The notes beneath the pieces were generated by a model that was not told the origin of the DNA, made no database searches, and saw only the letters and a list, made by a program, of their open reading frames with translations. A program made the translations under genes and the position numbers. This document shows, piece after piece, positions 1-64,000 of a stretch of 64,000 nt of DNA. The DNA lies in assembly GCF_900129445.1 (NCBI RefSeq), contig NZ_FQVT01000001.1:248001-312000 (forward strand). Direction: 5' to 3'. Source of the stretch: Salegentibacter echinorum (GTDB taxonomy: Bacteria > Bacteroidota > Bacteroidia > Flavobacteriales > Flavobacteriaceae). Numbering within the stretch: position 1 is the first letter of the stretch; each line of letters begins with the position of its first letter.

Positions 1-415
1 TACTCTGCGGAGCGCAATCGGCATCGGTGAAAATTAAATAAGGATTTTTTGCTTTTTTGATGCCCAGGGTTAGCGCATATTTTTTATTGGCCCAAAACGC
101 TTCATTATTTTGAACATTTACAGATTTCACCCTACCGTCTAATGCCTGAAAGTCTTCAATAACCTCCAGGGTGTCATCCATCGAGGCATCATTAATTATA
201 ATGACTTCAAAATCTGGATAATCCTGCTCTAAAATTGAAGGCAGGAAAGTCTTTAAGTTTTCGGCTTCGTTTTTAGCACAAACGATTACCGAAACAGGGG
301 AATTCAAATTACTGGGAGCAGAAGGTTTTTCATTTACAAAAGAGAAAAACGCAAAATAGAAGCCTAAGATTATGAGGGAAATTAGGATAAATATTCCCAG
401 TAAAATTGTTGCCAT
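1..415 (-). CDS. Family 2 glycosyltransferase, N-terminal part (runs off the window)
   Basis: The 138 visible codons start with ATG at 415. Residues 1-26 form a hydrophobic membrane anchor. A GT-A nucleotide-sugar domain follows, with the opening strand VSVIVCAKNEAENL, the strand FEVIIINDASMDDT, and the metal-binding DxD-like site FTDADC close to the cut. This is the layout of membrane-anchored Bacteroidota family 2 glycosyltransferases that transfer sugars at the cytoplasmic face, but the acceptor cannot be guessed. The small Cys-rich membrane gene lies only 9 bp upstream, so the two are probably cotranscribed. The C-terminus, where extra membrane helices are usually found, is outside the window. 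Confidence 0.88.
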   Translation of the reverse strand, partial: MATILLGIFILISLIILGFYFAFFSFVNEKPSAPSNLNSPVSVIVCAKNEAENLKTFLPSILEQDYPDFEVIIINDASMDDTLEVIEDFQALDGRVKSVNVQNNEAFWANKKYALTLGIKKAKNPYLIFTDADCAPQS

Positions 416-424
416 GCACGCTAA

Positions 425-628
425 TTAGGCTTTTCTCTCTCCAGAGCAATCAGACATTTGTTCCGGCATTTTTCCGCACATACTGCAAGCTTCTCCTTCT
501 TTATTTAAAAAAGGACTTTGGCTGGCGCAGGTACCGGCAAATTTTCCGTTTTTCTTACCCCATATTTTAATAGCTATCCCAGCAAAGGCAAGACCTAAAA
601 GTACAATGGTTATCAGTAATAATTTCAT
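425..628 (-). CDS. Small Cys-rich membrane protein, NqrM (DUF539)-like layout
   Basis: This 67-residue protein has one N-terminal transmembrane segment (about residues 3-22), a basic stretch WGKKNGK, then four cysteines at 34, 48, 51 and 61, with a CxxC pair at 48-51. The layout of one helix, a basic linker, GTC and a short four-Cys tail resembles NqrM, the DUF539 factor that matures the Na+-pumping NADH:quinone reductase. That similarity comes from memory of the family and is only suggestive; Bacteroidota homologues are usually called membrane or secreted protein. A TATCTTTG promoter box lies about 95 bp upstream. The gene precedes a glycosyltransferase in a likely operon. Confidence 0.7.
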   Translation of the reverse strand: MKLLLITIVLLGLAFAGIAIKIWGKKNGKFAGTCASQSPFLNKEGEACSMCGKMPEQMSDCSGERKA

Positions 629-953
629 TTTCTCAATTTTTTTCGGCTTAAAATCTTTTTAAAAACTTCAGCCTAATAGTGATCAAACTCCTAATACAGA
701 AGTCTGGTTAAATTGCTGTGCAAAGATAACAATAAAAAGACTTTTTAGAAAATTGTAGGAGATAATTGCGATGCTCTTTTTTCGTATTTTTATTATAAAT
801 GCTAAAGACTTTTTGCCCAGGTTTTTATTCTAAAACTCATCATTTTTTAAATCCCCGGCGTTATAAAAGCTGCTTTTTTAAAACTTTCAATATATTTACT
901 TTTTTAAATTTTCAAATGAATATAGCTTTAGTGCTAAAACTAAATATAAACTT
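629..953. other. AT-rich divergent intergenic region
   Basis: This gap separates the divergent Cys-rich membrane protein and rhodanese genes. Apart from the minus-strand promoter box at 721-728 I see no gene, RNA fold or repeat. The rhodanese promoter should lie in the AT-rich part near 880-945, but no clean TAnnTTTG box is visible. Confidence 0.5.
721..728 (-). promoter_or_regulatory. Bacteroidota -7 box (TATCTTTG) for the Cys-rich membrane protein gene
   Basis: Read on the minus strand this is TATCTTTG, a match to TAnnTTTG. It lies 93 bp upstream of the start codon at 628. No clear TTG -33 box was found at the right distance, so this is a partial match. Confidence 0.4.
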
Positions 954-1265
954 ATGAAAGAACTAAATCAACAAGAGTGGAAAGAGCAGCTGGAAAAAGA
1001 TGATAATGCGGTGCTTTTAGATGTTCGAACCGAAGAGGAAGTTGCAGAAGGCTACATCCCAGATGCTAAAAATCTGGATATTTATAAGTCACAGGAGTTT
1101 ATGGGAGAAGTAGAAAAAATGGATAAGGATAAAAACTATTATGTTTATTGCCGCTCTGGAAAACGCAGTGCCCAGGCCTGTACTATTTTAGATCAAATGG
1201 GAGCCGCCAATACTTATAATTTGGAAGGCGGATTTATGGAATGGAAAGGAGAGAAGAAACAGTAA
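954..1265 (+). CDS. Single-domain rhodanese-like sulfurtransferase
   Basis: The 103-residue protein is one rhodanese domain: the opening strand VLLDVRTEEEVAEGYIPDA, then the active-site loop CRSGKRS with catalytic Cys66, and a closing GGFMEWKG segment. Members move sulfane sulfur through a cysteine persulfide, and the six-residue loop after the cysteine fits sulfurtransferases better than Cdc25-type phosphatases. There is no signal peptide, so it is cytoplasmic. It appears monocistronic; the donor and acceptor are unknown. Confidence 0.9.
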   Translation: MKELNQQEWKEQLEKDDNAVLLDVRTEEEVAEGYIPDAKNLDIYKSQEFMGEVEKMDKDKNYYVYCRSGKRSAQACTILDQMGAANTYNLEGGFMEWKGEKKQ

Positions 1266-1360
1266 ACGGTTGGCGGTCTCAGTTTGTAGTAAGCAGTCTC
1301 AGTAAACAGTGGGCAAATTTACCGACAGTCCCTGTTAACTGAAACTGCCAACTGAACGGC
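1266..1360. repeat. Degenerate inverted repeat of the GTTGGCAGTYTCAGT type
   Basis: GTTGGCGGTCTCAGT near the left end is an imperfect inverted copy (13 of 15) of ACTGAAACTGCCAAC near the right end, with further CAGTCTCAGT words between. A related string, GGCAGTCGCAGTCACAGT, occurs near 12384. This looks like a noncoding dispersed element between convergent genes. Confidence 0.55.
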
Positions 1361-1361
1361 G

Positions 1362-2576
1362 TTACTGCCTTCTGTCAAGTAGTAACCAACGAGTTCCAAT
1401 ACTTAAGATGGTTAAAATTTCTCCATTAGCTATACTTGTTATATTGGTGTTATTCTGAATATCATCCAGGGTATCTCCATTTAAGAAATTAAAAGAAGTG
1501 CTACTACTACCCATCCCTATTAAAACTATTTCCCGACCTTTAAAGTTGGAAGCATCTGGAATTGTGATAGATGATGCATTATTCGTGATTCGTAAATAGT
1601 AAACTTCGGGACCAATAATATAATTTCCAGTTTGATTTCCTGTACTCACATAATTCCTGGTGTGATTGGCTTTCCAGCTTACGTTGCCCTGGTCGTCGCT
1701 TACCAAAATATCACCTTCTTTTCCGCGGGAATCTGGTAGGGTGTATTCCTCAGCCTTAGATTTCCCTATTCCCACAGGACCTTCAAAATAACCGGCAAAT
1801 ACCCTTGAGCTGGGATTACCTTCCGCGCGAGCGTAAATCCCGTAGATATGTCCTCTACCTGTATTTGTTCCTATCTCGGTGAAAATACCGTAGTTATCGC
1901 TATTGGCTCCTTCTGTTCGGCCTACCCGATTGTAAATCCCATACATATCCCTGCTACCTGAGGCTTTGTTGGTTACGTTGTAAATACCATAGCGTTCGGC
2001 TTCACCATCAGTTGAAACACTTAGTTTAATACCATATTTTACCGCATCGGTTTTACTACGGTTAGTAATTTCCATTCCGTAGGTATTCTTTGTCTTTTCA
2101 GGATTGTTGTTGTCTATTTCCAAACCCTTTTTAATGTCTTTGGGATCACCGGGATTAATCGCAATTTGAAGTTTACTCTCCAGTGCTTCAGTCCCAATGC
2201 CTATATTTCCATTTCTGAAGATATCATCTGTTATATTCCCGGGACTTTCGGTAGTACCAATTTTATAAAAATTACTGGCTTTAGCATCTGAGACGATAGA
2301 TTTCCATTGATTTTCCTGTTGGTGCCAATAATAGAATCCGGTAGGAGAATTATTATAATTTTCGCTTAGAAATACTAACATCCCGTGTTGCGCCAACCCA
2401 GGATTTTGCGCCGGGAATTTTGTTATCCTCGGAATAAGAATTCCGTCAATATTCGCCGGATTACCCTCATTAGTAGCCACAATGTCCAGTTGAGCCCCGG
2501 GATTGGTAGTACCAATTCCCACCTGACTAAACATACCGGTTGGAAAAAGTAGTAGGAAAATTATAAACGCCCTCAT
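1362..2576 (-). CDS. Secreted surface protein with VGIGTTNP head and YGI repeats
   Basis: A signal peptide (residues 1-17, cut before QVGIG) leads a 404-residue protein. It opens with VGIGTTNPGAQLDI, a hallmark of exported Bacteroidota surface and fibre-like proteins, repeated in weaker form at NGNIGIGTEALESKLQI (about 123-139) and GPVGIGKS. Residues 166-262 contain seven YG-centred beta units (at 166, 181, 196, 212, 229, 245 and 262) spaced 15-17 residues apart, suggesting a regular beta structure. The C-terminal 90 residues look like a compact beta domain ending in IGTRWLLLDRR. No type IX sorting tail is recognisable. Function is unknown; adhesin or fibre-like roles are a guess. Confidence 0.8.
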   Translation of the reverse strand: MRAFIIFLLLFPTGMFSQVGIGTTNPGAQLDIVATNEGNPANIDGILIPRITKFPAQNPGLAQHGMLVFLSENYNNSPTGFYYWHQQENQWKSIVSDAKASNFYKIGTTESPGNITDDIFRNGNIGIGTEALESKLQIAINPGDPKDIKKGLEIDNNNPEKTKNTYGMEITNRSKTDAVKYGIKLSVSTDGEAERYGIYNVTNKASGSRDMYGIYNRVGRTEGANSDNYGIFTEIGTNTGRGHIYGIYARAEGNPSSRVFAGYFEGPVGIGKSKAEEYTLPDSRGKEGDILVSDDQGNVSWKANHTRNYVSTGNQTGNYIIGPEVYYLRITNNASSITIPDASNFKGREIVLIGMGSSSTSFNFLNGDTLDDIQNNTNITSIANGEILTILSIGTRWLLLDRRQ

Positions 2577-2600
2577 CCTGAAAAAGCTTAATTGTTGTAA

Positions 2601-2755
2601 GAGCTTGTTTAAACTGACTCCTTTCTGATTTCCAATGTTTTGTGAACCATGGCGTTGTCTAAAAATTGTTGAATATCCAGATATTCAACAATTTTTATAC
2701 TTAGCCAGAACAACAAACTCTTGAAAATCAGTTTGAATTGACTTTAAACAGGCTC
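2601..2755. mobile_element. 155-bp MITE-like element, IS5-type ends, TAA target duplication
   Basis: The ends are imperfect inverted repeats: GAGCTTGTTTAAA at 2601 and, read from the other side, GAGCCTGTTTAAA ending at 2755. About 25 of the outer 34 positions match. The copy is flanked by TAA at 2598-2600 and 2756-2758, as expected for the 3-bp TNA duplications made by IS5-family elements. The centre is a perfect 16-bp palindrome (2661-2676 and 2681-2696) with a CCAG loop. There is no ORF inside, so it could only be mobilised in trans. It lies downstream of uvrB. The family assignment is inferred from the ends. Confidence 0.65.
2661..2696. terminator. Perfect 16-bp stem hairpin, possible bidirectional terminator
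   Basis: AAAAATTGTTGAATAT and its exact reverse complement flank a CCAG tetraloop. The stem begins with A5 and ends with T5, so it could end transcription in either direction, notably that of uvrB from the right. It is the core of the MITE-like element. Confidence 0.45.
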
Positions 2756-2894
2756 TAATTCGGTTAACTGTACTTTATCCCGAATTATTCACAAATAATC
2801 GGGGTTATAAAGTTAAAGTTAGTTTTTGCGCTTATTTTCTTCGGAAAAAATAAAAAATAACGGGATTTCCCTCTGTTTTCTTTTAACTCAAAAG

Positions 2895-2926
2895 AGACCT
2901 CGCAGGTTTCTGAAACTGTGAGGTCT
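2895..2926. repeat. AGACCTC...GAGGTCT palindromic dispersed repeat
   Basis: The imperfect palindrome has arms AGACCTCGCAGGTTTC and GAAACTGTGAGGTCT. A second copy is at 52709-52741. Short palindromes of this kind are scattered through many Bacteroidota genomes; here it sits just downstream of uvrB. Confidence 0.6.
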
Positions 2927-2962
2927 AGTCATTTAACCTGGTTTTTCTTATTGAGAATTAGC

Positions 2963-4972
2963 CTAAACCTGGGCTTCTTTTACTTTATTCTGAAGCATTT
3001 TTATTTCATCCCGCAATTTTGCTGCTTCCATAAAATCCAGGTCTTTAGCCGCTTTTTCCATTTCTTTGCGCCTGGCCCTTATCCGCTTCTCTAAATCGGG
3101 TTTACTCATATAAGCCACTTCGGCTTCGGCAGCTTCGGTGGTCAGCGGTTTTTCAGCATCATAAACATCCAGTTTTTCTTTGATTAAAGTGCTGTTTTCA
3201 ATTTTCTTAACCAGGGGAGTTGGGGTAATATTGTTCTCCTTATTATAATTTATCTGCTTGGTTCTTCTATATTCGGTTTCATCGATGGTCTTTTGCATAC
3301 TGTTGGTGATTTTGTCGGCATAAAGAATCGCTTTTCCTTCTACGTGCCGCGCTGCTCTACCAATAGTTTGAGTTAGGGAACGGTTACTTCTAAGGAAACC
3401 TTCTTTATCGGCATCAATAACCGCCACCAGGGAAACTTCTGGGAGATCCAGGCCTTCCCTAAGTAGGTTGACACCAATAAGCACATCAAAAATCCCTTTC
3501 CGAAGATCTTGCATAATTTCTACCCGTTCTAAAGTATCTACATCTGAGTGAATATAACGGCACCTAATATTTATTCGGGTAAGGTATTTCGCCAATTCTT
3601 CGGCCATTCTTTTGGTAAGGGTTGTGACCAGCGTTCGCTCGTCTTTTTCTACCCGCGCCTGTATTTCTTCAATAAGATCGTCTATTTGATTAAGGCTGGG
3701 CCGCACCTCGATAACAGGGTCTAAAAGTCCGGTAGGTCTAATTACCTGTTCCACATAAACTCCTTCAGAATTTTGTAATTCATAATCTGCCGGGGTCGCA
3801 CTTACATAAATCACCTGGTTTTGCAGTGCTTCGAATTCTTCAAATTTTAATGGGCGGTTGTCCATAGCGGCAGGCAGCCTAAAACCATATTCCACTAAAG
3901 TTTCTTTCCTGGAACGGTCGCCACCGTACATAGCGTGAACCTGCGGAATGGTTACGTGACTTTCATCTACTACCATTAGGTAATCGTCTGGGAAATAATC
4001 TAAAAGACAGAAAGGCCGCGTGCCGGGTTGTCTTCCGTCTAAATATCTGGAGTAATTCTCAATTCCCGAGCAATAGCCTAATTCTCTAATCATCTCTAAA
4101 TCAAAGTTAGTCCGCTCGTCCAGGCGTTTTGCTTCCAAATGTTTCCCAATATCCCGAAAATAATCCACCTGTTTTACCAGGTCGTCCTGAATGTCGTGAA
4201 TGGCATTTTGCAACACATCTGGCGACGTTACAAACATATTGGCGGGATAGATATTTAGGCGCTCATATTTCTCGATAACATCATTGGTGCCGGGATCAAA
4301 AGCTTCAATTTCTTCAATTTCGTCACCAAAAAAATGAATTCTGAAGGCATTGTCGGCATAACTCGGGAAAACATCTACGGTGTCCCCTTTAATCCGGAAG
4401 TTTCCGTGCGTAAATTCTGCTTCGGTGCGGGAATATAAACTCTGTACCAGTTGATGTAAAAATTTGGTTCGGGACAGTTGCATATCTCTTTCAATAGAAA
4501 CCACGTTTTTACGAAATTCTACCGGGTTTCCAATACCGTAAAGGCAGGAAACCGAGGCAACTACAATCACATCTCTTCTTCCGCTTAATAACGAAGAAGT
4601 AGTGCTAAGCCTCAATTTTTCAATCTCCTCGTTGATAGAAAGGTCTTTTTCAATATAAGTTCCTGAAGTGGGAATAAAAGCTTCCGGCTGATAATAATCA
4701 TAGTAGCTCACAAAATATTCCACCGCATTATCGGGGAAAAATTGTTTAAATTCTGAATAAAGCTGGGCTGCCAGGGTTTTATTATGGGCAAGTACCAGCG
4801 TTGGTTTTTCCACCTCCTGAATTACATTGGCCACAGAAAATGTTTTTCCCGACCCTGTAACCCCGAGTAGGGTTTGATACTGTTCATTTTTATTGATTCC
4901 GCTTACCAGTTCCTCAATAGCTTTTGGCTGGTCCCCGGTTGGTTTGTAATCTGATTCTATCCTAAACTTCAT
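2963..4972 (-). CDS. uvrB: Excinuclease ABC subunit B
   Basis: UvrB verifies and loads onto damaged DNA in nucleotide excision repair with UvrA and UvrC. The 669-residue length is standard. Visible are the opening YKPTGDQPKAI, Walker A GVTGSGKT (37-44), the beta-hairpin region with YYDYYQPEAFIPTSGTYIEKD-like residues split by DNA wedging aromatics, the DESH helicase box in VVDESHVTIPQ, the motif VI region QTIGRAARH, and a C-terminal UVR helix pair (about 628-663) for UvrC contact. I chose ATG at 4972 because it follows AAGGAGAG and because the -7 box TAATTTTG lies inside the longer reading frame that begins at 5044. Confidence 0.97.
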   Translation of the reverse strand: MKFRIESDYKPTGDQPKAIEELVSGINKNEQYQTLLGVTGSGKTFSVANVIQEVEKPTLVLAHNKTLAAQLYSEFKQFFPDNAVEYFVSYYDYYQPEAFIPTSGTYIEKDLSINEEIEKLRLSTTSSLLSGRRDVIVVASVSCLYGIGNPVEFRKNVVSIERDMQLSRTKFLHQLVQSLYSRTEAEFTHGNFRIKGDTVDVFPSYADNAFRIHFFGDEIEEIEAFDPGTNDVIEKYERLNIYPANMFVTSPDVLQNAIHDIQDDLVKQVDYFRDIGKHLEAKRLDERTNFDLEMIRELGYCSGIENYSRYLDGRQPGTRPFCLLDYFPDDYLMVVDESHVTIPQVHAMYGGDRSRKETLVEYGFRLPAAMDNRPLKFEEFEALQNQVIYVSATPADYELQNSEGVYVEQVIRPTGLLDPVIEVRPSLNQIDDLIEEIQARVEKDERTLVTTLTKRMAEELAKYLTRINIRCRYIHSDVDTLERVEIMQDLRKGIFDVLIGVNLLREGLDLPEVSLVAVIDADKEGFLRSNRSLTQTIGRAARHVEGKAILYADKITNSMQKTIDETEYRRTKQINYNKENNITPTPLVKKIENSTLIKEKLDVYDAEKPLTTEAAEAEVAYMSKPDLEKRIRARRKEMEKAAKDLDFMEAAKLRDEIKMLQNKVKEAQV

Positions 4973-4992
4973 GCTTCTCTCCTTGTTCTCTG

Positions 4993-5000
4993 CAAAATTA
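4993..5000 (-). promoter_or_regulatory. -7 box (TAATTTTG) of uvrB
   Basis: On the minus strand TAATTTTG fits TAnnTTTG and sits 20 bp before the uvrB ATG, predicting transcription from about 4986. It rules out the upstream in-frame start at 5044. Confidence 0.55.
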
Positions 5001-5109
5001 AGCAATAATCCTGCCTTACGGAACCCGAAACCTTTCCTTAACACTTAATATATAGTATAGCAGACAAAAAGCCTGAAGTCTGTAATATTGGACACTACGT
5101 TAATCTATT

Positions 5110-5188
5110 AAGCCGCTAATACACAGAGTCACAATGAGGCACAAAGTAAATTTTTAAAGCTTCTTAGTGATTTGATGCCTTGGTGGAT
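5110..5188. repeat. Dispersed repeat (CACAAAG/CACAGAG type), copy 1
   Basis: On the minus strand it reads ACCAAGGCATCAAATCACTAAGAAGC, then an AT stretch, TTTGTGCCTCATTGTGACTCTGTGTATTAGCGGC. The word pattern (CACTAAG, CACAAAG, GTGGC/GCGGC) recurs at 14769-14897 and is a familiar noncoding Bacteroidota intergenic repeat. It separates uvrB from the ABC-2 operon. Confidence 0.5.
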
Positions 5189-5215
5189 ATTCCCCGATCG
5201 CGGAAATATTAAGTT

Positions 5216-6052
5216 TTACAAATCTCTTTTTTGAAGTAATTTATAAGATAAGAATACAAAAATTGCGGTCCATAATAATACAATAAGCAGTTGATCCCAA
5301 TGAATCCCGTAATCCTTATCGATTTTTGAACCTATTTGTGTAGCTGCTGCCTGTACAGCGGTGAGCCTGGTAAAAGGTTCTTTAATAAGATTGCCCATAG
5401 ATTCTAGGGGGAAGAACCTTGAAATTTGATCGGCAATATTGGTTCCCCTAAAAACCTGCCATTTTAAAAGTCCATAAATGATACTTTCTATAATCCACCA
5501 GATGAATAGGAAACCAAGCGCAAAAGCCGAACGTTTAATAAGAATACCTAAAAACATACAAAGCGCGAAGAAACCTGTAAGATTTATAAAGTAACCAATC
5601 ATGTATTCCATATCAGAAAAAATGATGGAAGCTTCGGTAAAGTCTGAAAAAGAAAGCCCCAGGATTAGCGAAACTATAAACAGAAAAACAGTAGAAATTA
5701 ATGAAAAAACAATGACTGTGAGAAACTTGGAAGCGATAAACTCTTTTTTGCTTAGTCCGTCGATTAGGTTTTGCTTCAGGGTCCTATTGGTGTATTCGTT
5801 AGACATCATAGAAACAATCACAATGGCGAGGAATAATTTAAGCAGGGATGCGATATAGGTGTTGAAATGCCAGATATAGGGAAAATTGAAAATTCCCTGG
5901 TCGGCTACCCGAAAGTTGACACTTCCAAAATTAAACTCCACCGAAGCGATTAACGCAATAAATGTGATTAAAATAAAATAGGTAAGCGTTAAAATTTTTG
6001 CTGAACGGCTATAGCGTAATTTGTGGTATTCTATTTCTAAAAGTCGTAGCAT
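5216..6052 (-). CDS. ABC-2 type permease
   Basis: This 278-residue integral membrane protein has a cytoplasmic N-terminus (LLEIEYHKLRYSRSAK), six hydrophobic segments and the NEYTNRTLKQNLIDGLSKKEFIASK cytoplasmic element typical of ABC-2 permeases after the second helix. Its start codon shares one base with the stop of the ATPase gene upstream (TAATG), so the two are translationally coupled and form an exporter. Substrate unknown; related pairs confer bacteriocin or antibiotic resistance or are housekeeping transporters. Confidence 0.88.
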   Translation of the reverse strand: MLRLLEIEYHKLRYSRSAKILTLTYFILITFIALIASVEFNFGSVNFRVADQGIFNFPYIWHFNTYIASLLKLFLAIVIVSMMSNEYTNRTLKQNLIDGLSKKEFIASKFLTVIVFSLISTVFLFIVSLILGLSFSDFTEASIIFSDMEYMIGYFINLTGFFALCMFLGILIKRSAFALGFLFIWWIIESIIYGLLKWQVFRGTNIADQISRFFPLESMGNLIKEPFTRLTAVQAAATQIGSKIDKDYGIHWDQLLIVLLWTAIFVFLSYKLLQKRDL

Positions 6053-6957
6053 TATGCGGTAGGATTTTGATTGGTTAATTGCAGGAATTGCTCTTCCAGG
6101 CTTTCTTTTCGTTTCACCAGGTAAGAAAGGGAAAGTCCTTTTTCAAATAAATATTCATTAATGGTTTCGGCTGCCATTGGTTCCTTTAATATAGCTGTAA
6201 CTACATCATCTTTTTCTGAAACCTTATCGATACCGGGATGTTCTTTTAGTAACTGTTGCAGGCGTTGCAAATCTGCCGCCTGAAGTTTAAAAAAGCCGTG
6301 GCTGGCGTTAATCGCATCTACCGGGCCGCTATACAGCTTTTTCCCTTTTCTTATAATTACTACGTGGGAGCATACTTTTTCCACTTCGTCGAGTAAATGG
6401 GACGCAAGCAGGATTGTAGTGCCACCGGCGGCAATTTTTCGTATAATTTCACGAATTTGATGAATTCCCTGCGGATCCAACCCATTGGTAGGTTCATCTA
6501 AAATAAGGATTTTAGGATCGTTCAATAGGGCAGAAGCTATGGCAAGTCGTTGTTTCATCCCCAGTGAAAAAGTGCGGAATTTACTGTCTTTTCTATCTAA
6601 TAAACCTACAATTTCCAGTTTCTCATCAATTTTATTTTTTGGTACTGCTTTAATTTTACAAACCAGAGCCAGGTTTTGCGCTGCGGTCATATAAGGATAG
6701 AAATTGGGATGCTCTATAATCGCACCTACTTTCTTTAAGGCTTCGTGGGTATCTGTACTTCCGTCAAACCACGAGAAATTGCCTGAAGTTTTATTTACTA
6801 CATTAAGCACCATGCCCAGGGTGGTAGATTTACCGCTACCGTTGGGCCCAAGAATCCCATAAACGTTTCCTTTTTCTATAGTAAATGAAAGCTGATCTAC
6901 TGCCGTAAGTGCTCCGTACTTTTTGGTGAGGTTTTTTAAACTTAAAATTGTTTCCAA
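6052..6957 (-). CDS. ABC transporter ATP-binding protein
   Basis: A complete nucleotide-binding domain: Walker A GPNGSGKS (37-44), signature FSLGMKQR, Walker B LILDEPTNGLD, and switch histidine in LASHLLDEV. About 80 extra residues at the C-terminus match the accessory domain of the BcrA/NatA-like group. It drives the ABC-2 permease encoded immediately downstream. The start is UUG at 6957: no ATG occurs before the conserved N-terminus, and the frame is closed upstream at 7003. The gene is divergent from the kinase-like gene, 96 bp away. Confidence 0.92.
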   Translation of the reverse strand: METILSLKNLTKKYGALTAVDQLSFTIEKGNVYGILGPNGSGKSTTLGMVLNVVNKTSGNFSWFDGSTDTHEALKKVGAIIEHPNFYPYMTAAQNLALVCKIKAVPKNKIDEKLEIVGLLDRKDSKFRTFSLGMKQRLAIASALLNDPKILILDEPTNGLDPQGIHQIREIIRKIAAGGTTILLASHLLDEVEKVCSHVVIIRKGKKLYSGPVDAINASHGFFKLQAADLQRLQQLLKEHPGIDKVSEKDDVVTAILKEPMAAETINEYLFEKGLSLSYLVKRKESLEEQFLQLTNQNPTA

Positions 6958-7053
6958 AGTGAAGAATTTTTGTACGTGTATGACGATGAAGTTTGATAAA
7001 TGTTACAGAATTTGCTATAGAAAGCTTAAATTTGAAAAAAAGCAGACCCAAAT

Positions 7054-8124
7054 ATGGAAAAGAAACTGATGTCTAAGAAAAAGCCATCATTTGCCGTAAA
7101 TGAACGTCTTAACCGATATCTGGCCAAACACAACAGAAATACCAAGATCCCTGTGTTTTACGATGATCTATTAAGATTTTCTGGCTCTGTGGTGGTTTAC
7201 GATCAACACGATGAGGATACATTTTGGGTACGCTGTTACTATCCAGATTTTGAACGCGAAGAAATTGATGTAAGCCTAAAACAGGTTTATAATATTATGC
7301 ATTCAGATGGAAGCGACGATTCACTGGAATTTTTAACCGTAGATTCTATAGACTACTGCACTTTTGGGAATTCTAAACCCTTCAGGGTCAAAGTAAGGAA
7401 TATTTTAAATGATAGTTTCACTTATTTTTATGTAAAAAAAGCTGATGCCTCCAGAATCTATGGCCTCGAATTTGAACACTTGCTTTCTCCACACCGAATA
7501 AACTTTTTGGTTTATAAAGACACACTTATAGAGGAGCACATTGCGGGGATACCGGGAGATGTTTTTATTGAAGATCATTTGCCTGCCTGTGATAGCAGGG
7601 CGCAAACACAAATTGCCAAACAGTTTGTGAAGTTTAATGAACGTTGTACAGTTAGGCTTTTGGGAGATATGCGCTCCTATAATTATGTAGTTATTCCCAC
7701 CCATGATTTTGATCACGTAGAATATAAAATTCGTGCCATAGATTTCGATCAGCAGTGTTTTGAAGGTAATTTTAAAGTTTACAAACCGCAGTTTTTTAAG
7801 GAAAACCTTAAAATGGTACAGCTAGTACAGGAAAAATTACAGGAATCTTCCATAGAACAATATCGAAAAGAAGAACGTTCCCTGCTGGCAAAAAGGATTA
7901 TAAATACTAAGCCTCGTTATAAAGAACTGCTGCGTTGTATGATAAATGACAATGTTTCTACCCAAAAAAACGTAAAAAAATTAAGAAAAGAACTTTATAT
8001 TTATACGAATGATATGAAGTTTAAACGAGCCAGCACTATGGGGCAAATATTGCGAACCGCATTAGATTTTGTTAGGCGTAATTATGAAAACGTAAATATG
8101 AAACGACTTCTGGAGAGTTCATAA
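7054..8124 (+). CDS. Conserved protein of unknown function with APH/kinase-like motifs
   Basis: I do not recognise a named family for these 356 residues. Residues 40-160 look mainly beta, then KK at 128-129 in YFYVKKAD and E139 in YGLEFEH could be an ATP-lysine and helix-C glutamate pair. LLGDMRSYNYVV (203-213) resembles the catalytic loop HGDxxxxN of aminoglycoside phosphotransferases with Gly replacing His, and IRAIDFDQQ (227-234) resembles the IDFD metal loop. The 120-residue C-terminal region is basic and helical. If a kinase, it is atypical and its substrate is unknown. No signal peptide or membrane helix. The second in-frame ATG at 7069 is a possible alternative start. It stands alone, divergent from the ABC operon. 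Confidence 0.75.
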   Translation: MEKKLMSKKKPSFAVNERLNRYLAKHNRNTKIPVFYDDLLRFSGSVVVYDQHDEDTFWVRCYYPDFEREEIDVSLKQVYNIMHSDGSDDSLEFLTVDSIDYCTFGNSKPFRVKVRNILNDSFTYFYVKKADASRIYGLEFEHLLSPHRINFLVYKDTLIEEHIAGIPGDVFIEDHLPACDSRAQTQIAKQFVKFNERCTVRLLGDMRSYNYVVIPTHDFDHVEYKIRAIDFDQQCFEGNFKVYKPQFFKENLKMVQLVQEKLQESSIEQYRKEERSLLAKRIINTKPRYKELLRCMINDNVSTQKNVKKLRKELYIYTNDMKFKRASTMGQILRTALDFVRRNYENVNMKRLLESS

Positions 8125-8625
8125 CTCGAGTTTAATTTTATTGGGGGCCAGAGATCGCCAATGGAGTAGTTTTACCTGATAAATTGTATCAGGAACAGGT
8201 TGTTATACTAAAATTGCTGTTATGGATAGAAAATTATTTCAGAAATTTTCATGATTGACGAAATATTAAAACAACATAACTAATTGTAATTTACCTCTGA
8301 GATTTGAAACAACCTTTTTTCATTTTCTTTGCTCGTCCAAAGAAAACGAAACAAAAGAAAAGGCACTTTTTCCGAGGTATTTTTCAGCATAGCTGAAAAC
8401 CAGTTTTGTTTTGCTAAAATCTTTCCAGAGCTTCAAGATTTTTTAACGCAAAACAAAACTTATACTGCGCAAAAAGATTTCAAAGCGCTGCTTTGAAACG
8501 TAAATTGTGCCGCTATAAAATGATCTCTTATTAGCATTATTTTCTTAGGTTGAACTGGGCTTCGTTGTAGTTCATTAACTTATTTACCAACTGTAAAATT
8601 CTATAGGACCACTAAGTTATACCAA
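8125..8625. repeat. Intergenic region with a long dispersed-repeat remnant (about 8290-8520)
   Basis: No intact gene is present. The stretch from about 8305, with TTCTTTGCTCGTCCAAAG then AAACGAAACAAAAGAAAAGG, in one frame reads HFLCSSKENETKEKA, a phrase I remember as a recurrent spurious ORF in flavobacterial genomes, so this is probably a dispersed noncoding repeat. Further small inverted repeats are seen (TCAGCATAGCTGA, TTCAAAGCGCTGCTTTGAA). No terminator is evident for either flanking gene. Confidence 0.5.
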
Positions 8626-9237
8626 CTATAAACCGGTTATATTCTTGATTCCAACTTTATAAGTGGTATCAAATTTTTCAAAAATAGCATCAGCTTCACT
8701 TTTTCTTACCGAGATGTAAATTTTACAATCCAAAGCTAATTTTTGTTCGATAACGTTTAAATTGTGTTCTTTTATAAGGCGCATCACAATATTCATTTCG
8801 GGATAGTCAAAATGAATTTCGAAAACTTCATCTATAGTATAAGTGACAATATTGCCTTTTTCTAAAGCTAGCTGTGCTGCGGTTTTGTAAGCATTTATAA
8901 GTCCGCCAACCCCTAATTTCACCCCGCCAAAATAGCGCACCACGACAATGAGGATATTTGTGACTTCAAAGGATTGAATTTGGCCATAAATGGGCATTCC
9001 GGCCGAGTTTGAGGGTTCCCCGTCATCATTGACGCGATAATGAAAATCTGACTTTCCCAACTGCCAGGCAAAGCACCAGTGCCGGGCTTTATGATGTTTG
9101 TTTTTTAATTCTTCTAAATGAAAATTTGCCTCTTCCTCGGTTTTCACCGGAAAAGCATATCCAAAGAATTTTGAATTTCGGTCTTTAAAAAGTGCTTCCG
9201 GCGAAGCTTTGGTAATTGTTTTATAGGTGTCTTTCAT
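8626..9237 (-). CDS. yigZ: YigZ/IMPACT family protein (UPF0029)
   Basis: The first 125 residues carry the UPF0029 signature: RNSKFFGYAFPVKTEEEA, then RHWCFAWQLG, DDGEPSNSAGMPIYGQI and VVVRYFGGVKLGVGGLINAYK. The last 70 residues form a ferredoxin-like DUF1949 domain. The 203-residue length is normal. The eukaryotic relative IMPACT regulates GCN1/GCN2 signalling, and bacterial members have been linked to ribosome-related functions, but the biochemical role is not settled. It lies 38 bp downstream of the EamA transporter gene, in the same direction, and may belong to the same transcript. Confidence 0.93.
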   Translation of the reverse strand: MKDTYKTITKASPEALFKDRNSKFFGYAFPVKTEEEANFHLEELKNKHHKARHWCFAWQLGKSDFHYRVNDDGEPSNSAGMPIYGQIQSFEVTNILIVVVRYFGGVKLGVGGLINAYKTAAQLALEKGNIVTYTIDEVFEIHFDYPEMNIVMRLIKEHNLNVIEQKLALDCKIYISVRKSEADAIFEKFDTTYKVGIKNITGL

Positions 9238-9275
9238 TTTGGTTTGTTTTACCCATAGGGGTATTCGTGATAGGG

Positions 9276-10148
9276 CTACTGGCTACCCGCCACCAGTATA
9301 ATACTTATTATCGCCAATGCAAGTCCCAGCCAGTTTTTCTTCAGTAGAATTTCTTTAAAAAGCACAATTCCGGTTAGGGTAGAAGCCACGACAATTCCTA
9401 CATGATTAAGTGTAAAAATAACAGAATTTTCAAAGCCTTCGGTACGCAAAGCCATCACCAAAAAATAAATGGAGAAATAATTGGGAATTCCAAGTGCCAG
9501 ACCTCCCAGCAGGTTTTTTCGGGATATTTTCAATCTTCCGAAGAAAGCCTGTGCGCTTAAAATGCAAATTCCAATGCTACCCGCAACGGCAAAAATAGTG
9601 GATGAGAACAGACCAACATCTACCGCAGAGACGTAAAAGTTTTCTAAATAATTAAGGCTGGTATCGATAATCCCCGAACCAAAAAATACGAGAAGCGGAA
9701 AGATGAGGTTTTCTTTTTTAATTTTTAAACCTTCCCTGGTCTTTATGGAACTAAGATAAACTGCCAGAAGGGCCAGGCAAATACCTATTGCTTTTAAAAA
9801 GCCAAAACTTTCGTTGTAAATAAAAATTCCGCAAAAAACAGGAATCGCCAGGGACATTTTTGTAGCTACAGAAACTACCGATAAACCACTGCGTTGGGTT
9901 GTAATTGCAGCTAAATTAAAAACTGTGATAAATAAAAAGCCAAGTATTAAGGCTCCCGGAAACCATTTTTCTGATGGAATTCTTAAAATATCCTCACTGC
10001 TTTCTATATACCCAAAAAAACCGATAGTACAGGCGATAAAATAATTGAAAATGATAGCCTGCAGGGTGTTTACCTCATACTTTTTAAAGTATTTAAATAC
10101 TACAAAAATAATGGTGGAGGAGAGGATACTAAGCAGCAGAAAGGTCAA
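9276..10148 (-). CDS. EamA/DMT family transporter
   Basis: 290 residues with about ten transmembrane helices arranged as two repeated halves of five, the architecture of the drug/metabolite transporter superfamily. No soluble domain. The start overlaps the HAD gene stop by four bases (ATGA), so the two are translationally coupled, and the HAD gene in turn overlaps ribD. Substrate cannot be told from sequence; the operon suggests, weakly, a flavin-related or other metabolite. Confidence 0.9.
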   Translation of the reverse strand: MTFLLLSILSSTIIFVVFKYFKKYEVNTLQAIIFNYFIACTIGFFGYIESSEDILRIPSEKWFPGALILGFLFITVFNLAAITTQRSGLSVVSVATKMSLAIPVFCGIFIYNESFGFLKAIGICLALLAVYLSSIKTREGLKIKKENLIFPLLVFFGSGIIDTSLNYLENFYVSAVDVGLFSSTIFAVAGSIGICILSAQAFFGRLKISRKNLLGGLALGIPNYFSIYFLVMALRTEGFENSVIFTLNHVGIVVASTLTGIVLFKEILLKKNWLGLALAIISIILVAGSQ

Positions 10149-10753
10149 AACAGTTCTTTTTTGGCCCTAAAGAGGTCAATTACATCTTCTTTGGTGGGAT
10201 CAATATTCCAGGTGTGGATTCCCAGCGCTTCTGCAGCACCGGTGTTTTCTTTAGTGTCGTCTATAAATAAACATTCTTCGGGATTTAAATCGTGATTTTT
10301 AAGCACAAACTCATAAATTTCGGCATCGGGTTTTCTAAAATTGATTTCGTGCGACAGGTAGAATGCGTCGAAATAAGATTTAAATTCATCGAAAAAACTT
10401 ACGTTTTCCTTGATCCAATCTATGTGAATTTCATTGGTGTTGCTCAACAAAATAAGTTGATATTTTTTTTCACTCGCCAGTTTCTTTAAAAATTCAAACC
10501 GATATTTTGGAAAATCTACCAGAACGGCATTCCAGGAATCTAGGACATCAGCTTGTTCCAAAACTTTATATTCTTCCTGATAGTGCTGAAGGAATTCTTC
10601 TGAAGAAATTAAGCCTTTTTCATACTCCTGGTTGAGATCCCGGGTTTTTGGAGTGATTTCTTCAATTTTAAACTTTTTCATTTCTCGTAAAGTAGCCGGT
10701 TTATCCAGGTTTACGAAAACATCGCCAAAATCGAATATTAAAGTTTTAATCAT
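10145..10753 (-). CDS. HAD-superfamily hydrolase, candidate riboflavin-pathway phosphatase
   Basis: A 202-residue subfamily IA HAD protein. Motif I is FDFGDVFVN with the nucleophile Asp8 (Gly at the usual second-Asp place, as in YihX-like enzymes), motif II is LLSNTN, motif III is the Lys in RKPDAEIY, and motif IV is FIDDTKEN. A helical cap occupies about residues 18-85. It overlaps ribD by eight bases. Riboflavin synthesis needs a HAD phosphatase to dephosphorylate the ribitylamino-uracil product of RibD, and the place in the operon makes this gene a reasonable candidate, but that is inference; YihX relatives act on sugar phosphates. Confidence 0.88.
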   Translation of the reverse strand: MIKTLIFDFGDVFVNLDKPATLREMKKFKIEEITPKTRDLNQEYEKGLISSEEFLQHYQEEYKVLEQADVLDSWNAVLVDFPKYRFEFLKKLASEKKYQLILLSNTNEIHIDWIKENVSFFDEFKSYFDAFYLSHEINFRKPDAEIYEFVLKNHDLNPEECLFIDDTKENTGAAEALGIHTWNIDPTKEDVIDLFRAKKELF

Positions 10754-11786
10754 TTCTATAAGTTTTAAGAGTGTCGTTTAAAATAGCTTTTTTAGTCTTT
10801 AGTTTTCCGGAAAAGTTTGGGGCTTTTATACCATTTTTAAATTCAGCTGAACCTGTAAAAATCCGCGCTTCGTCCCAAAGCTTTGCGTTTATAAAATGCT
10901 GCAGTGTTTTAGCGCCACCTTCAATAATCACCGATTGTAATTGATGCTGATAAAGTTTTTCACAAATTTGGGCAGGAAGGTTTTCTGAAAAATTTAATTG
11001 TTCAAAAATCAGCTTTTCGTTTTCTAAAACTTTATTTTTTTCAGTAAAAACAATGGTTTTAATACTGCCATCCAATAAAGCCGATTCTTTTGGAATTTTC
11101 AAGTTGCGGTCTATAACCACGCGCACGGGATCGCTGCCCTGCCAAAGCCTGGTGTTAAGATTGGGGTTATCTTCAATTGCCGTTGCGGTCCCCACTAAAA
11201 TGCTTTCCTCTTCACTGCGCCATTTATGTACCAGTTGTTTGGAATATGAATTGCTAATCCAAACCGGTTCTCGTTTCTCCTGAACGTTTGGTGCTATATA
11301 GCCGTTTGCTGTTTGCGCCCACTTTAGGATAATATAAGGCCGTTTTTCCTGGTGGAATGTAAAAAAGCGTTGATTGAGTTCTTTACACTGCTTTTCTAAA
11401 ATTCCTACCTGAACGTCACAACCAGCTTCCATAAGTTTTTTGATGCCTCGTCCTGCAACTTTCGCAAAGGGATCTATGGTTCCTATAACCACCCTTTTTA
11501 TACCTTTCGAAACGATAAGGTCACTACAAGGAGGAGTTTTACCATAATGGCTACAAGGCTCCAGGCTAACATAAATAGTAGCTTTTTTTAATAATGACTC
11601 ATCTTTAACAGAATTTATCGCATTAACTTCGGCGTGCGGTTCTCCGGCCTTGTGGTGCCAGCCTTCACCAATTATTCGATCGTTATAAACAATTACACTG
11701 CCTACCAACGGATTGGGATATGTGGTTCCCAGTCCATTTTTGGCCAGTTGCAAACAGCGATTTATATATTTTTCGTGTACCTTCAC
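10746..11786 (-). CDS. ribD: Bifunctional riboflavin biosynthesis deaminase/reductase
   Basis: RibD deaminates and then reduces the pyrimidine intermediate made by GTP cyclohydrolase II. Residues 1-145 are the cytidine-deaminase-like domain with zinc ligands in HAE (51-53) and the two cysteines C78 and C87 of PCSHYGKTPPC. Residues 146-346 are the NADPH reductase domain, including RPYIILKWAQTANG, ISN and EGGAKTLQHF. The length of 346 is normal. It is the first gene of a ribD/HAD/EamA operon with overlapping ends and is divergent from the GNAT gene 28 bp away. Confidence 0.96.
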   Translation of the reverse strand: MKVHEKYINRCLQLAKNGLGTTYPNPLVGSVIVYNDRIIGEGWHHKAGEPHAEVNAINSVKDESLLKKATIYVSLEPCSHYGKTPPCSDLIVSKGIKRVVIGTIDPFAKVAGRGIKKLMEAGCDVQVGILEKQCKELNQRFFTFHQEKRPYIILKWAQTANGYIAPNVQEKREPVWISNSYSKQLVHKWRSEEESILVGTATAIEDNPNLNTRLWQGSDPVRVVIDRNLKIPKESALLDGSIKTIVFTEKNKVLENEKLIFEQLNFSENLPAQICEKLYQHQLQSVIIEGGAKTLQHFINAKLWDEARIFTGSAEFKNGIKAPNFSGKLKTKKAILNDTLKTYRND

Positions 11787-11814
11787 GCCTCTAAAATAGG
11801 ATTATTTAATAAGA

Positions 11815-12303
11815 ATGAGTACACCAAAAATACGAGAAATTCAACCAGAAGACAATCAGCAGGTTGCCAGCGTGGTTCGGGAAGTTTTAATGGAAATGGG
11901 CGCGCCAAAAGTTGGGACTGCCTATGAAGATGTGGCCTTAGACGATATGTACAATACTTATAGGGATGACAGAAAGGAATATTTTGTTGTAGAAGAAAAG
12001 GGAAAAATTATTGGTGGTGCCGGGATTGCACCTTTGCCCGGGCTGGAAGAAAAGGTTTGCGAATTACAAAAAATGTATTTTTTACCGGAAGCCCGGGGGA
12101 AAGGCCTCGGTGTGAAAATAATGGATACCTGTTTGCAATTTGCTAAAGAACAGGGTTTTGAGCAATGTTATATAGAAACCCTACCCTATATGAAAGATGC
12201 GCGTAGATTATATACTAAAACCGGATTTAAATCTTTAGACAGTCCAATTGGAAACACCGGTCATTACAGCTGCACCATGTGGATGTTAAAAGATGTTGAT
12301 TAG
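11815..12303 (+). CDS. GNAT family N-acetyltransferase
   Basis: A single GNAT domain of 162 residues: the strand KIIGGAGIAPL, beta4 with LQKMYFLPEARGKGLGVKIM containing the acetyl-CoA pyrophosphate loop (RGKGLG), and the closing ARRLYTKTGF motif. The conserved Tyr of the catalytic region is present in RRLYTKTGF. Substrate unknown. It is transcribed away from ribD, sharing a very short 28-bp divergent region, so their promoters must overlap. Confidence 0.93.
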   Translation: MSTPKIREIQPEDNQQVASVVREVLMEMGAPKVGTAYEDVALDDMYNTYRDDRKEYFVVEEKGKIIGGAGIAPLPGLEEKVCELQKMYFLPEARGKGLGVKIMDTCLQFAKEQGFEQCYIETLPYMKDARRLYTKTGFKSLDSPIGNTGHYSCTMWMLKDVD

Positions 12304-12496
12304 TTGATTTGGTGATTTGCTAATGTGTTGATGTTGTAGTTGGTTAATTCGTTATTCGGTAAAACTGTAACAAGTTGGCCAGTAGGCAGTCGCAGTCACA
12401 GTATTCAGGATTGAACACCGAATACCAAATTAAGATTGCCGCACTCCTTCGTCATTCGCAATGACAGACCCACAACTCACAACCGACAACCGAATC
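12304..12496. repeat. Intergenic tract with degenerate dispersed repeats
   Basis: Near 12370-12400 is a GGCAGTCGCAGTCACAGT string related to the repeat at 1266-1360. Near 12433-12466 is ATTGCCGCACTCC followed by GTCATTCGCAATGACAG, a form of the widespread TCATTGCGAG...GGCAATC element of Bacteroidota and other bacteria. The rest is low-complexity GT/CA-rich sequence without coding potential. Confidence 0.5.
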
Positions 12497-12733
12497 CTAC
12501 TTTTTCTTCGGCATGGGGCCTCGTAGATGAATTATTAACCCATTTAGGAAATTGCGTAGAAATTGATCGCCACATTCCATATATTTTGGATGGTCCTCGG
12601 CCCTAAAAATCGCGCCCAGTTCACTTTTTGTAACTTTAAAATCTACCAAAGCACAAATCTTTACGATATCATCATCGCGTAATTTGTGGGCTACCCTTAG
12701 TTTTTTAAAAATATCGTTGTTCGTTAATGCCAT
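12497..12733 (-). CDS. Single-repeat DUF1456 protein (half-size YehS relative)
   Basis: The 78-residue protein matches one DUF1456 unit: NNDIFKKLRVAHKLRDDDIVKICALVDFKVTKSEL, then FRAEDHPKYMECGDQFLRNFLNGLIIHLRG. Enterobacterial YehS carries two such units in about 156 residues, so this is a one-unit version, common in Bacteroidota as far as I recall. It is small, basic and helical, without membrane segments. Function unknown. It follows the DUF2254 gene by 23 bp in the upstream direction of another minus-strand gene; whether they share a transcript is unclear. Confidence 0.85.
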   Translation of the reverse strand: MALTNNDIFKKLRVAHKLRDDDIVKICALVDFKVTKSELGAIFRAEDHPKYMECGDQFLRNFLNGLIIHLRGPMPKKK

Positions 12734-12756
12734 CTTCTATCTTTAATTTTAATGCT

Positions 12757-14052
12757 TTAGATCTTTATGTTTAATTCTTCTGCAATATTACGAATTGTAT
12801 GTAGATCGGTCTTGTTTTTAATGTTCGCCTTTCCATCTTCCAAAAAGTTTTGTGCTTCTGCGTCTATAACTTTAAGATAAGCCTCATCGGCAGTTTTTTG
12901 TTTCTTCAGAAAAATAAACATTAATCCTACTTTTTGAAGTATAATAATATCGTGCTTACAGTAGGCTCTAATGGGAGCAAATACCTGGTAGCAAAGTTCG
13001 CCAAAACTCACACTTCTAATTTTAATTAAAACGTTCTTGCCTTCTTCATCCAGAAAATAAGAGTCATCGCGTTTTCGCATTCTAAGCGCCAGTAGTTCTG
13101 TTAAATAATCCAGAGCGTTAAGAGCGGTACCGGGATCATTAATCCCCGGGGACATTGCTTTTACGATTACTTCGGTAATTTGTTTAAATGCCAGTACATA
13201 ATTTTGAGTTACAAGTTCTCCCCGGCCCAGGCTAAAATTAGATAATATCTTGTTTACAGCATCTTCATCCAGCTTTTTTTCAGATTTAAACATGGGGGTT
13301 CCCCTGGGTATAAAACTACCCTTAATTGGTATTATCTCTATCCTGGTAGCTGACTCGTCACAAATGCCGGCAATATTATCGGAAGATAAATCCTGAAAAT
13401 AACCACTTTTTTCTGAATAATATTGCGTCCAATCTTCAGTTTCAGGGAAAATAGTGAAAAGCTCTTTTTCGCTCTCCAGCAGGAAATTTAAACGCTTTCG
13501 TGCCTGGTTGTAGATTCGGTCTAAAATATTATCTATCTGAATGCTTTGCGAGATATTATGGATAAAATAAATAAAAGCACTTAGACAAAGCACGGTAAAT
13601 AGAATTCCTATTAATACAGAAAAACCGGGCACCTGGTAAGAATTACCTTCCGGCTGAATGGACTGCGAAACAAAAATGCAATAAATGATGGTAGCTAAGT
13701 AAATTCCCAGGATTATTTGATGATTTTTATCAGAGATGAGTCCCGGGAGTAGGCGGGGAGAGTAATTGCTAGCCGATTGGTTAAGCAAAACCATTACCAT
13801 GGAAAAACTAAATACCATCATAGAAATAAGGCCAGTGATACAGGCTGTTAAAATACTTAGGGCGGTGTTACCGTTGTCAACCACTAAAATTGGAGCAGCG
13901 TCGAGGAGATATTTGGAGGCTCCCAGATCTTCTAAATAAATGATGAAAAGTGCAAAGAAGAATCCGAAAATTGCAAAGAGACTGGGATAAAAAGCAATTT
14001 TACTCCTTAAATCTTTGAGCCAAATAAAAATGCGGTTGAAAAAGTATTTCAT
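12757..14052 (-). CDS. DUF2254 family membrane protein
   Basis: 431 residues. Four hydrophobic helices in the first 180 residues (about 20-40, 60-90, 105-130 and 145-170) with the family element VFSFSMVMVLLNQSASNYSPRLL between helices. The rest is soluble and contains VKAMSPGINDPGTALNALDYL, the most conserved block of DUF2254. Probably an inner-membrane protein of unknown role. It is upstream of the DUF1456 gene on the same strand. Confidence 0.88.
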   Translation of the reverse strand: MKYFFNRIFIWLKDLRSKIAFYPSLFAIFGFFFALFIIYLEDLGASKYLLDAAPILVVDNGNTALSILTACITGLISMMVFSFSMVMVLLNQSASNYSPRLLPGLISDKNHQIILGIYLATIIYCIFVSQSIQPEGNSYQVPGFSVLIGILFTVLCLSAFIYFIHNISQSIQIDNILDRIYNQARKRLNFLLESEKELFTIFPETEDWTQYYSEKSGYFQDLSSDNIAGICDESATRIEIIPIKGSFIPRGTPMFKSEKKLDEDAVNKILSNFSLGRGELVTQNYVLAFKQITEVIVKAMSPGINDPGTALNALDYLTELLALRMRKRDDSYFLDEEGKNVLIKIRSVSFGELCYQVFAPIRAYCKHDIIILQKVGLMFIFLKKQKTADEAYLKVIDAEAQNFLEDGKANIKNKTDLHTIRNIAEELNIKI

Positions 14053-14109
14053 TCAGTTTTTTGGGAAAGTTAAGCAATAATGCCTAAAATCAATTATTCT
14101 TGGATTAAA

Positions 14110-14124
14110 AATGACAATATGACA
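14110..14124. promoter_or_regulatory. AATGACAWTWTGACA motif upstream of hsp20
   Basis: AATGACAATATGACA here and AATGACATTTTGACA upstream of grpE (38040-38054) agree at 13 of 15 positions. The two sites precede the only heat-shock transcription units in the window. A second TGACA arm in inverted orientation (ATGTCA, 14143-14148) follows here. A stress-regulator site is inferred, not shown. Confidence 0.35.
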
Positions 14125-14230
14125 TCATAAATAGGGTGAAATATGTCAAAAAGGCATAATATTGTAATTGGCGCTTAAATTGCTATTTATATTTCAAATA
14201 ATAATAAATAACATTTTAAAATATAAAGCT

Positions 14231-14674
14231 ATGAGTTTAATAAAAAGAAACGAGGCCAATTGGCTGCCAACCAGTTTTGACGATATGTTTAAAAATGATT
14301 GGTTAGGAGGAACTACTAATGTTAACAGTATTGGAACCCGAATTCCGGCGGTAAATATTCAGGAAACCGAAGACGGATTTAACGTAGATGTTGCCGCACC
14401 AGGAATGAGCAAAGAAAACTTCAACATTGAGCTAGACAAAGATGTGTTGACAATTTCTTCGGAAGAAAAAAAGGAAAAAGAAACTGAAAATAAAGAAGGG
14501 AAATTTACCCGAAAAGAATTTAGTTATTCAAGCTTTAAACGAGCTTTTAGCCTACCAGACTCTGTAGATACCGAGAAAATTTCGGCTTCTTATAAGGATG
14601 GGGTGTTGGAAATTAGCCTTCCGAAGCGGGAAGAAGCTAAGGTGCAGCCTAAAAGAATGATTGATATTTCATAA
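14231..14674 (+). CDS. Small heat-shock protein, Hsp20/alpha-crystallin family
   Basis: Hsp20 oligomers hold unfolding proteins for later refolding by the DnaK system. The 147-residue protein has a short N-terminal arm, the alpha-crystallin beta sandwich (about 40-135) from PAVNIQETEDGFNVDVAAPG through FSLPDSVDTEKISASYKDGVLEISLPK, and a short C-terminal tail. ATG at 14231 (MSLIKRNE) is preferred over a UUG 63 bp upstream because it begins at the conserved N-terminus. A strong terminator follows. The upstream region shares a 15-bp motif with the grpE upstream region. Confidence 0.95.
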   Translation: MSLIKRNEANWLPTSFDDMFKNDWLGGTTNVNSIGTRIPAVNIQETEDGFNVDVAAPGMSKENFNIELDKDVLTISSEEKKEKETENKEGKFTRKEFSYSSFKRAFSLPDSVDTEKISASYKDGVLEISLPKREEAKVQPKRMIDIS

Positions 14675-14701
14675 GTTTAGATTGGTTTTTTGATTAGTTG
14701 G

Positions 14702-14729
14702 AGCGCCCAGGATATGGGCGCTTTTTTTA
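14702..14729 (+). terminator. Rho-independent terminator of hsp20
   Basis: An AGCGCCCA/TGGGCGCT stem with a GGATA loop is followed by seven T residues, 27 bp after the hsp20 stop codon. Confidence 0.9.
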
Positions 14730-14768
14730 TGCAGAAACTTGTTGTTTTTTAGTTAGGGAGTTTATTGA

Positions 14769-14897
14769 AAAAAATAGCCACGAATATCTAAAGTTGAGAT
14801 AGCTCATCTATAATTTCTTACCACTAAGTACAAAAGCACGAAGATGCACAAAGAAAACTTTGTGTTTTCGCTGGTTTTTTTGAGTTTTGGTGGCTAA
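14769..14897. repeat. Dispersed repeat (CACTAAG/CACAAAG type), copy 2
   Basis: The tract begins AGCCACGAAT, includes ACCACTAAGTACAAAAGCACGAAG and GCACAAAGAAAACTTTGTG, and ends TTTTGGTGGCTAAA. It shares words and order with the copy at 5110-5188 and is of the noncoding kind often seen between Bacteroidota genes. Confidence 0.5.
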
Positions 14898-15317
14898 AGC
14901 CAGTTTTTTCTAATCTTAAATTAGAATCATTGATGTCCGATAAAAATATAACCAATTAACATGTTCTCTTTTATAGCAAAGCCCAAAAGCGATTTCATAA
15001 TTATCCTCCTTGCTATTAAAAATCTTCACGAAAAAGAGTTAATTGAAGTATATCACTTATGAAAAAAGCTGGATTCTCAGTTAGTTATACTTTAGTCTTT
15101 TCTCTTTTTTCTTGCAGCGAAGCAATTTTGTTTCTTTACCGGACAATAGTGATTAGAAATATAAAATCTGTTTCAAACCGTTGCGAAAAAAGTTTTTCTC
15201 TTATATAATTATACGCAAATAGAAATTTGTTCGTTAAAAGAAACAACAGCTTAGGTGATTGTTTTAGATAATCAATATATTTACCGGCCAAATTAAACGT
15301 GATTTTATACCTACATT
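14898..15317. other. Intergenic region upstream of the OmpA-like/PorT barrel gene
   Basis: No gene is supported here. It contains a dispersed repeat at 15062-15165 (listed separately) and an AT-rich leader. TATATTTA near 15280 is one base off the -7 consensus and could belong to the barrel gene. Confidence 0.4.
15062..15165. repeat. TTTAGTCTTTT...TTCTTG dispersed repeat, copy 1
   Basis: This tract reads AAAAAAGCTGGATTCTCAG, TTAGTTATACTTTAG, TCTTTTCTCTTTTTTCTTG, CAGCGA, then GGACAATAGTGA and AATATAAAA. Close relatives occur at 27220-27305 and, in a shorter form, 47010-47075. All are intergenic. It is a candidate for a new small dispersed element of this genome. Confidence 0.6.
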
Positions 15318-16037
15318 ATGAATAGAAATTTTTTACTAATTGTACTAAGTGTTTTATGTTTTTCGGCTGCCCAGGCCCAGGAATATAGTTTTGGGGTAAA
15401 AGCAGGAGGGAACTATTCTTTGGGAGGAGAATTGGAAGCTTTTAGTCCTAAAGTGGGTTCAACCCCTCCAAAATCTATTGGGGTTTATGAGGGGCAATCT
15501 AGCATAGGTTTTCAAGCGGGAGTTTTTCTTGAATTAAGATTTAATAAGTTTTTTGTAAGACCTGAAATATTATTCAATCAGTTAGAAAGCGAATATGAAT
15601 TACCGGGATATACATCTACATATTCTATAGAGAAGTTAAACATTCCATTATTGTTTGGTTATGAAATAACGGACAATTTTGATGTTTTCGCGGGACCAGC
15701 ATATAATAACATTATTAATTCATCTTTCGATGGCACTAGAAAACCAAATGCTACTATTGTAGTTCAGGATACACCTCTCGCGGGTCAAATTGGGGTGAAA
15801 TGGACTTTTCTTAAAAGATTTGAAATTGACCTTCGTTATGAACATATGTTAACTAAAAAACAGATTACAACATATAATATGGATAGCACCTTATTCGTGG
15901 GAGGTTCAGGTTCTTTGACGCAAATTTCTTTCGACGATCCTCGCTTAAATCAAATTATGTTAAGCCTTAGCTTTAAAATTGGGGATAGCGAGTCTAATAC
16001 CGGGCGTAGGCGAAGTGCCCAAAGTTGCTATTTTTAA
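15318..16037 (+). CDS. Outer-membrane beta-barrel protein, PorT/OMP_b-brl_2 family
   Basis: A signal peptide (residues 1-20, cleaved after AAQA) is followed by a barrel of about eight strands, as in the porin-family protein with outer membrane beta-barrel domain of Bacteroidota: EYSFGVKAGGNYS, SIGFQAGVFLELRF, FFVRPEILFNQ, LNIPLLFGYEI, FDVFAGPAYN, LAGQIGVKWTF, FEIDLRYEHML and IMLSLSFKI. Instead of ending at the last aromatic of the barrel it carries an odd 18-residue basic tail, GDSESNTGRRRSAQSCYF, with a penultimate Cys region. Role unknown. Monocistronic, with a terminator 25 bp downstream. Confidence 0.87.
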   Translation: MNRNFLLIVLSVLCFSAAQAQEYSFGVKAGGNYSLGGELEAFSPKVGSTPPKSIGVYEGQSSIGFQAGVFLELRFNKFFVRPEILFNQLESEYELPGYTSTYSIEKLNIPLLFGYEITDNFDVFAGPAYNNIINSSFDGTRKPNATIVVQDTPLAGQIGVKWTFLKRFEIDLRYEHMLTKKQITTYNMDSTLFVGGSGSLTQISFDDPRLNQIMLSLSFKIGDSESNTGRRRSAQSCYF

Positions 16038-16060
16038 ATAAAAGATGTTTCAAAATATTA

Positions 16061-16098
16061 AAAAGCCTTAATTGATAAATTTCAGTTAAGGCTTTTTA
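16061..16098 (+). terminator. Terminator of the PorT-like barrel gene
   Basis: AAAAGCCTTAA pairs with TTAAGGCTTTT around a 15-base AT-rich loop, ending in a T run. It lies 23 bp after the stop codon. Confidence 0.8.
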
Positions 16099-16143
16099 TT
16101 TTAGGAATAATGCCGTAAACTACGGGGTATTTAAAGCTGTGTT

Positions 16144-16788
16144 ATGAATGTTGCTGAAGCGATTAGTAAAATATTTAGTTTAGAATTTTATATAAAAACT
16201 CCTCCCGAAGGGAATGTATGCTTTGCCCAAAATGAGGAAGTACGCGATGACTTTAGAACTTTTTTTACGCTAACAAACCTTCTTAATTATATTCACGGAA
16301 TTTTAGCTTCAGCTGAATACCCAAAGCTTAAAAATGAACTTTTAGAATCCAAATTTCAACAGATTACCATCCCTGAAAGTGAGCAACTATTTTGGGATTT
16401 AGTGCGGGAAGGGGAAGCATTAAGAATAGAAAATCGGGCAAAAGCGAAAGACCAAAAGTCGATAAGTATTAGTTTCCCAATTTCAGGAAAGAATAGGGTT
16501 ACCCGGGAGGTTTTTGAACTAAATGAGGAATTAGAAAACGGAGAGCCAGGCGGTGTCTTGAGTGAAACCGAGATCGATACCGGAAAGCTTTGGATCAACG
16601 AAAAGCAATATTTTGATAAAGTACCCAAAATTGCCTGGGAATTTCAGTTAGAGACTTATTCTCCGGTGGGGGAATGGTTACTGGAGCATAAAAATCAGGA
16701 ATTAAAATCTGGGGAAATTTTTGAATTTCAGGAAATCCTCGTGAACATAGCCGAAACCGCGATGTTGAGAAATGGGAGAGAGGCGTAA
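16144..16788 (+). CDS. Orphan protein resembling the C-terminal domain of type ISP restriction enzymes
   Basis: The 214 residues appear to match the specificity domain at the C-terminus of type ISP restriction-modification enzymes and related adenine methyltransferases: NLLNYIHGILASAEYPKLK (helical YIYAILHSPxYR element), then QITIPESEQLFWDLVREGEALR, then KLWINEKQYFDKVPKIAWEF and VGEWLLEHKNQELKSGEIF, ending with a helix IAETAMLRNG. The match is from memory of the family and needs a profile search. No helicase, nuclease or methyltransferase motif is present in or around the gene, so it is either a domesticated DNA-recognition domain or the remnant of a lost enzyme. The ATG at 16144 is a clean start after a terminator, and the frame is undamaged. 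Confidence 0.7.
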   Translation: MNVAEAISKIFSLEFYIKTPPEGNVCFAQNEEVRDDFRTFFTLTNLLNYIHGILASAEYPKLKNELLESKFQQITIPESEQLFWDLVREGEALRIENRAKAKDQKSISISFPISGKNRVTREVFELNEELENGEPGGVLSETEIDTGKLWINEKQYFDKVPKIAWEFQLETYSPVGEWLLEHKNQELKSGEIFEFQEILVNIAETAMLRNGREA

Positions 16789-16813
16789 ATTATTTTTGTA
16801 AAAGTATTTCAAT

Positions 16814-17482
16814 TTATTCGTTGGAAAACGTGCCTTCTTGCAAATAAGCGTAATCTTCCAGCGCTTTTTTATTTTTAATAAGTTGGGTGCTTCCATTTTT
16901 TAAAAGGTATAGTTCGTCGCTCATTTCTAAAATATGCCGGTACATATGATCGCTGATTATTATAGCTTTATTTAATTTTTCGGTAAGTAGTAGTGCTTTA
17001 ATCTTTTCAATATAAACCGGGGAAAGGTGTGAGAAAGGTTCATCTAATAATAGAAGATTTGCTTCAGTCTTTAAACAGGCGTAAATCTCTATAACACGCT
17101 GTTCCCCGCCAGAAAGATCCCGCATTTTATAGTTAAATTAAGTTTTGAATTTTGGAAAGTTCCGAAGAAATTCCTGCCAGTCAATTTTAAATAGATTGAA
17201 AACCTGTTTAAGTCTGAGTTTTGGCGCAATAAAACTGTGTTGTGGTAGATATTTTACGAAACCAGTTTTAAACATAGGCTTTAGAAACGGATTTTTGTCT
17301 ATTCTAATCAATTGATGCCTGGCTTGCAGGCTTCCGAAGAAAATATTGAGCAAGCTGCTTTTTCCGCAGCCATTGGAACCTAAAATTCCGGTGATTTTAC
17401 CAGGTTCAGCTTTTAAGTAAACTCCGTTAAGAATTTGTTTTTCAGAAAAATAAAGCTCGATATTATCAATTTCAAAAATCAT
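16814..17482 (-). pseudogene. ABC transporter ATP-binding protein, interrupted by one in-frame stop
   Basis: Residues from ATG at 17482 give MIFEIDNIELYFS, Walker A GSNGCGKS (35-42) and LKYLPQ-like Q-loop (YLPQHS), then a TAA at 17138-17140. Reading on in the same frame, the next 4 codons lead to MRDLSGGEQR (signature), LLLLDEPFSHL (Walker B) and IISDHMYR (switch His), ending at 16814. So one nonsense codon lies just before the signature motif; without it the protein would have about 222 residues, normal for a small ABC ATPase. The stop could be a true mutation, a sequencing error, or a case of two separately made halves. It overlaps by four bases the membrane-protein gene upstream. Confidence 0.8.
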
Positions 17483-17763
17483 AAAAACCGGGTGTAAATT
17501 AGATTGGAGAGTATAAGCAGAATGAGGTCTAACAGAAGACTAAAAGAAAATAGGACGGTACTACTTAAAGCCAGATTTTGGTAAAAATAAAGCAGATGCT
17601 TATAATTGTTTTTGTAGATATAATAGATTAATCCTATGATGACAAGTTTAAAGAGAATGATAAAAACGGCAGGATTCCCCAGAAATAAAAACAGGAAATT
17701 AAGTAGCAAGGACGCTAGGAAAAACTGCCTGTAAAAATAGAAAACTGCTCGTATTTTATGCAT
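17479..17763 (-). CDS. Small hydrophobic membrane protein, partner of the ABC ATPase
   Basis: 94 residues, almost all hydrophobic, with three or four transmembrane helices (about 12-32, 33-50, 58-75 and 73-92) and no soluble domain. It overlaps the ABC ATPase gene by ATGA, so the two were made together and probably work together. It is too small for a normal ABC-2 permease, so it may be an unusual transmembrane partner. I do not recognise a named family. Confidence 0.7.
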   Translation of the reverse strand: MHKIRAVFYFYRQFFLASLLLNFLFLFLGNPAVFIILFKLVIIGLIYYIYKNNYKHLLYFYQNLALSSTVLFSFSLLLDLILLILSNLIYTRFL

Positions 17764-17832
17764 AAATGGAAAGTTGATAACTGTTTAAATTTACAATTTA
17801 TTTTTCGATCTTATATTTCAACCAAAATATCG

Positions 17833-17840
17833 TAAATTTG
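17833..17840 (+). promoter_or_regulatory. -7 box (TAAATTTG) of prfA
   Basis: TAAATTTG fits the TAnnTTTG consensus and lies 24 bp before the prfA ATG, predicting a leader of about 18 nt. The -33 region has no strict TTG. Confidence 0.5.
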
Positions 17841-17864
17841 TTTTTCTAACAGCAGTACCATTAT

Positions 17865-18941
17865 ATGATAGATAAGCTTAATATAGTAAAGCAGCGTTTT
17901 GATGAGGTAAATGATTTGATAATTCAACCAGATATCATAGCCGATCAAAAACGATATATAGAATTAAACAAGGAATATAAAGATTTAAGGGCTTTAATGG
18001 ATGTGCGTGAGTTTTATATGGAACTCACCAATAATATTGAAGAAGCCGAGGAAATTATCGCCGATGGCAGCGATGCCGAAATGACCGAGATGGCAAAACT
18101 TCAATTGGAAGAAGCCAAAGAGGAATTGCCAAAACTGGAAGAAAAAATTAGGATGATGTTGGTGCCTAAAGATCCAGACGACGCTAAAAATGTGGTGGTG
18201 GAAATTAGGGCAGGTACCGGTGGTGATGAAGCCAGTATTTTTGCCGGCGACCTTTATAGAATGTACACTAAGTATGTAGAAAGTAAAGGCTGGAAACACA
18301 ATATTGTAGATTACAGTGAAGGGACCAGCGGCGGATTTAAAGAGATGATTTTTGAAGTTTCCGGTGAAGATGTTTATGGAACCATGAAGTTTGAAGCGGG
18401 CGTACATAGGGTACAGCGAGTACCGCAAACAGAAACCCAGGGTAGGGTACATACCTCGGCAGCTACAGTTATGGTATTGCCGGAAGCGGAAGAGTTTGAT
18501 GTGGAAATAGACCCAAATGATGTGCGTATAGACTACTTCTGCTCTTCAGGGCCCGGAGGACAATCTGTAAACACCACATACTCTGCAGTGCGATTAACCC
18601 ACGAGCCTACAGGATTGGTGGCGCAATGCCAGGATCAAAAGTCCCAACATAAAAACAAAGATAAAGCCTTTAGGGTTTTACGTTCGCGTTTATATGAAAT
18701 GGAACTCGCCAAGAAACAGGAAGCCGATGCCGCAAAAAGGAATTCTATGGTATCCAGCGGGGATCGTAGCGCGAAAATTAGAACCTATAATTATTCCCAG
18801 GGAAGGGTTACAGATCACAGGATCAACCTAACTTTGTATGATCTTTCCAATATCATAAATGGTGATATTCAAAAGATAATTGACGAGCTGCAGCTAGTCG
18901 AGAATACCGAGAAGTTAAAAGAAAATTCCGATTTATTTTAA
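17865..18941 (+). CDS. prfA: Peptide chain release factor 1
   Basis: RF1 ends translation at UAA and UAG. All marks are present in 358 residues: a helical N-terminal domain, the stop-codon-reading tripeptide PQT (187-189, the PxT form of RF1 as opposed to the SPF of RF2) in [18 protein letters not shown], and the peptidyl-tRNA hydrolysis motif GGQ (231-233) in [13 protein letters not shown] terminator follows directly and pyrF is next. Confidence 0.97.
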
Positions 18942-18949
18942 AAACATTT

Positions 18950-18976
18950 ACCTCCGCTTCGGCGGGGGTTTTTTAT
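18950..18976 (+). terminator. Terminator of prfA
   Basis: A CCTCCGC/GCGGGGG stem closed by a UUCG-type loop is followed by a run of T. It lies about 10 bp after the prfA stop codon and before pyrF. Confidence 0.8.
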
Positions 18977-19009
18977 TGATAATTTATAAACCCGAGAAAG
19001 CAAATAACG

Positions 19010-19828
19010 ATGTCTTCAAAAGAACTAACCGAACAAATTTTAAAGAAAAACTCTTTTTTATGTGTGGGCCTTGATGTAGATATAGATAGGATCCCCACCT
19101 ATCTATTATCTGAAGATGATCCTATTTTTGCTTTCAATAAAGCTATAATCGATGCTACAAACCGGTTTTGCGTGGCTTATAAACCCAATATCGCTTTTTA
19201 CGAAGCCAATGGTGTAGAAGGATGGAAAGCTTTAGAAAAAACCATAAATTATATTCACGACGAGTTTCCCGAGATGTACACTATCGCCGATGCCAAGCGC
19301 GGTGATATTGGTAATACTTCCCGAATGTATGCAAAAACATTTTTAAATGATCTGGGGTTCGATTCGGTGACCGTAGCGCCTTATATGGGCAAAGATTCTG
19401 TAGAACCCTTTTTGGAAATTGAAAATCGCCATGCTATCCTACTTGCGCTAACTTCCAATGAGGGATCTGCCGATTTTCAAACGCAAAAAATAGACGGAGA
19501 AGAACTTTATAAAAAAGTTATTAGGACTTCTAAAACCTGGGAAAATGCCGAGCGTTTAATGTATGTAGTTGGTGCAACCAGGGCAGAATATTTAAAGGAG
19601 ATTCGCGAAATAATTCCTGAAAATTTTCTACTAGTGCCGGGCGTTGGCGCACAAGGTGGTAAGTTGGAAGATGTATGTAAGTATGGAATGACCAAAGATG
19701 TAGGTTTGTTGGTGAATTCTTCCCGAAAAATTATTTATGCTTCAGAATCTTCAAATTTTGATGAAATTGCCGGCGCAAAAGCCGAAGTCCTGCAACAACA
19801 AATGGCCGAGGAGTTAAGGCAGTTGTAA
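19010..19828 (+). CDS. pyrF: Orotidine 5'-phosphate decarboxylase (type 2)
   Basis: The enzyme makes UMP from OMP in the last step of pyrimidine synthesis. The active-site signature is [14 protein letters not shown] (91-104), with Asp94, catalytic Lys96 and Asp99; the phosphate-binding end is seen at [11 protein letters not shown] and LLVNSSRKI. The length of 272 places it in the longer type 2 group found in Bacteroidota, Actinobacteria and myxobacteria. It starts 68 bp after prfA, behind a terminator. Confidence 0.96.
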
Positions 19829-19901
19829 TCTTATTTTGTGGATTTAGTTGCGGGTTCTAAGATATTTCTTAGAGTAACCCTGTCTTTATATTATATTTTC
19901 T

Positions 19902-20675
19902 ATGACAATCACAGATCAATTAGGACGTAAAATCCAACTTTCGGCAACACCAAAAAGGATTGTTTCCCTGGTGCCAAGTCAGACGGAACTTCTTATAGAC
20001 CTGGGCCTGGAAGAAGAATTAGTGGGTATTACCAAATTTTGTGTGCATCCCAAACAACTTCGGGAAGTCAAAAAAGTGGTTGGTGGAACAAAAGAGGTAC
20101 ACCTGGAAAAAATAAAAACTTTAAACCCAGATTTAATTCTTTGCAATAAAGAAGAAAACACCAAAGAAATGGTGCTTGCATTGGAGAAAATAGCACCGGT
20201 ACATGTTTCAGATATTATTGAAATAGGAGATGCTTTCAGCTTAATGCGTCAGTATGGCGAAATATTTAAAAAAGAAGCTTTAGCAAAAACCATGATCACT
20301 ACTATAAAGCGAAAAATGAAAGTTTTGCAGGAAAGCCTTTCAGGAAAACCTATTAAAAAAGTAGCTTACTTTATTTGGAAAAAACCGCTTATGGTGGTTG
20401 GAAAAGATACGTTTGTAGATAAATTATTAAGTCTGAATAATTTTGAAAATGTCTTTAAGGAAAGTAGATACCCTGCAACAACTTTAAAGGAAGTAAAAGA
20501 AAAAAATCCCGATTTACTGTTATTGTCTTCAGAGCCGTTTCCATTTCAGGAGAAACATAAAACATATTTCTCTGAAGTAGATGCTGAGATTATGCTAGTT
20601 GATGGAGAATATTTTAGCTGGTATGGCTCACGCCTGGCCGGAGCAATGGATTATTTTAAAAAATTACGGGATTAG
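19902..20675 (+). CDS. Helical-backbone metal/cobalamin receptor (BtuF-like) without signal peptide
   Basis: The fold of periplasmic cobalamin and siderophore receptors is clear: PKRIVSLVPSQTELLIDLGLEEELVGITKFCVHP, LNPDLILCNKE, a long connecting helix, and a C-terminal lobe with KNPDLLLLSSEPFPF. Such proteins normally bind vitamin B12, haem or Fe chelates and feed ABC importers. This one has 257 residues and begins directly at the mature fold with no signal peptide or lipobox; the region upstream has no in-frame extension encoding one. It may thus be cytoplasmic, or be secreted in another way. No transporter genes are adjacent. Confidence 0.85.
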   Translation: MTITDQLGRKIQLSATPKRIVSLVPSQTELLIDLGLEEELVGITKFCVHPKQLREVKKVVGGTKEVHLEKIKTLNPDLILCNKEENTKEMVLALEKIAPVHVSDIIEIGDAFSLMRQYGEIFKKEALAKTMITTIKRKMKVLQESLSGKPIKKVAYFIWKKPLMVVGKDTFVDKLLSLNNFENVFKESRYPATTLKEVKEKNPDLLLLSSEPFPFQEKHKTYFSEVDAEIMLVDGEYFSWYGSRLAGAMDYFKKLRD

Positions 20676-20858
20676 TCAATATTCAATCTCGCTATATTCC
20701 ATTCTTCGCAGCTCCCGCATGATTTTTTTCGCTCTCGCGTTCAATCGGTCACTTTCTTCTTTATCGTATAATGCCAATTTGTAAGCCTTATGCATAAGGT
20801 GCGTGTATTTATCGCACATGCATTCTTCTTTAGTTTTAGATTCAAAGATTTTAAACAT
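20676..20858 (-). CDS. Small conserved helical protein (Lacal_2735-like)
   Basis: A 60-residue charged protein predicted to be one or two long helices: CDKYTHLMHKAYKLALYDKEESDRLNARAKKIMRELRRME. The size and the pattern of a basic Lys-rich start, KYxxLMxxAxKL, and a DRxxAxxxxxxIMxxLxxLE end recall the Lacal_2735 family, which is confined to Bacteroidota. Function unknown. It ends exactly where the convergent BtuF-like gene ends. Confidence 0.75.
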   Translation of the reverse strand: MFKIFESKTKEECMCDKYTHLMHKAYKLALYDKEESDRLNARAKKIMRELRRMEYSEIEY

Positions 20859-20992
20859 AATTTAGTTTTAGTCTTTGACGCAAAGATAGGCGAACTTAGC
20901 AAAAACCTTTGCTAAGTATGCGTTAAGGTTGAACTAAAAATCTGAATATGATATCATCTATTGTTAAAAAATTAATGAATTAATGCTGAAAA

Positions 20993-21691
20993 TTAATCCT
21001 GTAGGGCAAAAACCTTGCGTAGGAGACTGGTAGTTCTTGCAGAAACTTTCTCCCTTATCTCCTTTTCTTCCACAGCGATCATAGTATAAACACCCTTTAA
21101 TGCTTCATTGGTTACATAGTCAGCTAAGTCGGGATTAACGCGAGAAGTAAGAGGTAAACTATTGTATTTCTGAATAATATTACTCCAAATTTGAGTCGCG
21201 CCCACTCTTTCTAAAGAGTTAGTCACTACAGGATTGAATTTGTCGTAAAGTTGAGTTTCTGTCTTATTGGTTAGATATTTTGTAGCAGCATCATTTGGGC
21301 CGGTTAAAATATTACGGGCATCGTTAAAATTAATTCCTTTTACCGCACTTACAAAAATAGGTGTTGCTTCTTTCACTGCAGATTCTGCCGCCCGGTTTAA
21401 AACCTTTAAGCCTTCATCTGCCAAACTACTAAGCCCTACATCGCGTAAAGTTTTATCTACTTTTTGCAACTCTGGTGGAAGACTAATTCTCACTAATTCA
21501 TTGCGATAGAAACCATTCTCTTCGGTTAATTTTGTCACTTGTTTTTCAATTCCCATATCGAGTGCCTGGCGTAAACCTGAAGCTATTTGGTCATTACTAA
21601 GTCCCGCTTGCGGATAATTTTGGGCGATAGTTTGTAACTCGGCACAGGAAGAAAGTACGAGTACGCTAACAAAGAGAATAATCTTTTTCAT
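20993..21691 (-). CDS. DUF4197 lipoprotein
   Basis: The lipobox VLSSC puts the lipidated Cys at residue 16. The remaining 215 residues are helical and match DUF4197: LSNDQIASGLRQALDMGIEKQV, NELVRISLPPELQKVDKTLRDVGLSSLADE, FNPVVTNSLERVGATQIW, and LADYVTNEALKGVYTMIAVEEKEIREKVSARTTSLLRKVF. A cell-envelope protein of unknown function. Monocistronic, 541 bp from the divergent icmF gene. Confidence 0.93.
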   Translation of the reverse strand: MKKIILFVSVLVLSSCAELQTIAQNYPQAGLSNDQIASGLRQALDMGIEKQVTKLTEENGFYRNELVRISLPPELQKVDKTLRDVGLSSLADEGLKVLNRAAESAVKEATPIFVSAVKGINFNDARNILTGPNDAATKYLTNKTETQLYDKFNPVVTNSLERVGATQIWSNIIQKYNSLPLTSRVNPDLADYVTNEALKGVYTMIAVEEKEIREKVSARTTSLLRKVFALQD

Positions 21692-22232
21692 CGGTTTATT
21701 TATATTTTAAGGCTTTAAATTGAATAAATAGCTGCAGGATGGAACATATTCCTTTTAAGTTGCTATTTTTTACTCAGCATCTTGCCGGTGTTTTGCGTCA
21801 AAGATATAAATTTCAAAATTACACAGCGGCAGGATATGGTTTGGCATCAATGGAGTCCAAAACGTTATAATTAATTTTTTTGATTCAGCTGAAATTACCA
21901 ATTTTTAAATCAGTGAGGTCTCGACTGCGCTCGACCTTACATAAGACATTGTATTTTAGTTAATTATAATGTCACTTCGAGCGCAGTCGAGAAGTTTTTC
22001 TATGAATTATTTAATTCTATAATTATTTAGAATGTTATTATTTTGCATAGTGAATTCTAATTTAGCAGAACTAATTTATTCATTAGAAGAGAAAAGTTCC
22101 GCTATCAATCGGAATTGATTCTTTAATCTTCACCTGTTTCCGATCTATAAAATCATCATAAAAATTTTTAAAATTTAATACTTGGTTGCGATTTTCGTAA
22201 ATTGCAGCTTCAAAATTCAGAGATAATTAATA
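21692..22232. other. Long divergent intergenic region between DUF4197 and icmF
   Basis: No ORF or structured RNA was recognised here. A wide inverted repeat at 21919-21995 is listed separately. The DNA is otherwise AT-rich, and a promoter for icmF should lie near 22170-22210, where TTGGTTGCGATTTTCGTAAATTG gives only a weak match. Confidence 0.4.
21919..21995. repeat. Wide inverted repeat, GTCTCGACTGCGCTCGA type
   Basis: TCTCGACTGCGCTCGA (left arm, about 21920-21935) is the exact reverse complement of TCGAGCGCAGTCGAGA (right arm, about 21976-21991). The arms are about 40 bp apart around AT-rich DNA. The element is a common Bacteroidota noncoding repeat; its meaning is unknown. Confidence 0.7.
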
Positions 22233-25200
22233 ATGGAACAACAAAAACCATATACCCCTAAAAATAAAATACGAATTGTAACCGCTGCCTCCCTTTTTGA
22301 TGGTCACGATGCGGCAATAAATATCATGCGTCGAATAATTCAGGCTACCGGCGTAGAGGTGATTCATCTTGGTCACGATAGAAGTGTAGAAGAAGTTGTG
22401 AATTGCGCCATTCAGGAAGATGCACAGGCAATTGCCATGACTTCATATCAGGGCGGGCATACCGAATATTTTAAATATATGTACGATCTGCTTCAGGAGA
22501 AAAACGCAGGTCATATTGCTATTTTTGGCGGCGGCGGCGGCGTAATCCTTCCGGAGGAAATAAAGGAGTTAATGGATTATGGAATCACCAGGATTTATTC
22601 TCCAGACGATGGCCGGGAAATGGGGTTGCAGGGTATGATTAATGATATGGTGAAAAGAGCGGAAAGCCCATCCCCAACCCTTCCCAAAGGGAAGGGAGTG
22701 GAAGACGGGCTTAAGAATAAAGACGTCAACACGATTGCAAGATTAATAAGTATTGCAGAAAATAATCAGGAAGAATACCAGAAAATAGCTAAAGAATTTA
22801 ACTTTAACTCCTCCCCCTTGGGGAGGTCGGGAGGGGCTTGTCCCGTATTAGGAATTACTGGAACTGGCGGTTCCGGAAAATCCAGTTTGGTAGATGAATT
22901 GGTACGTCGGTTTTTAAGTGATTTTCCGGAGAAAAATATTGGGATTGTGTCAGTAGATCCTTCTAAACGGAAAACCGGTGGCGCGCTTTTGGGAGACCGA
23001 ATTAGAATGAATTCCATCAACAACGAACGGGTGTATATGCGTTCCCTGGCTACAAGGCAATCTAACCTGGCGCTTTCTAAATACGTAGCCGAAGCCGTTG
23101 AGGTCTTGAAAATCGCCGGTTATGATCTTATTATTTTAGAGACATCTGGGATAGGGCAGAGTGATACTGAAATTATGGATCATTCTGATGTTGCTCTATA
23201 TGTGATGACTCCTGAATTTGGTGCCGCTACCCAACTTGAAAAGATCGATATGCTCGATTTTGCCGATTTAGTGGCCATTAATAAATTTGATAAACGCGGT
23301 GCCCAGGATGCTTTGCGTGATGTGAAAAAACAGTACCAGCGCAATCATCTGTTATTCCATGAAGATGCAGAGAAATTACCGGTTTTTGGCACCATCGCAT
23401 CTCAGTTTAACGATCCCGGTATGAACACGCTGTATCGTCAAATAATGGATAAGATTGCTGAAAAAACTGATAGTGACCTAAATTCTACTTTTGAAATTTC
23501 TGCGGAAATGAGCGAGAAAATCTTTGTGATCCCGCCAAAAAGAACCCGCTATCTTTCAGAAATTGCCGAAAATAACAGAAGTTATGACGAGAAAGCAACA
23601 AAACAAGCCGAGGTTGCTCAAAAACTCTACGGTGTTTTTAAAACCATAGAATCGGTTTCGGGATTAGACCTAACCGATAAACAGGAACAATATTTAGATA
23701 AAAACGGCTTAAATCAGGATGAAATTTATGAGTATGCTGAAGCATCGCAAAAAGATTTTCTAAAATTGCTTTTTGCTGAATTCGACCGGGTGAAGATGGA
23801 TTTAGATCCTTATAACTGGGAAATGATCCAGGCCTGGCAGGAAAAGGTGACTAAGTATGTAGAACCGGTTTATTCATTTAAAGTAAGGGATAAAGAAATA
23901 AAGATAGACACGCATACCGAGTCATTGTCCCACACTCAAATTCCTAAAGTTTCCCTGCCAAAATACAAAGCCTGGGGCGACATTTTAAAATGGTGTTTAC
24001 AGGAAAATGTTCCCGGGGAATTTCCATACACCGCAGGGCTCTATCCCTTTAAACGCCAGGGTGAAGATCCTACCCGGATGTTTGCCGGGGAAGGCGGGCC
24101 AGAGCGTACCAATAGACGTTTTCATTACGTAAGTATGGGACTGCCTGCAAAAAGGCTTTCTACCGCTTTCGATTCGGTTACCCTTTATGGGAATGATCCA
24201 GACGAACGCCCAGATATCTACGGAAAAATAGGGAATTCAGGGGTTTCTATTTGCTGTTTGGACGATGCTAAGAAATTATATTCAGGATTTGATCTTGCCG
24301 ATAAAATGACTTCAGTAAGTATGACCATTAATGGTCCTGCGCCTATGTTGCTCGGTTTTTTTATGAATGCTGCGATAGACCAGCAATGTGAAAAATACAT
24401 TACAGAACATCAACTTGAAGATAAGGTTGAAGCTAAACTAAAGGAACTTTATGACGACCGGGATATTGAACGTCCTATTTATCAGGGAGATTTACCGGAA
24501 GGAAATAACGGACTCGGATTAATGCTTCTGGGAGTTACCGGAGATCAGGTATTGCCACAAAAAGAGTACAATAGAATTAAAGAAAACACTATTAATGTAG
24601 TGCGGGGAACGGTACAAGCCGATATTTTGAAAGAAGACCAGGCGCAAAACACCTGTATTTTTTCTACGGAATTCGCCTTGCGTTTGATGGGCGATGTGCA
24701 GGAGTATTTTATTAAAGAAAAGGTAAGGAATTTTTATTCGGTTTCCATTTCAGGCTATCACATTGCCGAAGCCGGTGCCAATCCTATTACGCAACTCGCC
24801 TTTACGCTGGCCAATGGCTTTACCTACGTAGAATATTATTTAAGTAGAGGAATGGATATTAATAAATTTGGTCCTAACCTCTCCTTTTTCTTTTCTAACG
24901 GAATTGATCCCGAATATGCCGTAATAGGTAGGGTTGCCAGGAAAGTTTGGTCTAAAGCTTTAAAACATAAATACGGTGCCAATCCAAGAGCACAGATGTT
25001 GAAATATCATATTCAAACTTCCGGAAGGTCGCTTCATGCCCAGGAAATTGATTTTAATGATATTAGGACTACCCTGCAGGCGCTATACGCCATTTATGAC
25101 AATTGTAATTCCTTACATACCAATGCTTACGATGAAGCGATTACCACGCCTACAGAAGCATCTGTAAGAAGGGCAATGGCTATTCAGTTAATCATTAATA

Positions 25201-25703
25201 AGGAATTAGGGCTTGCTAAGAACGAAAATCCTATTCAGGGTTCATTTATCATAGAAGAATTAACCGATCTGGTTGAAGAAGCCGTGTTAACCGAGTTTGA
25301 TAGGATCACCGAAAGAGGTGGTGTACTTGGCGCGATGGAAACAATGTACCAGCGTGGGAAAATCCAGGAGGAAAGCTTGCATTATGAAACTTTAAAACAC
25401 AACGGCGATTATCCTATAATTGGAGTGAACACCTTTTTAAGTTCTACAGGTTCTCCAACGGTAACTCCGGGGGAAGTAATTAGAGCGACGGAAAAAGAGA
25501 AACAACACCAGTTAAGAACTTTGAATACCTTGCATAAGGCCAAAGAAGATTCTGCCGAAGAAGCTTTAGAACGCATTAAAAAGGCATCAATTCAAAATGA
25601 AAATATTTTTGAAGAATTGATGGAAGCCACGAAAGTTTGTTCTTTGGGTCAAATCACCCAGGCCATGTTCGAGGTAGGCGGACAGTATAGAAGAAATATG
25701 TAA
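22233..25703 (+). CDS. icmF: Fused B12-dependent acyl-CoA mutase with G-protein chaperone
   Basis: The 1156-residue protein has three parts. Residues 10-140 bind B12, with the base-off motif DGHDAA (23-28, His25 as cobalt ligand) and GGGGGV. The P-loop GTPase chaperone spans about 205-430, with Walker A GTGGSGKS (210-217) and a [15 protein letters not shown] guanine-specificity loop. The mutase substrate domain covers about 570-1156. This is the order of IcmF isobutyryl-CoA mutases; related mutases acting on methylmalonyl-CoA have another order. The PduO-type adenosyltransferase at 56779 would supply adenosylcobalamin. Two palindromic repeats are inserted in frame (residues 145-159 and 192-203) in the linker between the first and second domain. 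Confidence 0.93.
22666..22710 (+). repeat. 45-nt palindromic repeat inserted in frame in icmF
   Basis: The core is CCCTTCCC-AAA-GGGAAGGG (22678-22696) with weaker outer arms GCCCATC/GACGGGC. It encodes [15 protein letters not shown] (residues 145-159), 15 codons exactly. The G/C-rich composition contrasts with the host gene. Confidence 0.75.
22808..22840 (+). repeat. Second palindromic repeat inserted in frame in icmF
   Basis: CTCCTCCCCCTTGGGGAGG then TCGGGAGGGG is the form of a GC-rich palindrome common between Bacteroidota genes. Here it lies inside a gene and encodes about [12 protein letters not shown] (residues 192-203), just before the Walker A strand of the G domain. Confidence 0.75.
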
Positions 25704-25704
25704 G

Positions 25705-25950
25705 CAGAGAGCCACTATTGCAAAGCTTTTCGCTTTGCAATAGTGTGCGAATCGCTTATCCCGAAGCGCGGAGCGACATCGGGATCTTTTCCTGTTCCAA
25801 TGTTCTCTGGAGCTTTTTGCTTTGTAATAGTGAGCGAATCCCTTACCCCGATGAGCAGAGCGACATCGGGATTTTTTTTGTTTCCAATATTTTTTGAAGC
25901 TTTTAGCATTTTGAAATACGTGCAAATCATTTATTCCGAAAAAATGAAAT
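25705..25950. repeat. Tandem palindromic repeat, three units of about 87 bp
   Basis: Unit 1 begins near 25727, unit 2 near 25815 and a decayed unit 3 near 25901. Each has TTTTxGCTTTGxAATAGTG, GCGAATC, and the palindrome CCCGA(T/A)G...GAGCGACATCGGG, then TTTCCAAT. A hairpin at 25713-25745 (CACTATTGCAAAGC arm) starts the array right after the icmF stop and may also end its transcription. There is no coding potential of its own. Confidence 0.75.
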
Positions 25951-26004
25951 AAGATTGAAATTCTGTCGCTAGAACTACCTTGTTAAAGCGCTACTTTAAA
26001 AATC

Positions 26005-26487
26005 CTATTCAGGATCATCGGTATTAAATGGATTATCGAATGGGATATCATCATCGGGGTCTTTATCGTCATAATTTACTCCTGGCGGATTGAATAAACC
26101 CCATCTATCGATGATATAATTCCACGGGTCGAAAGTTTTGACCCATTCAGCAAAAAGAATTCTAAATTCTTCAATTGTTTCTCGCAGTAGATGCAAGTAT
26201 TCCGTTTCTTTAAAGTTGGCAGCAAAAAAGTGATTACAAGACACATAAATATCACGCGCACTCTTACGAATTATTGCGGCATTTTCCATTTGTAGATCAT
26301 ATAAATCGGCTCCCATAGCTCCGGCAATTTTCGCCGGTAGCCTAAGGGCGTCGTCCATCATAAAGCCTCCGGTACTTTTTAACATTTCGTCGTCTTCAGG
26401 AATTAAATCGACAATTCTATGTACCATTTGTAAGATTTCTTCTGCCTTTTGGTAGAGAGGTTCTTTCCTAAAATTTACATTTTTCAT
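26005..26487 (-). CDS. Helical-bundle protein with acidic tail, paralogue A
   Basis: I do not recognise a named family for these 160 residues. Four predicted helices cover about 10-110 (QKAEEILQMVHRIVDLI, LPAKIAGAMGADLYDLQ, AIIRKSARDIYVSCNHFFAANF, EYLHLLRETIEEFRILFAEW), like a small four-helix bundle of the 23S-rRNA-intervening-protein/Avd kind. A highly acidic tail DDKDPDDDIPFDNPFNTDDPE ends it. It shares the E(Y/F)LHLLRxxIxxFxxxxxEW block and the LxLPxxIAxxxG block with the gene at 27313-27711, its paralogue on the other side of the MarC gene. Function unknown. Confidence 0.75.
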   Translation of the reverse strand: MKNVNFRKEPLYQKAEEILQMVHRIVDLIPEDDEMLKSTGGFMMDDALRLPAKIAGAMGADLYDLQMENAAIIRKSARDIYVSCNHFFAANFKETEYLHLLRETIEEFRILFAEWVKTFDPWNYIIDRWGLFNPPGVNYDDKDPDDDIPFDNPFNTDDPE

Positions 26488-26513
26488 ATAGCGTTAAAAT
26501 TTTACTTTTTTTG

Positions 26514-26544
26514 TTGCCGCAGTCTAAATTTCAGATTAATTTTG
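26514..26544 (+). promoter_or_regulatory. Promoter of the MarC-family gene
   Basis: TTG at 26514-26516 and TAATTTTG at 26537-26544 have a 20-bp spacing, a good Bacteroidota -33/-7 pair. It lies within the longer upstream frame and so supports ATG at 26577. Confidence 0.6.
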
Positions 26545-26576
26545 CGGCTTCTAAAAACTGCCAAAGAGATAAATCT

Positions 26577-27215
26577 ATGGAAAATATTTGGGTTTATGCA
26601 ATAGGCGCTTTCACTGCTTTCTTCGCGATTAACAATCCCGTGGGGAATATTCCTATTTTTTTAAGTCTTACCAAGCAAGCAGATGGCAAACGTAAAAAGT
26701 TTATTGCAAAAAAGGCCACTTTTACAGCTTTTATAATCGTAACAGGATTTATACTGCTGGGCAAGTATATTTTTGAACTTTTTGGCTTGACGATTCCTGC
26801 ATTTAAAATAACCGGTGGTATTCTGGTATTTTTTGTAGGATTTGAAATGATACGGGCGCAGCAATCCAGTATTGATAATCAAACCGAAATTGATTTCAAT
26901 GAGGGCATTTCTATCTCACCTTTGGCTATTCCTATTTTGGCCGGTCCAGGAACAATTGTTACTGCGATGAACTATACTACGACTGCCAGCTATTTAGAAA
27001 TGGGGGTTATTGTCGCGATGTTTGCTTTAATTATGAGCCTCAATCATCTTGCTTTTATCTCCAGCGATTATTTGGTACGTTTTATTGGACAAAATAAAAT
27101 CATAGTGATCGAGAAGATAATGGGCTTGATCATCGCAATTATTGGGACTAACATGCTTATTCAGGGAATTCAATTAGCGTTTTTTGAAGATCTTATCCTT
27201 ACTGAAATGCCTTAA
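26577..27215 (+). CDS. MarC family (UPF0056) integral membrane protein
   Basis: 212 residues with six transmembrane helices. The family signatures are visible: AFFAINNPVGNIPIFLSLT near the N-terminus, FKITGGILVFFVGFEMI, and SPLAIPILAGPGTIVTAMNY. The E. coli MarC was once linked to multiple antibiotic resistance, later disputed; the transported substrate is unknown. The start at 26577 (MENIWVYAIG) is chosen over an upstream UUG-type extension because the promoter lies there. The gene sits between two paralogous helical-bundle genes transcribed the other way. Confidence 0.93.
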   Translation: MENIWVYAIGAFTAFFAINNPVGNIPIFLSLTKQADGKRKKFIAKKATFTAFIIVTGFILLGKYIFELFGLTIPAFKITGGILVFFVGFEMIRAQQSSIDNQTEIDFNEGISISPLAIPILAGPGTIVTAMNYTTTASYLEMGVIVAMFALIMSLNHLAFISSDYLVRFIGQNKIIVIEKIMGLIIAIIGTNMLIQGIQLAFFEDLILTEMP

Positions 27216-27219
27216 TTTA

Positions 27220-27305
27220 AAAAAAGCAGGATTATCAGTTAGTTAGAGTTTAGTCTTTTTTCTTGTAGCGATCTTGTGTCAATACCGCACATTAGTGAAA
27301 TAAAA
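27220..27305. repeat. TTTAGTCTTTTTTCTTG dispersed repeat, copy 2
   Basis: The tract reads AAAAAAAGCAGGATTATCAG, TTAGTTAGAGTTTAG, TCTTTTTTCTTGTAGCGA, then CGCACATTAGTGAAATAAAA. It shares its order of words with 15062-15165. The 18-mer TTTAGTCTTTTTTCTTGT also occurs in the tract at 47010-47075. Confidence 0.6.
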
Positions 27306-27312
27306 AACTTCC

Positions 27313-27711
27313 CTATTTATATTGAGACATCCATTCCGAAGTCATTTTATCGAAAATATGAATCTCTTTTCGAAGCAGGTGTAGAAACTCAATTTCTTTT
27401 ACACCGCTTATTTCTATTTTTTTACATTGCAATTTGATGTTTCTGGCTGCCTTATGCAGTTTTTGAATATGCCGAAGCCTACACTGCGGATTAGAAGAAC
27501 CTACCACAGAAGCAATCCCTGGTGCAAGCTGCAGGGATTCAGTAACCAGGTTCCCGGCAAACCGATGTTGGTTTTTTGAAGAAATATCCATTTCATAAAC
27601 GTGCTTTCCATCACCAAAGTAGGACGCCACTGCGCGCGCTATTTTGAATATTTCGAGGGCTTTACGATAAACCGGTAAGTGATATGCGTTATTTGAAAAA
27701 GACTGCGACAC
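27313..27711 (-). CDS. Helical-bundle protein, paralogue B
   Basis: With the GTG start at 27711 the protein has 132 residues (MSQSFSNNAYHLPVYRKALEIF...). The alternative UUG at 27774 would add a hydrophobic stretch that has no match in the paralogue, so GTG fits better, but either is possible. Predicted helices are PVYRKALEIFKIARAVASYF, LVTESLQLAPGIASVVG, RLRHIQKLHKAARNIKLQCK and EFLHLLRKEIHIFDKMTSEW. The last block matches the gene at 26005-26487. There is no acidic tail. Function unknown. Confidence 0.7.
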   Translation of the reverse strand: MSQSFSNNAYHLPVYRKALEIFKIARAVASYFGDGKHVYEMDISSKNQHRFAGNLVTESLQLAPGIASVVGSSNPQCRLRHIQKLHKAARNIKLQCKKIEISGVKEIEFLHLLRKEIHIFDKMTSEWMSQYK

Positions 27712-27825
27712 GATAAAAATTTTATATAAAATTAGACAGAATAATTCAATTTTATCTTTAACTATTAAAGTCAAAATCGTACTTTGCTTTAATTTTAAAG
27801 ATATAAACCGGTAATTACCTTAAAA

Positions 27826-28278
27826 ATGGAAGTAGATCATATTAATTGGGCAATTTTAAAGCGTTTGCAAGAAAACGCGAGATACTCTTTTGCTGAAATT
27901 GGAAGAGATATAGGCTTGAGTTCACCGGCTGTCGCAGAACGGGTTAAGAAAATGGAAGATGCCGGCCTTATACGTGGGTATAAGACGCAAATTTCTTATC
28001 AAAAGACAGGTTATCAACTCAAAGCGATTATAACATTGCGGGCGTTTATGGGTAGATTAAAACCGTTTTTAGAAAAAGTAAAAGAATTCAGCGAAGTGAA
28101 CAATTGTTATCGCATCACCGGAAATGAAAATATTATTATGGAAGTGGTATTGCGGGATCAGGGACATTTGGAGGAGTTTATTGATAAGTTAATTACCTAC
28201 GGAGAAACAAAAACCCATATCGTCTTATCTCAGGTAGTGGAATTTGCGCCTTTAGATGATTTCGAAAAACAAAGGTGA
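27826..28278 (+). CDS. Lrp/AsnC family transcriptional regulator
   Basis: 150 residues. The N-terminal winged helix-turn-helix (about 5-52) reads INWAILKRLQENARYSFAEIGRDIGLSSPAVAERVKKMEDAGLIRGYK; the C-terminal RAM/AsnC ligand-binding domain (70-140) has the VNNCYRITGNENIIMEVVL part of its effector fold. It probably senses an amino acid. It is divergent from the helical-bundle gene 27313-27711, 115 bp away. Confidence 0.94.
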   Translation: MEVDHINWAILKRLQENARYSFAEIGRDIGLSSPAVAERVKKMEDAGLIRGYKTQISYQKTGYQLKAIITLRAFMGRLKPFLEKVKEFSEVNNCYRITGNENIIMEVVLRDQGHLEEFIDKLITYGETKTHIVLSQVVEFAPLDDFEKQR

Positions 28279-28751
28279 TTTTTCGATTTGGGGAAGAGAG
28301 TCTTAAGTTGGAAAAGAAAAATAGAAAAGAGAAAATGATTATAACCATTATTATTGAGGATTCATCGTTGTTAAAGCTATATCGCTAAGAATTTGAAAAT
28401 TGGGTTTCTTAAATATTTCGGATCAACCGGCATTTTGTATTAATTGTGATAGATTACTTAAAATATGAAATGTTTTTGCCATTCCTTTAACCAATATTTG
28501 AAAAATCATTTATCTAATTATCGGGAATAAATTTAAATTCAAATAGAAAGTTTTGTAATATAATATATCTATCTCTTTTATTGTCAGTAAATTATAAGCT
28601 TCTGATTTTTCTGAAAGTTTGAGGGTGAGGTTCTTAGTGTCATTTAATAAACCTGTGCTAAAAAATATAGCCGTTAAAATAAAGCAAATTGTAATTTCGT
28701 TAGCATAGTTGCGACTACTCTGTGCTTAAATTTGTAAAAAAGAAAAGAATT
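28279..28751. other. AT-rich intergenic region without a recognised feature
   Basis: Between the Lrp-type gene and the DUF1328 gene I see no ORF with coding bias, no RNA fold and no repeat. A -7 box for the next gene is at 28727-28734. Confidence 0.5.
28727..28734 (+). promoter_or_regulatory. -7 box (TAAATTTG) of the DUF1328 gene
   Basis: TAAATTTG sits 18 bp before ATG 28752. This would place the transcription start after the ATG at 28722, which excludes that earlier start. A TTG at 28709 is somewhat too close for a standard -33 box. Confidence 0.5.
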
Positions 28752-28949
28752 ATGAGAAAGCACAGTATGTTATTTTTAGCTGTAGCAATATTAGCAGGAG
28801 TATTAGGATTTTCAGGATTAAATTTTGCAGGGATTGAAGTGGTAAGAATATTATTTCTAATTTTCGCCGACTTATTAGTGGTTTCGTTACTGGCCCGCCT
28901 TTTTTTTGATGACAAAAAGATGAAAATGCAGCGCGTTAAAAGTAAATAA
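28752..28949 (+). CDS. DUF1328 (YtjA-like) small membrane protein
   Basis: 65 residues with two transmembrane helices: LFLAVAILAGVLGFSGLNFAG and VRILFLIFADLLVVSLLARLFF, then a basic tail. The pattern FLxxAxxAGxLGFSGxxxAGxxxxxIxFxxFxxLxVVSL is that of DUF1328. Role unknown, possibly related to stress or membrane integrity. ATG at 28752 is chosen because the -7 box overlaps the longer version. A terminator follows at 29042. Confidence 0.82.
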   Translation: MRKHSMLFLAVAILAGVLGFSGLNFAGIEVVRILFLIFADLLVVSLLARLFFDDKKMKMQRVKSK

Positions 28950-29041
28950 GTAAAAGTATTAAAGTGCAAGTTAGACCTAAGTAAGGAAATATGAGCTTAG
29001 TTTGATAAATTGGATTGATATTAATGACTTGAGAATTATTT

Positions 29042-29072
29042 AAAAAGCCTTCATAAAATTGAAGGCTTTTTT
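29042..29072 (+). terminator. Terminator between DUF1328 and the serine-less esterase-like gene
   Basis: AAAAAGCCTTC and GAAGGCTTTTT pair around an ATAAAATT loop, followed by T residues. It is about 90 bp downstream of the DUF1328 gene. Confidence 0.8.
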
Positions 29073-29124
29073 ATTTCTTCCTTTTTAAATGCAATGCTTA
29101 TATTTATAAAAGATTTATTGCGAT

Positions 29125-30549
29125 ATGAACAGAAAGTTAAGCTTATTTTTATTTACATTTTTATTTACCTTTATTAATATTCAAGGGCAGGAAATAAAAT
29201 TGCCGAAAGGAAGAATTATAGATTCTATTCCTGCAACAGATAGCACAGCGAGTTCCTTCGCGCTTTATTTACCTCAGGATTTTACAATAGAAAAACAATG
29301 GCCGGTACTTTTTGTTTTTGATGCAAAGGGTAGAGGAAGACCCACAGCTCAACTTTTTAGGCAAATTGCTGAAGAGCAATCTTATATCATTGCCTCGGCA
29401 AATGTGGATGTAAGACAGGACTCACTGCAAAATAATGTAAAGAAAGTAGGAACTATTATAAATCAAGTGGCGGGAATGCTACCTTTAGACAAACAGCAAG
29501 TATATACCGTTGGGCTGGGGGCCGGGGGGAAAGTGGCCACGGCATTAAGTCTTGTTTACAGTAATATTGCCGGTGTGCTGGCAGTAGAAGACGCCTGGCT
29601 TAACACTAATCTCCTAAATGAATCTAACCGGTTTATGTATAGTGCTATTGCCTGCAATTCCAGAAATTCACAATTTACTCTACAGGAAATAGTAGGCTAT
29701 TTGGATGAAAGAGATCACCCTACAGAGTTAAATTATTATTTCTGTGAAGAAAAAGTAGAATGGCCGGCTGCCGATGTAATCTATAATTCGGTCTCGGGAT
29801 TTACTTTACAGGCCATTAGAAGTGGGAAACGTAATAATGATCTAAAATTAATTAATGAATTATACCAAAATGAGGTAGCCTTTGCCGAGAGGCTTAGACG
29901 TAGCCGTAATTATTATGCTGCATTTCAGAAACTGAAAATGATAGAAGATAAATATGAGGACCTCAGTCTTGAGATCGCATTGCGTGATAAGCTTAAGACG
30001 ATAAGAAGAAATAAAGCATTTAAACAACAGCGTAGGGAATACAGACGCACTGCGAGAAGGGAACAGGAAAAAAGAGAAGAATACCGTTATTATTTAGAAG
30101 ACGATGTAGCCACAGCAAATTTTGAAAATACCGGTTGGTGGGCACAGCAATTTCAGGAGCTGGAACAAAAAAAGAAAAAGGCTACCGGTGAAGAGGCAAG
30201 AATGGCGGCCAGGACTTTGGGCTTTTTAGATGATTTAAGCAAAGAACTTTATGACGATTATGTGAATGCTCCGGTTATTGCCCGTGCAAAGATTTTTGTG
30301 AGCGTCTTACGTACAATTTTCGCTAAAAAAGATCCCGAAGCTTATTTGAATATAATTAAAATTGCCGGTCATGATGGGGATCACGAAACTGCATTACTAT
30401 ATCTGGAAGATCTTTTGAAAACGGGTTTTGATGATATGGAAGCACTTTATGATATCAAAGGAATTCTGGATCTCAAGCTAAGTAAACCCTACAACAAAAT
30501 AATTAAAGAATACCTGGGAGATGCTAAATATTTTGAAGCCGAACTATAG
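29125..30549 (+). CDS. Exported protein with a degenerate alpha/beta-hydrolase domain
   Basis: A signal peptide covers about residues 1-22. Residues 45-230 resemble an esterase/PHB-depolymerase-like alpha/beta hydrolase (FALYLPQDFTIEKQWPVLFVFDAKGRG), but the nucleophile elbow reads GLGAG (130-134) with Gly132 where a catalytic Ser would be, so it is likely not an active hydrolase. A charged helical stretch, KQQRREYRRTARREQEKREEYRYY, follows at about 290-315, then helical TPR-like repeats (YLNIIKIAGHDGDHETALLYLEDLLKTGFDD). 474 residues. Its last 29 bases overlap the DUF1684 gene, so both are probably co-expressed. Role unknown. Confidence 0.78.
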   Translation: MNRKLSLFLFTFLFTFINIQGQEIKLPKGRIIDSIPATDSTASSFALYLPQDFTIEKQWPVLFVFDAKGRGRPTAQLFRQIAEEQSYIIASANVDVRQDSLQNNVKKVGTIINQVAGMLPLDKQQVYTVGLGAGGKVATALSLVYSNIAGVLAVEDAWLNTNLLNESNRFMYSAIACNSRNSQFTLQEIVGYLDERDHPTELNYYFCEEKVEWPAADVIYNSVSGFTLQAIRSGKRNNDLKLINELYQNEVAFAERLRRSRNYYAAFQKLKMIEDKYEDLSLEIALRDKLKTIRRNKAFKQQRREYRRTARREQEKREEYRYYLEDDVATANFENTGWWAQQFQELEQKKKKATGEEARMAARTLGFLDDLSKELYDDYVNAPVIARAKIFVSVLRTIFAKKDPEAYLNIIKIAGHDGDHETALLYLEDLLKTGFDDMEALYDIKGILDLKLSKPYNKIIKEYLGDAKYFEAEL

Positions 30550-31138
30550 TCAGTGGCGTTTTGCAGTTTTTATAATGCTGTTTCTTGGAAATTTAGGTTT
30601 GGCGCAGGAGGTTGATGCTGTTGCATTTCAGAAAGAAATGAACGAGAAATTCATGAATCCTGAAGAAACTCCGCTTTCTAGTCAGGATCTAAAGAATTTT
30701 AAAACCTTGGACTTTTTTCAGGTTAATGAGGATTACAAAATAATGGCAAATTTTGTGAGAACTCCGGCAGAAGCTCCTTTCCTTATGCAAACCACTACAG
30801 AGAGGACTCCGGTTTATGTAAAATATGGGGAATTATATTTTACTTTAAAGGGGAGGGATTTTAAGCTTAATGTTTACCAAAACCGTGAACTTTTATTAGA
30901 TTCTGAATATTATAATCACTTATTTTTACCTTTTACAGATCTCACGAATGGAGAAAGTACATACGCGGGCGGTCGATATTTAGATTTAAAAATCCCTACA
31001 AAATCTGCTATTAGCCTGGATTTTAATAAGGCTTACAACCCTTACTGTGCATATAACGGTAAATATTCCTGTCCAATTCCACCAGCCGAAAATGATATGA
31101 ACATCGCGATTAAAGCAGGTGTTAAAAATTATAAGTAA
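30521..31138 (+). CDS. DUF1684 family exported protein
   Basis: 205 residues: a signal peptide (WRFAVFIMLFLGNLGLAQ, cut near residue 29) and a beta-rich domain with the DUF1684 blocks FFQVNEDYKIMANF, TTERTPVYVKYGELYFTLKGR, HLFLPFTDLTNGESTYAGGRYLDLKIP, LDFNKAYNPYCAYNGKYSCPIPPAEN. The last block is the best-kept part of the family. The start at 30521, inside the end of the previous gene, gives a basic N-terminus and full signal peptide; ATG 30575 would truncate it. Function unknown. Confidence 0.9.
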   Translation: MLNILKPNYSQWRFAVFIMLFLGNLGLAQEVDAVAFQKEMNEKFMNPEETPLSSQDLKNFKTLDFFQVNEDYKIMANFVRTPAEAPFLMQTTTERTPVYVKYGELYFTLKGRDFKLNVYQNRELLLDSEYYNHLFLPFTDLTNGESTYAGGRYLDLKIPTKSAISLDFNKAYNPYCAYNGKYSCPIPPAENDMNIAIKAGVKNYK

Positions 31139-31191
31139 ATGTTTTAAAATAGGTGGAGGATTGTTTTTTCTGAAATCGTCCCCATAAATGA

Positions 31192-31566
31192 TTAGGCTAA
31201 CTTAGAAAGGTATAAACCCAGGATTACGGCCAGGATTCCTAAAAGAATGCTTCCGAAGCAATAAAGAAAGAAATTTAAATAATCCCCCGAACGTAAAAAC
31301 GCTTGATTCTCCATAGCAAAACTGGAAAACGTAGTGAAACCACCACAAAAACCAACGACGAAAAAAAGGACCAGGTTAGAGCTTAAAATTTCGGTGCGGG
31401 AAGCTAAGCCCAAGACAAATCCAATAACTAAACTGCCTAAAATATTCACGCCAAATGTGCCAAAAGGAATGGCAAAACCATCCTGGTTTAATATTTTGGT
31501 AACTAAATAACGCAAAACACTACCCAAGCCACCTCCGAGAAAAACAATAATCGCGTGTTTAAGCAT
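31192..31566 (-). CDS. crcB: Fluoride channel CrcB/FluC
   Basis: 124 residues with four transmembrane helices. The family signatures are all there: GGGLGSVLRYL near the N-terminus, PFGTFGVNILGSLVIGF, and VGFCGGFTTFSSF (the TTFS stretch lining the pore). The protein exports fluoride passively as a dual-topology dimer. It follows the SRPBCC gene by 6 bp and so is in an operon with it. No fluoride riboswitch was seen upstream of the pair. Confidence 0.95.
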   Translation of the reverse strand: MLKHAIIVFLGGGLGSVLRYLVTKILNQDGFAIPFGTFGVNILGSLVIGFVLGLASRTEILSSNLVLFFVVGFCGGFTTFSSFAMENQAFLRSGDYLNFFLYCFGSILLGILAVILGLYLSKLA

Positions 31567-31572
31567 AGGCTT

Positions 31573-32604
31573 TTATTTTACGGGAATATAAAGATGGGTA
31601 ACAAGCTTAGCAGGATTGGCAACCTTATTTGGCGAATTTTGATATACCTCAAAACTATGCGCGTCTTCTTTAATTTCAATATTATTTTTCTCTAAATAAT
31701 CCCTGGCAATGCTCCAGGCTTCCCTTAAATTTTCATAATCTCCTTTTAAGGTTGTTTTCAACACCTTCTGGTTTGGCATAAATCCGGTTAAAACTTCACT
31801 TTTCGCGGGGGTGATCACTTCACTTGGGGTAAAAAAACCAGCTGAAAAAATAACAGTACCGGCATCGTTATTCCATTCGTTGTATAGTACAAAAGGATTT
31901 CCATTTTTTTCAATATTGTTTTCCTCCATATAAGAAGAAATCTCACTTAACATGGGTGCCATCTTACGATCTACCATGCCTATTTTACTTGCGGTAGTTG
32001 TGTACATATAATAGCCGCCACCGTATCTAATGATGCCATCTACATTAATGGTATATTTATCCATTTTATTAAGGATTACGGTTTCCAGTTTTTCGAGTCC
32101 GCGTTTAAGTTTAGGACGCATCATTTGCGGGATTGTTTCATCTTTAAAGATAAAAGCCAGTTTTTCCATAAAATTCTGCTTTCCTTTTATTCCCCAGGTG
32201 ACTTCGGTGCCTTCTTCAAACTCATCGAAATTCCAATAGAGATCGCTATTAGCTGTACCAAAGCTTGTTTCAAAAGAAAATCCCTGCTTGATTTCGGCGA
32301 ATGGTTTTGCAGAAATGGTTTTTATTTTACCGTCTTCAAAATTTGAACTTTTCCAGGAATATAAGGCGCTATCACCGCTTGTTTTTGCTCCATATTCAAT
32401 AATTATATCTTTATCTTTACTGGCCCAGGGTCCCCAGTTTTCCCAGTTTTTAAAATCGTTTACTTCATTAAATACCATTTCTGCCGGGGCAGGAATCACT
32501 TTTGTCTCTTCTATTTGAAACTCCCCATCTTTAGTAGCAATATAAATAGAACCCGCAATAATGACGATTAATAATAAAAAGAAAAGGTATTTAAAAATTT
32601 TCAT
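31573..32604 (-). CDS. Membrane-anchored SRPBCC domain plus GyrI-like domain protein
   Basis: 343 residues: an N-terminal transmembrane anchor (5-23), an SRPBCC (START/Bet v1-like) ligand-binding domain at about 30-180 (IPAPAEMVFNEVNDFKNWENWGPW, SFGTANSDLYWNFDEFEEGTEVTW), and a C-terminal GyrI-like small-molecule-binding domain at about 190-343 (IGMVDRKMAPMLSEISSYMEEN, GDYENLREAWSIARDYLEKNNIE). The pairing is common in Bacteroidota polyketide-cyclase-like proteins. The ligand is unknown. Six bp upstream of crcB. Confidence 0.88.
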   Translation of the reverse strand: MKIFKYLFFLLLIVIIAGSIYIATKDGEFQIEETKVIPAPAEMVFNEVNDFKNWENWGPWASKDKDIIIEYGAKTSGDSALYSWKSSNFEDGKIKTISAKPFAEIKQGFSFETSFGTANSDLYWNFDEFEEGTEVTWGIKGKQNFMEKLAFIFKDETIPQMMRPKLKRGLEKLETVILNKMDKYTINVDGIIRYGGGYYMYTTTASKIGMVDRKMAPMLSEISSYMEENNIEKNGNPFVLYNEWNNDAGTVIFSAGFFTPSEVITPAKSEVLTGFMPNQKVLKTTLKGDYENLREAWSIARDYLEKNNIEIKEDAHSFEVYQNSPNKVANPAKLVTHLYIPVK

Positions 32605-32729
32605 AGGTACTGTTTTATAAAGCGAAGATACTTAATTTAACATAATTTGTTACTAAAGATTAGACGACATCACTTAGAGCCTACTTAAAAATTTGTACAA
32701 TATTTTTATAAGATAGATTTATATGTGCG

Positions 32730-32918
32730 CTAGTGATTAAGGGTAGTTTTAATTATAAACAGCAGGCCTAAGAATAGAAGAAAGCCAATTAAAACAAAAA
32801 AGCTGCCTTTATAATGTTTTTTGTGCAGCACAGAGTCTTTTTTGTAGCTGCTGCTAATAACAATTATAAAAGCAATTAAAAATATGCCTGCAAATATTAA
32901 TTGACCAGTACTAAACAT
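32730..32918 (-). CDS. Small two-helix membrane protein
   Basis: 62 residues with two hydrophobic helices (about 6-24 and 40-58) separated by the basic loop SSYKKDSVLHKKHYKGS, and a short C-terminal tail. The type is conserved in Flavobacteria but has no name that I recall. It appears monocistronic, 126 bp upstream (on the minus strand) of the SRPBCC gene. Confidence 0.65.
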   Translation of the reverse strand: MFSTGQLIFAGIFLIAFIIVISSSYKKDSVLHKKHYKGSFFVLIGFLLFLGLLFIIKTTLNH

Positions 32919-33122
32919 GTTATTTTAATTTTTGCAAAGTTAAGATTTTAGAGCTTATTAGACTATTTTAAAAGTAAAATAGCAGGTGAGGATACGCAGT
33001 ATAAATAATATTGAAGTTTTGAAATCTAAGTCGTGTTATTGTGAAAATTGAAAATAAAGTTTTATTTTTCTTCAGAAGCCAAAATTAGTAGAATCCCTCA
33101 AAATCATTTAAATTACAACAAA

Positions 33123-34157
33123 ATGAAATTTATAGTAAGTTGTTTATTAATCGTCCTTTTCTCTATTGCCTGCAAATCTAAAGAAGACGATGCTGCAAAA
33201 ACTAATGCTTCAGAAGAGAATAAGGTAGCGCCCGACACTACTAAGAATAATGAAATAAAACATTACAAAAATAAAACCTGGAAGTTTGCTTTAGAATTTC
33301 CTTCAAACTTTAAAGCTTTTGAAGGAGAACTTCCCGGCAATAATCCTGTGATTAATTTTTATTTAGAAGATCCTAAGATTGATTTGCCGCTTAAAATTCA
33401 CGAAGATCCAGGATTCGCTTATATCGCTATGTTTCCAAAAGGTTTTGGTGTAGATGCACCCTCTGGGAAGAGTAAATCGATTAAAGATTGGGCGGGAAAT
33501 CTTCAATTATCATTTCATATTAATGAATTGGAATCCAGGGTCTATCTTTTAGAAAATGGAGAACCCTGGGCTTATTTCATAAAATTTCATCAGCCACCGG
33601 AGCAATGGAGTGAAGCTTCGGGAATTTTTGTGCATTATCCAGTTAAAGATTTTAAGTCTTCCTGTATTTCCCAATTGGGAGAATCTAAACCTATGGAAGA
33701 TTGTGATACTTTGGCACAAGATAGGGTAGTAAACTCTGGAACTGTAAATCAAAAAAGTAAAGCCAGGTTAGATGCTTTGCTAAATACGCTATATTTTTTT
33801 AGGGAAGAGGACATGGAAAGAGCAAAACTTTCTAATTTGATTGAAATTGAAAAACCTTTACCTAATATGGAGGTAAGTTCACCACTAAAAATCACCGGAA
33901 AAGCACGGGGAACCTGGTTTTTTGAAGCCGATGCGCCTATAGAAATTGTAGATAAAGATTACCAAAGTTTAGGGAAAAGCTATATTAAAGCTACCGATAA
34001 ATGGATGACTGAAGATTTTGTGCCATTTTTTGGTACCATAGAGTTTGAAGCTCCCAGCGACGAACGTGGCTATATAATATTTAGAAAAGCTAATCCTGCT
34101 GGTAAGCCCGAATTTGACAGGGTTTACACCTGGCCGGTATTATTTCCTCCAAAATAA
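33123..34157 (+). CDS. Lipoprotein with C-terminal Gmad2 domain
   Basis: The lipobox LFSIAC gives a lipidated Cys at residue 17. Residues 60-245 form a soluble domain with KIHEDPGFAYIAMFPKGFGVDAPSGKS and a pair of cysteines. The last 100 residues (IEIEKPLPNMEVSSPLKITGKARGTWFFEADAPIEI..., split here for length) match the Ig-like Gmad2 domain seen in GerM-neighbour and envelope lipoproteins. ATG at 33123 is preferred over one 75 bp upstream because it begins the signal sequence. Function unknown. Confidence 0.85.
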   Translation: MKFIVSCLLIVLFSIACKSKEDDAAKTNASEENKVAPDTTKNNEIKHYKNKTWKFALEFPSNFKAFEGELPGNNPVINFYLEDPKIDLPLKIHEDPGFAYIAMFPKGFGVDAPSGKSKSIKDWAGNLQLSFHINELESRVYLLENGEPWAYFIKFHQPPEQWSEASGIFVHYPVKDFKSSCISQLGESKPMEDCDTLAQDRVVNSGTVNQKSKARLDALLNTLYFFREEDMERAKLSNLIEIEKPLPNMEVSSPLKITGKARGTWFFEADAPIEIVDKDYQSLGKSYIKATDKWMTEDFVPFFGTIEFEAPSDERGYIIFRKANPAGKPEFDRVYTWPVLFPPK

Positions 34158-34165
34158 GTGTTTGA

Positions 34166-34205
34166 AATAAAAAAGCCTCACTGTAAATTTCTTGCAGTGA
34201 GACTT
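34166..34205 (-). terminator. Terminator of ilvE
   Basis: Read on the minus strand, AAGTCTCACTG and CAGTGAGGCTT pair around an 11-base loop, followed by six T. It lies 25 bp after the ilvE stop codon, between the two convergent genes. Confidence 0.8.
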
Positions 34206-34229
34206 ATAAATATTATAAAAACAACTTAT

Positions 34230-35297
34230 TTATTTCACCTGATATCTCCAACCGTATTTATCTTCAGCTTGATTATATTGAATTTTCATTAGCGTGTCTT
34301 TAAAAGCTTTTCCGTAGGAATCTTCAAGCTTGGGCAACTCAAATTTTTCATTTTTATACCCAAATCCTACGATTGGGTTAATTACCGTAGCAGTTCCAGA
34401 ACCAAAGATTTCTTTTAATTCTCCGCTTCTTGCAGCATCCACAATTTCGGCAACTTTCACCCGTCTTATTTCAACTTCTATATTCATATCCTTCGCCAGG
34501 TCTATAACACTCTTTCTGGTTACCCCATCTAAGATTCTATCGCTGGTGGGCGCGGTAACAAGTTTGTCGCCAATTCTAAAGAAAATATTCATAGTTCCCG
34601 CTTCTTCCAGGAATTCGTGGGTATTGGCATCAGTCCAAATTATTTGTTGGAAACCGGCTTCCTGCGCTAAATTAGTGGGATAGAATTGCGCGGCATAATT
34701 TCCTGCCGCCTTGGCAGCTCCAACCCCGCCATTAGCCGCCCGGCTGTATTTTTCTGAAAATTGCACCCTCACCTCGCCGCTGTAATAAGCCTGGGCAGGA
34801 GAACAAATAATCATAAATTTATATTTTGTTGAAGGACTGGCAGACACGCATTCTTCAGTAGCAATTACAAACGGTCTAATGTATAAGGAGTTTCCGAAAC
34901 CTTTTTTAATCCATTCTTTATCCAATTTTAATAACTCTTCAAGACCTTTAAAGAAATACTCTTTCGGAAATTCTGGCATAGCTAATCTAGCCCCAGATTT
35001 GTTGATCCTTTCAAAATTTTGCTGTGGTCTAAATAACCAGATTTGATCTTTATCGTCCTTATAGGCTTTCATCCCTTCAAAAACGGCCTGGCCATAATGA
35101 AATACTTTTGTCGAGGGATCTAATTCAATAGATCCGTAAGGTTTAATCTCCGGGTTTTTCCAGGTTCCATCTTCATAATCACAGGTAAACATATGGTCGG
35201 TGAAAATTTCACCAAAAACCAGGTTATCAAAATTGATTTCCTCAATTTTAGATTTTTGAACTTCTGTTATCTTTAGTTGGTTAGCGTCGTATTTCAT
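34230..35297 (-). CDS. ilvE: Branched-chain amino acid aminotransferase
   Basis: 355 residues of fold-type IV PLP enzyme that interconverts Leu/Ile/Val and their keto acids. Marks: FHYGQAVFEGMKAYK, IRPFVIATEE, the PLP lysine in GVGAAKAAGNYAAQF, TDANTHEFLEEAGTMNIFF and GSGTATVINPI. The longer, IlvE type II form is typical of Bacteroidota. ATG 35297 (MKYDANQ) is preferred over the earlier frame start at 35318, because the TAAATTTG -7 box lies at 35316-35323. Confidence 0.96.
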   Translation of the reverse strand: MKYDANQLKITEVQKSKIEEINFDNLVFGEIFTDHMFTCDYEDGTWKNPEIKPYGSIELDPSTKVFHYGQAVFEGMKAYKDDKDQIWLFRPQQNFERINKSGARLAMPEFPKEYFFKGLEELLKLDKEWIKKGFGNSLYIRPFVIATEECVSASPSTKYKFMIICSPAQAYYSGEVRVQFSEKYSRAANGGVGAAKAAGNYAAQFYPTNLAQEAGFQQIIWTDANTHEFLEEAGTMNIFFRIGDKLVTAPTSDRILDGVTRKSVIDLAKDMNIEVEIRRVKVAEIVDAARSGELKEIFGSGTATVINPIVGFGYKNEKFELPKLEDSYGKAFKDTLMKIQYNQAEDKYGWRYQVK

Positions 35298-35588
35298 TAT
35301 TATTAATTTAGCTAACAAATTTACCTAAATTAAAGCAGAATTAAAATCTAAAATTTCAGTAAATTATCCTGGGATAGGGCCAGGAGCATAATTTAAAAAG
35401 ATTAAGTTTGTTGCTAGTTAAGCTCTGGAATAAGATAAAAACGGGATAAATCGATTATTGAGTAAGTTCGTTGGATATACTGTTCTGTTTCTTTCTTTGT
35501 CATTTAAATATAAATACAATTGCGAATTGTATTAATCTTAAAGTAAGTGTATTTTTATTCTGAAATAATAATGTTGATTTGAAAAAAT
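35298..35588. other. Divergent promoter region between ilvE and the DUF4920 gene
   Basis: Holds the ilvE -7 box at 35316-35323. No gene, repeat or RNA fold is apparent elsewhere in it. Confidence 0.5.
35316..35323 (-). promoter_or_regulatory. -7 box (TAAATTTG) of ilvE
   Basis: On the minus strand TAAATTTG matches TAnnTTTG and sits 19 bp before the ATG at 35297. Confidence 0.5.
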
Positions 35589-36095
35589 ATGAAAAAAATA
35601 GTAATATTATTTGCACTAATTTTTATTGCTTTTTCCTGCCAGGAGAGAGGATCAAAGAAAGCAGCTGAAGAGACGGCGATGAGTGAAAATGTAGATTACA
35701 CTGCCTTTGGAGCCGAAATAGATAAGAAAAGCCCCTTATCTGCTAAAGAAGCCCTTCAGGAATTTAATAGTTTAAAACCCGGGGATAGCGTAGGTTTAAA
35801 ATTCACCTCCAGCATTAAAAGTGTGTGTAAAAAGAAAGGATGTTGGATGATTTTAGAACTTTCCGAGGGCGAAAATGTGCGGGTAACTTTTAAAGATTAT
35901 GGTTTTTTTGTGCCGAAAAACAGTGAGGAGACCGAAGTAATTGTTGAAGGGAAAGCATTTTTGAATAAAATATCTGTGGAAGATCAAAAACATTATGCTG
36001 AAGACGAGGGAAAACCCGAGGCAGAAATAGCAGCCATCACTTCCCCTAAACTAACTAGAGCTTTTGTTGCAACCGGGGTACTTTTAAAAGAATAA
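35589..36095 (+). CDS. DUF4920 lipoprotein
   Basis: Lipobox IAFSC gives lipidated Cys17. The mature 150 residues fit DUF4920: DYTAFGAEI, the SIKSVCKKKGCWMILEL block with two Cys, VRVTFKDYGFFVPKN, VIVEGKAFLNKISVEDQKHYAEDEGKPEAEIAAI and RAFVATGVLLKE. A periplasmic or outer-membrane protein of unknown function. The mnmD gene starts 5 bp later, so the pair is an operon. Confidence 0.93.
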   Translation: MKKIVILFALIFIAFSCQERGSKKAAEETAMSENVDYTAFGAEIDKKSPLSAKEALQEFNSLKPGDSVGLKFTSSIKSVCKKKGCWMILELSEGENVRVTFKDYGFFVPKNSEETEVIVEGKAFLNKISVEDQKHYAEDEGKPEAEIAAITSPKLTRAFVATGVLLKE

Positions 36096-36100
36096 AGAAA

Positions 36101-36775
36101 TTGGAAAGAAAAATAATTAAAACCGGCGACGGCTCTACGACCATTCAACTATCAGAGTGGGACGAGCAATATCATTCCAAACACGGCGCCATACAGGAAG
36201 CCAAACACGTTTTTATTAAAATGGGGCTGGACTATTGGCTGGATAATTTTAGTGAGAATAAGTTAGCTATTTTAGAAATTGGCTTTGGTACCGGTCTTAA
36301 TGCATTTATTACTTTTTTAGAAGCAGAAAAGCATCAGCTATCCATCAATTATACCGGAGTAGAAGCCTATCCGGTGGCTAAAAATGAAATTGAGGCTTTA
36401 AACTATCCTAAATTACTTTCCGCAGAAAATAATGCACCCATTTTCCAAAAAATGCACGAAACACCCTGGCATAGTTTAGAAAAAATTTCTAAAAATTTTA
36501 ATTTGATTAAACAGCAAAAACGCTTTGAAGAAATAGATGATATTGCAAAATACGATCTCGTTTATTTTGATGCTTTCGGTGCAAGGGTGCAACCAGAATT
36601 ATGGACCGAAGAGATCTTTGCAGCCATGTATCGAGCCATGCGCAAAGAAGCTGTTTTAGTAACCTATGCGGCAAAAGGCAGTGTAAGAAGAGCTCTACAA
36701 AAGACAGGTTTTACCGTTGAAAGACTAGAAGGACCGCCGGGAAAGCGAGAAATGTTAAGAGCATTAAAAAACTAG
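36101..36775 (+). CDS. mnmD: tRNA 5-methylaminomethyl-2-thiouridine methyltransferase MnmD
   Basis: 224 residues. The single-domain enzyme makes mnm5s2U34 from nm5s2U34 in tRNA, the part that in E. coli is fused as MnmC. Seen: SEWDEQYHSKHGAIQEAKHVF, SAM-binding motif LAILEIGFGTGLNAF, acidic YTGVEAYPV, YDLVYFDAFGARVQPELWTE, VTYAAKGSVRRALQKTGF and GPPGKREMLRA. No FAD domain, so this is the standalone form. The start is UUG at 36101; no ATG precedes the conserved N-terminus. Operon with the DUF4920 gene. Confidence 0.94.
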   Translation: MERKIIKTGDGSTTIQLSEWDEQYHSKHGAIQEAKHVFIKMGLDYWLDNFSENKLAILEIGFGTGLNAFITFLEAEKHQLSINYTGVEAYPVAKNEIEALNYPKLLSAENNAPIFQKMHETPWHSLEKISKNFNLIKQQKRFEEIDDIAKYDLVYFDAFGARVQPELWTEEIFAAMYRAMRKEAVLVTYAAKGSVRRALQKTGFTVERLEGPPGKREMLRALKN

Positions 36776-36845
36776 GTTGTTTTGTTGTTAAAACTACAAA
36801 AAGGATTAGTTAAGCTTTAAACATCTCGTTATCTTGTAAAGAAAA

Positions 36846-37754
36846 ATGCGTGTACTAATTACAGGAGCTACAGGTTTAATCGGTTCGAAAATTAGTAATG
36901 CCTGTCGTGAAAAAGGAATTGATGTTCATTATCTAACTACCAGCAAAGATAAGATTGAAAACCACCCCGATTATAAAGGTTTTTACTGGAATCCCAGTGA
37001 AGGTGAAATAGACGAAAAAGCTATTGAGGGCGTTAATATTATTATTAATTTGGTAGGAGCCAGTATTGCTGAACGTTGGACAGATGAACAGAAAAAAAAG
37101 ATCATAAAAAGTCGCACAGAGACTGCTAATTTACTCTACAAATGTTTGCAGGAAAATAAGAATGAGGTGCAGCACCTTGTTTCTGCCAGTGCTATAGGTG
37201 TCTACCCCAGTTCTTTAGAGAAATTATATACTGAAAAAGATCAGGGCGTTGATGATTCTTTTGTGGGCGAAGTAGTAGTAAAATGGGAAGAAGCCGTAGA
37301 TAATTTTAAAGATCTTGGGATTGAAGTTGCTAAAATACGAATAGGCCTGGTCTTAGCTAAAAACGGCGGAATGCTGCAAAAGCTTAAAGAGCCGGTGAAT
37401 TTTAGTGTAGGTTCTCCTCTTGGTAGCGGTAAACAATGGCAAAGTTGGATACATATTGAAGATATTAAAGGGATTTTTATGTATGCTGTGGAAAACAAAC
37501 TTACCGGAGTGTATAATGCAGTGGCGCCAAATCCTGTCACCAATAAGGAAATGGTGAATTTCTTGGCTTCACAAATGGGAAAACCGGTTTGGTTGCCGAA
37601 CGTGCCAAAAGTAGCTTTAAAACTGGTGCTTGGGGATATGTCCAGGCTTGTGTTGTCCAGTCAGTTAGTGAGCAATGATAAAATTGAAGAAGCCGGTTAT
37701 CATTTTCAATACTTAAACCTTTCCAAAGCCCTGGAAGATCTTATAGACAACTAA
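36846..37754 (+). CDS. TIGR01777-family SDR (epimerase-like) protein
   Basis: 302 residues. The Rossmann motif ITGATGLIGSKI is at the N-terminus, followed by IIINLVGASIAERWTDEQKKKI, SASAIGVYPSS (Ser/Tyr catalytic region), and IGLVLAKNGGMLQKLKEPVNFSVGSPLGSGKQWQSWIHIEDIKGIFMYAVE as the family-diagnostic stretch (split here only in print). E. coli YfcH and plant SulA relatives belong here. The C-terminal DUF1731 domain starts near residue 250 (MGKPVWLPNVPKVALKLVLGD). The substrate is unknown. A terminator follows. Confidence 0.93.
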   Translation: MRVLITGATGLIGSKISNACREKGIDVHYLTTSKDKIENHPDYKGFYWNPSEGEIDEKAIEGVNIIINLVGASIAERWTDEQKKKIIKSRTETANLLYKCLQENKNEVQHLVSASAIGVYPSSLEKLYTEKDQGVDDSFVGEVVVKWEEAVDNFKDLGIEVAKIRIGLVLAKNGGMLQKLKEPVNFSVGSPLGSGKQWQSWIHIEDIKGIFMYAVENKLTGVYNAVAPNPVTNKEMVNFLASQMGKPVWLPNVPKVALKLVLGDMSRLVLSSQLVSNDKIEEAGYHFQYLNLSKALEDLIDN

Positions 37755-37801
37755 ATTTATATCTTGAATAAAACTACTTTAAAGTTTTACTGAATAAAAA
37801 C

Positions 37802-37857
37802 AGCCATTAATTCACGAAATATCTCAGAAGAGAGTTCGTAATTAATGGCTTTTTATT
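37802..37857 (+). terminator. Terminator after the TIGR01777 gene
   Basis: AGCCATTAATTCACGAA pairs with TTCGTAATTAATGGCT with one interruption, around an AT-rich loop, and ends in a T run at about 37850-37857. Confidence 0.8.
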
Positions 37858-38039
37858 TCATAAATTTTTTGTGCGTTATTTCCATAACGTTGTGGGCAAG
37901 GATTGCAGAAAGCGAAAGAACTATATTGTCCTGATAAAATTATTAAGCCTGTACTCTGAGTTGATAGAAATGTACAGTAGGATAATTTCAATTATTATAC
38001 AATCATTCCCAAAACTTAATTTACAAGAACTTCAGGTTA

Positions 38040-38054
38040 AATGACATTTTGACA
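38040..38054. promoter_or_regulatory. AATGACAWTWTGACA motif upstream of grpE
   Basis: AATGACATTTTGACA matches the hsp20 upstream element at 13 of 15 positions. The TTGACA end could also be read as part of a -33 box for TGAATTTG at 38073-38080 (21 bp spacing), so part of the match may be ordinary promoter sequence. Confidence 0.35.
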
Positions 38055-38114
38055 CTTTACCATAATTGGCAATGAATTTGTCTTTCTTGAGATTGTATTA
38101 AAAATACCATAAAA

Positions 38115-38708
38115 ATGAGCAAAGATAAAAACAATATACCCGAAGAAGAGCAAAACCAATCAGTGAAAAATCAGGTAGAAGATACCATAGATGAAGCTAT
38201 TGATGAGGTAGAGAGAGCAAAAGAAGAAGAGGGAGAAACACCAGAGGATGCCGAGTTTACTGAGGAAGAGAAACTTAAAGAAGACCTGGGTAAAGAAAAG
38301 GATAAATTCTTAAGACTTTTTGCTGAATTTGAAAATTATAAGAGAAGAACTTCTAAAGAGCGACTTGATTTATTTAAAACTGCCAACCAGGAAGTAATGA
38401 CCGCCATGTTGCCAGTCTTAGATGATTTTGAAAGAGCTTTAAAAGAAATGAAGAAATCTGGTCAAAAAGACCTAGTTAAAGGGGTGGAATTAATTCACAA
38501 TAAATTACGGGAAACCCTTAACAGCAAGGGACTCGAGGCAATGAAAGTAAAGGAGGGAGATACCTTTGATTCTGAACTTCACGAGGCCATAACACAGGTT
38601 CCTGCTCCTAAAGATAAACTTAAAGGCAAGATAGTTGATGTTGTAGAGACAGGTTATAAACTGGGAGAAAGAATAATTCGTTATCCTAAAGTGGTAACCG
38701 GCAAGTAA
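38115..38708 (+). CDS. grpE: Nucleotide exchange factor GrpE
   Basis: 197 residues. The first 60 are highly acidic, then a long coiled coil, then the GrpE core: LRLFAEFENYKRRTSKERLDL, LPVLDDFERALKE, GVELIHNKLRETLNSKGLEAM, and the beta-wing VDVVETGYKLGERIIRYPKVVTGK. GrpE releases ADP from DnaK. It precedes dnaJ by 30 bp as an operon; dnaK is not in the window. Confidence 0.97.
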   Translation: MSKDKNNIPEEEQNQSVKNQVEDTIDEAIDEVERAKEEEGETPEDAEFTEEEKLKEDLGKEKDKFLRLFAEFENYKRRTSKERLDLFKTANQEVMTAMLPVLDDFERALKEMKKSGQKDLVKGVELIHNKLRETLNSKGLEAMKVKEGDTFDSELHEAITQVPAPKDKLKGKIVDVVETGYKLGERIIRYPKVVTGK

Positions 38709-38738
38709 AAGCTTTTTTAGAATCTGCAAAAATAGACA

Positions 38739-39869
38739 ATGAAAGACGATTATTACGACATATTAGGTATAAGTAAAAATGCTTCGGCGGCTGAAATTAA
38801 AAAGGCATATCGAAAAATGGCTTTAAAGTATCATCCTGATAAGAACCCAGGAGATACCGAAGCTGAAGAAAAATTCAAGAAATCGGCAGAGGCTTATGAA
38901 GTATTAAGTAATGAAGATAAGCGTGCCCGTTATGACCGTTTTGGTCACCAGGCCTTTGAAGGTGGTGCTGGCGGCGGCGGCTTTGGCGGCGGCATGGACA
39001 TGGACGATATTTTTAGCCAATTTGGAGATATTTTTGGCGGCGGCTTCGGCGGCGGTGGAGGTTTTTCTGGATTTGGTGGCGGTTTTGGTGGTGGCCAAAG
39101 ACGTGCTAAAGGAAGTAATCTAAGAATTAGGGTTAACCTTACTTTAGAAGAAATCGCCAATGGTGTCGAGAAAAAGATAAAAGTAAAAAGAAAAGTCCAG
39201 GCGCCCGGTACAACCTATAAAACCTGTACCACCTGTAAAGGTACCGGCCAGGTAACCCGGGTAACCAATACTATTTTAGGAAGAATGCAAACAGCTTCCC
39301 CCTGTACTGCTTGTAGCGGTTCTGGACAAATTATAGATAAAAAGCCTGGTGAGGCCGATGCACACGGATTAATCCAGAAGGAAGAAACTGTTTCCATTAA
39401 GATTCCTGCGGGAGTTGAAGAAGGTATGCAGCTTAAAGTTGCCGGAAAAGGTAACGATGCCCCCGGCAATGGTGTTGCAGGGGATCTCCTGGTGGCTATT
39501 GCAGAAAAAGAACATGAAAGCCTGCAAAGAGAAGGTAATAATCTTCACTACGATTTGTATATAAGTCTTTCTGAAGCTGTTCTGGGAACTTCCAGGGAGA
39601 TCTATACTGTGAATGGAAAGGTGCGTATAAAAGTAGAAGAAGGCGTACAATCTGGAAAAATTCTTAGGTTAAGAGGAAAAGGAATTGGCAGCCTTAATGG
39701 TTATGGAAAAGGCGATTTGCTGGTTCATGTAAATGTTTGGACTCCTAAAACGTTAAATAAAGAACAACGTGATTTCTTTGAGAGAATGGCTCAGGACGAC
39801 AACTTCCAGCCAAATCCCAAAAAAAACGATAAATCATTTTTTGAAAAAGTTAAAGATATGTTTTCTTAG
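38739..39869 (+). CDS. dnaJ: Chaperone DnaJ with a reduced zinc finger
   Basis: 376 residues. A J domain (1-70) with HPD at 32-34, a Gly/Phe-rich linker (about 72-125), then the zinc and substrate domains. Only two CxxCxGxG repeats are seen, [10 protein letters not shown] and [10 protein letters not shown], whereas classical type I DnaJ has four. By flanking residues they resemble repeats II and III, so one zinc site (the I/IV site) seems missing. The C-terminal domains and the [16 protein letters not shown] strand are complete. Cotranscribed with grpE. Confidence 0.96.
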
Positions 39870-39903
39870 AACCCCGGTTTTAAGAAAATATTCATATATT
39901 TGA

Positions 39904-39934
39904 TTATCACTAAGTCTTTTAGTGATATTTTTTC
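39904..39934 (+). terminator. dnaJ terminator 1
   Basis: TATCACTAA pairs with TTAGTGATA, followed by T residues, 35 bp after the dnaJ stop codon. Confidence 0.8.
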
Positions 39935-39954
39935 TTTTTCATAGCAATTTTTTT

Positions 39955-39990
39955 CCCATCCTTAATTCTATTAAGGGTGGGTTTTGTTTT
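39955..39990 (+). terminator. dnaJ terminator 2
   Basis: CCCATCCTTAAT and ATTAAGGGTGGG form a stem with a loop of TCT and are followed by TTTTGTTTTT. It backs up the hairpin just before it. Confidence 0.75.
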
Positions 39991-40179
39991 TATAGATATT
40001 TGGAATATTTTTAGCAATTGCAAAAAAGAACTTTCCTGGATTATTAATTTTATTGCAATTCGGTTTTTTTATACAGTATTTTAACGCTTTTATAATTTTC
40101 TTAGGATTGGCTCACGGCTATTTTTTTACTTTTGATTTAGCTTTAGAGAAAGACTACTTATTTATTACCTTATTACTTT

Positions 40180-41109
40180 ATGGAAAACCTCCTGGTTGCA
40201 GAAAATATTTATAAGAAATTTGGCGGTTTTACCGCACTCAACAATGTTTCCATTAGCATACCAAAAGGTAGTATTTTTGGACTTTTAGGACCTAACGGCG
40301 CGGGCAAGACTACCCTTCTTAGAATTATAAACCAAATTACCATGCCAGATGAAGGTCAGGTTTTTTTAGATGGAAAACCGCTGCATCCTTCAGATATTGC
40401 ACATATAGGTTACCTTCCCGAGGAACGCGGACTGTATAAATCTATGAAGGTGGGAGAGCAGGCACTTTACCTGGCTCGTTTAAAAGGCTTATCTAAAGCA
40501 GAAGCTAAAGCACGCCTGGAATATTGGTTTAAAAAATTACATATTGAAGGTTGGTGGAATAAAAAGATTCAGGAGCTTTCTAAAGGGATGGCGCAAAAGG
40601 TGCAATTTATCATTACCGTGTTACACAAACCTAAGTTATTAATTTTTGATGAACCTTTTAGCGGTTTCGATCCTGTAAATGCGGGCTTAATTAAAGACGA
40701 AATCCTTCAGCTTAAAGAAGAAGGTGCTACTATCTTATTTTCAACGCATCGTATGGAGAGTGTTGAAGAGTTATGTGATTATATGGCTTTAATCCATAAG
40801 TCGAACAAATTATTAGATGGAAAAGTTTCAGAAATAAAAAGAGAATATAAGTCCAATACCTATGAAGTTGGTCTGGAAGCCGAAAATGAGACCGAACTAC
40901 TCAAAGAACTAAACGAGCGATTTGTTTTGGGTAAAGCCAAATTTCAAAGTATAAACGATGATTTAAAATTAACCATTCAGCTTCAGGAAAACGAGACTCA
41001 AAATGATCTTTTAACATACCTAATAGGAAAAGCCAGAATAAATCACTTTGTAGAGGTGATACCGTCAGTAAACGATATTTTCATTAAAACCGTTACTCAA
41101 AATGCGTAA
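40180..41109 (+). CDS. ABC exporter ATP-binding protein (NatA-like)
   Basis: 309 residues: Walker A GPNGAGKT (37-44), YLPEERGLYKSMKV (the Q-loop region found in NatA/YhaQ-type ATPases), signature ELSKGMAQKVQF, Walker B LLIFDEPFSGFDP, switch His in STHRMESVEE, then a C-terminal DUF4162-type extension. It overlaps the NatB-like permease gene by eight bases. First gene of a likely four-gene operon (ATPase, permease, outer-membrane barrel, response regulator). Substrate unknown. Confidence 0.94.
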   Translation: MENLLVAENIYKKFGGFTALNNVSISIPKGSIFGLLGPNGAGKTTLLRIINQITMPDEGQVFLDGKPLHPSDIAHIGYLPEERGLYKSMKVGEQALYLARLKGLSKAEAKARLEYWFKKLHIEGWWNKKIQELSKGMAQKVQFIITVLHKPKLLIFDEPFSGFDPVNAGLIKDEILQLKEEGATILFSTHRMESVEELCDYMALIHKSNKLLDGKVSEIKREYKSNTYEVGLEAENETELLKELNERFVLGKAKFQSINDDLKLTIQLQENETQNDLLTYLIGKARINHFVEVIPSVNDIFIKTVTQNA

Positions 41110-42394
41110 TTTAAAGCTCATCATTCAGCGGGAATATCTAGCGCGGGTAAGGAATAAAACCTTTATCATCATGACTTTTTTGAGTCCGCTTATTTTGGTG
41201 GGAATGTTTGCACTAATCGCATACCTAAGTATGTTGAACAGTAGTGAACAGCATATTATTGGCTTGTATGATGAAACAGAAATGTTTTCTACTGAATTTA
41301 TCGATGCTGAAGAAATACAATACCTGGACCTTTCTGATAGAAGTTTGGAAGAAGCGAAAACCCTGGTTAGAAATGAAGGTTATTACGGCCTAATTTATAT
41401 ACCGAAAAATGTAGGGAAAGGCATGGAAAATGTAGCTTTCTACGGAAAAGAATCTCCTGGTTTTGGCACGGTACAAACGCTGGAAAAGACTATTGCCGAT
41501 AGGTTGACCCGGCAGGAATTGGTGACACGAGGTGTAGATTTGAGTGAGCTGGACGATGCCAGAAGACAGGTAAAGCTTGAAATTCAGAATTTTTCAGGAG
41601 AGCGCACGTCAAAAATGTCCAATTATATAAAAATGTTTTTTGGTGGCGCCGCCGGTTATCTCCTTATGATGTTTATTATAATTTATGGAAATATGGTGAT
41701 GCGTAGTGTGATAGAGGAGAAGACCAATAGGATTATTGAGATTATTGTTTCTTCGGTTAAACCCATTCAATTAATGATGGGTAAGGTTTTGGGGACTTCC
41801 CTTGCCGGGATAACTCAATTCAGTATTTGGTTACTGTTAGGTGGCGTTTTATCATTAATTTCTTTCTATATTTTGGGGATAGATTTATTTAGTGTTCAAA
41901 AAGATCAATTAGCAAATATAGAACAGGTGGTGCAACCAGAAATTGCGCAACTTGTAGTAGATGTTCTTAATTTACCTATTTTCAATTTAATCATTTTTTT
42001 TGTTATCTATTTTATTTCGGGATATTTTCTCTATAGCGCTATATATGCTGCCATTGGAGCGGCAGTAGATAGCGAAACCGATACCCAGCAATTTATGTTC
42101 CCGGTAATTCTTCCTTTAATGCTTGGCATTTATGTTGGTTTTTTCTCGGTAATTGAAAATCCGCACGGTAGTATTGCCACAATTTTTTCTATGATTCCGC
42201 TTACCTCACCTATTGTAATGCTTATGCGCATTCCTTTTGGGGTTCCCTGGTGGGAGCTTGCAATTTCTTTGGGGATTTTAATATTGACTAACTTTGCTGT
42301 AATTTGGCTGGCGGCAAAAATATACCGGGTTGGTATTCTTATGTATGGTAAAAAAGCCAGTTACAAAGAGCTTTTTAAATGGCTTAAATACTAA
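41102..42394 (+). CDS. ABC-2 exporter permease (NatB-like)
   Basis: 430 residues. A first membrane helix at about 20-42, a large extracytoplasmic domain (about 45-170), then five or six C-terminal helices. The segment MRSVIEEKTNRIIEIIVSSVKPIQLMMGKVLGTS (printed in part) is the conserved cytoplasmic element of NatB/YhaP-type permeases. It overlaps its ATPase gene. It forms a Na+/small-molecule-type exporter by family resemblance only. Confidence 0.93.
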   Translation: MRNLKLIIQREYLARVRNKTFIIMTFLSPLILVGMFALIAYLSMLNSSEQHIIGLYDETEMFSTEFIDAEEIQYLDLSDRSLEEAKTLVRNEGYYGLIYIPKNVGKGMENVAFYGKESPGFGTVQTLEKTIADRLTRQELVTRGVDLSELDDARRQVKLEIQNFSGERTSKMSNYIKMFFGGAAGYLLMMFIIIYGNMVMRSVIEEKTNRIIEIIVSSVKPIQLMMGKVLGTSLAGITQFSIWLLLGGVLSLISFYILGIDLFSVQKDQLANIEQVVQPEIAQLVVDVLNLPIFNLIIFFVIYFISGYFLYSAIYAAIGAAVDSETDTQQFMFPVILPLMLGIYVGFFSVIENPHGSIATIFSMIPLTSPIVMLMRIPFGVPWWELAISLGILILTNFAVIWLAAKIYRVGILMYGKKASYKELFKWLKY

Positions 42395-42436
42395 AAAACA
42401 TAATTGATAAATAATCAAAATAATAAAGAACTAGCG

Positions 42437-43366
42437 ATGAAAATTAAGAGGCAAGATTATAATTGCTTAAAAGCTATTATTTCTTTAGTTTTTATTGTTT
42501 TTATGATTATTCCGGTTAAATCACAATCTACAGATTTAGCCCGGCTTGAATATACCTACTTCCCCCAATCGAACTCAGACAACTCGTTTAGGAGGTTTAG
42601 AACTTTTGCAAATTTTCCTATAGTTTTAAATGGTAAAGGAGCTTATTTAATTCCCGGTTTGGAATATAGAAACGTAAGTTTTAAATACAGGAACAACGAG
42701 CTTTTCTCTACAGAACACCTGGATAGGTTTCAATCATTTACCGGGAAAATAGGTTATACCTTTAAAATGAATAAGCATTGGCGTTTTGGGATTGAAACAG
42801 GGCTTAAAATTGCGTCTAATTTTAGTAATAAGAAAACCGTAAATGACGATTATATTTATACAGGAGCCGTTTATTTCATGAAGTCAAAAGAAGAAGAGGT
42901 CAATGCAAAACCCTGGCGTCTAATTTTTGGCCTTAGTTACTCTACCACCCGCGGTTATCCCTTTCCTTTACCGGTAATTAACTACTATAAAAGGTTTGAA
43001 CCTAATTGGGCTTATGCACTTGGAATACCAAAAACCAATTTAAAATATTTTATAAAAGACAAACATGAGTTGCAGGCTTTTGTGACTTTAGATGGCTTTT
43101 TTGCTAATATTCAGAATAATTTTAATCCGTATCTTCGAAGTCGGCCAAACTCAAATAAATTGGCCGAAAATGTTTCTATGACGGTTTTATTAAGTGGACT
43201 GGGCTATCAATATAACTTTACAGAACATATTTCATTTTACCTCTATGCCGGTTACACCGTTATAAATGATATTAGGCTAAGGGATGGTGACCACGAGGAT
43301 TTATATACAATAGACGATAACAACACTTTTTACGCCCGTAGTGGCTTAAAATTTAGTATTTTATAA
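42437..43366 (+). CDS. Outer-membrane beta-barrel protein (DUF6268-like)
   Basis: 309 residues with a signal peptide (to about residue 32, VKSQS) and a series of amphipathic strands: ARLEYTYFPQ, FRTFANFPIVLNGKG, YLIPGLEYRNVSF, GKIGYTFKMNKHWRFGIETGLKIAS, WRLIFGLSYSTTRG, VLLSGLGYQYNFTEHISFYLYAGYTV and a last strand TFYARSGLKFSIL. This is the pattern of DUF6268 proteins. ATG 42437 is favoured over a UUG at 42404. The response-regulator gene begins one base after its stop codon, which indicates an operon. Confidence 0.8.
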   Translation: MKIKRQDYNCLKAIISLVFIVFMIIPVKSQSTDLARLEYTYFPQSNSDNSFRRFRTFANFPIVLNGKGAYLIPGLEYRNVSFKYRNNELFSTEHLDRFQSFTGKIGYTFKMNKHWRFGIETGLKIASNFSNKKTVNDDYIYTGAVYFMKSKEEEVNAKPWRLIFGLSYSTTRGYPFPLPVINYYKRFEPNWAYALGIPKTNLKYFIKDKHELQAFVTLDGFFANIQNNFNPYLRSRPNSNKLAENVSMTVLLSGLGYQYNFTEHISFYLYAGYTVINDIRLRDGDHEDLYTIDDNNTFYARSGLKFSIL

Positions 43367-43367
43367 T

Positions 43368-44534
43368 ATGGCACAAATTTTATTAATTGAAGATGAAGCA
43401 GCAATTAGAAGGGTTTTAGTAAAAATTCTTTCTGAAGAAAATAAAAAGTATGAAGTAGAGGAGGCTGCAGATGGATTGGAAGGAGTAGAAAAGATTAAGG
43501 ATAAAGATTTCGATCTGGTTCTTTGTGATATTAAGATGCCAAAGATGGACGGGGTGGAAGTGCTGGAGGCTATCATGAAAATTAAGCCTGAAATCCCCGT
43601 AGTGATGATTTCTGGTCACGGCGACCTTGAAACGGCTGTAAACACGATGAAAAAAGGTGCTTTTGACTATATTTCGAAACCACCAGATCTTAACCGATTG
43701 CTCAACACCGTAAGAAATGCTTTAGATCGAAAAGAGTTGGTAGTAGAAAACACCCGACTTAAAAAGAAAGTGAGCAAGAATTTTGAAATGATTGGTGAGT
43801 CTGAAGAAATTCAAAGAATTAAACAATTAATTGAAAAAGTAGCACCTACCGATGCCCGCGTGCTTATTACAGGCCAAAATGGAACCGGAAAAGAATTGGT
43901 AGCACATTGGTTGCATCAAAAAAGTGATAGGTCTAAAGCAGCAATGGTAGAAGTGAATTGTGCAGCTATTCCTGCAGAATTAATAGAGAGCGAACTCTTT
44001 GGCCACGTAAAAGGCGCTTTTACATCTGCTAATAAAGATAGGGCGGGTAAGTTTGAAGCTGCCAACGGCGGTACAATTTTTCTCGATGAAATTGGCGATA
44101 TGAGCCTTTCTGCCCAGGCTAAAGTGCTACGTGCACTTCAGGAAAACAAAATTTCCCGGGTGGGAAGTGATAAAGATATTAAAGTAGATGTGCGTGTGGT
44201 TGCAGCGACCAATAAAGATCTCAAAAAAGAAATTGAAGAAAAGAAATTTAGGGAAGATTTATATCATCGTTTGGCAGTAATTTTAATAGAAGTACCTTCC
44301 TTAAATGAGCGCAGGGATGACATCCCATTACTTATCGATTATTTTAGTGAGAAGATTTCGGCAGAACACGGTTCCAATAAAAAAGAGTTCACTAAGGATG
44401 CAATCAATACTTTAAAGGAATATGACTGGCGCGGAAACATTCGGGAATTGCGCAATGTTATAGAGCGTCTGGTTATTCTTGGTGGAGATGAGATCTCAGA
44501 AGAAGATGTGCAGTTGTTTGGTAGTAAATTTTAA
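43368..44534 (+). CDS. Sigma54-type response regulator lacking a DNA-binding domain
   Basis: 388 residues. Receiver domain 1-120: acidic pocket E8/D9, phospho-acceptor D54, S82, K104. AAA+ domain about 138-385: Walker A GQNGTGKE (169-176), Walker B GGTIFLDEIG with D240/E241, sensor and arginine-finger regions such as KFREDLYHRLAVI. The sigma54-contact loop reads GAFTSA (216-221), not GAFTGA. The chain ends at FGSKF right after the AAA+ lid, with no Fis-type helix-turn-helix, while usual NtrC-like proteins have about 60-80 residues more. It may act from solution, or may not be a sigma54 activator. Confidence 0.92.
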   Translation: MAQILLIEDEAAIRRVLVKILSEENKKYEVEEAADGLEGVEKIKDKDFDLVLCDIKMPKMDGVEVLEAIMKIKPEIPVVMISGHGDLETAVNTMKKGAFDYISKPPDLNRLLNTVRNALDRKELVVENTRLKKKVSKNFEMIGESEEIQRIKQLIEKVAPTDARVLITGQNGTGKELVAHWLHQKSDRSKAAMVEVNCAAIPAELIESELFGHVKGAFTSANKDRAGKFEAANGGTIFLDEIGDMSLSAQAKVLRALQENKISRVGSDKDIKVDVRVVAATNKDLKKEIEEKKFREDLYHRLAVILIEVPSLNERRDDIPLLIDYFSEKISAEHGSNKKEFTKDAINTLKEYDWRGNIRELRNVIERLVILGGDEISEEDVQLFGSKF

Positions 44535-44647
44535 TTGCGGGACGATAGCCAAAATTTGATTCTACGAGAAAGAACAGCCTAGAAATGCAAGAATTTTTTC
44601 TGAATAATGTATCCTTTTTGATCGAAATTGTTGAAAAATAAACTTAC

Positions 44648-44707
44648 TTCACTCTAAAAGTTATTTCCCCGATTCCTTGAAGAATTTAATTTTTAGAGTG
44701 AATTTTT
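44648..44707. terminator. Long-loop hairpin between convergent genes, possible bidirectional terminator
   Basis: TTCACTCTAAAA and TTTTAGAGTGAA pair across a loop of about 30 bases, with TTTT on both exits. It separates the convergent response-regulator and GNAT-like genes. Confidence 0.6.
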
Positions 44708-44711
44708 AGTT

Positions 44712-45356
44712 TTAATCTTTTGGAGGTGGGTTATACCTCAAAAAATACATAGTGTCCCCGCTGGGGTGGTCCCACTCATGGAAAAGCTCAAACCCAAAAC
44801 GTTGATAAACCAGGGCGTTTTTGCGCATTCTCGTTTCGGCATATAGCGGAATTTGATATTCCTTTGCCTGCCGGTAAAACTCGTCTTTCATTTCCTTACC
44901 CACCTGGGTATCTGCTCCCCTGGAGTCGGCTAAAATTCCCCAAAACCAGCAATATAAATAATCTCCCTCTTGCGGACGTTGCTTTTGGATATAATTTTGG
45001 TTTTTTACAATACTGTAAGCATTTCTAATGCCGGTTACATTAAGCACTAAGCCAATTTGTGTTCTAATATCTTTAAGAAAATTATCGTCTTTTTTATTGG
45101 TACGGAACAAAATAGCAATACCTTTTCTATTTTTAGAAATCACTAAAGCATCTTTCTCAATAGCTTTCTCTACCATATGAGTAGCCAAATATCTAAAACG
45201 CTTATGGCGGTCACCACCTTTTTTTACAATCTCCATTGAAGATGGGATTTCTTTTAAAAGGCTGGTTACCTTGGCGATAATCTCTTCTTTTTCTTCTTTG
45301 TTCACACCATATTTATTTAGCGGCGAAGATATAAAATTTATCCTTTTTTTGATCAA
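44712..45356 (-). CDS. GNAT-fold acetyltransferase-like protein
   Basis: 214 residues. The last half has the GNAT layout: beta-strand YLYCWFWGILADSRGADTQVGKEMKDEF (acetyl-CoA-loop position, though the canonical RGxGxG is altered to DSRGADTQVG), IPLYAETRMRKNALVYQRFGFELFHEWDHP and YFLRY. The first 90 residues are less conserved and basic. The start is UUG at 45356 or GTG at 45305; no ATG lies near the N-terminus. Substrate unknown. It stands alone. Confidence 0.75.
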   Translation of the reverse strand: MIKKRINFISSPLNKYGVNKEEKEEIIAKVTSLLKEIPSSMEIVKKGGDRHKRFRYLATHMVEKAIEKDALVISKNRKGIAILFRTNKKDDNFLKDIRTQIGLVLNVTGIRNAYSIVKNQNYIQKQRPQEGDYLYCWFWGILADSRGADTQVGKEMKDEFYRQAKEYQIPLYAETRMRKNALVYQRFGFELFHEWDHPSGDTMYFLRYNPPPKD

Positions 45357-45574
45357 TTGTTAAGCTTTGAATGCTTGTTGCTTCTTAAAGTTTATCGGGA
45401 ATTTTAAAAGTGATCCAGGAAACTTTTGGTATAAAAGTTGAAAACCGATTATTAAAGATTAATCGGCTTATCTCAACCTACAGGTAGCTATTTATAAAAC
45501 CTATAATTTAAAGCTTAGCTTGTCTAGATTAACTATTTTAGCAACATAGTTTTATGGCATAAAAGTTTATTTAA

Positions 45575-46963
45575 ATGAAGAAATTTTTGTTTTTATTATC
45601 TGGTATATTATTAAGTTTTGGCTTAACTGCTCAAGAAAATACAATTAAAGAAAATGATTCTATACAGATACGTAAAATATTCAATACGGCTCTTGTGAAT
45701 GGGAAAGCTTATAACTGGCTAGATCATCTTTCCAATGCTATTGGAGGAAGATTGTCTGGTTCATTAAATGCTCAAAAAGCCGTAGAATATACGCAATCTC
45801 AATTGGAAGAACTTGGTTTGGACAAAGTTTGGTTACAGCCTGTTATGGTGCCAAAATGGACCCGCGGAACCCGGGAATATGCTTATATACAAACAGGCCC
45901 AGGTTCTTCAACCGAAGTAAATATAGCGGCTCTTGGCGGCTCTATAGCTACACCTACCGGTGGTTTAAAAAAACAGGTAATTGAAGTGCAGGGGCTGGAG
46001 GAGCTGGAAGAGTGTAAAGGAGAGATAAAAGATAAGATTGTATTTTATAATCGCCCAATGGATCCTACACATATCCAAACTTTTAAAGCTTATGGAAGCT
46101 GTGTAGATCAGCGCTACTCGGGAGCTGAGGCCGCTGCAAAGTATGGCGCTGCCGCGGTTATTGTGAGATCGCTTAGTTTAAAGATAGACGAGCATCCCCA
46201 CACCGGCTCTATGAGTTATGGCAATCTCCCAAATAGTAAGCGAATTCCCGCAGCAGCGATTAGTACTAAAGATGCCGATTATCTAAGCGGAATTTTAAAG
46301 CTGAAAAAAGATTTGGAATTTTATTTAAAATTGAGCTCAGAAAATCGCGGGGAAGTGAAATCCTATAATGTGATAGGCGAAATTACCGGAAGCGAATTCC
46401 CAAAAGAAATTATGCTTGTTGGCGGGCATCTTGATTCCTGGGATTTAGGCGATGGCGCCCATGATGATGGCGCAGGGGTTGTGCAGTCTATGGAAGTGCT
46501 TCGATTACTCAAAGAAATTGATTATAAGCCTAAACGAACCCTAAGGGTAGTGCTTTTTATGAATGAAGAAAATGGTTTGCGTGGCGGAAAGAAATACGCT
46601 GAAGTTGCAAAAATCAACAATGAAAACCACATTTTTGCTTTAGAAAGCGATGCCGGAGGGTTTACACCACGCGGATTCTCATTTGAAGCGAGTGATGCAC
46701 AATTTGCAAAAATAGAAGGTTGGAAAACACTTTTTAAACCTTATCTTATTCACTATTTTGAACAGGGGGGAAGTGGAGCAGATATAGGCCCATTAAAAAA
46801 TGAGCATATAGTACTTGCGGGCCTGGCACCAGATTCGCAACGTTATTTTGATATTCATCACGCAGCTACCGATACTTTTGAACAAATAAATAAACGTGAA
46901 TTAGAATTGGGAGCTGCCACTATGACTTCTCTAATTTATCTAATTGATAAATATGGACTGTAA
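45575..46963 (+). CDS. Exported M28 family zinc peptidase
   Basis: 462 residues with a signal peptide (cut after LTAQ, residue 20). Helical domain, a PA-type insertion (about 115-260), and the M28 catalytic core: H285 in GGHLDSW, D297/D298 in HDDGAG, E331/E332 in NEENG, D359 in SDAGG, and H428/H429 in DIHHAATD. These are the zinc ligands and catalytic glutamate of the carboxypeptidase Q/aminopeptidase group. It probably degrades peptides in the periplasm or outside. Monocistronic. Confidence 0.94.
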   Translation: MKKFLFLLSGILLSFGLTAQENTIKENDSIQIRKIFNTALVNGKAYNWLDHLSNAIGGRLSGSLNAQKAVEYTQSQLEELGLDKVWLQPVMVPKWTRGTREYAYIQTGPGSSTEVNIAALGGSIATPTGGLKKQVIEVQGLEELEECKGEIKDKIVFYNRPMDPTHIQTFKAYGSCVDQRYSGAEAAAKYGAAAVIVRSLSLKIDEHPHTGSMSYGNLPNSKRIPAAAISTKDADYLSGILKLKKDLEFYLKLSSENRGEVKSYNVIGEITGSEFPKEIMLVGGHLDSWDLGDGAHDDGAGVVQSMEVLRLLKEIDYKPKRTLRVVLFMNEENGLRGGKKYAEVAKINNENHIFALESDAGGFTPRGFSFEASDAQFAKIEGWKTLFKPYLIHYFEQGGSGADIGPLKNEHIVLAGLAPDSQRYFDIHHAATDTFEQINKRELELGAATMTSLIYLIDKYGL

Positions 46964-47009
46964 AGTCAACAACTTTTCTGGAGCTTTTATGTTTTAAGAA
47001 AGAACAAAA

Positions 47010-47075
47010 ATCGTAGCTATCATCTTTTAGTCTTTTTTCTTGTCTCTATCAGCCTAGCAATTTTGATTCTTAATT
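47010..47075. repeat. TTTAGTCTTTTTTCTTG dispersed repeat, copy 3 (short)
   Basis: The shared word TTTAGTCTTTTTTCTTGT and following AGCAATTTTGATTCTTAATTAG relate this tract to those at 15062 and 27220. It lies upstream of the MATE gene. Confidence 0.5.
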
Positions 47076-47123
47076 AGATAACATTAAAGCATAGATATCA
47101 ATCAGCTTTTATTTCGATTTCAA

Positions 47124-47153
47124 TTTTTGGACGATAAATTCCTATTATATTTG
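47124..47153 (+). promoter_or_regulatory. Promoter of the MATE gene
   Basis: TATATTTG at 47146-47153 fits the -7 box; a T-rich TTTTTGG at 47124-47130 stands about 19 bp upstream as the -33 region. Transcription would start about 10 nt before the UUG start codon at 47171. Confidence 0.55.
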
Positions 47154-47170
47154 CCGCCAAAATTAGAGGT

Positions 47171-48541
47171 TTGCAATTACAGGCTTATACCAAAGAATTC
47201 AGTAAAAATTTACAGCTCGCTTTTCCCGTGATGATGGGACAATTGGGACACGTGCTCGTTGGGCTGGTAGATAATTTAATGATTGGTAGATTGGGACCTG
47301 CATCACTGGCCGCGGTATCCCTGGGAAATAGCATGATTTTTATTGCGCTTTCTATGGGAATTGGTTTTTCTTTTGCCATTACTCCGCTAATCGCAGAGGC
47401 AGATGGAGCTAAAGATATTAAAAACGGTAGAAGCTATTTTCACCATGGCCTTATCCTTTGTACTATAAACGGTATTTTACTATTTCTGGTATTATTAATA
47501 GCAAAACCGGTATTGTATTACTTAGATCAGCCCCCAGAGGTTGTAGAGCTCGCTTTACCATACCTAAATATTGTAGCTTTCTCTATGGTGCCGCTTATGA
47601 TCTTCCAGGCATTTAAACAATTTGCCGATGGACTTTCCCAAACAAAATATGCGATGTATGCCACACTTATCGCTAACGTGGTGAATGTAGTCTTTAATTA
47701 TATTCTTATTTATGGTGTTTGGATCTTCCCTAGATTAGAATTGGAAGGTGCAGCAATTGGTACTTTAATTTCCCGTTTTTTTATGCTTTGGTTTATTTGG
47801 GAAATTTTAAGAAGAAAGAAAAAGTTTGCCGAATATTTTAAATGGGGTAGAAAAGAAGCACTTAATTCAAAAGTCTTCAAACGCCTATTGAACCTCGGGT
47901 TTCCTACAGCCCTTCAAATGCTTTTTGAAGTAGCCATTTTTACGGCCACTGTTTTTCTTGCCGGTTTACTGGGAACAAATCCCCAGGCCGCCAACCAAAT
48001 TGCATTAAACCTGGCTTCTATGACGTTTATGATTGCTGTAGGCCTTGGGGTTACCGCTACAATTAGGGTGGGAAACCAAAAAGGCCTGGCACAATTTAAA
48101 GATTTAAGAAGAATTGCGCTTTCCACCTTTTTGCTGGTATTTTTAATTGAAGCTGTTTTTGCACTTGCCTTTATTTTATTAAAAGATTGGTTGCCTACTT
48201 TTTATATAGATAATGCTGAAGTGATTTTACTTTCAGCGCAACTATTGGTGGTGGCCGCTTTATTTCAGCTAAGCGACGGCTTGCAGGTAGTTATCCTTGG
48301 GGCTTTAAGAGGTTTGCAGGATGTGAAGGTTCCCACACTAATCTGTTTTATATCTTATTGGATTATAGGTTTTCCGGTTTCCTGGTATTTTGGAAAAGCG
48401 AAGATGATGGGAAGTATGGGGATTTGGCTGGGGTTACTGGCCGGATTATCTGCTTCGGCATTATTGTTGTACTTTCGGTTCAATTATTTATCAAAAAAAC
48501 TTATTTTAAAAAATTATAAACTTGCTCAATCTAAAATATAA
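47171..48541 (+). CDS. MATE family multidrug/Na+ antiporter
   Basis: 456 residues in twelve transmembrane helices, in two equal bundles: QLAFPVMMGQLGHVLVGLVDNLMIGRLGPASLAAVSLGN opens the first (family signature; printed in part) and NLGFPTALQMLFEVAIFTATVFLAGLLG the second. MATE proteins export cationic drugs and metabolites using H+ or Na+. The start is UUG at 47171, with no in-frame ATG before residue 21. Followed 2 bp later by a small hypothetical gene and the PAP2 gene. Confidence 0.95.
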   Translation: MQLQAYTKEFSKNLQLAFPVMMGQLGHVLVGLVDNLMIGRLGPASLAAVSLGNSMIFIALSMGIGFSFAITPLIAEADGAKDIKNGRSYFHHGLILCTINGILLFLVLLIAKPVLYYLDQPPEVVELALPYLNIVAFSMVPLMIFQAFKQFADGLSQTKYAMYATLIANVVNVVFNYILIYGVWIFPRLELEGAAIGTLISRFFMLWFIWEILRRKKKFAEYFKWGRKEALNSKVFKRLLNLGFPTALQMLFEVAIFTATVFLAGLLGTNPQAANQIALNLASMTFMIAVGLGVTATIRVGNQKGLAQFKDLRRIALSTFLLVFLIEAVFALAFILLKDWLPTFYIDNAEVILLSAQLLVVAALFQLSDGLQVVILGALRGLQDVKVPTLICFISYWIIGFPVSWYFGKAKMMGSMGIWLGLLAGLSASALLLYFRFNYLSKKLILKNYKLAQSKI

Positions 48542-48543
48542 CT

Positions 48544-48774
48544 ATGGAGATTCCTAAATTCCTTCTTGGTGATAATACCGATTTCCCTACTGCGGTTTTT
48601 GTGGTTCATACCGATTTTCCAAGGTTTATAATTAATCTTGAAAATGACGAAGTAGAGTGGTTGGAAGAATTTGACCAACAAGACGAAGATGAACTAAAAA
48701 ATGAGACTGAAAACCTTATTAAAGAAGCGTCTGCTTTTTACGATAGGGAAGTGACCAGGTATGAAAAAGACTAA
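48544..48774 (+). CDS. Small acidic conserved hypothetical protein
   Basis: 76 residues, predicted to start with a few beta strands (FLLGDNTDFPTAVFVVHTDFPRFIINLEND) and end in an acidic helix (FDQQDEDELKNETENLIKEASAFYDREV). No signal or membrane segment. The arrangement MATE, this gene, PAP2 with gaps of 2 and 0 bp makes it part of one operon. No named family is known to me. Confidence 0.75.
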   Translation: MEIPKFLLGDNTDFPTAVFVVHTDFPRFIINLENDEVEWLEEFDQQDEDELKNETENLIKEASAFYDREVTRYEKD

Positions 48775-49368
48775 ATGGAGAGAATAATTGAATTAGATCA
48801 TCAACTTTTTATATGGCTTAATAATTTAGGCTCAGAAAATTGGGATTGGCTATGGTTGTTTATTACGGATAAGTGGTCGGCAATACCGCTTTACGCCTTT
48901 TTATTGTTCTTAATTTTTAAAAAATTTGGATGGAAAGCCAGTTTGCTTACCATGCTGTTTATAACTCTGTTAATTACAGCTACAGATCAATTGGGGAATA
49001 TTTGTAAAGATTTCTTCGATCGTTTAAGGCCCTGTCGTCAGGAAGGCGTTATGGAATATACCCGTTTTGTCGCCAAAAGATGTGGTTCTTATGGTTTTTT
49101 CTCTGCTCACGCTGCTAATTCTATGGGCGTGGCAGTTTTTCTAGTACTCATATTCGGAAAAACCTATTCCAAATATATTTATTTTTTAATTTGTTGGGCT
49201 TTACTCGTCGCTTATAGCAGGGTTTATGTGGGAGTTCATTATCCGGGAGACATTGTGGCCGGCATCATAGTCGGGATATTTTTTGGTTTTTTATTTTATA
49301 AACTGCATACTTATGTTCAGGCGAAGGTTTTTAAAAAACTTAATAAGCAATCTGTGATTAACGAGTAA
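48775..49368 (+). CDS. PAP2-type membrane phosphatase
   Basis: 197 residues with six membrane helices. The three PAP2 motifs are present: KDFFDRLRP (motif 1), FFSAHAANS (motif 2, here SAH in place of the usual SGH) and SRVYVGVHYPGDIVAG (motif 3). The enzyme removes phosphate from lipid phosphates such as undecaprenyl pyrophosphate or phosphatidic acid. The start directly follows the stop of the previous gene (TAAATG). Confidence 0.94.
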   Translation: MERIIELDHQLFIWLNNLGSENWDWLWLFITDKWSAIPLYAFLLFLIFKKFGWKASLLTMLFITLLITATDQLGNICKDFFDRLRPCRQEGVMEYTRFVAKRCGSYGFFSAHAANSMGVAVFLVLIFGKTYSKYIYFLICWALLVAYSRVYVGVHYPGDIVAGIIVGIFFGFLFYKLHTYVQAKVFKKLNKQSVINE

Positions 49369-49997
49369 TAATTGTTTAATGATTTTTTAGTATTAATTTT
49401 ACACATCGATTTCCGTAAAAGACGTTATTCTGAAAACTGTTTATTCCAAATAGTTTGATTTGAATTTTTTATTACCTCAGTTCGACCTAAGTTGATTGAA
49501 GTTCAAAGCCAGTTGGTTCGAGACCCCTTACAAAAGTTTTAAAAAACGCTAATATTGAAATAATACCTTCAAAATTAAAGCCGAAAGAAGTTGCAATGAA
49601 TTTCGCTGAAAAAAGGGTGGTTGCATGAGTATCTTTAATAGAATGCAAGTTCATAATTTCCTGTAAAGACAGATTTAGCTGAAATTGCTAAAAAATCAAG
49701 GTTTTTAAGTTGGTTACAGCTTAGTTTTTATTTTTCCCTACAGGATGATGATTATTCGAAGGGCAGCGCTTTAAAGGCGAAATATGATACTTAAAAACTA
49801 TTGAAGCTCAAACTTTAAGTTAATAATTCAGACAGCTTTTTTTTGCTATTATAGCTTATCATTATGGTCAACCCATGTCAATTTTCACTCGTTTTTCTTA
49901 AGTCGGGTTATTTATGACAAATTTATGAACCCAATCTTTGTAAGCCTGCTTTATGCTTGTTATATTGAGAGTTTATCAATTAAACCAATATATAGAG
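49369..49997. other. Long intergenic region, possible remnant reading frame near 49493-49629
   Basis: No intact gene is seen in this gap. On the plus strand about 43 codons ending at TGA 49629 are open and give VGSRPLTKVLKNANIEIIPSKLKPKEVAMNFAEKRVVA in part (printed with care as a tail ...KPKEVAMNFAEKRVVA), without a start codon before them. This may be a gene remnant or chance. The rest is AT-rich; the ohr promoter must lie near 49940-49985. Confidence 0.35.
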
Positions 49998-50429
49998 ATG
50001 AAAAATTTGTATAAAACAACGGTAACTACAAAAGGAGCTAGAAATGGTCACGCAAAAAGTGACGATGGACTACTGGATGTAGCTTTGAGTGTACCCAAAT
50101 CCATGGGCGGCGACGGTGGTAATAATACCAACCCAGAGCAATTGTTTGGAGCGGGATATTCCGCTTGTTTTGGAGGTGCTTTACAACTAGTTGCAAAGAA
50201 TCACGGGGTAGAATTAAGTGAAGACCTTAGCGTAAGTGCAGTGGTAGAGTTAGGTAAAACCGAAGAAGGCAATTTACAATTGGCAGTTATTTTAGATTGC
50301 TATTTACCCGGAGTGGATGTAGAAACTGGTGAGAAAATCGTTAACGAAGCTCACGAAGTTTGTCCTTATTCCCGCGCCACCAGAGATAATATAGACGTTA
50401 CCTTAAACCTAATGGTTGACGAGGATTAA
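49998..50429 (+). CDS. ohr: Organic hydroperoxide resistance protein, OsmC/Ohr family
   Basis: 143 residues. Ohr reduces organic hydroperoxides with a reactive cysteine pair, here C57 in GYSACFGGAL and C122 in EVCPYSRATR, and the family elements SVPKSMGGDGGNNTNPEQLFGAGYSAC and DCYLPGVD. ATG 49998 (MKNLYKTTVTTKG) begins the conserved domain; an in-frame start 45 bp upstream is unlikely. Monocistronic and followed by a strong terminator. Confidence 0.93.
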   Translation: MKNLYKTTVTTKGARNGHAKSDDGLLDVALSVPKSMGGDGGNNTNPEQLFGAGYSACFGGALQLVAKNHGVELSEDLSVSAVVELGKTEEGNLQLAVILDCYLPGVDVETGEKIVNEAHEVCPYSRATRDNIDVTLNLMVDED

Positions 50430-50604
50430 ACATTTCTTTGCTAAAAGAAAGTTGTGACTGTCTAAAAAGCACTTTGATTTACTATCGGGATAAACGAAAG
50501 TATTTTCAACTTTTTGGAAATCAATAAGTAGGTTAAAGCACTTTGATGATAATAACGTTAAAGTTTACTTTTAAAACAGCCATTTACTATTTTCTTAAAA
50601 TATC

Positions 50605-50642
50605 AAAGCTCACAAATACTTGCTATTTGTGAGCTTTTTTTA
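50605..50642 (+). terminator. Terminator of ohr, overlapping the DUF2911 stop codon
   Basis: AAAGCTCACAAATA and TATTTGTGAGCTTT form a long stem with a CTTGC loop and seven T. The TAG stop codon of the convergent DUF2911 gene is in the stem, so both genes end here. Confidence 0.85.
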
Positions 50643-51198
50643 TATCCTGTTTTATGGGAATGCTCAAAAAAGTTTTGTCCCAGGCTAATTGTAAATAAAT
50701 AAAACCGTTTTGTTCTGTAAACTTTATTGTGAATTGGTCGAGACTATTTTTTAACTTTTTGGCGGGGACTTCAAGCACTAGTGCATCAAAAGCTGCGTCT
50801 CTATAAGCTTCTTCGTCCAGGTTTATTCCCCAGGGGTACATCCTATCGTTAAATATAACTTTCCAGGAATTTTCTTTGGGGATTGTCCAGAGTGTATATT
50901 TTCCTGCTTTTAATAATGATCCATCTATAAGGATATCTTTATTCGTAGAAAATGTGGTAGCTTCATTAGCTCCCGTTCGCCATACTTTATTATAAGGAAT
51001 AAGCTCTCCAAAAATTTCCCTGTTCTTTTTATAAGGCCGGTTATAGAAAACTTCCAAATGTAAATCATCCCTGTTATAGCTCACTGTATCTTCCGGACTG
51101 TGGGATTTGGTATTGGAGTGAAATAAAAAAACAACCACAGCAGCAACAGCCATGATTGCAATTCCTATTTTTAAATATGTTTTTACAGGCTTTTTCAT
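50623..51198 (-). CDS. DUF2911 membrane-anchored protein
   Basis: 191 residues: an N-terminal membrane anchor (residues 8-27), then the DUF2911 beta domain with LHLEVFYNRPYKKNREIFGELIPYNKVWRTGANEATTFST (printed in part), GKYTLWTIPKENSWKVIFN, and LPAKKLKNSLDQFTIKF-like strands. Typical periplasmic proteins of Bacteroidota, function unknown. The reading frame ends inside the ohr terminator hairpin. Confidence 0.9.
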   Translation of the reverse strand: MKKPVKTYLKIGIAIMAVAAVVVFLFHSNTKSHSPEDTVSYNRDDLHLEVFYNRPYKKNREIFGELIPYNKVWRTGANEATTFSTNKDILIDGSLLKAGKYTLWTIPKENSWKVIFNDRMYPWGINLDEEAYRDAAFDALVLEVPAKKLKNSLDQFTIKFTEQNGFIYLQLAWDKTFLSIPIKQDIKKAHK

Positions 51199-51387
51199 TT
51201 TAAGCTTATCCTTACGCTAAATTGCACTTTTAATAGGCGATATATAAATGCTTCAAAAAACGTGCAATTTTTCAACTTATCGAAAAAAGTAAAATTAATG
51301 CAAATTTGGGCAATGTTTTGCTAAACTAAAATGCTTGCTGTAATTTTAGCGATTCCCCAAAAAAATAAAAATTATTAAAAGTTGCTT

Positions 51388-52089
51388 ATGGGACCCGACG
51401 GTTTTTCTGAATTTCTATCTAAACTCACTTTGGGGTTTACCAGCGTATTGGATGCTAATTTAAAGGAAGAAGATTATATTGTTATAGATCTTTCTGAAAA
51501 TAATGTGGAGCTCAAAAAAGTAGATATTTCTTCCTCCCGCGCTTTTTCTAAATATATCGCAGAATATTTAAATGCTTTTGGAAAGAAAGTTGCCTTTGGA
51601 GGTTATTCAGAAGTGCGTAAACTATATCAAAGAAGCGAATTGTTTACTGCTTCAAAAGACGAAAATCACAATAGGAATATTCACTTAGGTTTAGATTTTT
51701 GGGCCGATGCTTATACCGATGTTCTGGCAGTTTTAGATGGAAAAATTCATAGTTATAACGATAATGCAAATTTTGCGGATTATGGCCCGACAATCATTTT
51801 AGAACATAATTATGAAAACAAAGTATTCTACTCGCTGTATGGCCATTTAAGTAGAGAGTCTTTGCAGAATCTTGTTCTGGGAACCAAGATAAAAAAAGGA
51901 GAGAAAATTGGTGAATTAGGTAGTCCAGAGGAGAACGGAGACTATGCGCCACATCTGCATTTTCAAATTATCGAAGATCTGAAAGAAAAAATTGGAGATT
52001 TTCCCGGAGTTACCTCCAGGAAGGATCTGGATTTTTATTTACAAAATTGTCCCAATCCCAATTATTTACTTAAACTTAGAAGTAATTAA
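51388..52089 (+). CDS. M23 family peptidase-like protein
   Basis: 233 residues. The LytM-type zinc fold is visible: NRNIHLGLDFWA (HxxxD), GHLSRESLQN and APHLHFQII (HxH), giving the H, D, H zinc site of M23 peptidases. No signal peptide or membrane segment is apparent, unlike peptidoglycan hydrolases, so its place and substrate are uncertain. Standalone; in some Bacteroidota such a domain is fused to aminotransferases. ATG 51388 is preferred to UUG 51382. Confidence 0.85.
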   Translation: MGPDGFSEFLSKLTLGFTSVLDANLKEEDYIVIDLSENNVELKKVDISSSRAFSKYIAEYLNAFGKKVAFGGYSEVRKLYQRSELFTASKDENHNRNIHLGLDFWADAYTDVLAVLDGKIHSYNDNANFADYGPTIILEHNYENKVFYSLYGHLSRESLQNLVLGTKIKKGEKIGELGSPEENGDYAPHLHFQIIEDLKEKIGDFPGVTSRKDLDFYLQNCPNPNYLLKLRSN

Positions 52090-52123
52090 GATTAAAGTTT
52101 ATCGAGGTCCAATAAAACAATAC

Positions 52124-52600
52124 TTATTTTCTCTTTAAAACAAGTGCTACCAGTGCGCTGGTTATAACTCCCATAGTTAGTGCATTAGATATACCCTGTA
52201 CTATATAGGAGTTGAGGTTGAAAAAAGCTTCGGCGTCTTCCTGGCTCATTCTTTCAGCATCAACGTTGTAGTCAATTATATTATTAAAGAAATCTGGGCT
52301 TATTAATTTGTGCGCAATAACCTGGTGTAAAGGAGAAAGCAAAGCTATTACCACACTTAAAATGATTCCTGAAACAAAACCTTGCTTCCAACTCATTTTT
52401 CCGTGAAAAATCGTTTGCTTTTTATCCCGAATTGCCAAAAAATACACAACTATCGCGATAAATCCGAAGAAATTAGTGTATAGTGCTTGTTTGTCAATAT
52501 GTTCATTGTGCCAGCCCAGTAGTTTTTCGAGATAGGTCCATATTACCATAAGCACGAAAAAAATCACGCCCCATTTTATTTCAATTTGATATTTCTTCAT
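52124..52600 (-). CDS. DUF4199 family membrane protein
   Basis: 158 residues with four transmembrane helices: GVIFFVLMVIWTYLEKLLGWHNE, TNFFGFIAIVVYFLAIRDK, FVSGIILSVVIALLSPLHQVIAH and SNALTMGVITSALVALVLKRK. The middle YNVDAERMSQEDAEAFFNLNSY stretch is the acidic loop typical of DUF4199. Function unknown. It ends convergently 34 bp from the M23 gene. Confidence 0.88.
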   Translation of the reverse strand: MKKYQIEIKWGVIFFVLMVIWTYLEKLLGWHNEHIDKQALYTNFFGFIAIVVYFLAIRDKKQTIFHGKMSWKQGFVSGIILSVVIALLSPLHQVIAHKLISPDFFNNIIDYNVDAERMSQEDAEAFFNLNSYIVQGISNALTMGVITSALVALVLKRK

Positions 52601-52708
52601 AGGAAAACTAATGTAAGAGCTAAATTAATCAAAATATTAAATTACAGAAATATTGCCTTTACGATTTAATACTAGTCTGATTTTGATGCTAAAAGTCTTT
52701 GATATTAG

Positions 52709-52741
52709 AGACCTCAAAGGTGTCAAAAACCTGTGAGATCT
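52709..52741. repeat. AGACCTC...GAGATCT palindromic dispersed repeat
   Basis: AGACCTCAAAGGTGTC and AACCTGTGAGATCT are imperfect inverted arms, of the same family as 2895-2926. Confidence 0.6.
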
Positions 52742-52804
52742 TTTACGTTACTTTATAGAAGAAACTACGAGATACAGAAGTGATATGATAAATAGGGTCT
52801 AAAT

Positions 52805-52842
52805 AAAAAATTCCCGAAAAATTAATTCCCGGGAATTTTAAA
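52805..52842 (-). terminator. Terminator of secA
   Basis: On the minus strand AAAATTCCCG pairs with CGGGAATTTT around an AT loop, followed by TTTTTTATTT. It is 18 bp past the secA stop. Confidence 0.8.
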
Positions 52843-52859
52843 AAGACCTCATTTTAAGG

Positions 52860-55800
52860 TTATTGATCTACTATAACCCAGTCCCCTTTATCTAGTAAGG
52901 GAATTGCTTGTTTGTATTTTACGGTTTTATTTTCACCGCTCATTACATTTTTAATGGTGACCTTTTCGTTACGACCAATTTTTGGTTTATCACGGGTAAT
53001 GGTTTCAGTAACCTGGGGACGACGTTGCTGCTGGGTATTCCCAGCTGCTCTACTTTCAGAAGCCCTTTCATCCATATTAGGAATTTCTTCTTTCTGGGTT
53101 TCTACTTTTTCCTTTTTGCGCTGTCTGGCTTCCTGAATATTACCTACATTTCCTTCTGGAATTTCTCCTTTAAACAGGAAAGAGATAACATCGCGGTTCA
53201 CCTGGTCTAACATAGCTTTAAATAATTCAAAAGCTTCAAACTTGTAAATTAATAAAGGATCTTTTTGCTCGTGAACGGCTAGCTGAACGCTTTGTTTTAA
53301 CTCATCCATCTTACGAAGGTGAGTTTTCCAGGCGTCGTCTATTATGGCAAGACTTATATTTTTCTCAAAATCTTTAACCAATTGCACTCCTTCAGATTCG
53401 TAGGCTTTTTCAAGATTAGTGATTACCTGTAAAGTTTTTTGACCATCTGTAAAGGGCACCGAGATTCTCTCAAAATTATTAGCTTCATCTTCATAAACCT
53501 GCTTAATAACCGGGAATGCCCGGGCAGCATTGTTTTCCATCTTAGAATCATAATGCTCATAAGCCGCTTTATATACCACTCCTGAGATCTTTTGAACTCC
53601 CATTTTTTCAAATTCGTCTTCCGAAATTGGGGAATTCATAGAGAAATACCTAATCAACTCAAACTCGAAGTTCTTAAAGTCTTGTGCGACTTTGTTGTTT
53701 TCGGTAATTGCTTCAACGGTATCAAAGATCATATTGGCGATATCTACCCGCAAACGATCTCCAAATAGAGCGTGATAACGACGCTTATAAATTACTTCCC
53801 GCTGGGCATTCATCACATCATCATACTCCAATAAACGCTTCCTGATCCCGAAGTTATTTTCTTCTACTTTTTTCTGGGCGCGTTCAATAGATTTAGAAAT
53901 CATGCTATGCTGAATCACTTCACCTTCTTCCAGCCCCATTCTATCCATTAATTTGGCTATTCTTTCTGAACCAAATAAACGCATTAAGTTATCTTCCAAA
54001 GAAGCGTAGAATTGAGAGCTACCAGGATCTCCCTGACGCCCAGCACGACCTCGCAACTGCCTATCTACACGTCGGGAATCGTGGCGTTCGGTTCCTACAA
54101 TGGCCAGCCCGCCGGCTTCTTTTACTTCTTTAGTTAATTTAATATCGGTACCTCTACCGGCCATGTTGGTGGCGATGGTCACGATACCAGATTTTCCTGC
54201 TTCTGCAACAATATCTGCCTCACGTTTGTGCAGTTTAGCGTTTAAAACATTATGCGGAACGTTTCTTAATTTCAGCATCCTGGAAAGTAATTCTGAAATT
54301 TCTACCGAAGTTGTACCAATAAGCACGGGTCTTCCGGCATTGGAAAGCTCGGTAACGTGGTCTATTACCGCGTTATATTTTTCACGTTTGGTCTTATAAA
54401 CCAAATCATCTTTATCGTCTCTGGCGATTGGACGATTGGTGGGGATTTCTACTACGTCTAGTTTGTAAATTTCCCAGAACTCCCCGGCCTCTGTCACTGC
54501 AGTACCGGTCATCCCAGATAATTTGCCGTACATTCTAAAGTAATTCTGAAGGGTTACCGTGGCAAAAGTTTGGGTTGCATCTTCAATCTTCACGTTTTCT
54601 TTGGCTTCAATTGCCTGGTGCAAGCCGTCGCTGTAGCGCCTGCCGTCCATAATACGACCGGTTTGCTCATCTACAATTTTCACCTTGTTATCTATCACCA
54701 CATACTCATCGTCTTTTTCGAAGAGGGTATATGCTTTTAATAACTGGTTAAGGGTGTGAATACGCTCACTTTTTACACTGTAATCTCTAAAAAGCTCCTC
54801 TTTTTTCTCGGCTTCTTCTTCTTTAGAAAGTCCTTCATTTTCAATCTTAGCGATTTCCATGCCCATTTCTGGCATTACAAAGAAATCTGCGTCACCATCT
54901 GCCGATAGGAATTCAATTCCTTTATCTGTAAGGTCTATCTGGTTGTTTTTTTCTTCAATGGTAAAATACAGGTCGGCATCAACTTTGGGCATTTCCCGGT
55001 TGTTGTCCTGCATATAGTGATTTTCGGTCTTTTGCAGCAGCTGTTTTATACCTTCTTCACTTAAAAATTTAATAAGTGCTTTATTCTTTGGTAGGCCCCT
55101 GTAAACCCTAAGCAATAGGAAAGCGCCGTCTTTAGTATTTCCTTCGGCAATAAGCTTCTTGGCTTCGGCAAGAACCTTAACAAGATGTTTTCGTTGTAGA
55201 TCTACGATATTGGAAACAGCCGGCTTAAGCTCGTGAAACTCGTGTACATCACCTTTGGGAATTGGCCCTGAAATAATTAATGGGGTACGCGCATCGTCAA
55301 TAAGTACAGAATCCACCTCATCCACAATTGCAAAGTTGTGAGGACGTTGCACTAAATCTGTTGGAGCGTGGGACATATTATCCCTCAAATAATCAAATCC
55401 AAATTCATTATTGGTTCCGTAAGTGATATCGGCATTATAAGCTTTTCTTCTCGCTGCCGAATTTGGCCGGTGATAATCAATACAATCTACACTCATCCCG
55501 TGAAATTCAAAGATAGGAGCCATCCAGGCGCTATCCCTTTTTGCCAGGTAATCGTTTACGGTTACCAGGTGCACACCATTTCCGGTTAGGGCATTAAGGT
55601 ACATAGGAAGTGTTGCCACAAGCGTTTTACCTTCCCCGGTTTGCATCTCGGCAATTTTCCCCTGGTGCATGGCAACCCCGCCAATTAGCTGCACGTCATA
55701 GTGAATCATATCCCAGGTTACCGGTTTACCGGCCGCATCCCAGGAATTGTTCCATATAGCGTAATCTTCTTCTAAGTTTACATAATCCTTTTCTGCTGAA

Positions 55801-56219
55801 AGTTCCCGGTCATATTCCGAAGCGGTAACTTTTAATTGCTTGTTATGAAAAAAGCGTTTAGCCGTTTCTTTTACCGTGGCAAAAGCTTCGGGCAAAATAT
55901 CATTGAGAACCCCTTCTGAAACTTCGTAAGATTTTTCTTTTAGCGAGTCGATTTCGGCATAGATATCTTCTTTCTTGGTAATATCATTGGTCGCATCAGC
56001 TTCAGCTTCCAGCGCTGTGATCTTCTCGTTGATATCTTGTATTGCTTCGGCAATCTTTTCCTTAAAGCTCGTTGTTTTAGCTCTAAGTTCGTCTAAGCTT
56101 AAGGCCTCAAACTCTGCTTCGAGATCTTTAACTTTGTTTACTATGGGTTGTATAGCTTTGACGTCTTTTTTAGATTTATCGCCGACAAATACTTTTAGTA
56201 CAGAATTTAAAAAATCCAT
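52860..56219 (-). CDS. secA: Protein translocase ATPase SecA
   Basis: SecA drives unfolded proteins through SecYEG. At 1119 residues it is longer than most SecA, as usual in Bacteroidota. The DEAD motor has Walker A TGEGKT (194-199), DEVD in [16 protein letters not shown], the IVDEQTGR helicase domain 2 motif, and [10 protein letters not shown] with the [18 protein letters not shown] block; then the helical wing and scaffold domains. The C-terminus ends in [19 protein letters not shown] instead of a Cys-rich zinc tail. The -7 box TACATTTG lies 24 bp upstream. Confidence 0.97.
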
Positions 56220-56243
56220 AATAGTTTTTGTTTAATAGGGGTT

Positions 56244-56251
56244 CAAATGTA
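56244..56251 (-). promoter_or_regulatory. -7 box (TACATTTG) of secA
   Basis: Minus-strand TACATTTG fits TAnnTTTG, about 25 bp before the ATG at 56219. The region beyond it is the T-rich end of the DUF2795 terminator, so the -33 box must overlap that hairpin. Confidence 0.5.
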
Positions 56252-56257
56252 CGCAAA

Positions 56258-56286
56258 AAAAAAGCCTCACTATGGAGACTTTTTTC
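56258..56286 (-). terminator. Terminator of the DUF2795 gene
   Basis: On the minus strand AAGTCTC and GAGGCTT pair around CATAGT, then nine T. It sits between the DUF2795 gene and secA. Confidence 0.7.
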
Positions 56287-56307
56287 TATTTTTTGCGCAT
56301 TATTTTT

Positions 56308-56529
56308 TTAATATTCATCCTCATTCCAAAGATAATCTTCGTCTGTAGGATAATCGGGCCAGATTTCTTCAATAGAATCATACGAGTCGCCTTCATCTTC
56401 TATCGATTGTAGGTTTTCTACTACCTCGAGCGGCGCACCTGTTCTAATTGCATAATCAATTAACTCGTCTTTAGTTGCAGGCCACGGGGCATCACTTAAA
56501 TAAGATGCTAATTCTAAAGTCCAATACAT
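56308..56529 (-). CDS. DUF2795 domain protein
   Basis: 73 residues, very acidic: MYWTLELASYLSDAPWPATKDELIDYAIRTGAPLEVVENLQSIEDEG (in part), then a tail rich in D, E and Y. The pattern YLxxAPWPATKDELIDYA and LExVxxLxxI is that of DUF2795. It is one of the most conserved small soluble proteins of Bacteroidota; its role is unknown. Just upstream of secA with its own terminator. Confidence 0.9.
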   Translation of the reverse strand: MYWTLELASYLSDAPWPATKDELIDYAIRTGAPLEVVENLQSIEDEGDSYDSIEEIWPDYPTDEDYLWNEDEY

Positions 56530-56778
56530 GGGTTAATCAAGTTTTATATTTTTGCAAAAATAAATTTTTAAATGGAATAGCCAAGAAAAAAATCTATAAT
56601 TTAATCAATACCGGTAAGAACATACACAATAATCATATTTTTTCTTCGAAATATGAAACTTATGAAGTGAAACCACGTATCTAAATAAGCATTTTATAAA
56701 TTGATAAGAAAGATTATACCAATAAACGTAACTTATAAAACGATAAGACAGTTCTTCTTTGTGCTGAACCGGAAGAAA
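56530..56778. other. Intergenic region between DUF2795 and the adenosyltransferase
   Basis: AT-rich. On the plus strand a TATTTTTG box near 56546 is followed by 36 open codons (ending at 56684) without an ATG, so no gene is called. Confidence 0.4.
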
Positions 56779-57351
56779 TTAAGTCTTCTGCGGAATCCAT
56801 TGAATCTCTTCGGCCTGTAACCTTTTAGACAAGATTCGTGCCAGCACAAAAAGATAATCTGACAATCTATTGAGATATTTTAAAACATGATCATCAAAAG
56901 CTTCTACTTCATATAGAGCACTCGCCAGTCTCTCAGCACGGCGACAAACACAGCGGCCTATGTGACAGAATGACACACTTTGATGACCTCCCGGAAGAAT
57001 AAAATGGGTCATCGCTGGAAGTTCTTCGTTCATTCTATCTATCTCCTGCTCTAAGAGTTCAATATCTTCCGCAGTGATTTTTGGAATATTTAAACGTTCT
57101 TTTCCGTTTTTAAGCTTTTGCTTTTCGGGATCTGTCGCCAACATAGATCCAATAGTGAAAAGACGATCTTGAATTTTACTTAAAACATCTTTTGCCTCTT
57201 TACCGGTATCTTGATCGCGTATAAGGCCAATATGGGAGTTGAGTTCATCTACTGTGCCATAACTTTCTATGCGCAAATGATGTTTAGGAACCCGCGTACC
57301 GCCAAAGAGCGCTGTGGTCCCTTTGTCTCCTGTTTTTGTATATATTTTCAT
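56779..57351 (-). CDS. PduO-type cob(I)yrinic acid a,c-diamide adenosyltransferase
   Basis: 190 residues. It attaches the adenosyl group of ATP to reduced cobalt in cobalamin. The family pattern is complete: MKIYTKTGDKGTTALFGGTRVPKHHLRIESYGTVDELN (in part), RLFTIGSMLAT, FILPGGHQSVSFCHIGRCVCRRAERL and the closing YLNRLSDYLFVLAR. Its product is the cofactor that IcmF needs, so it likely supports that mutase, though the genes are 30 kb apart. Monocistronic. Confidence 0.95.
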   Translation of the reverse strand: MKIYTKTGDKGTTALFGGTRVPKHHLRIESYGTVDELNSHIGLIRDQDTGKEAKDVLSKIQDRLFTIGSMLATDPEKQKLKNGKERLNIPKITAEDIELLEQEIDRMNEELPAMTHFILPGGHQSVSFCHIGRCVCRRAERLASALYEVEAFDDHVLKYLNRLSDYLFVLARILSKRLQAEEIQWIPQKT

Positions 57352-57588
57352 ATTATTTAGTTGAGGAATTAAACAAATGTCGCGTTTGTTTTATATGTTT
57401 CACAAAATTATTTAAAAAATACACGAACGATTAATTTTTAGAGGTCTATAAACATGTTTTCAACTTATTTTCAGAAAAAGTTTAACTAGTTTTAAACTAG
57501 ACCTATTTAAAAATGTAAGAAGTAAGTAAAGCGGAAGAGTCTTAGAAATTTGTTTCGCTAATTTTAGTTAGAAATAGGGTAGAGGTAG

Positions 57589-57756
57589 TCAGGTTTTGTC
57601 CTGTTCCTCACGACGCTCCATGTAGCGTTTTCTGAAATTTCTATTTTTTCGTGCTTTCCTATTCTTTTTTGCCCTACGGGAATTCCAAATAAAATAAGCG
57701 AGAAAAACTGCGATAAGAATAATATAAACCCAGGTCTCCTGATCAAATTGAAACAT
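57589..57756 (-). CDS. Small basic single-helix membrane protein
   Basis: 55 residues: MFQFDQETW, a transmembrane helix VYIILIAVFLAYFIWN, then a strongly basic tail (SRRAKKNRKARKNRNFRKRYMERREE) rich in Arg, Lys and Asn. The pattern of an acidic short head, one helix and a basic tail is that of a small membrane protein of the Bacteroidota kind. It lies on the minus strand in a frame different from a longer 79-residue frame (57564-57803) which lacks any sensible pattern. The ATG at 57756 is the only start. Confidence 0.7.
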   Translation of the reverse strand: MFQFDQETWVYIILIAVFLAYFIWNSRRAKKNRKARKNRNFRKRYMERREEQDKT

Positions 57757-57907
57757 ATTGCATTATATTTTTTCACAAGATAAGAAATCTGAAATATTAC
57801 CACCGGTAAAACATTTTCTAATTATTCTAATTTTTGCTCAAACTTGAACTAAAGATTTTAGTTGAAACAAAAGATTAGTGTTGTCTTTAACTTAAAGCTT
57901 CTAAATA

Positions 57908-57953
57908 CTAAAAAAGCGCAGAAGATGATGAAGTTTATCTCCTGCGCTTTTTA
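57908..57953 (-). terminator. Terminator of the FadL/OMPP1 gene
   Basis: AAAAAGCGCAG and CTGCGCTTTTT pair around a 20-base loop, with T residues on the minus-strand exit, 4 bp beyond the stop codon. Confidence 0.8.
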
Positions 57954-57956
57954 ATT

Positions 57957-59462
57957 TTAAAGTCCGAAGCTTAATGAAAGTACCACATTAGAAATTTTAC
58001 GATCTATATTTGCAGTATTTGTTAATCCTACTTCATAAAGCCTGGGGTTTTCTTCATAACTGGAGTGGGTGTAAGCAAGGTCTAATTTTATGTTTCCAAA
58101 GTCATAACCCAAACCTCCGGAATAACCATTAAGGTCGCCAACCGTAGTTTCATTGGCATAAGGACTTTGCTCATAACGGTAGCCTCCTCTTAGGCTCCAG
58201 TTATTAATTCGATATTCCCCACCAAGTCTAAAAGTAGAAACGGCCTGAAGTTCTTCAGAAATATTATTGTTTTGATCTATAAACTCAGAATCGTTTTTAG
58301 GCCTGAATTCAGTAGCTGAAAAATCTTTATAAGAATAATCGAAACTAATTAGTCCTCTCTTTCCAAAAATTACTGCAAGGCTTCCGGTTAACTTCCCGGG
58401 GGTCCTAAGCTTATAATCGGGATAAATATTAATAATATTCGGGTTTACTACGGCGCGCTCACCAGCATTGTTGTTAGTTTCTAAGTACTGCGTGTTTTCT
58501 TCACTTATATTGTACCAGGTAGGTGATTCATAGGAAGCCCCAACCCTAAAACGATCATTTAATTTTGCAATGGCCCCAACCTGAAATGAAAATCCATCTC
58601 CATTGGTACTTAGGTTGTTTTCAAACCTAACTTCATTGGTAGCGCTGCCAGCGTTATCATTGGTTTCTATAAATCGAGTCGCCCTATCATAATTTAAAAA
58701 GTGTGCATTTAAGTTAGCCCCTAAATAGAGAAAATCTTTAAATTGCGTTCCGAAATTAAAACTGAATTTTCCATTCAAGCCCGTTGATACCTCGTGGTAA
58801 TCCTGGTTAAAAGATCCCGCACCAATTAAAGAGTTGTATTGGGTGTTTTCTGGGGTGTTTTTATCGTGATCTAAAACATAAGCTTGATAGCCTAAAAAAG
58901 CTTGTTGAGCACCGTGACCGTGACGTTCCCCTAAAAACTGATACAAATCTGAAATTGTTTCATCTTCCCTTGTTTGTAATAATTCTAAAGGAGTGCCCTG
59001 GGCATAACCCAAAAAATATTGATCTATAGAAGTTTGACTTATCCCGCGGGCAACAAAAGCATCTTCAAAATTATTTGTAGTGCCGTAGTTTGCGCCAATG
59101 CTAAATTTCCTCCAGGGACTATTGTTTCTGGCTTTAAAAACAAGTACACCACCGGCCTGGTTAAAATTAATTTCAGAATTATTATTACTGGTGCTGGTAC
59201 CAAAGTAATTTACGTCCTTATTATTAAAACGGTCGCTTAAAGTAATTGTTCCGAAGGAACTAATAAAAACAGCCGATGATGCCGGGTTAACCTGCAAGGC
59301 CGATAAATCTCCACCTAAAGCGCCAAAAGCACCGCTCATCGCTCTAAAACGAGCAGTACCGTTTAATTCTTCAGTAGAATATCGAAAAGCGTCAGTGATA
59401 TTTTGAGCTTGCACACCTGCTGTGATAAGAATAGTTCCCAGTAATAGAAATATCTTTTTCAT
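57957..59462 (-). CDS. OMPP1/FadL-family outer-membrane porin
   Basis: 501 residues. Signal peptide (to about residue 19, AGVQAQ), then the FadL-type N-terminal hatch: NGTARFRAMSGAFGALGGDLSALQVNPASSAVF (in part), followed by about fourteen beta strands with long loops rich in Asn, ending in VVLSLSFGL. FadL-type proteins let hydrophobic molecules across the outer membrane. Located downstream of the low-complexity lipoprotein gene. Confidence 0.92.
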   Translation of the reverse strand: MKKIFLLLGTILITAGVQAQNITDAFRYSTEELNGTARFRAMSGAFGALGGDLSALQVNPASSAVFISSFGTITLSDRFNNKDVNYFGTSTSNNNSEINFNQAGGVLVFKARNNSPWRKFSIGANYGTTNNFEDAFVARGISQTSIDQYFLGYAQGTPLELLQTREDETISDLYQFLGERHGHGAQQAFLGYQAYVLDHDKNTPENTQYNSLIGAGSFNQDYHEVSTGLNGKFSFNFGTQFKDFLYLGANLNAHFLNYDRATRFIETNDNAGSATNEVRFENNLSTNGDGFSFQVGAIAKLNDRFRVGASYESPTWYNISEENTQYLETNNNAGERAVVNPNIINIYPDYKLRTPGKLTGSLAVIFGKRGLISFDYSYKDFSATEFRPKNDSEFIDQNNNISEELQAVSTFRLGGEYRINNWSLRGGYRYEQSPYANETTVGDLNGYSGGLGYDFGNIKLDLAYTHSSYEENPRLYEVGLTNTANIDRKISNVVLSLSFGL

Positions 59463-59483
59463 AATTCTTTTTAAATTTAATTC

Positions 59484-59515
59484 AGAAAAAACCTTACAGG
59501 ATTTACTGTAAGGTT
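59484..59515 (-). terminator. Terminator of the low-complexity lipoprotein gene
   Basis: On the minus strand AACCTTACAG and CTGTAAGGTT pair around a short loop, followed by six T. It lies between 59560 and the FadL gene start at 59462. Confidence 0.8.
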
Positions 59516-59559
59516 AATTTCATAATATGCTTAATAATATTGTTTAAACCGCCTTAGCA

Positions 59560-60636
59560 TTATCTTCCTCTTCCTCCAGACCTGGACGAAGATGAAGAGG
59601 AGCGGCTACTGCCTCCAGAACTTCTTGTTCCGCTAGACCTTGAACTACTGGAACGTCTCACGGTACCACTACTGCTCCTTGAAGATCTTGAAGACCTATT
59701 ATAAGAGTTGTTCGATCTTGAGCTTCTATTAGAACGGTTAATGCTAGAGTTTCTTCGCGTAGTAGTAGATCTATTCACTCGTGAAGGTTCGCTTCTACGA
59801 CTGGAACGACTATATACCCTGGAGTCGTCCTTAGAACTACGGGAGTAGCTTCGGCTATTATTACTGTTGCTTCTTATTGCTTTTATACTTCTGGAATACG
59901 AAGAGTTGTTGGACCTCACAGTAGAATTACTACCTCTTCTGTATGTAGAATTACTGGACCTGCGTCCATAGTGGTAGGCAACATCTCTATAATGATTATT
60001 ATTACCATAATAAGGGTTATTTAAATAACCTCTTCTCCAAAACGGACTGTAGTATCCGCCATATCTATAACCGTAACCATATCCATAGCCGTGTGCCCAA
60101 TATGGGCCGTAGCTACCCCAGTAAGGTCCATAGCCCCAGTGTGGGAATGCTCCCCAATACGGGTTGCCCCAATAACCGGCATAACCATAGCCGTAACCAT
60201 AATAACCCCATCTAAAGGGATTGTAATAGCTACCGTAGTAAGGCCTGTTGTAAATATTTATAGTGTATTGATCTGGATCATTTCCCCAGGGTGCGTTTCC
60301 GCCATTATAAGATTGCTCTTCTTCATAGTATGTACCATCTTCAGAGGCGTTGGCAGAAGAATAGGATTCCACATCGGTAAATACGATTTCATCGGCCATT
60401 TGACCGTAGAATTCAGATTTTTCAGAAAAAAGATTTTTATAATAATTGTTCCCTGCATTATTGTTATTAGCACGTTGAGATTGCTTTTTGGTCACCGGTG
60501 CCTGTACATCTGCATCACCGTAAATTCCATCTTCGTAACCAGAATATTGGTAAGAACCACAAGATGCCAATAATAGCAATAACATAGGTGCAACCAGAAT
60601 CATGGTGTTTTTTGGAAAGTAATAATTGCGTATCAT
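59560..60636 (-). CDS. Low-complexity lipoprotein, Tyr/Gly/Trp-rich then Ser/Arg/Asn-rich
   Basis: 358 residues. Lipobox LLLASC puts lipidated Cys at about 26. About 120-215 is dominated by Tyr, Gly, Trp and Pro (WGYYGYGYGYAGYWGNPYWG and similar). From about 220 to the end Ser and Arg alternate with Asn and Thr (SSRSSGTRSSGGSSRSS and similar), with net strong positive charge. Such proteins sit beside proS in many Flavobacteria and were named vitellogenin-like because of the Ser-rich tail; there is no real relation. They are probably on the cell surface, function unknown. Divergent from proS, which shares its promoter region. Confidence 0.85.
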   Translation of the reverse strand: MIRNYYFPKNTMILVAPMLLLLLASCGSYQYSGYEDGIYGDADVQAPVTKKQSQRANNNNAGNNYYKNLFSEKSEFYGQMADEIVFTDVESYSSANASEDGTYYEEEQSYNGGNAPWGNDPDQYTINIYNRPYYGSYYNPFRWGYYGYGYGYAGYWGNPYWGAFPHWGYGPYWGSYGPYWAHGYGYGYGYRYGGYYSPFWRRGYLNNPYYGNNNHYRDVAYHYGRRSSNSTYRRGSNSTVRSNNSSYSRSIKAIRSNSNNSRSYSRSSKDDSRVYSRSSRRSEPSRVNRSTTTRRNSSINRSNRSSRSNNSYNRSSRSSRSSSGTVRRSSSSRSSGTRSSGGSSRSSSSSSRSGGRGR

Positions 60637-60651
60637 TAGCTTAGGTTTTTA

Positions 60652-60682
60652 TTGTTGAACATTACAAAAATAGTTAGTTTTG
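60652..60682 (+). promoter_or_regulatory. Promoter of proS
   Basis: TTG at 60652 and TAGTTTTG at 60675-60682 are spaced 20 bp, the standard distance. The start of transcription would be near 60689. This supports ATG 60748 as the proS start and rules out 60652. Confidence 0.7.
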
Positions 60683-60747
60683 CGCTAACTAAACCTGCAT
60701 TTATATTGTATTTAATAAAAGTACAAGATTTATGCCAAATCACTGGA

Positions 60748-62226
60748 ATGAGTAAAAAACTGACTAAGAGAAGCGAAGATTATTCAAAATGGTATAATGA
60801 GTTGGTAGTAAAGGCCGATTTGGCCGAGAATTCTGCAGTACGTGGCTGTATGGTCATCAAGCCATACGGGTTCGCAATTTGGGAAAAGATGCAAGCCCAA
60901 TTGGATAAAATGTTTAAAGATTCTGGTCACGAAAATGCTTATTTTCCTTTGTTTGTGCCCAAACATCTTTTTGAAGCTGAAGAGAAAAATGCCGAAGGTT
61001 TTGCTAAAGAATGCGCCGTGGTAACGCATTACCGTCTTAAAACCAATCCTGAAGATAAATCAAAACTAATTGTAGATCCTGAAGCTAAACTGGAAGAAGA
61101 GCTCGTAGTGCGTCCAACCTCTGAAGCGGTGATTTGGAATACCTATAAAAACTGGATTCAGTCTTACCGCGACCTGCCTATAAAAATCAACCAATGGGCC
61201 AATGTGGTGCGCTGGGAAATGCGAACCCGTTTGTTTTTAAGAACTTCAGAATTTCTGTGGCAGGAGGGGCATACCGCTCACGCCACTAAAAAGGAGGCCG
61301 TAAAGGAGACAGAATTAATGAATAATATCTATGCAGATTTTGCCGAGAATTTTATGGGAATGCCGGTGATTAAAGGAACAAAAACCGAAAGTGAGCGTTT
61401 TGCCGGGGCGGTAGAAACTTTATGTATTGAAGCGATGATGCAAGATGGAAAAGCCCTGCAGGCCGGGACCTCTCACTTTTTAGGTCAAAATTTCGCTAAA
61501 GCTTTTGATGTGAAATTTACTTCTAGCGAAGGAAAGCTGGAAAACGTTTGGGCGAGTTCCTGGGGAGTTTCTACCCGTTTAATCGGCGCCTTAATTATGA
61601 CGCATAGTGATGATAATGGTTTAGTATTGCCTCCTAATTTAGCTCCTACGCAGGTAGTAATCGTGCCAATATATAAAGGAGAGGAACAGCTAGAACAAAT
61701 ATCTAAGGTGGCTAATAAATTAGCAGCCGATTTAAGAGAAGCAGGGATTTCTGTAAAATATGACGATAGGGATACCCAGAAACCCGGCTGGAAATTTGCG
61801 CAATATGAATTACAGGGAGTTCCAGTTAGATTGGCAATTGGTCCTAAAGACCTGGAGAAGGGGAGCGTGGAGCTTGCAAGAAGAGATACCCTTACAAAGG
61901 AATTCGTGGATCAAACAGCCGTGGTGAAAAAAGTGAAAGCGCTAATGGTAGAAATTCAGGAGGCTTTATTTGAAAAAGCGCTTAATTTTAGAAATGAACA
62001 CATCACAGAAGTAGATGACTTCAAAGAATTTAAAAAAGTTTTAAAATCTAAAGGTGGATTTATTTCTGCCCATTGGGACGGTACAGCAGAGACCGAAAAC
62101 CGAATAAAAGAATACACGAAAGCCACAATTCGCTGTATTCCATTTAGTTCCGCAAAAGAAGCGGGGAGCTGTGTACTCACTGGAAAACCATCTGAGCAGC
62201 GAGTGCTTTTTGCCCGTGCCTATTAA
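60748..62226 (+). CDS. proS: Prolyl-tRNA synthetase
   Basis: 492 residues, class II synthetase of the short eukaryote/archaea-like type without the editing insertion. Motif 2 is in [23 protein letters not shown] (in part), motif 3 in [22 protein letters not shown], then the anticodon-binding domain ([16 protein letters not shown]). It ends in a C-terminal domain typical of this type, finishing with [11 protein letters not shown] 60748 ([15 protein letters not shown]) is fixed by the promoter box. Next are the two tRNA-Glu genes. Confidence 0.97.
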
Positions 62227-62250
62227 ATTTTAATTTTTTTTGCGGAAGAC

Positions 62251-62280
62251 TTGTGGCATTCAAAAAAAGTTGTATTTTTG
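62251..62280 (+). promoter_or_regulatory. Promoter of the tRNA-Glu genes
   Basis: TTG at 62251-62253 and TATTTTTG at 62273-62280 are 19 bp apart, the standard Bacteroidota promoter, 21 bp ahead of the first tRNA gene. Confidence 0.75.
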
Positions 62281-62301
62281 CATCCGCATTTAAGAAATAA
62301 T

Positions 62302-62373
62302 GGTCCGTTCGTCTAGGGGTTAGGACGCCAGGTTTTCATCCTGGTAACAGGGGTTCGATTCCCCTACGGACTA
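62302..62373 (+). tRNA. tRNA-Glu (anticodon TTC), copy 1
   Basis: 72 nt that fold into a standard cloverleaf. Acceptor arms GGTCCGT/ACGGACT, D arm TAGGGGTTAGGAC, anticodon stem CCAGG/CCTGG with loop TTTTCAT (anticodon TTC, Glu), T arm AGGGGTTCGATTCCCCT. CCA is not encoded. An identical copy follows 67 bp later. Confidence 0.95.
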
Positions 62374-62440
62374 CAAGAAACACAAATTATATTATTGTGT
62401 TAAAAAAAAGTCCCGAAAGGGCAATTTGAAATAAATTAAT

Positions 62441-62512
62441 GGTCCGTTCGTCTAGGGGTTAGGACGCCAGGTTTTCATCCTGGTAACAGGGGTTCGATTC
62501 CCCTACGGACTA
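62441..62512 (+). tRNA. tRNA-Glu (anticodon TTC), copy 2
   Basis: Identical in all 72 positions to the copy at 62302. The 67-bp spacer contains AACACAA/TTGTGTT and CCCGAAAGGG small hairpins that may guide processing. The two genes form one transcript with rpsT perhaps following. Confidence 0.95.
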
Positions 62513-62542
62513 CTTTTAAAAAATAATTAAAGTAAATTTGTA

Positions 62543-62791
62543 ATGGCAAATCACAAATCGGCATTGAAGAGAATTCGTAGCAATGAGACTAAGCGTCTAA
62601 GAAATCGCTACCAGCATAGAACTACCAGAAATGCAATTCGAAAATTGAAAGAATCTGAGAAGAAAGAAGCTGAAGCTATGTTGCCTTCTGTGGTTTCTAT
62701 GGTAGATAAGCTTGCAAAGAAAAATATTATACACGAAAATAAAGCTGCGAACCTTAAATCGCAACTTGCAACGCACGTTGCTGCGCTCTAA
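62543..62791 (+). CDS. rpsT: 30S ribosomal protein S20
   Basis: 82 residues, very basic, all helical: [64 protein letters not shown]. These are the family patterns. S20 binds 16S rRNA. It is 30 bp downstream of the second tRNA-Glu gene and ends at a strong terminator. TAAATTTG at 62533-62540 would put transcription at or beyond the ATG, so a separate promoter there is doubtful. Confidence 0.97.
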
Positions 62792-62816
62792 GAAGTATTA
62801 CAGTGTTCAATTATAA

Positions 62817-62851
62817 AAAAATGCCTTCTGATTTTTCAGAAGGCATTTTTT
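62817..62851 (+). terminator. Terminator of rpsT
   Basis: AAATGCCTTCTGA pairs with TCAGAAGGCATTT around a TTTT loop, then a T run, about 26 bp after the rpsT stop. Confidence 0.9.
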
Positions 62852-62898
62852 ATTACCAGTTACTTTTATTTTTTCCAATCAATAAAATCACCGATTTC

Positions 62899-63813
62899 TT
62901 AAAAAACCGAAACCCCGGTTAAACTGGTAAGTCTTTTTAAAGCTTTCATCCCCAAACTAGAATTTCCCTGTTCATTTAAAATTGGACTCCAAACAGCCAC
63001 CGAATACTGTTCTGGATGAATAGCGACGATACCACCACCAACACCACTTTTTCCCGGTAAACCTACTTCAAAACTAAATTCCCCCGCTTCGTCATAAAAA
63101 CCGCAGGTTTGCATTAAAGAATTTATACGTTTTACCGTGACTGGTGTTAAAACCTGTTCCTCTGTGCCCAAAATTTTTCCTTTGTTAGCATACAGCATAA
63201 AAGCCTGTGCTAATTGTTTACAAGACATGGCAAGAGAGCAAAGGTGAAAGTAAAAATCTACCACCGGTTCTACATCACATTTAATGTTTCCTAAAGCTTT
63301 CATATAATTTACCAAAGCAATATTTCTGTATCCAGTTTCTTTTTCGGAAGCTGTAATTTTAGGATCAAAATTTATACTGTTATCCTGCGTTATTTTTCGT
63401 ACAAAATCCAGTAATTCCTGTTCGGGGTTTTCCAGTTGATCTACCAAAATATCGGCAATAATTAAAGCTCCCGCGTTTATGAAAGGATTCCGCGGAATTC
63501 CATTTTCATACTCCAACTGGCTTAGCGAATTAAAAGCGTCTCCCGATGGTTCTACATCTACCCGGTCCCAAAGATCTTCTCCCATAATACGCATAGCCAT
63601 AGAAAGACTAAACACCTTTGCAATACTCTGCACCGAGAAAAGTTCATCACTATCCCCAAAAGAAAAATGTTGATTATCCCCGCAAAAAACATGCATCCCA
63701 AATTTCCTGGGATCTATTTTTGCCAGTTCGGGAATGTAAGAGGCTACTTTACCAGATACATCCCTGTAACTTAATTCTTCGTCTATGGTGTTTAATATTT
63801 TTTGGTAATCCAT
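62899..63813 (-). CDS. glsA: Glutaminase A
   Basis: 304 residues, beta-lactamase-like serine fold, hydrolysing glutamine to glutamate. Nucleophile pair S63-I-A-K66 in LFSVQSIAKVF; other family blocks are GDAFNSLSQLEYENGIPRNPFINAGAL (in part), IALVNYMKALGNI and LPGKSGVGGGIVAI. The usual length. It ends convergently with rpsT (108 bp). Upstream on the same strand is a partial gene. Confidence 0.96.
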   Translation of the reverse strand: MDYQKILNTIDEELSYRDVSGKVASYIPELAKIDPRKFGMHVFCGDNQHFSFGDSDELFSVQSIAKVFSLSMAMRIMGEDLWDRVDVEPSGDAFNSLSQLEYENGIPRNPFINAGALIIADILVDQLENPEQELLDFVRKITQDNSINFDPKITASEKETGYRNIALVNYMKALGNIKCDVEPVVDFYFHLCSLAMSCKQLAQAFMLYANKGKILGTEEQVLTPVTVKRINSLMQTCGFYDEAGEFSFEVGLPGKSGVGGGIVAIHPEQYSVAVWSPILNEQGNSSLGMKALKRLTSLTGVSVF

Positions 63814-63886
63814 AAATAGCTATGCTTTTTTCAACTTGTAAAATGTAAAGGTTTCATCTTTATTTTCTAAGCCTAAGTTTTTAATT

Positions 63887-64000
63887 TTAAGCTTCTGCTA
63901 ATTCGTTTAGTTCACTTCCGGTTTCTATTTCGAAAGGTACTTTTTCTAGCTTAAAAATACGGGCGCTTAGTTCCCCTTTTAACGCAATTTTATTATTTTC
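63887..64000 (-). CDS. C-terminal end of an unidentified gene (runs off the window)
   Basis: Reading on the minus strand from the window edge, 37 codons are open to the TAA at 63887-63889. The end of the encoded protein reads ENNKIALKGELSARIFKLEK, then VPFEIETGSELNELAEA. Its composition is like real coding sequence, but the family cannot be told. It is 73 bp upstream of glsA in the same direction. Confidence 0.45.
   Translation of the reverse strand, partial: ENNKIALKGELSARIFKLEKVPFEIETGSELNELAEA

Follow-up and report, generated by a model that had tools for sequence, protein, structure and literature searches.

Mobile DNA that resides in frame within genes is usually held to need splicing, as with inteins and introns, or to be peculiar to few genomes, such as those of Rickettsia. 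The Rickettsia palindromic elements (RPE), about 150 bp long, are carried in frame by conserved genes that are unrelated to one another (PMC10969869). REPs are short hairpins, often arranged as inverted pairs beside gene ends, and they can supply stop codons and sometimes lie in frame in ORFs (PMC3733652, PMC6006769). The same papers describe the REP/BIME/REPIN systems with RAYT (REPtrons), in which copies flank a nuclease gene (PMC3733652, PMC6006769). EDxHD homing endonucleases are a known class (PMC3943268). The gene of Vsr/VsrA, a DUF559 repair endonuclease, is free-standing and linked to cytosine methylation, and the word stem "palindrom" is absent from the text that describes it (PMC12907096). 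In the open-licence literature, no description was found of DUF559 with palindromes or in in-frame cassettes, including tRNA synthetase insertions.

Two palindromes, E1 and E2, lie in the icmF gene of the window, the whole stretch of 64,000 nucleotides that was analysed. Their family resembles RPE in being palindromic and in frame in ORFs of conserved genes, but the repeat is 41–43 bp long, belongs to another phylum and also bounds endonuclease cassettes, and E1 replaces sequence. It has in common with REP/RAYT systems the short hairpin repeats, the inverted pairs, the position at gene ends and a nuclease gene flanked by copies. However, the repeat lacks the GTAG/CGTC foot, its copies flank DUF559 (Vsr-like) and not an HUH tyrosine transposase, and the cassette is itself translated within host genes. 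The cassettes are like the EDxHD enzyme I-Bth0305I in predicted fold, in fixed sites in conserved genes, in presence or absence among close relatives and in having some copies with altered conserved residues; they differ in lacking an intron or intein domain, in having palindromic inverted ends, and in a product that stays fused to the host protein, as far as can be judged from sequence. With Vsr/VsrA they share the DUF559 domain family. E1 and E2 may be a variant of the known in-frame palindromic repeats, and the whole system may deserve more. We think it probable that the icmF palindromes are stand-alone ends of a palindrome-endonuclease family, whose ends and cassettes live in coding linkers without splicing and whose presumed agent of mobilisation is DUF559.

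The icmF product matches the NCBIfam IcmF model NF045497 with 1756 bits against a cut-off of 1500 (Table 1). Translated in frame over 22662–22703, E1 supplies residues 144–157, and its outer stem reaches approximately position 22711; the plus strand of E2 is translated in frame over 22803–22841 and supplies residues 191–203. Both follow the B12-binding match and precede the P-loop GTGGSGKSS (22860–22886, residues 210–218), with E2 inside the span of the MeaB match. The preliminary description, which had placed two GC-rich palindromes in frame in the icmF linker, is thus confirmed in position and in frame. The E1 hairpin is far stronger than that of shuffled sequence (RNA z −4.0, DNA z −4.3). 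Folding of E2 alone is unremarkable against shuffles (RNA z −0.07, DNA z −1.6), and the evidence for E2 is therefore its membership of the repeat family.

Table 1 Features of the icmF gene, with positions in the window.
Feature	Position	Strand	Remarks
icmF, fused isobutyryl-CoA mutase/GTPase	22233–25703	+	1156 aa, ORF open throughout
B12-binding domain, Pfam PF02310	22272–22568 (residues 14–112)	+	5' of E1 and E2
E1, palindromic repeat, forward orientation (AAAGCCC...CCCTTCCCAAAGGGAAGGG)	22661–22703	+	R2 E 1e-7
Native linker between E1 and E2	22716–22801	+	also in relatives without palindromes
MeaB-type GTPase, Pfam PF03308	22737–23453 (residues 169–407)	+	match spans E2
E2, the repeat of E1 inverted	22802–22842	−	R2 E 7.5e-10

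Membership was assessed with two models. R2 was built from nine intergenic copies of the window's genome, with E1 and E2 excluded, and the repeat has a consensus of approximately AAAAGCCCCTCCCAACCTCCCCAAAGGGGAGGA (41–43 bp). R1 also includes E1, E2 and two other coding copies, so its matches to these coding copies are circular, a defect from which R2 is free. When R2 is run over the window, the best match outside E1 and E2 has an E value of 1.5. R2 finds E1 on the plus and E2 on the minus strand, which makes them one repeat in opposite orientation, and not two different palindromes as had been proposed. On these matches, E1 and E2 are two inverted solo copies of one dispersed 41–43-bp repeat. 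An ordinary linker, made palindromic by chance or by quasipalindrome correction, would agree with the unchanged linker length at E1, and mutation is known to correct near-palindromes. However, the E values of both elements to the model of intergenic copies (Table 1), in matches that include the asymmetric AAAGCCCCTCCC arm outside the hairpin, leave this explanation with a very remote chance; in the window, ordinary protein sequence is excluded by the match to the intergenic family, as far as sequence can show.

Within the window, neither element has a further copy at ≤3 mismatches (only the self-match; 100 shuffles gave 0). Across the window's genome, the search pattern was matched 8 times forward and 9 times in reverse, against 1 and 0 for the control; these matches correspond to 14 places after merging of self-complementary doubles. 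R1 gives 20 matches at E≤0.01. By our reading, 5 of them are coding, 8 start ≤3 nt from a stop codon and the remaining 7 lie elsewhere between genes, in agreement with the earlier remark that such palindromes also occur between genes. The five coding matches are E1, E2, a copy in IleRS, one at the start of a HemW-like gene and one at the end of a gene that matches metallo-beta-lactamase weakly. Two repeat copies, G000:C35:65203 (L121) and G000:C26:111 (L118), have near-identical flanks and one lies close to a contig end, which reflects either a duplicated region or an assembly edge.

Linker lengths were compared for 192 of the 199 scored IcmF rows, which fall in three classes. The stretch that begins with LQGM and ends with AEN is 41 aa long in the window; its median length is 43 aa in 67 relatives that share the linker type but lack the palindrome, and 39 aa in the 108 with the other linker type. 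For the stretch between AEN and PVL, the figures are 29 aa in the window against 22 and 24, respectively. Relative to the solved Cupriavidus IcmF (4xc6), the gaps amount to 2 residues in the E1 part and 6 in the E2 part. These lengths indicate that E1 stands in the place of the linker. Thus, the 15 and 12 added residues (27 in total) claimed before are not confirmed: E1 replaces linker of equal length and E2 adds about 6–7 residues. The pair flanks native linker with no DUF559 between, and no DUF559 cassette was seen in any IcmF sequence read. The middle icmF segment was considered as "cargo" between E1 and E2 and rejected, since relatives without palindromes possess it.

The distribution of the palindromes was followed over 202 IcmF sequences (80 from named genomes, 14 from congeners, 107 from the family and that of the window). 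The 107 come mostly from the best-scoring part of a search that found icmF in 219 of 299 genomes, which biases the sample towards close relatives, and one genome may be counted twice (the L070 and L156 linkers are identical). With labels set by eye from stem scores and borderline rows left unlabelled (L146, L021 and L096 at site 2), palindromes are present at site 1 in 15, at site 2 in 12, at either in 17 and at both in 10 of the 202. Three sequences without the AEN anchor (L214, L219, L225) were left out when stems and lengths were tabulated, so that these tables hold 199 rows. The check on relatives proposed in the preliminary description gave a divided answer: by our labels 182 of the 199 lack the palindrome, and 17 of these 182 nevertheless have LPKGK-like residues at site 1. 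We infer that these 17 rows are decayed copies. SPLGKLKGA-like residues are likewise kept at site 2 in some rows without a palindrome. Within the genus, a palindrome is found in 2 of 15 IcmF sequences and the cores differ, G012 having the core CCCCCGAAGGGGG at site 1.

A tree was computed for 97 of the 200 distinct domain sequences (palindrome-bearing rows, same-type linkers and 12 random others). It requires at least 12 state changes at site 1 and at least 11 at site 2, with 8 at each forced by well-supported branches; as few changes were needed by 18 of 500 shuffled labelings for site 1 and by about 190 of 500 for site 2. Palindrome-bearing IcmF sequences are scattered over the tree, and both repeated entry and repeated decay fit, although the LPKGK-like residues in 17 of the 182 non-palindromic rows favour some decay. 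A single ancient insertion of E1 and E2 in the ancestor of "SLAEN"-type IcmF, followed by many decays instead of repeated entry, would account for these residues and their counterparts at site 2, as well as for the identical recurrence of the two sites, their orientation and their frame. However, the number of state changes is hardly below that of shuffled labels, the window's IcmF is sister to nine congener rows that all lack the palindrome, and the different core of G012 lies at the same site in the same genus. We regard the ancient insertion as possible, if the less probable history.

Whether icmF copies most resemble other copies of their own genome was assessed with 18 icmF elements (16 testable) and 66 other copies; three duplicate icmF loci (L325, L342, L356) were dropped from this and from the stop-codon test below. 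The icmF copies are mostly nearer to copies elsewhere (16 tests, two clear, combined p 0.01). An own-genome origin was set aside on these mostly null results, and recent within-genome copying is not claimed.

Solo copies in frame are also found in other genes: MetRS, LeuRS (near the KMSKS motif), HemW or, in one of two genera, a gene resembling it, TrpF and MenD (at the start), and a gene of HlyD type (at the end). At gene starts, part of a copy may escape translation if the gene uses a start codon further on. These observations support the Rickettsia-like residence of repeats in coding linkers that had been suggested. Among the 66 non-icmF copies, 25 (including at least one with a doubtful ORF, L333) begin −5 to +8 nt from a same-strand stop codon; places drawn at random in these loci, gene interiors included, gave a mean of 0.5. 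Selected RNA hairpins (terminators or mRNA stabilisers) that fall in genes by chance would explain this stop-codon adjacency. They would not be expected in frame deep within essential genes, where the repeat does occur; moreover, congeners differ in presence or absence at one site, and an endonuclease sits between inverted copies, all of which makes selected hairpins quite improbable as an explanation.

The repeat bounds larger insertions in some of its hosts. In the IleRS of the window's genome (G000), a copy adjoins a DUF559 domain, and in both G000 and G003 the IleRS cassette consists of repeat, DUF559 and inverted repeat, in frame throughout. The site measures 172 aa in G000 and 169 aa in G003 versus 35 aa in 12 congeners (of 14 matched; the length for one empty-site congener, L370, was read by eye). 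MetH of G000 is built alike, and its site is filled (178 aa) in 9 of 14 matched congeners and empty (43 aa) in 5. Several filled MetH copies have altered conserved residues with the frame open: W24 is lost in G008, G004 and G014, E60 is lost in G004, and EIEG replaces E-x-DG in G000 and G009, with KKQQ in addition in G000. Pfam scans of cassette-bearing IleRS, MetH, LeuRS, RecG and others gave no Hint/intein domain.

The association of repeat and cassette was quantified with R2 at 24 cassette loci of our choice in IleRS, LeuRS, MetH, RecG and HisD; gene-start and other loci and the phylum set were run afterwards. An adjacent match (E≤0.1) is present at 22 of the 24 loci (left 20, right 11, both 9), and 31 of the 32 adjacent matches there point inward. 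Among 25 other DUF559 loci of the family (gene-start fusions, three further loci and free-standing genes), only two adjacent matches were seen, both weak, one inward and one outward as judged by eye. When the nine of these that are not free-standing are added, the tally becomes 22 of 33. At 28 phylum-wide loci, again judged by eye, 9 adjacent matches point inward and 5 outward, the outward ones being weak (E>0.01), and both ends are found at two MetH loci and one LeuRS locus. The result at the 25 other family loci led to the rejection of one R2 repeat for all DUF559; the palindromes at free-standing and gene-start DUF559 genes differ from it in sequence. By these adjacent matches, the icmF repeat goes with one class of DUF559.

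Hairpins of whatever sequence are enriched at DUF559 flanks. The flank sets consist of the best-scoring loci returned by the searches, and in the family 34 flanks in frames of ≥300 aa and 26 free-standing flanks exceed 883 control windows from the same loci (p 2e-18 and 1e-11, respectively). Phylum-wide, a stem score of 6 is reached by 69% of 58 DUF559 flanks (29 loci, including two, L429 and L447, from the window's own family) versus 6% of 815 windows (p 5e-21). The arms of these hairpins are mostly C/T-rich.

At E≤0.001, a threshold that admits weak partial matches, 72 of 149 family genomes have DUF559, in many instances within long frames; phylum-wide, 63 of 148 genomes have it at E≤1e-15. 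Hosts identified by HMM are IleRS, LeuRS, RecG, HisD, MetH, the starts of HemD and a PLP dehydratase, HsdR, HsdM, Type ISP and other methylases, and N-formylglutamate amidohydrolase. In other Bacteroidota (L427, L428, L430, L431, L433 and L438), DUF559 was seen in frame inside HsdR, HsdM, Type ISP, MmeI-like and other methylases. DUF559 is present in 29 of 32 R1-positive versus 43 of 117 R1-negative genomes (p 4e-8), and DUF559 in long frames (≥300 aa, E≤1e-12; 26 genomes) in 19 of 32 versus 7 of 117; the association is partly circular, because some R1 matches are cassette ends. The 43 R1-negative genomes with DUF559, and the 3 R1-positive genomes without it, count against the link.

In an alignment of 40 DUF559 domains, outside which the MetH copy of the window's genome lies, T17, E20, W24, D49, F50, E60, D62, G63 and others are invariant, and H41 and H66 are present in at least 90%; the E, D, H, D catalytic pattern may lie among these residues. 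An AF2 model (pLDDT 92.6) matches in Foldseek the Neisseria endonuclease-like protein 3hrl (E 1.6e-8) and the homing endonuclease I-Bth0305I (3r3p, E 7e-4), with a weak match to E. coli Vsr (1vsr/1cw0, E 0.18/0.30, probability 0.87). The body is thus predicted from the model to be an endonuclease of Vsr/EDxHD fold. A tree of 41 domains is grouped by host gene with 8 label changes, the least possible, and 10 of its 38 branches are well supported. This clustering suggests that jumps are rare; once in a site, DUF559 seems to stay there, as homing elements do.

The REP systems offer a different source of movement: an IS200/RAYT tyrosine transposase would mobilise the repeats in trans as REP-like elements, and the DUF559 cassettes would do no more than carry them or pick them up. 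REPs are known to share the size and the hairpin, to form inverted pairs, to adjoin stop codons and to have intragenic copies (PMC3733652), and RAYT-type genes are present in the window's family, many of them next to palindromes. However, these palindromes differ in sequence from the repeat, and the nine-copy consensus is without a GTAG or CGTC foot. The single PF01797 gene of G000, which is IS200-like in strength, has no R1 match (E≤0.1) within 1.5 kb, and a sample of 49 other PF01797 loci has 0 at the same threshold. On this sample of loci, RAYT/IS200 was rejected as the source of the repeat, and transposition in trans as a whole appears unlikely. Of the 20 RAYT-type loci (L267–L286), many have their own small palindromes (CGCGATTGCATCGCG, CGAGCGTCACGCTCG, CCAGACTCCGTCTGG and others), seemingly distinct REP families; in five of the loci none was seen. 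In G082, a 186-aa PF01797-like gene (weak match; L284:860-1534) with several GGGCGACTCGCGAGTCGCCC-type palindromes lies directly 3' of icmF.

On the reading we prefer, that of a palindrome-endonuclease family, cassettes and solo ends would insert into conserved genes, at their ends or in linkers between domains, and displace some target sequence; at filled sites, some target residues are indeed replaced. The DUF559 endonuclease would start movement by cutting the empty allele or a new site, and repair would then copy the whole cassette or one palindromic end. Frame-breaking copies in needed genes would be lost, so that linkers and gene ends would accumulate copies. Cassettes, being translated and not spliced out, would persist only with an open frame because the host protein is still required, and the nuclease may decay later while the frame is kept. 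Solo copies of the E1/E2 type would be the smallest, non-autonomous products, later decaying into ordinary linker. No movement of repeat or cassette was observed.

A wider reading, to which we give slightly less than even credence, is that of a distinct Bacteroidota mobile element. In it, DUF559 between inverted C-rich palindromes would home into essential genes and be translated without intron or intein, solo ends would have spread to linkers (icmF, LeuRS, MetRS), termini and 3' gene ends, and other DUF559 lineages would have palindromes of their own. The cassette system may represent a route, not described before, by which mobile DNA resides in working proteins; its family would survive, by remaining translatable, in genes for tRNA synthetases, methionine synthase, RecG and restriction. 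It would indicate a nuclease behind short palindromes of a large phylum and explain odd linkers and extra domains of annotated enzymes, and the natural filled/empty pairs are available for direct insertion tests.

Other repeats are present in the window. Upstream of icmF, the intergenic stretch 21918–21993 has two copies of another palindrome (TCGAGCGCAGTCGAG, ≤2 mismatches; 0.04 expected by chance). Near icmF, the ORFs at 26005–26487 and 27313–27774 (minus strand), of 160 and 153 aa, have no Pfam match at E≤0.001; they presumably resemble four-helix-bundle proteins. Directly after icmF, at 25724–25897, are two tandem 87-nt repeats that are 80% identical, with CCCGA...TCGGG arms recognised by eye, and positions 62302–62513 hold a tandem pair of near-identical tRNA-Glu (TTC) genes.
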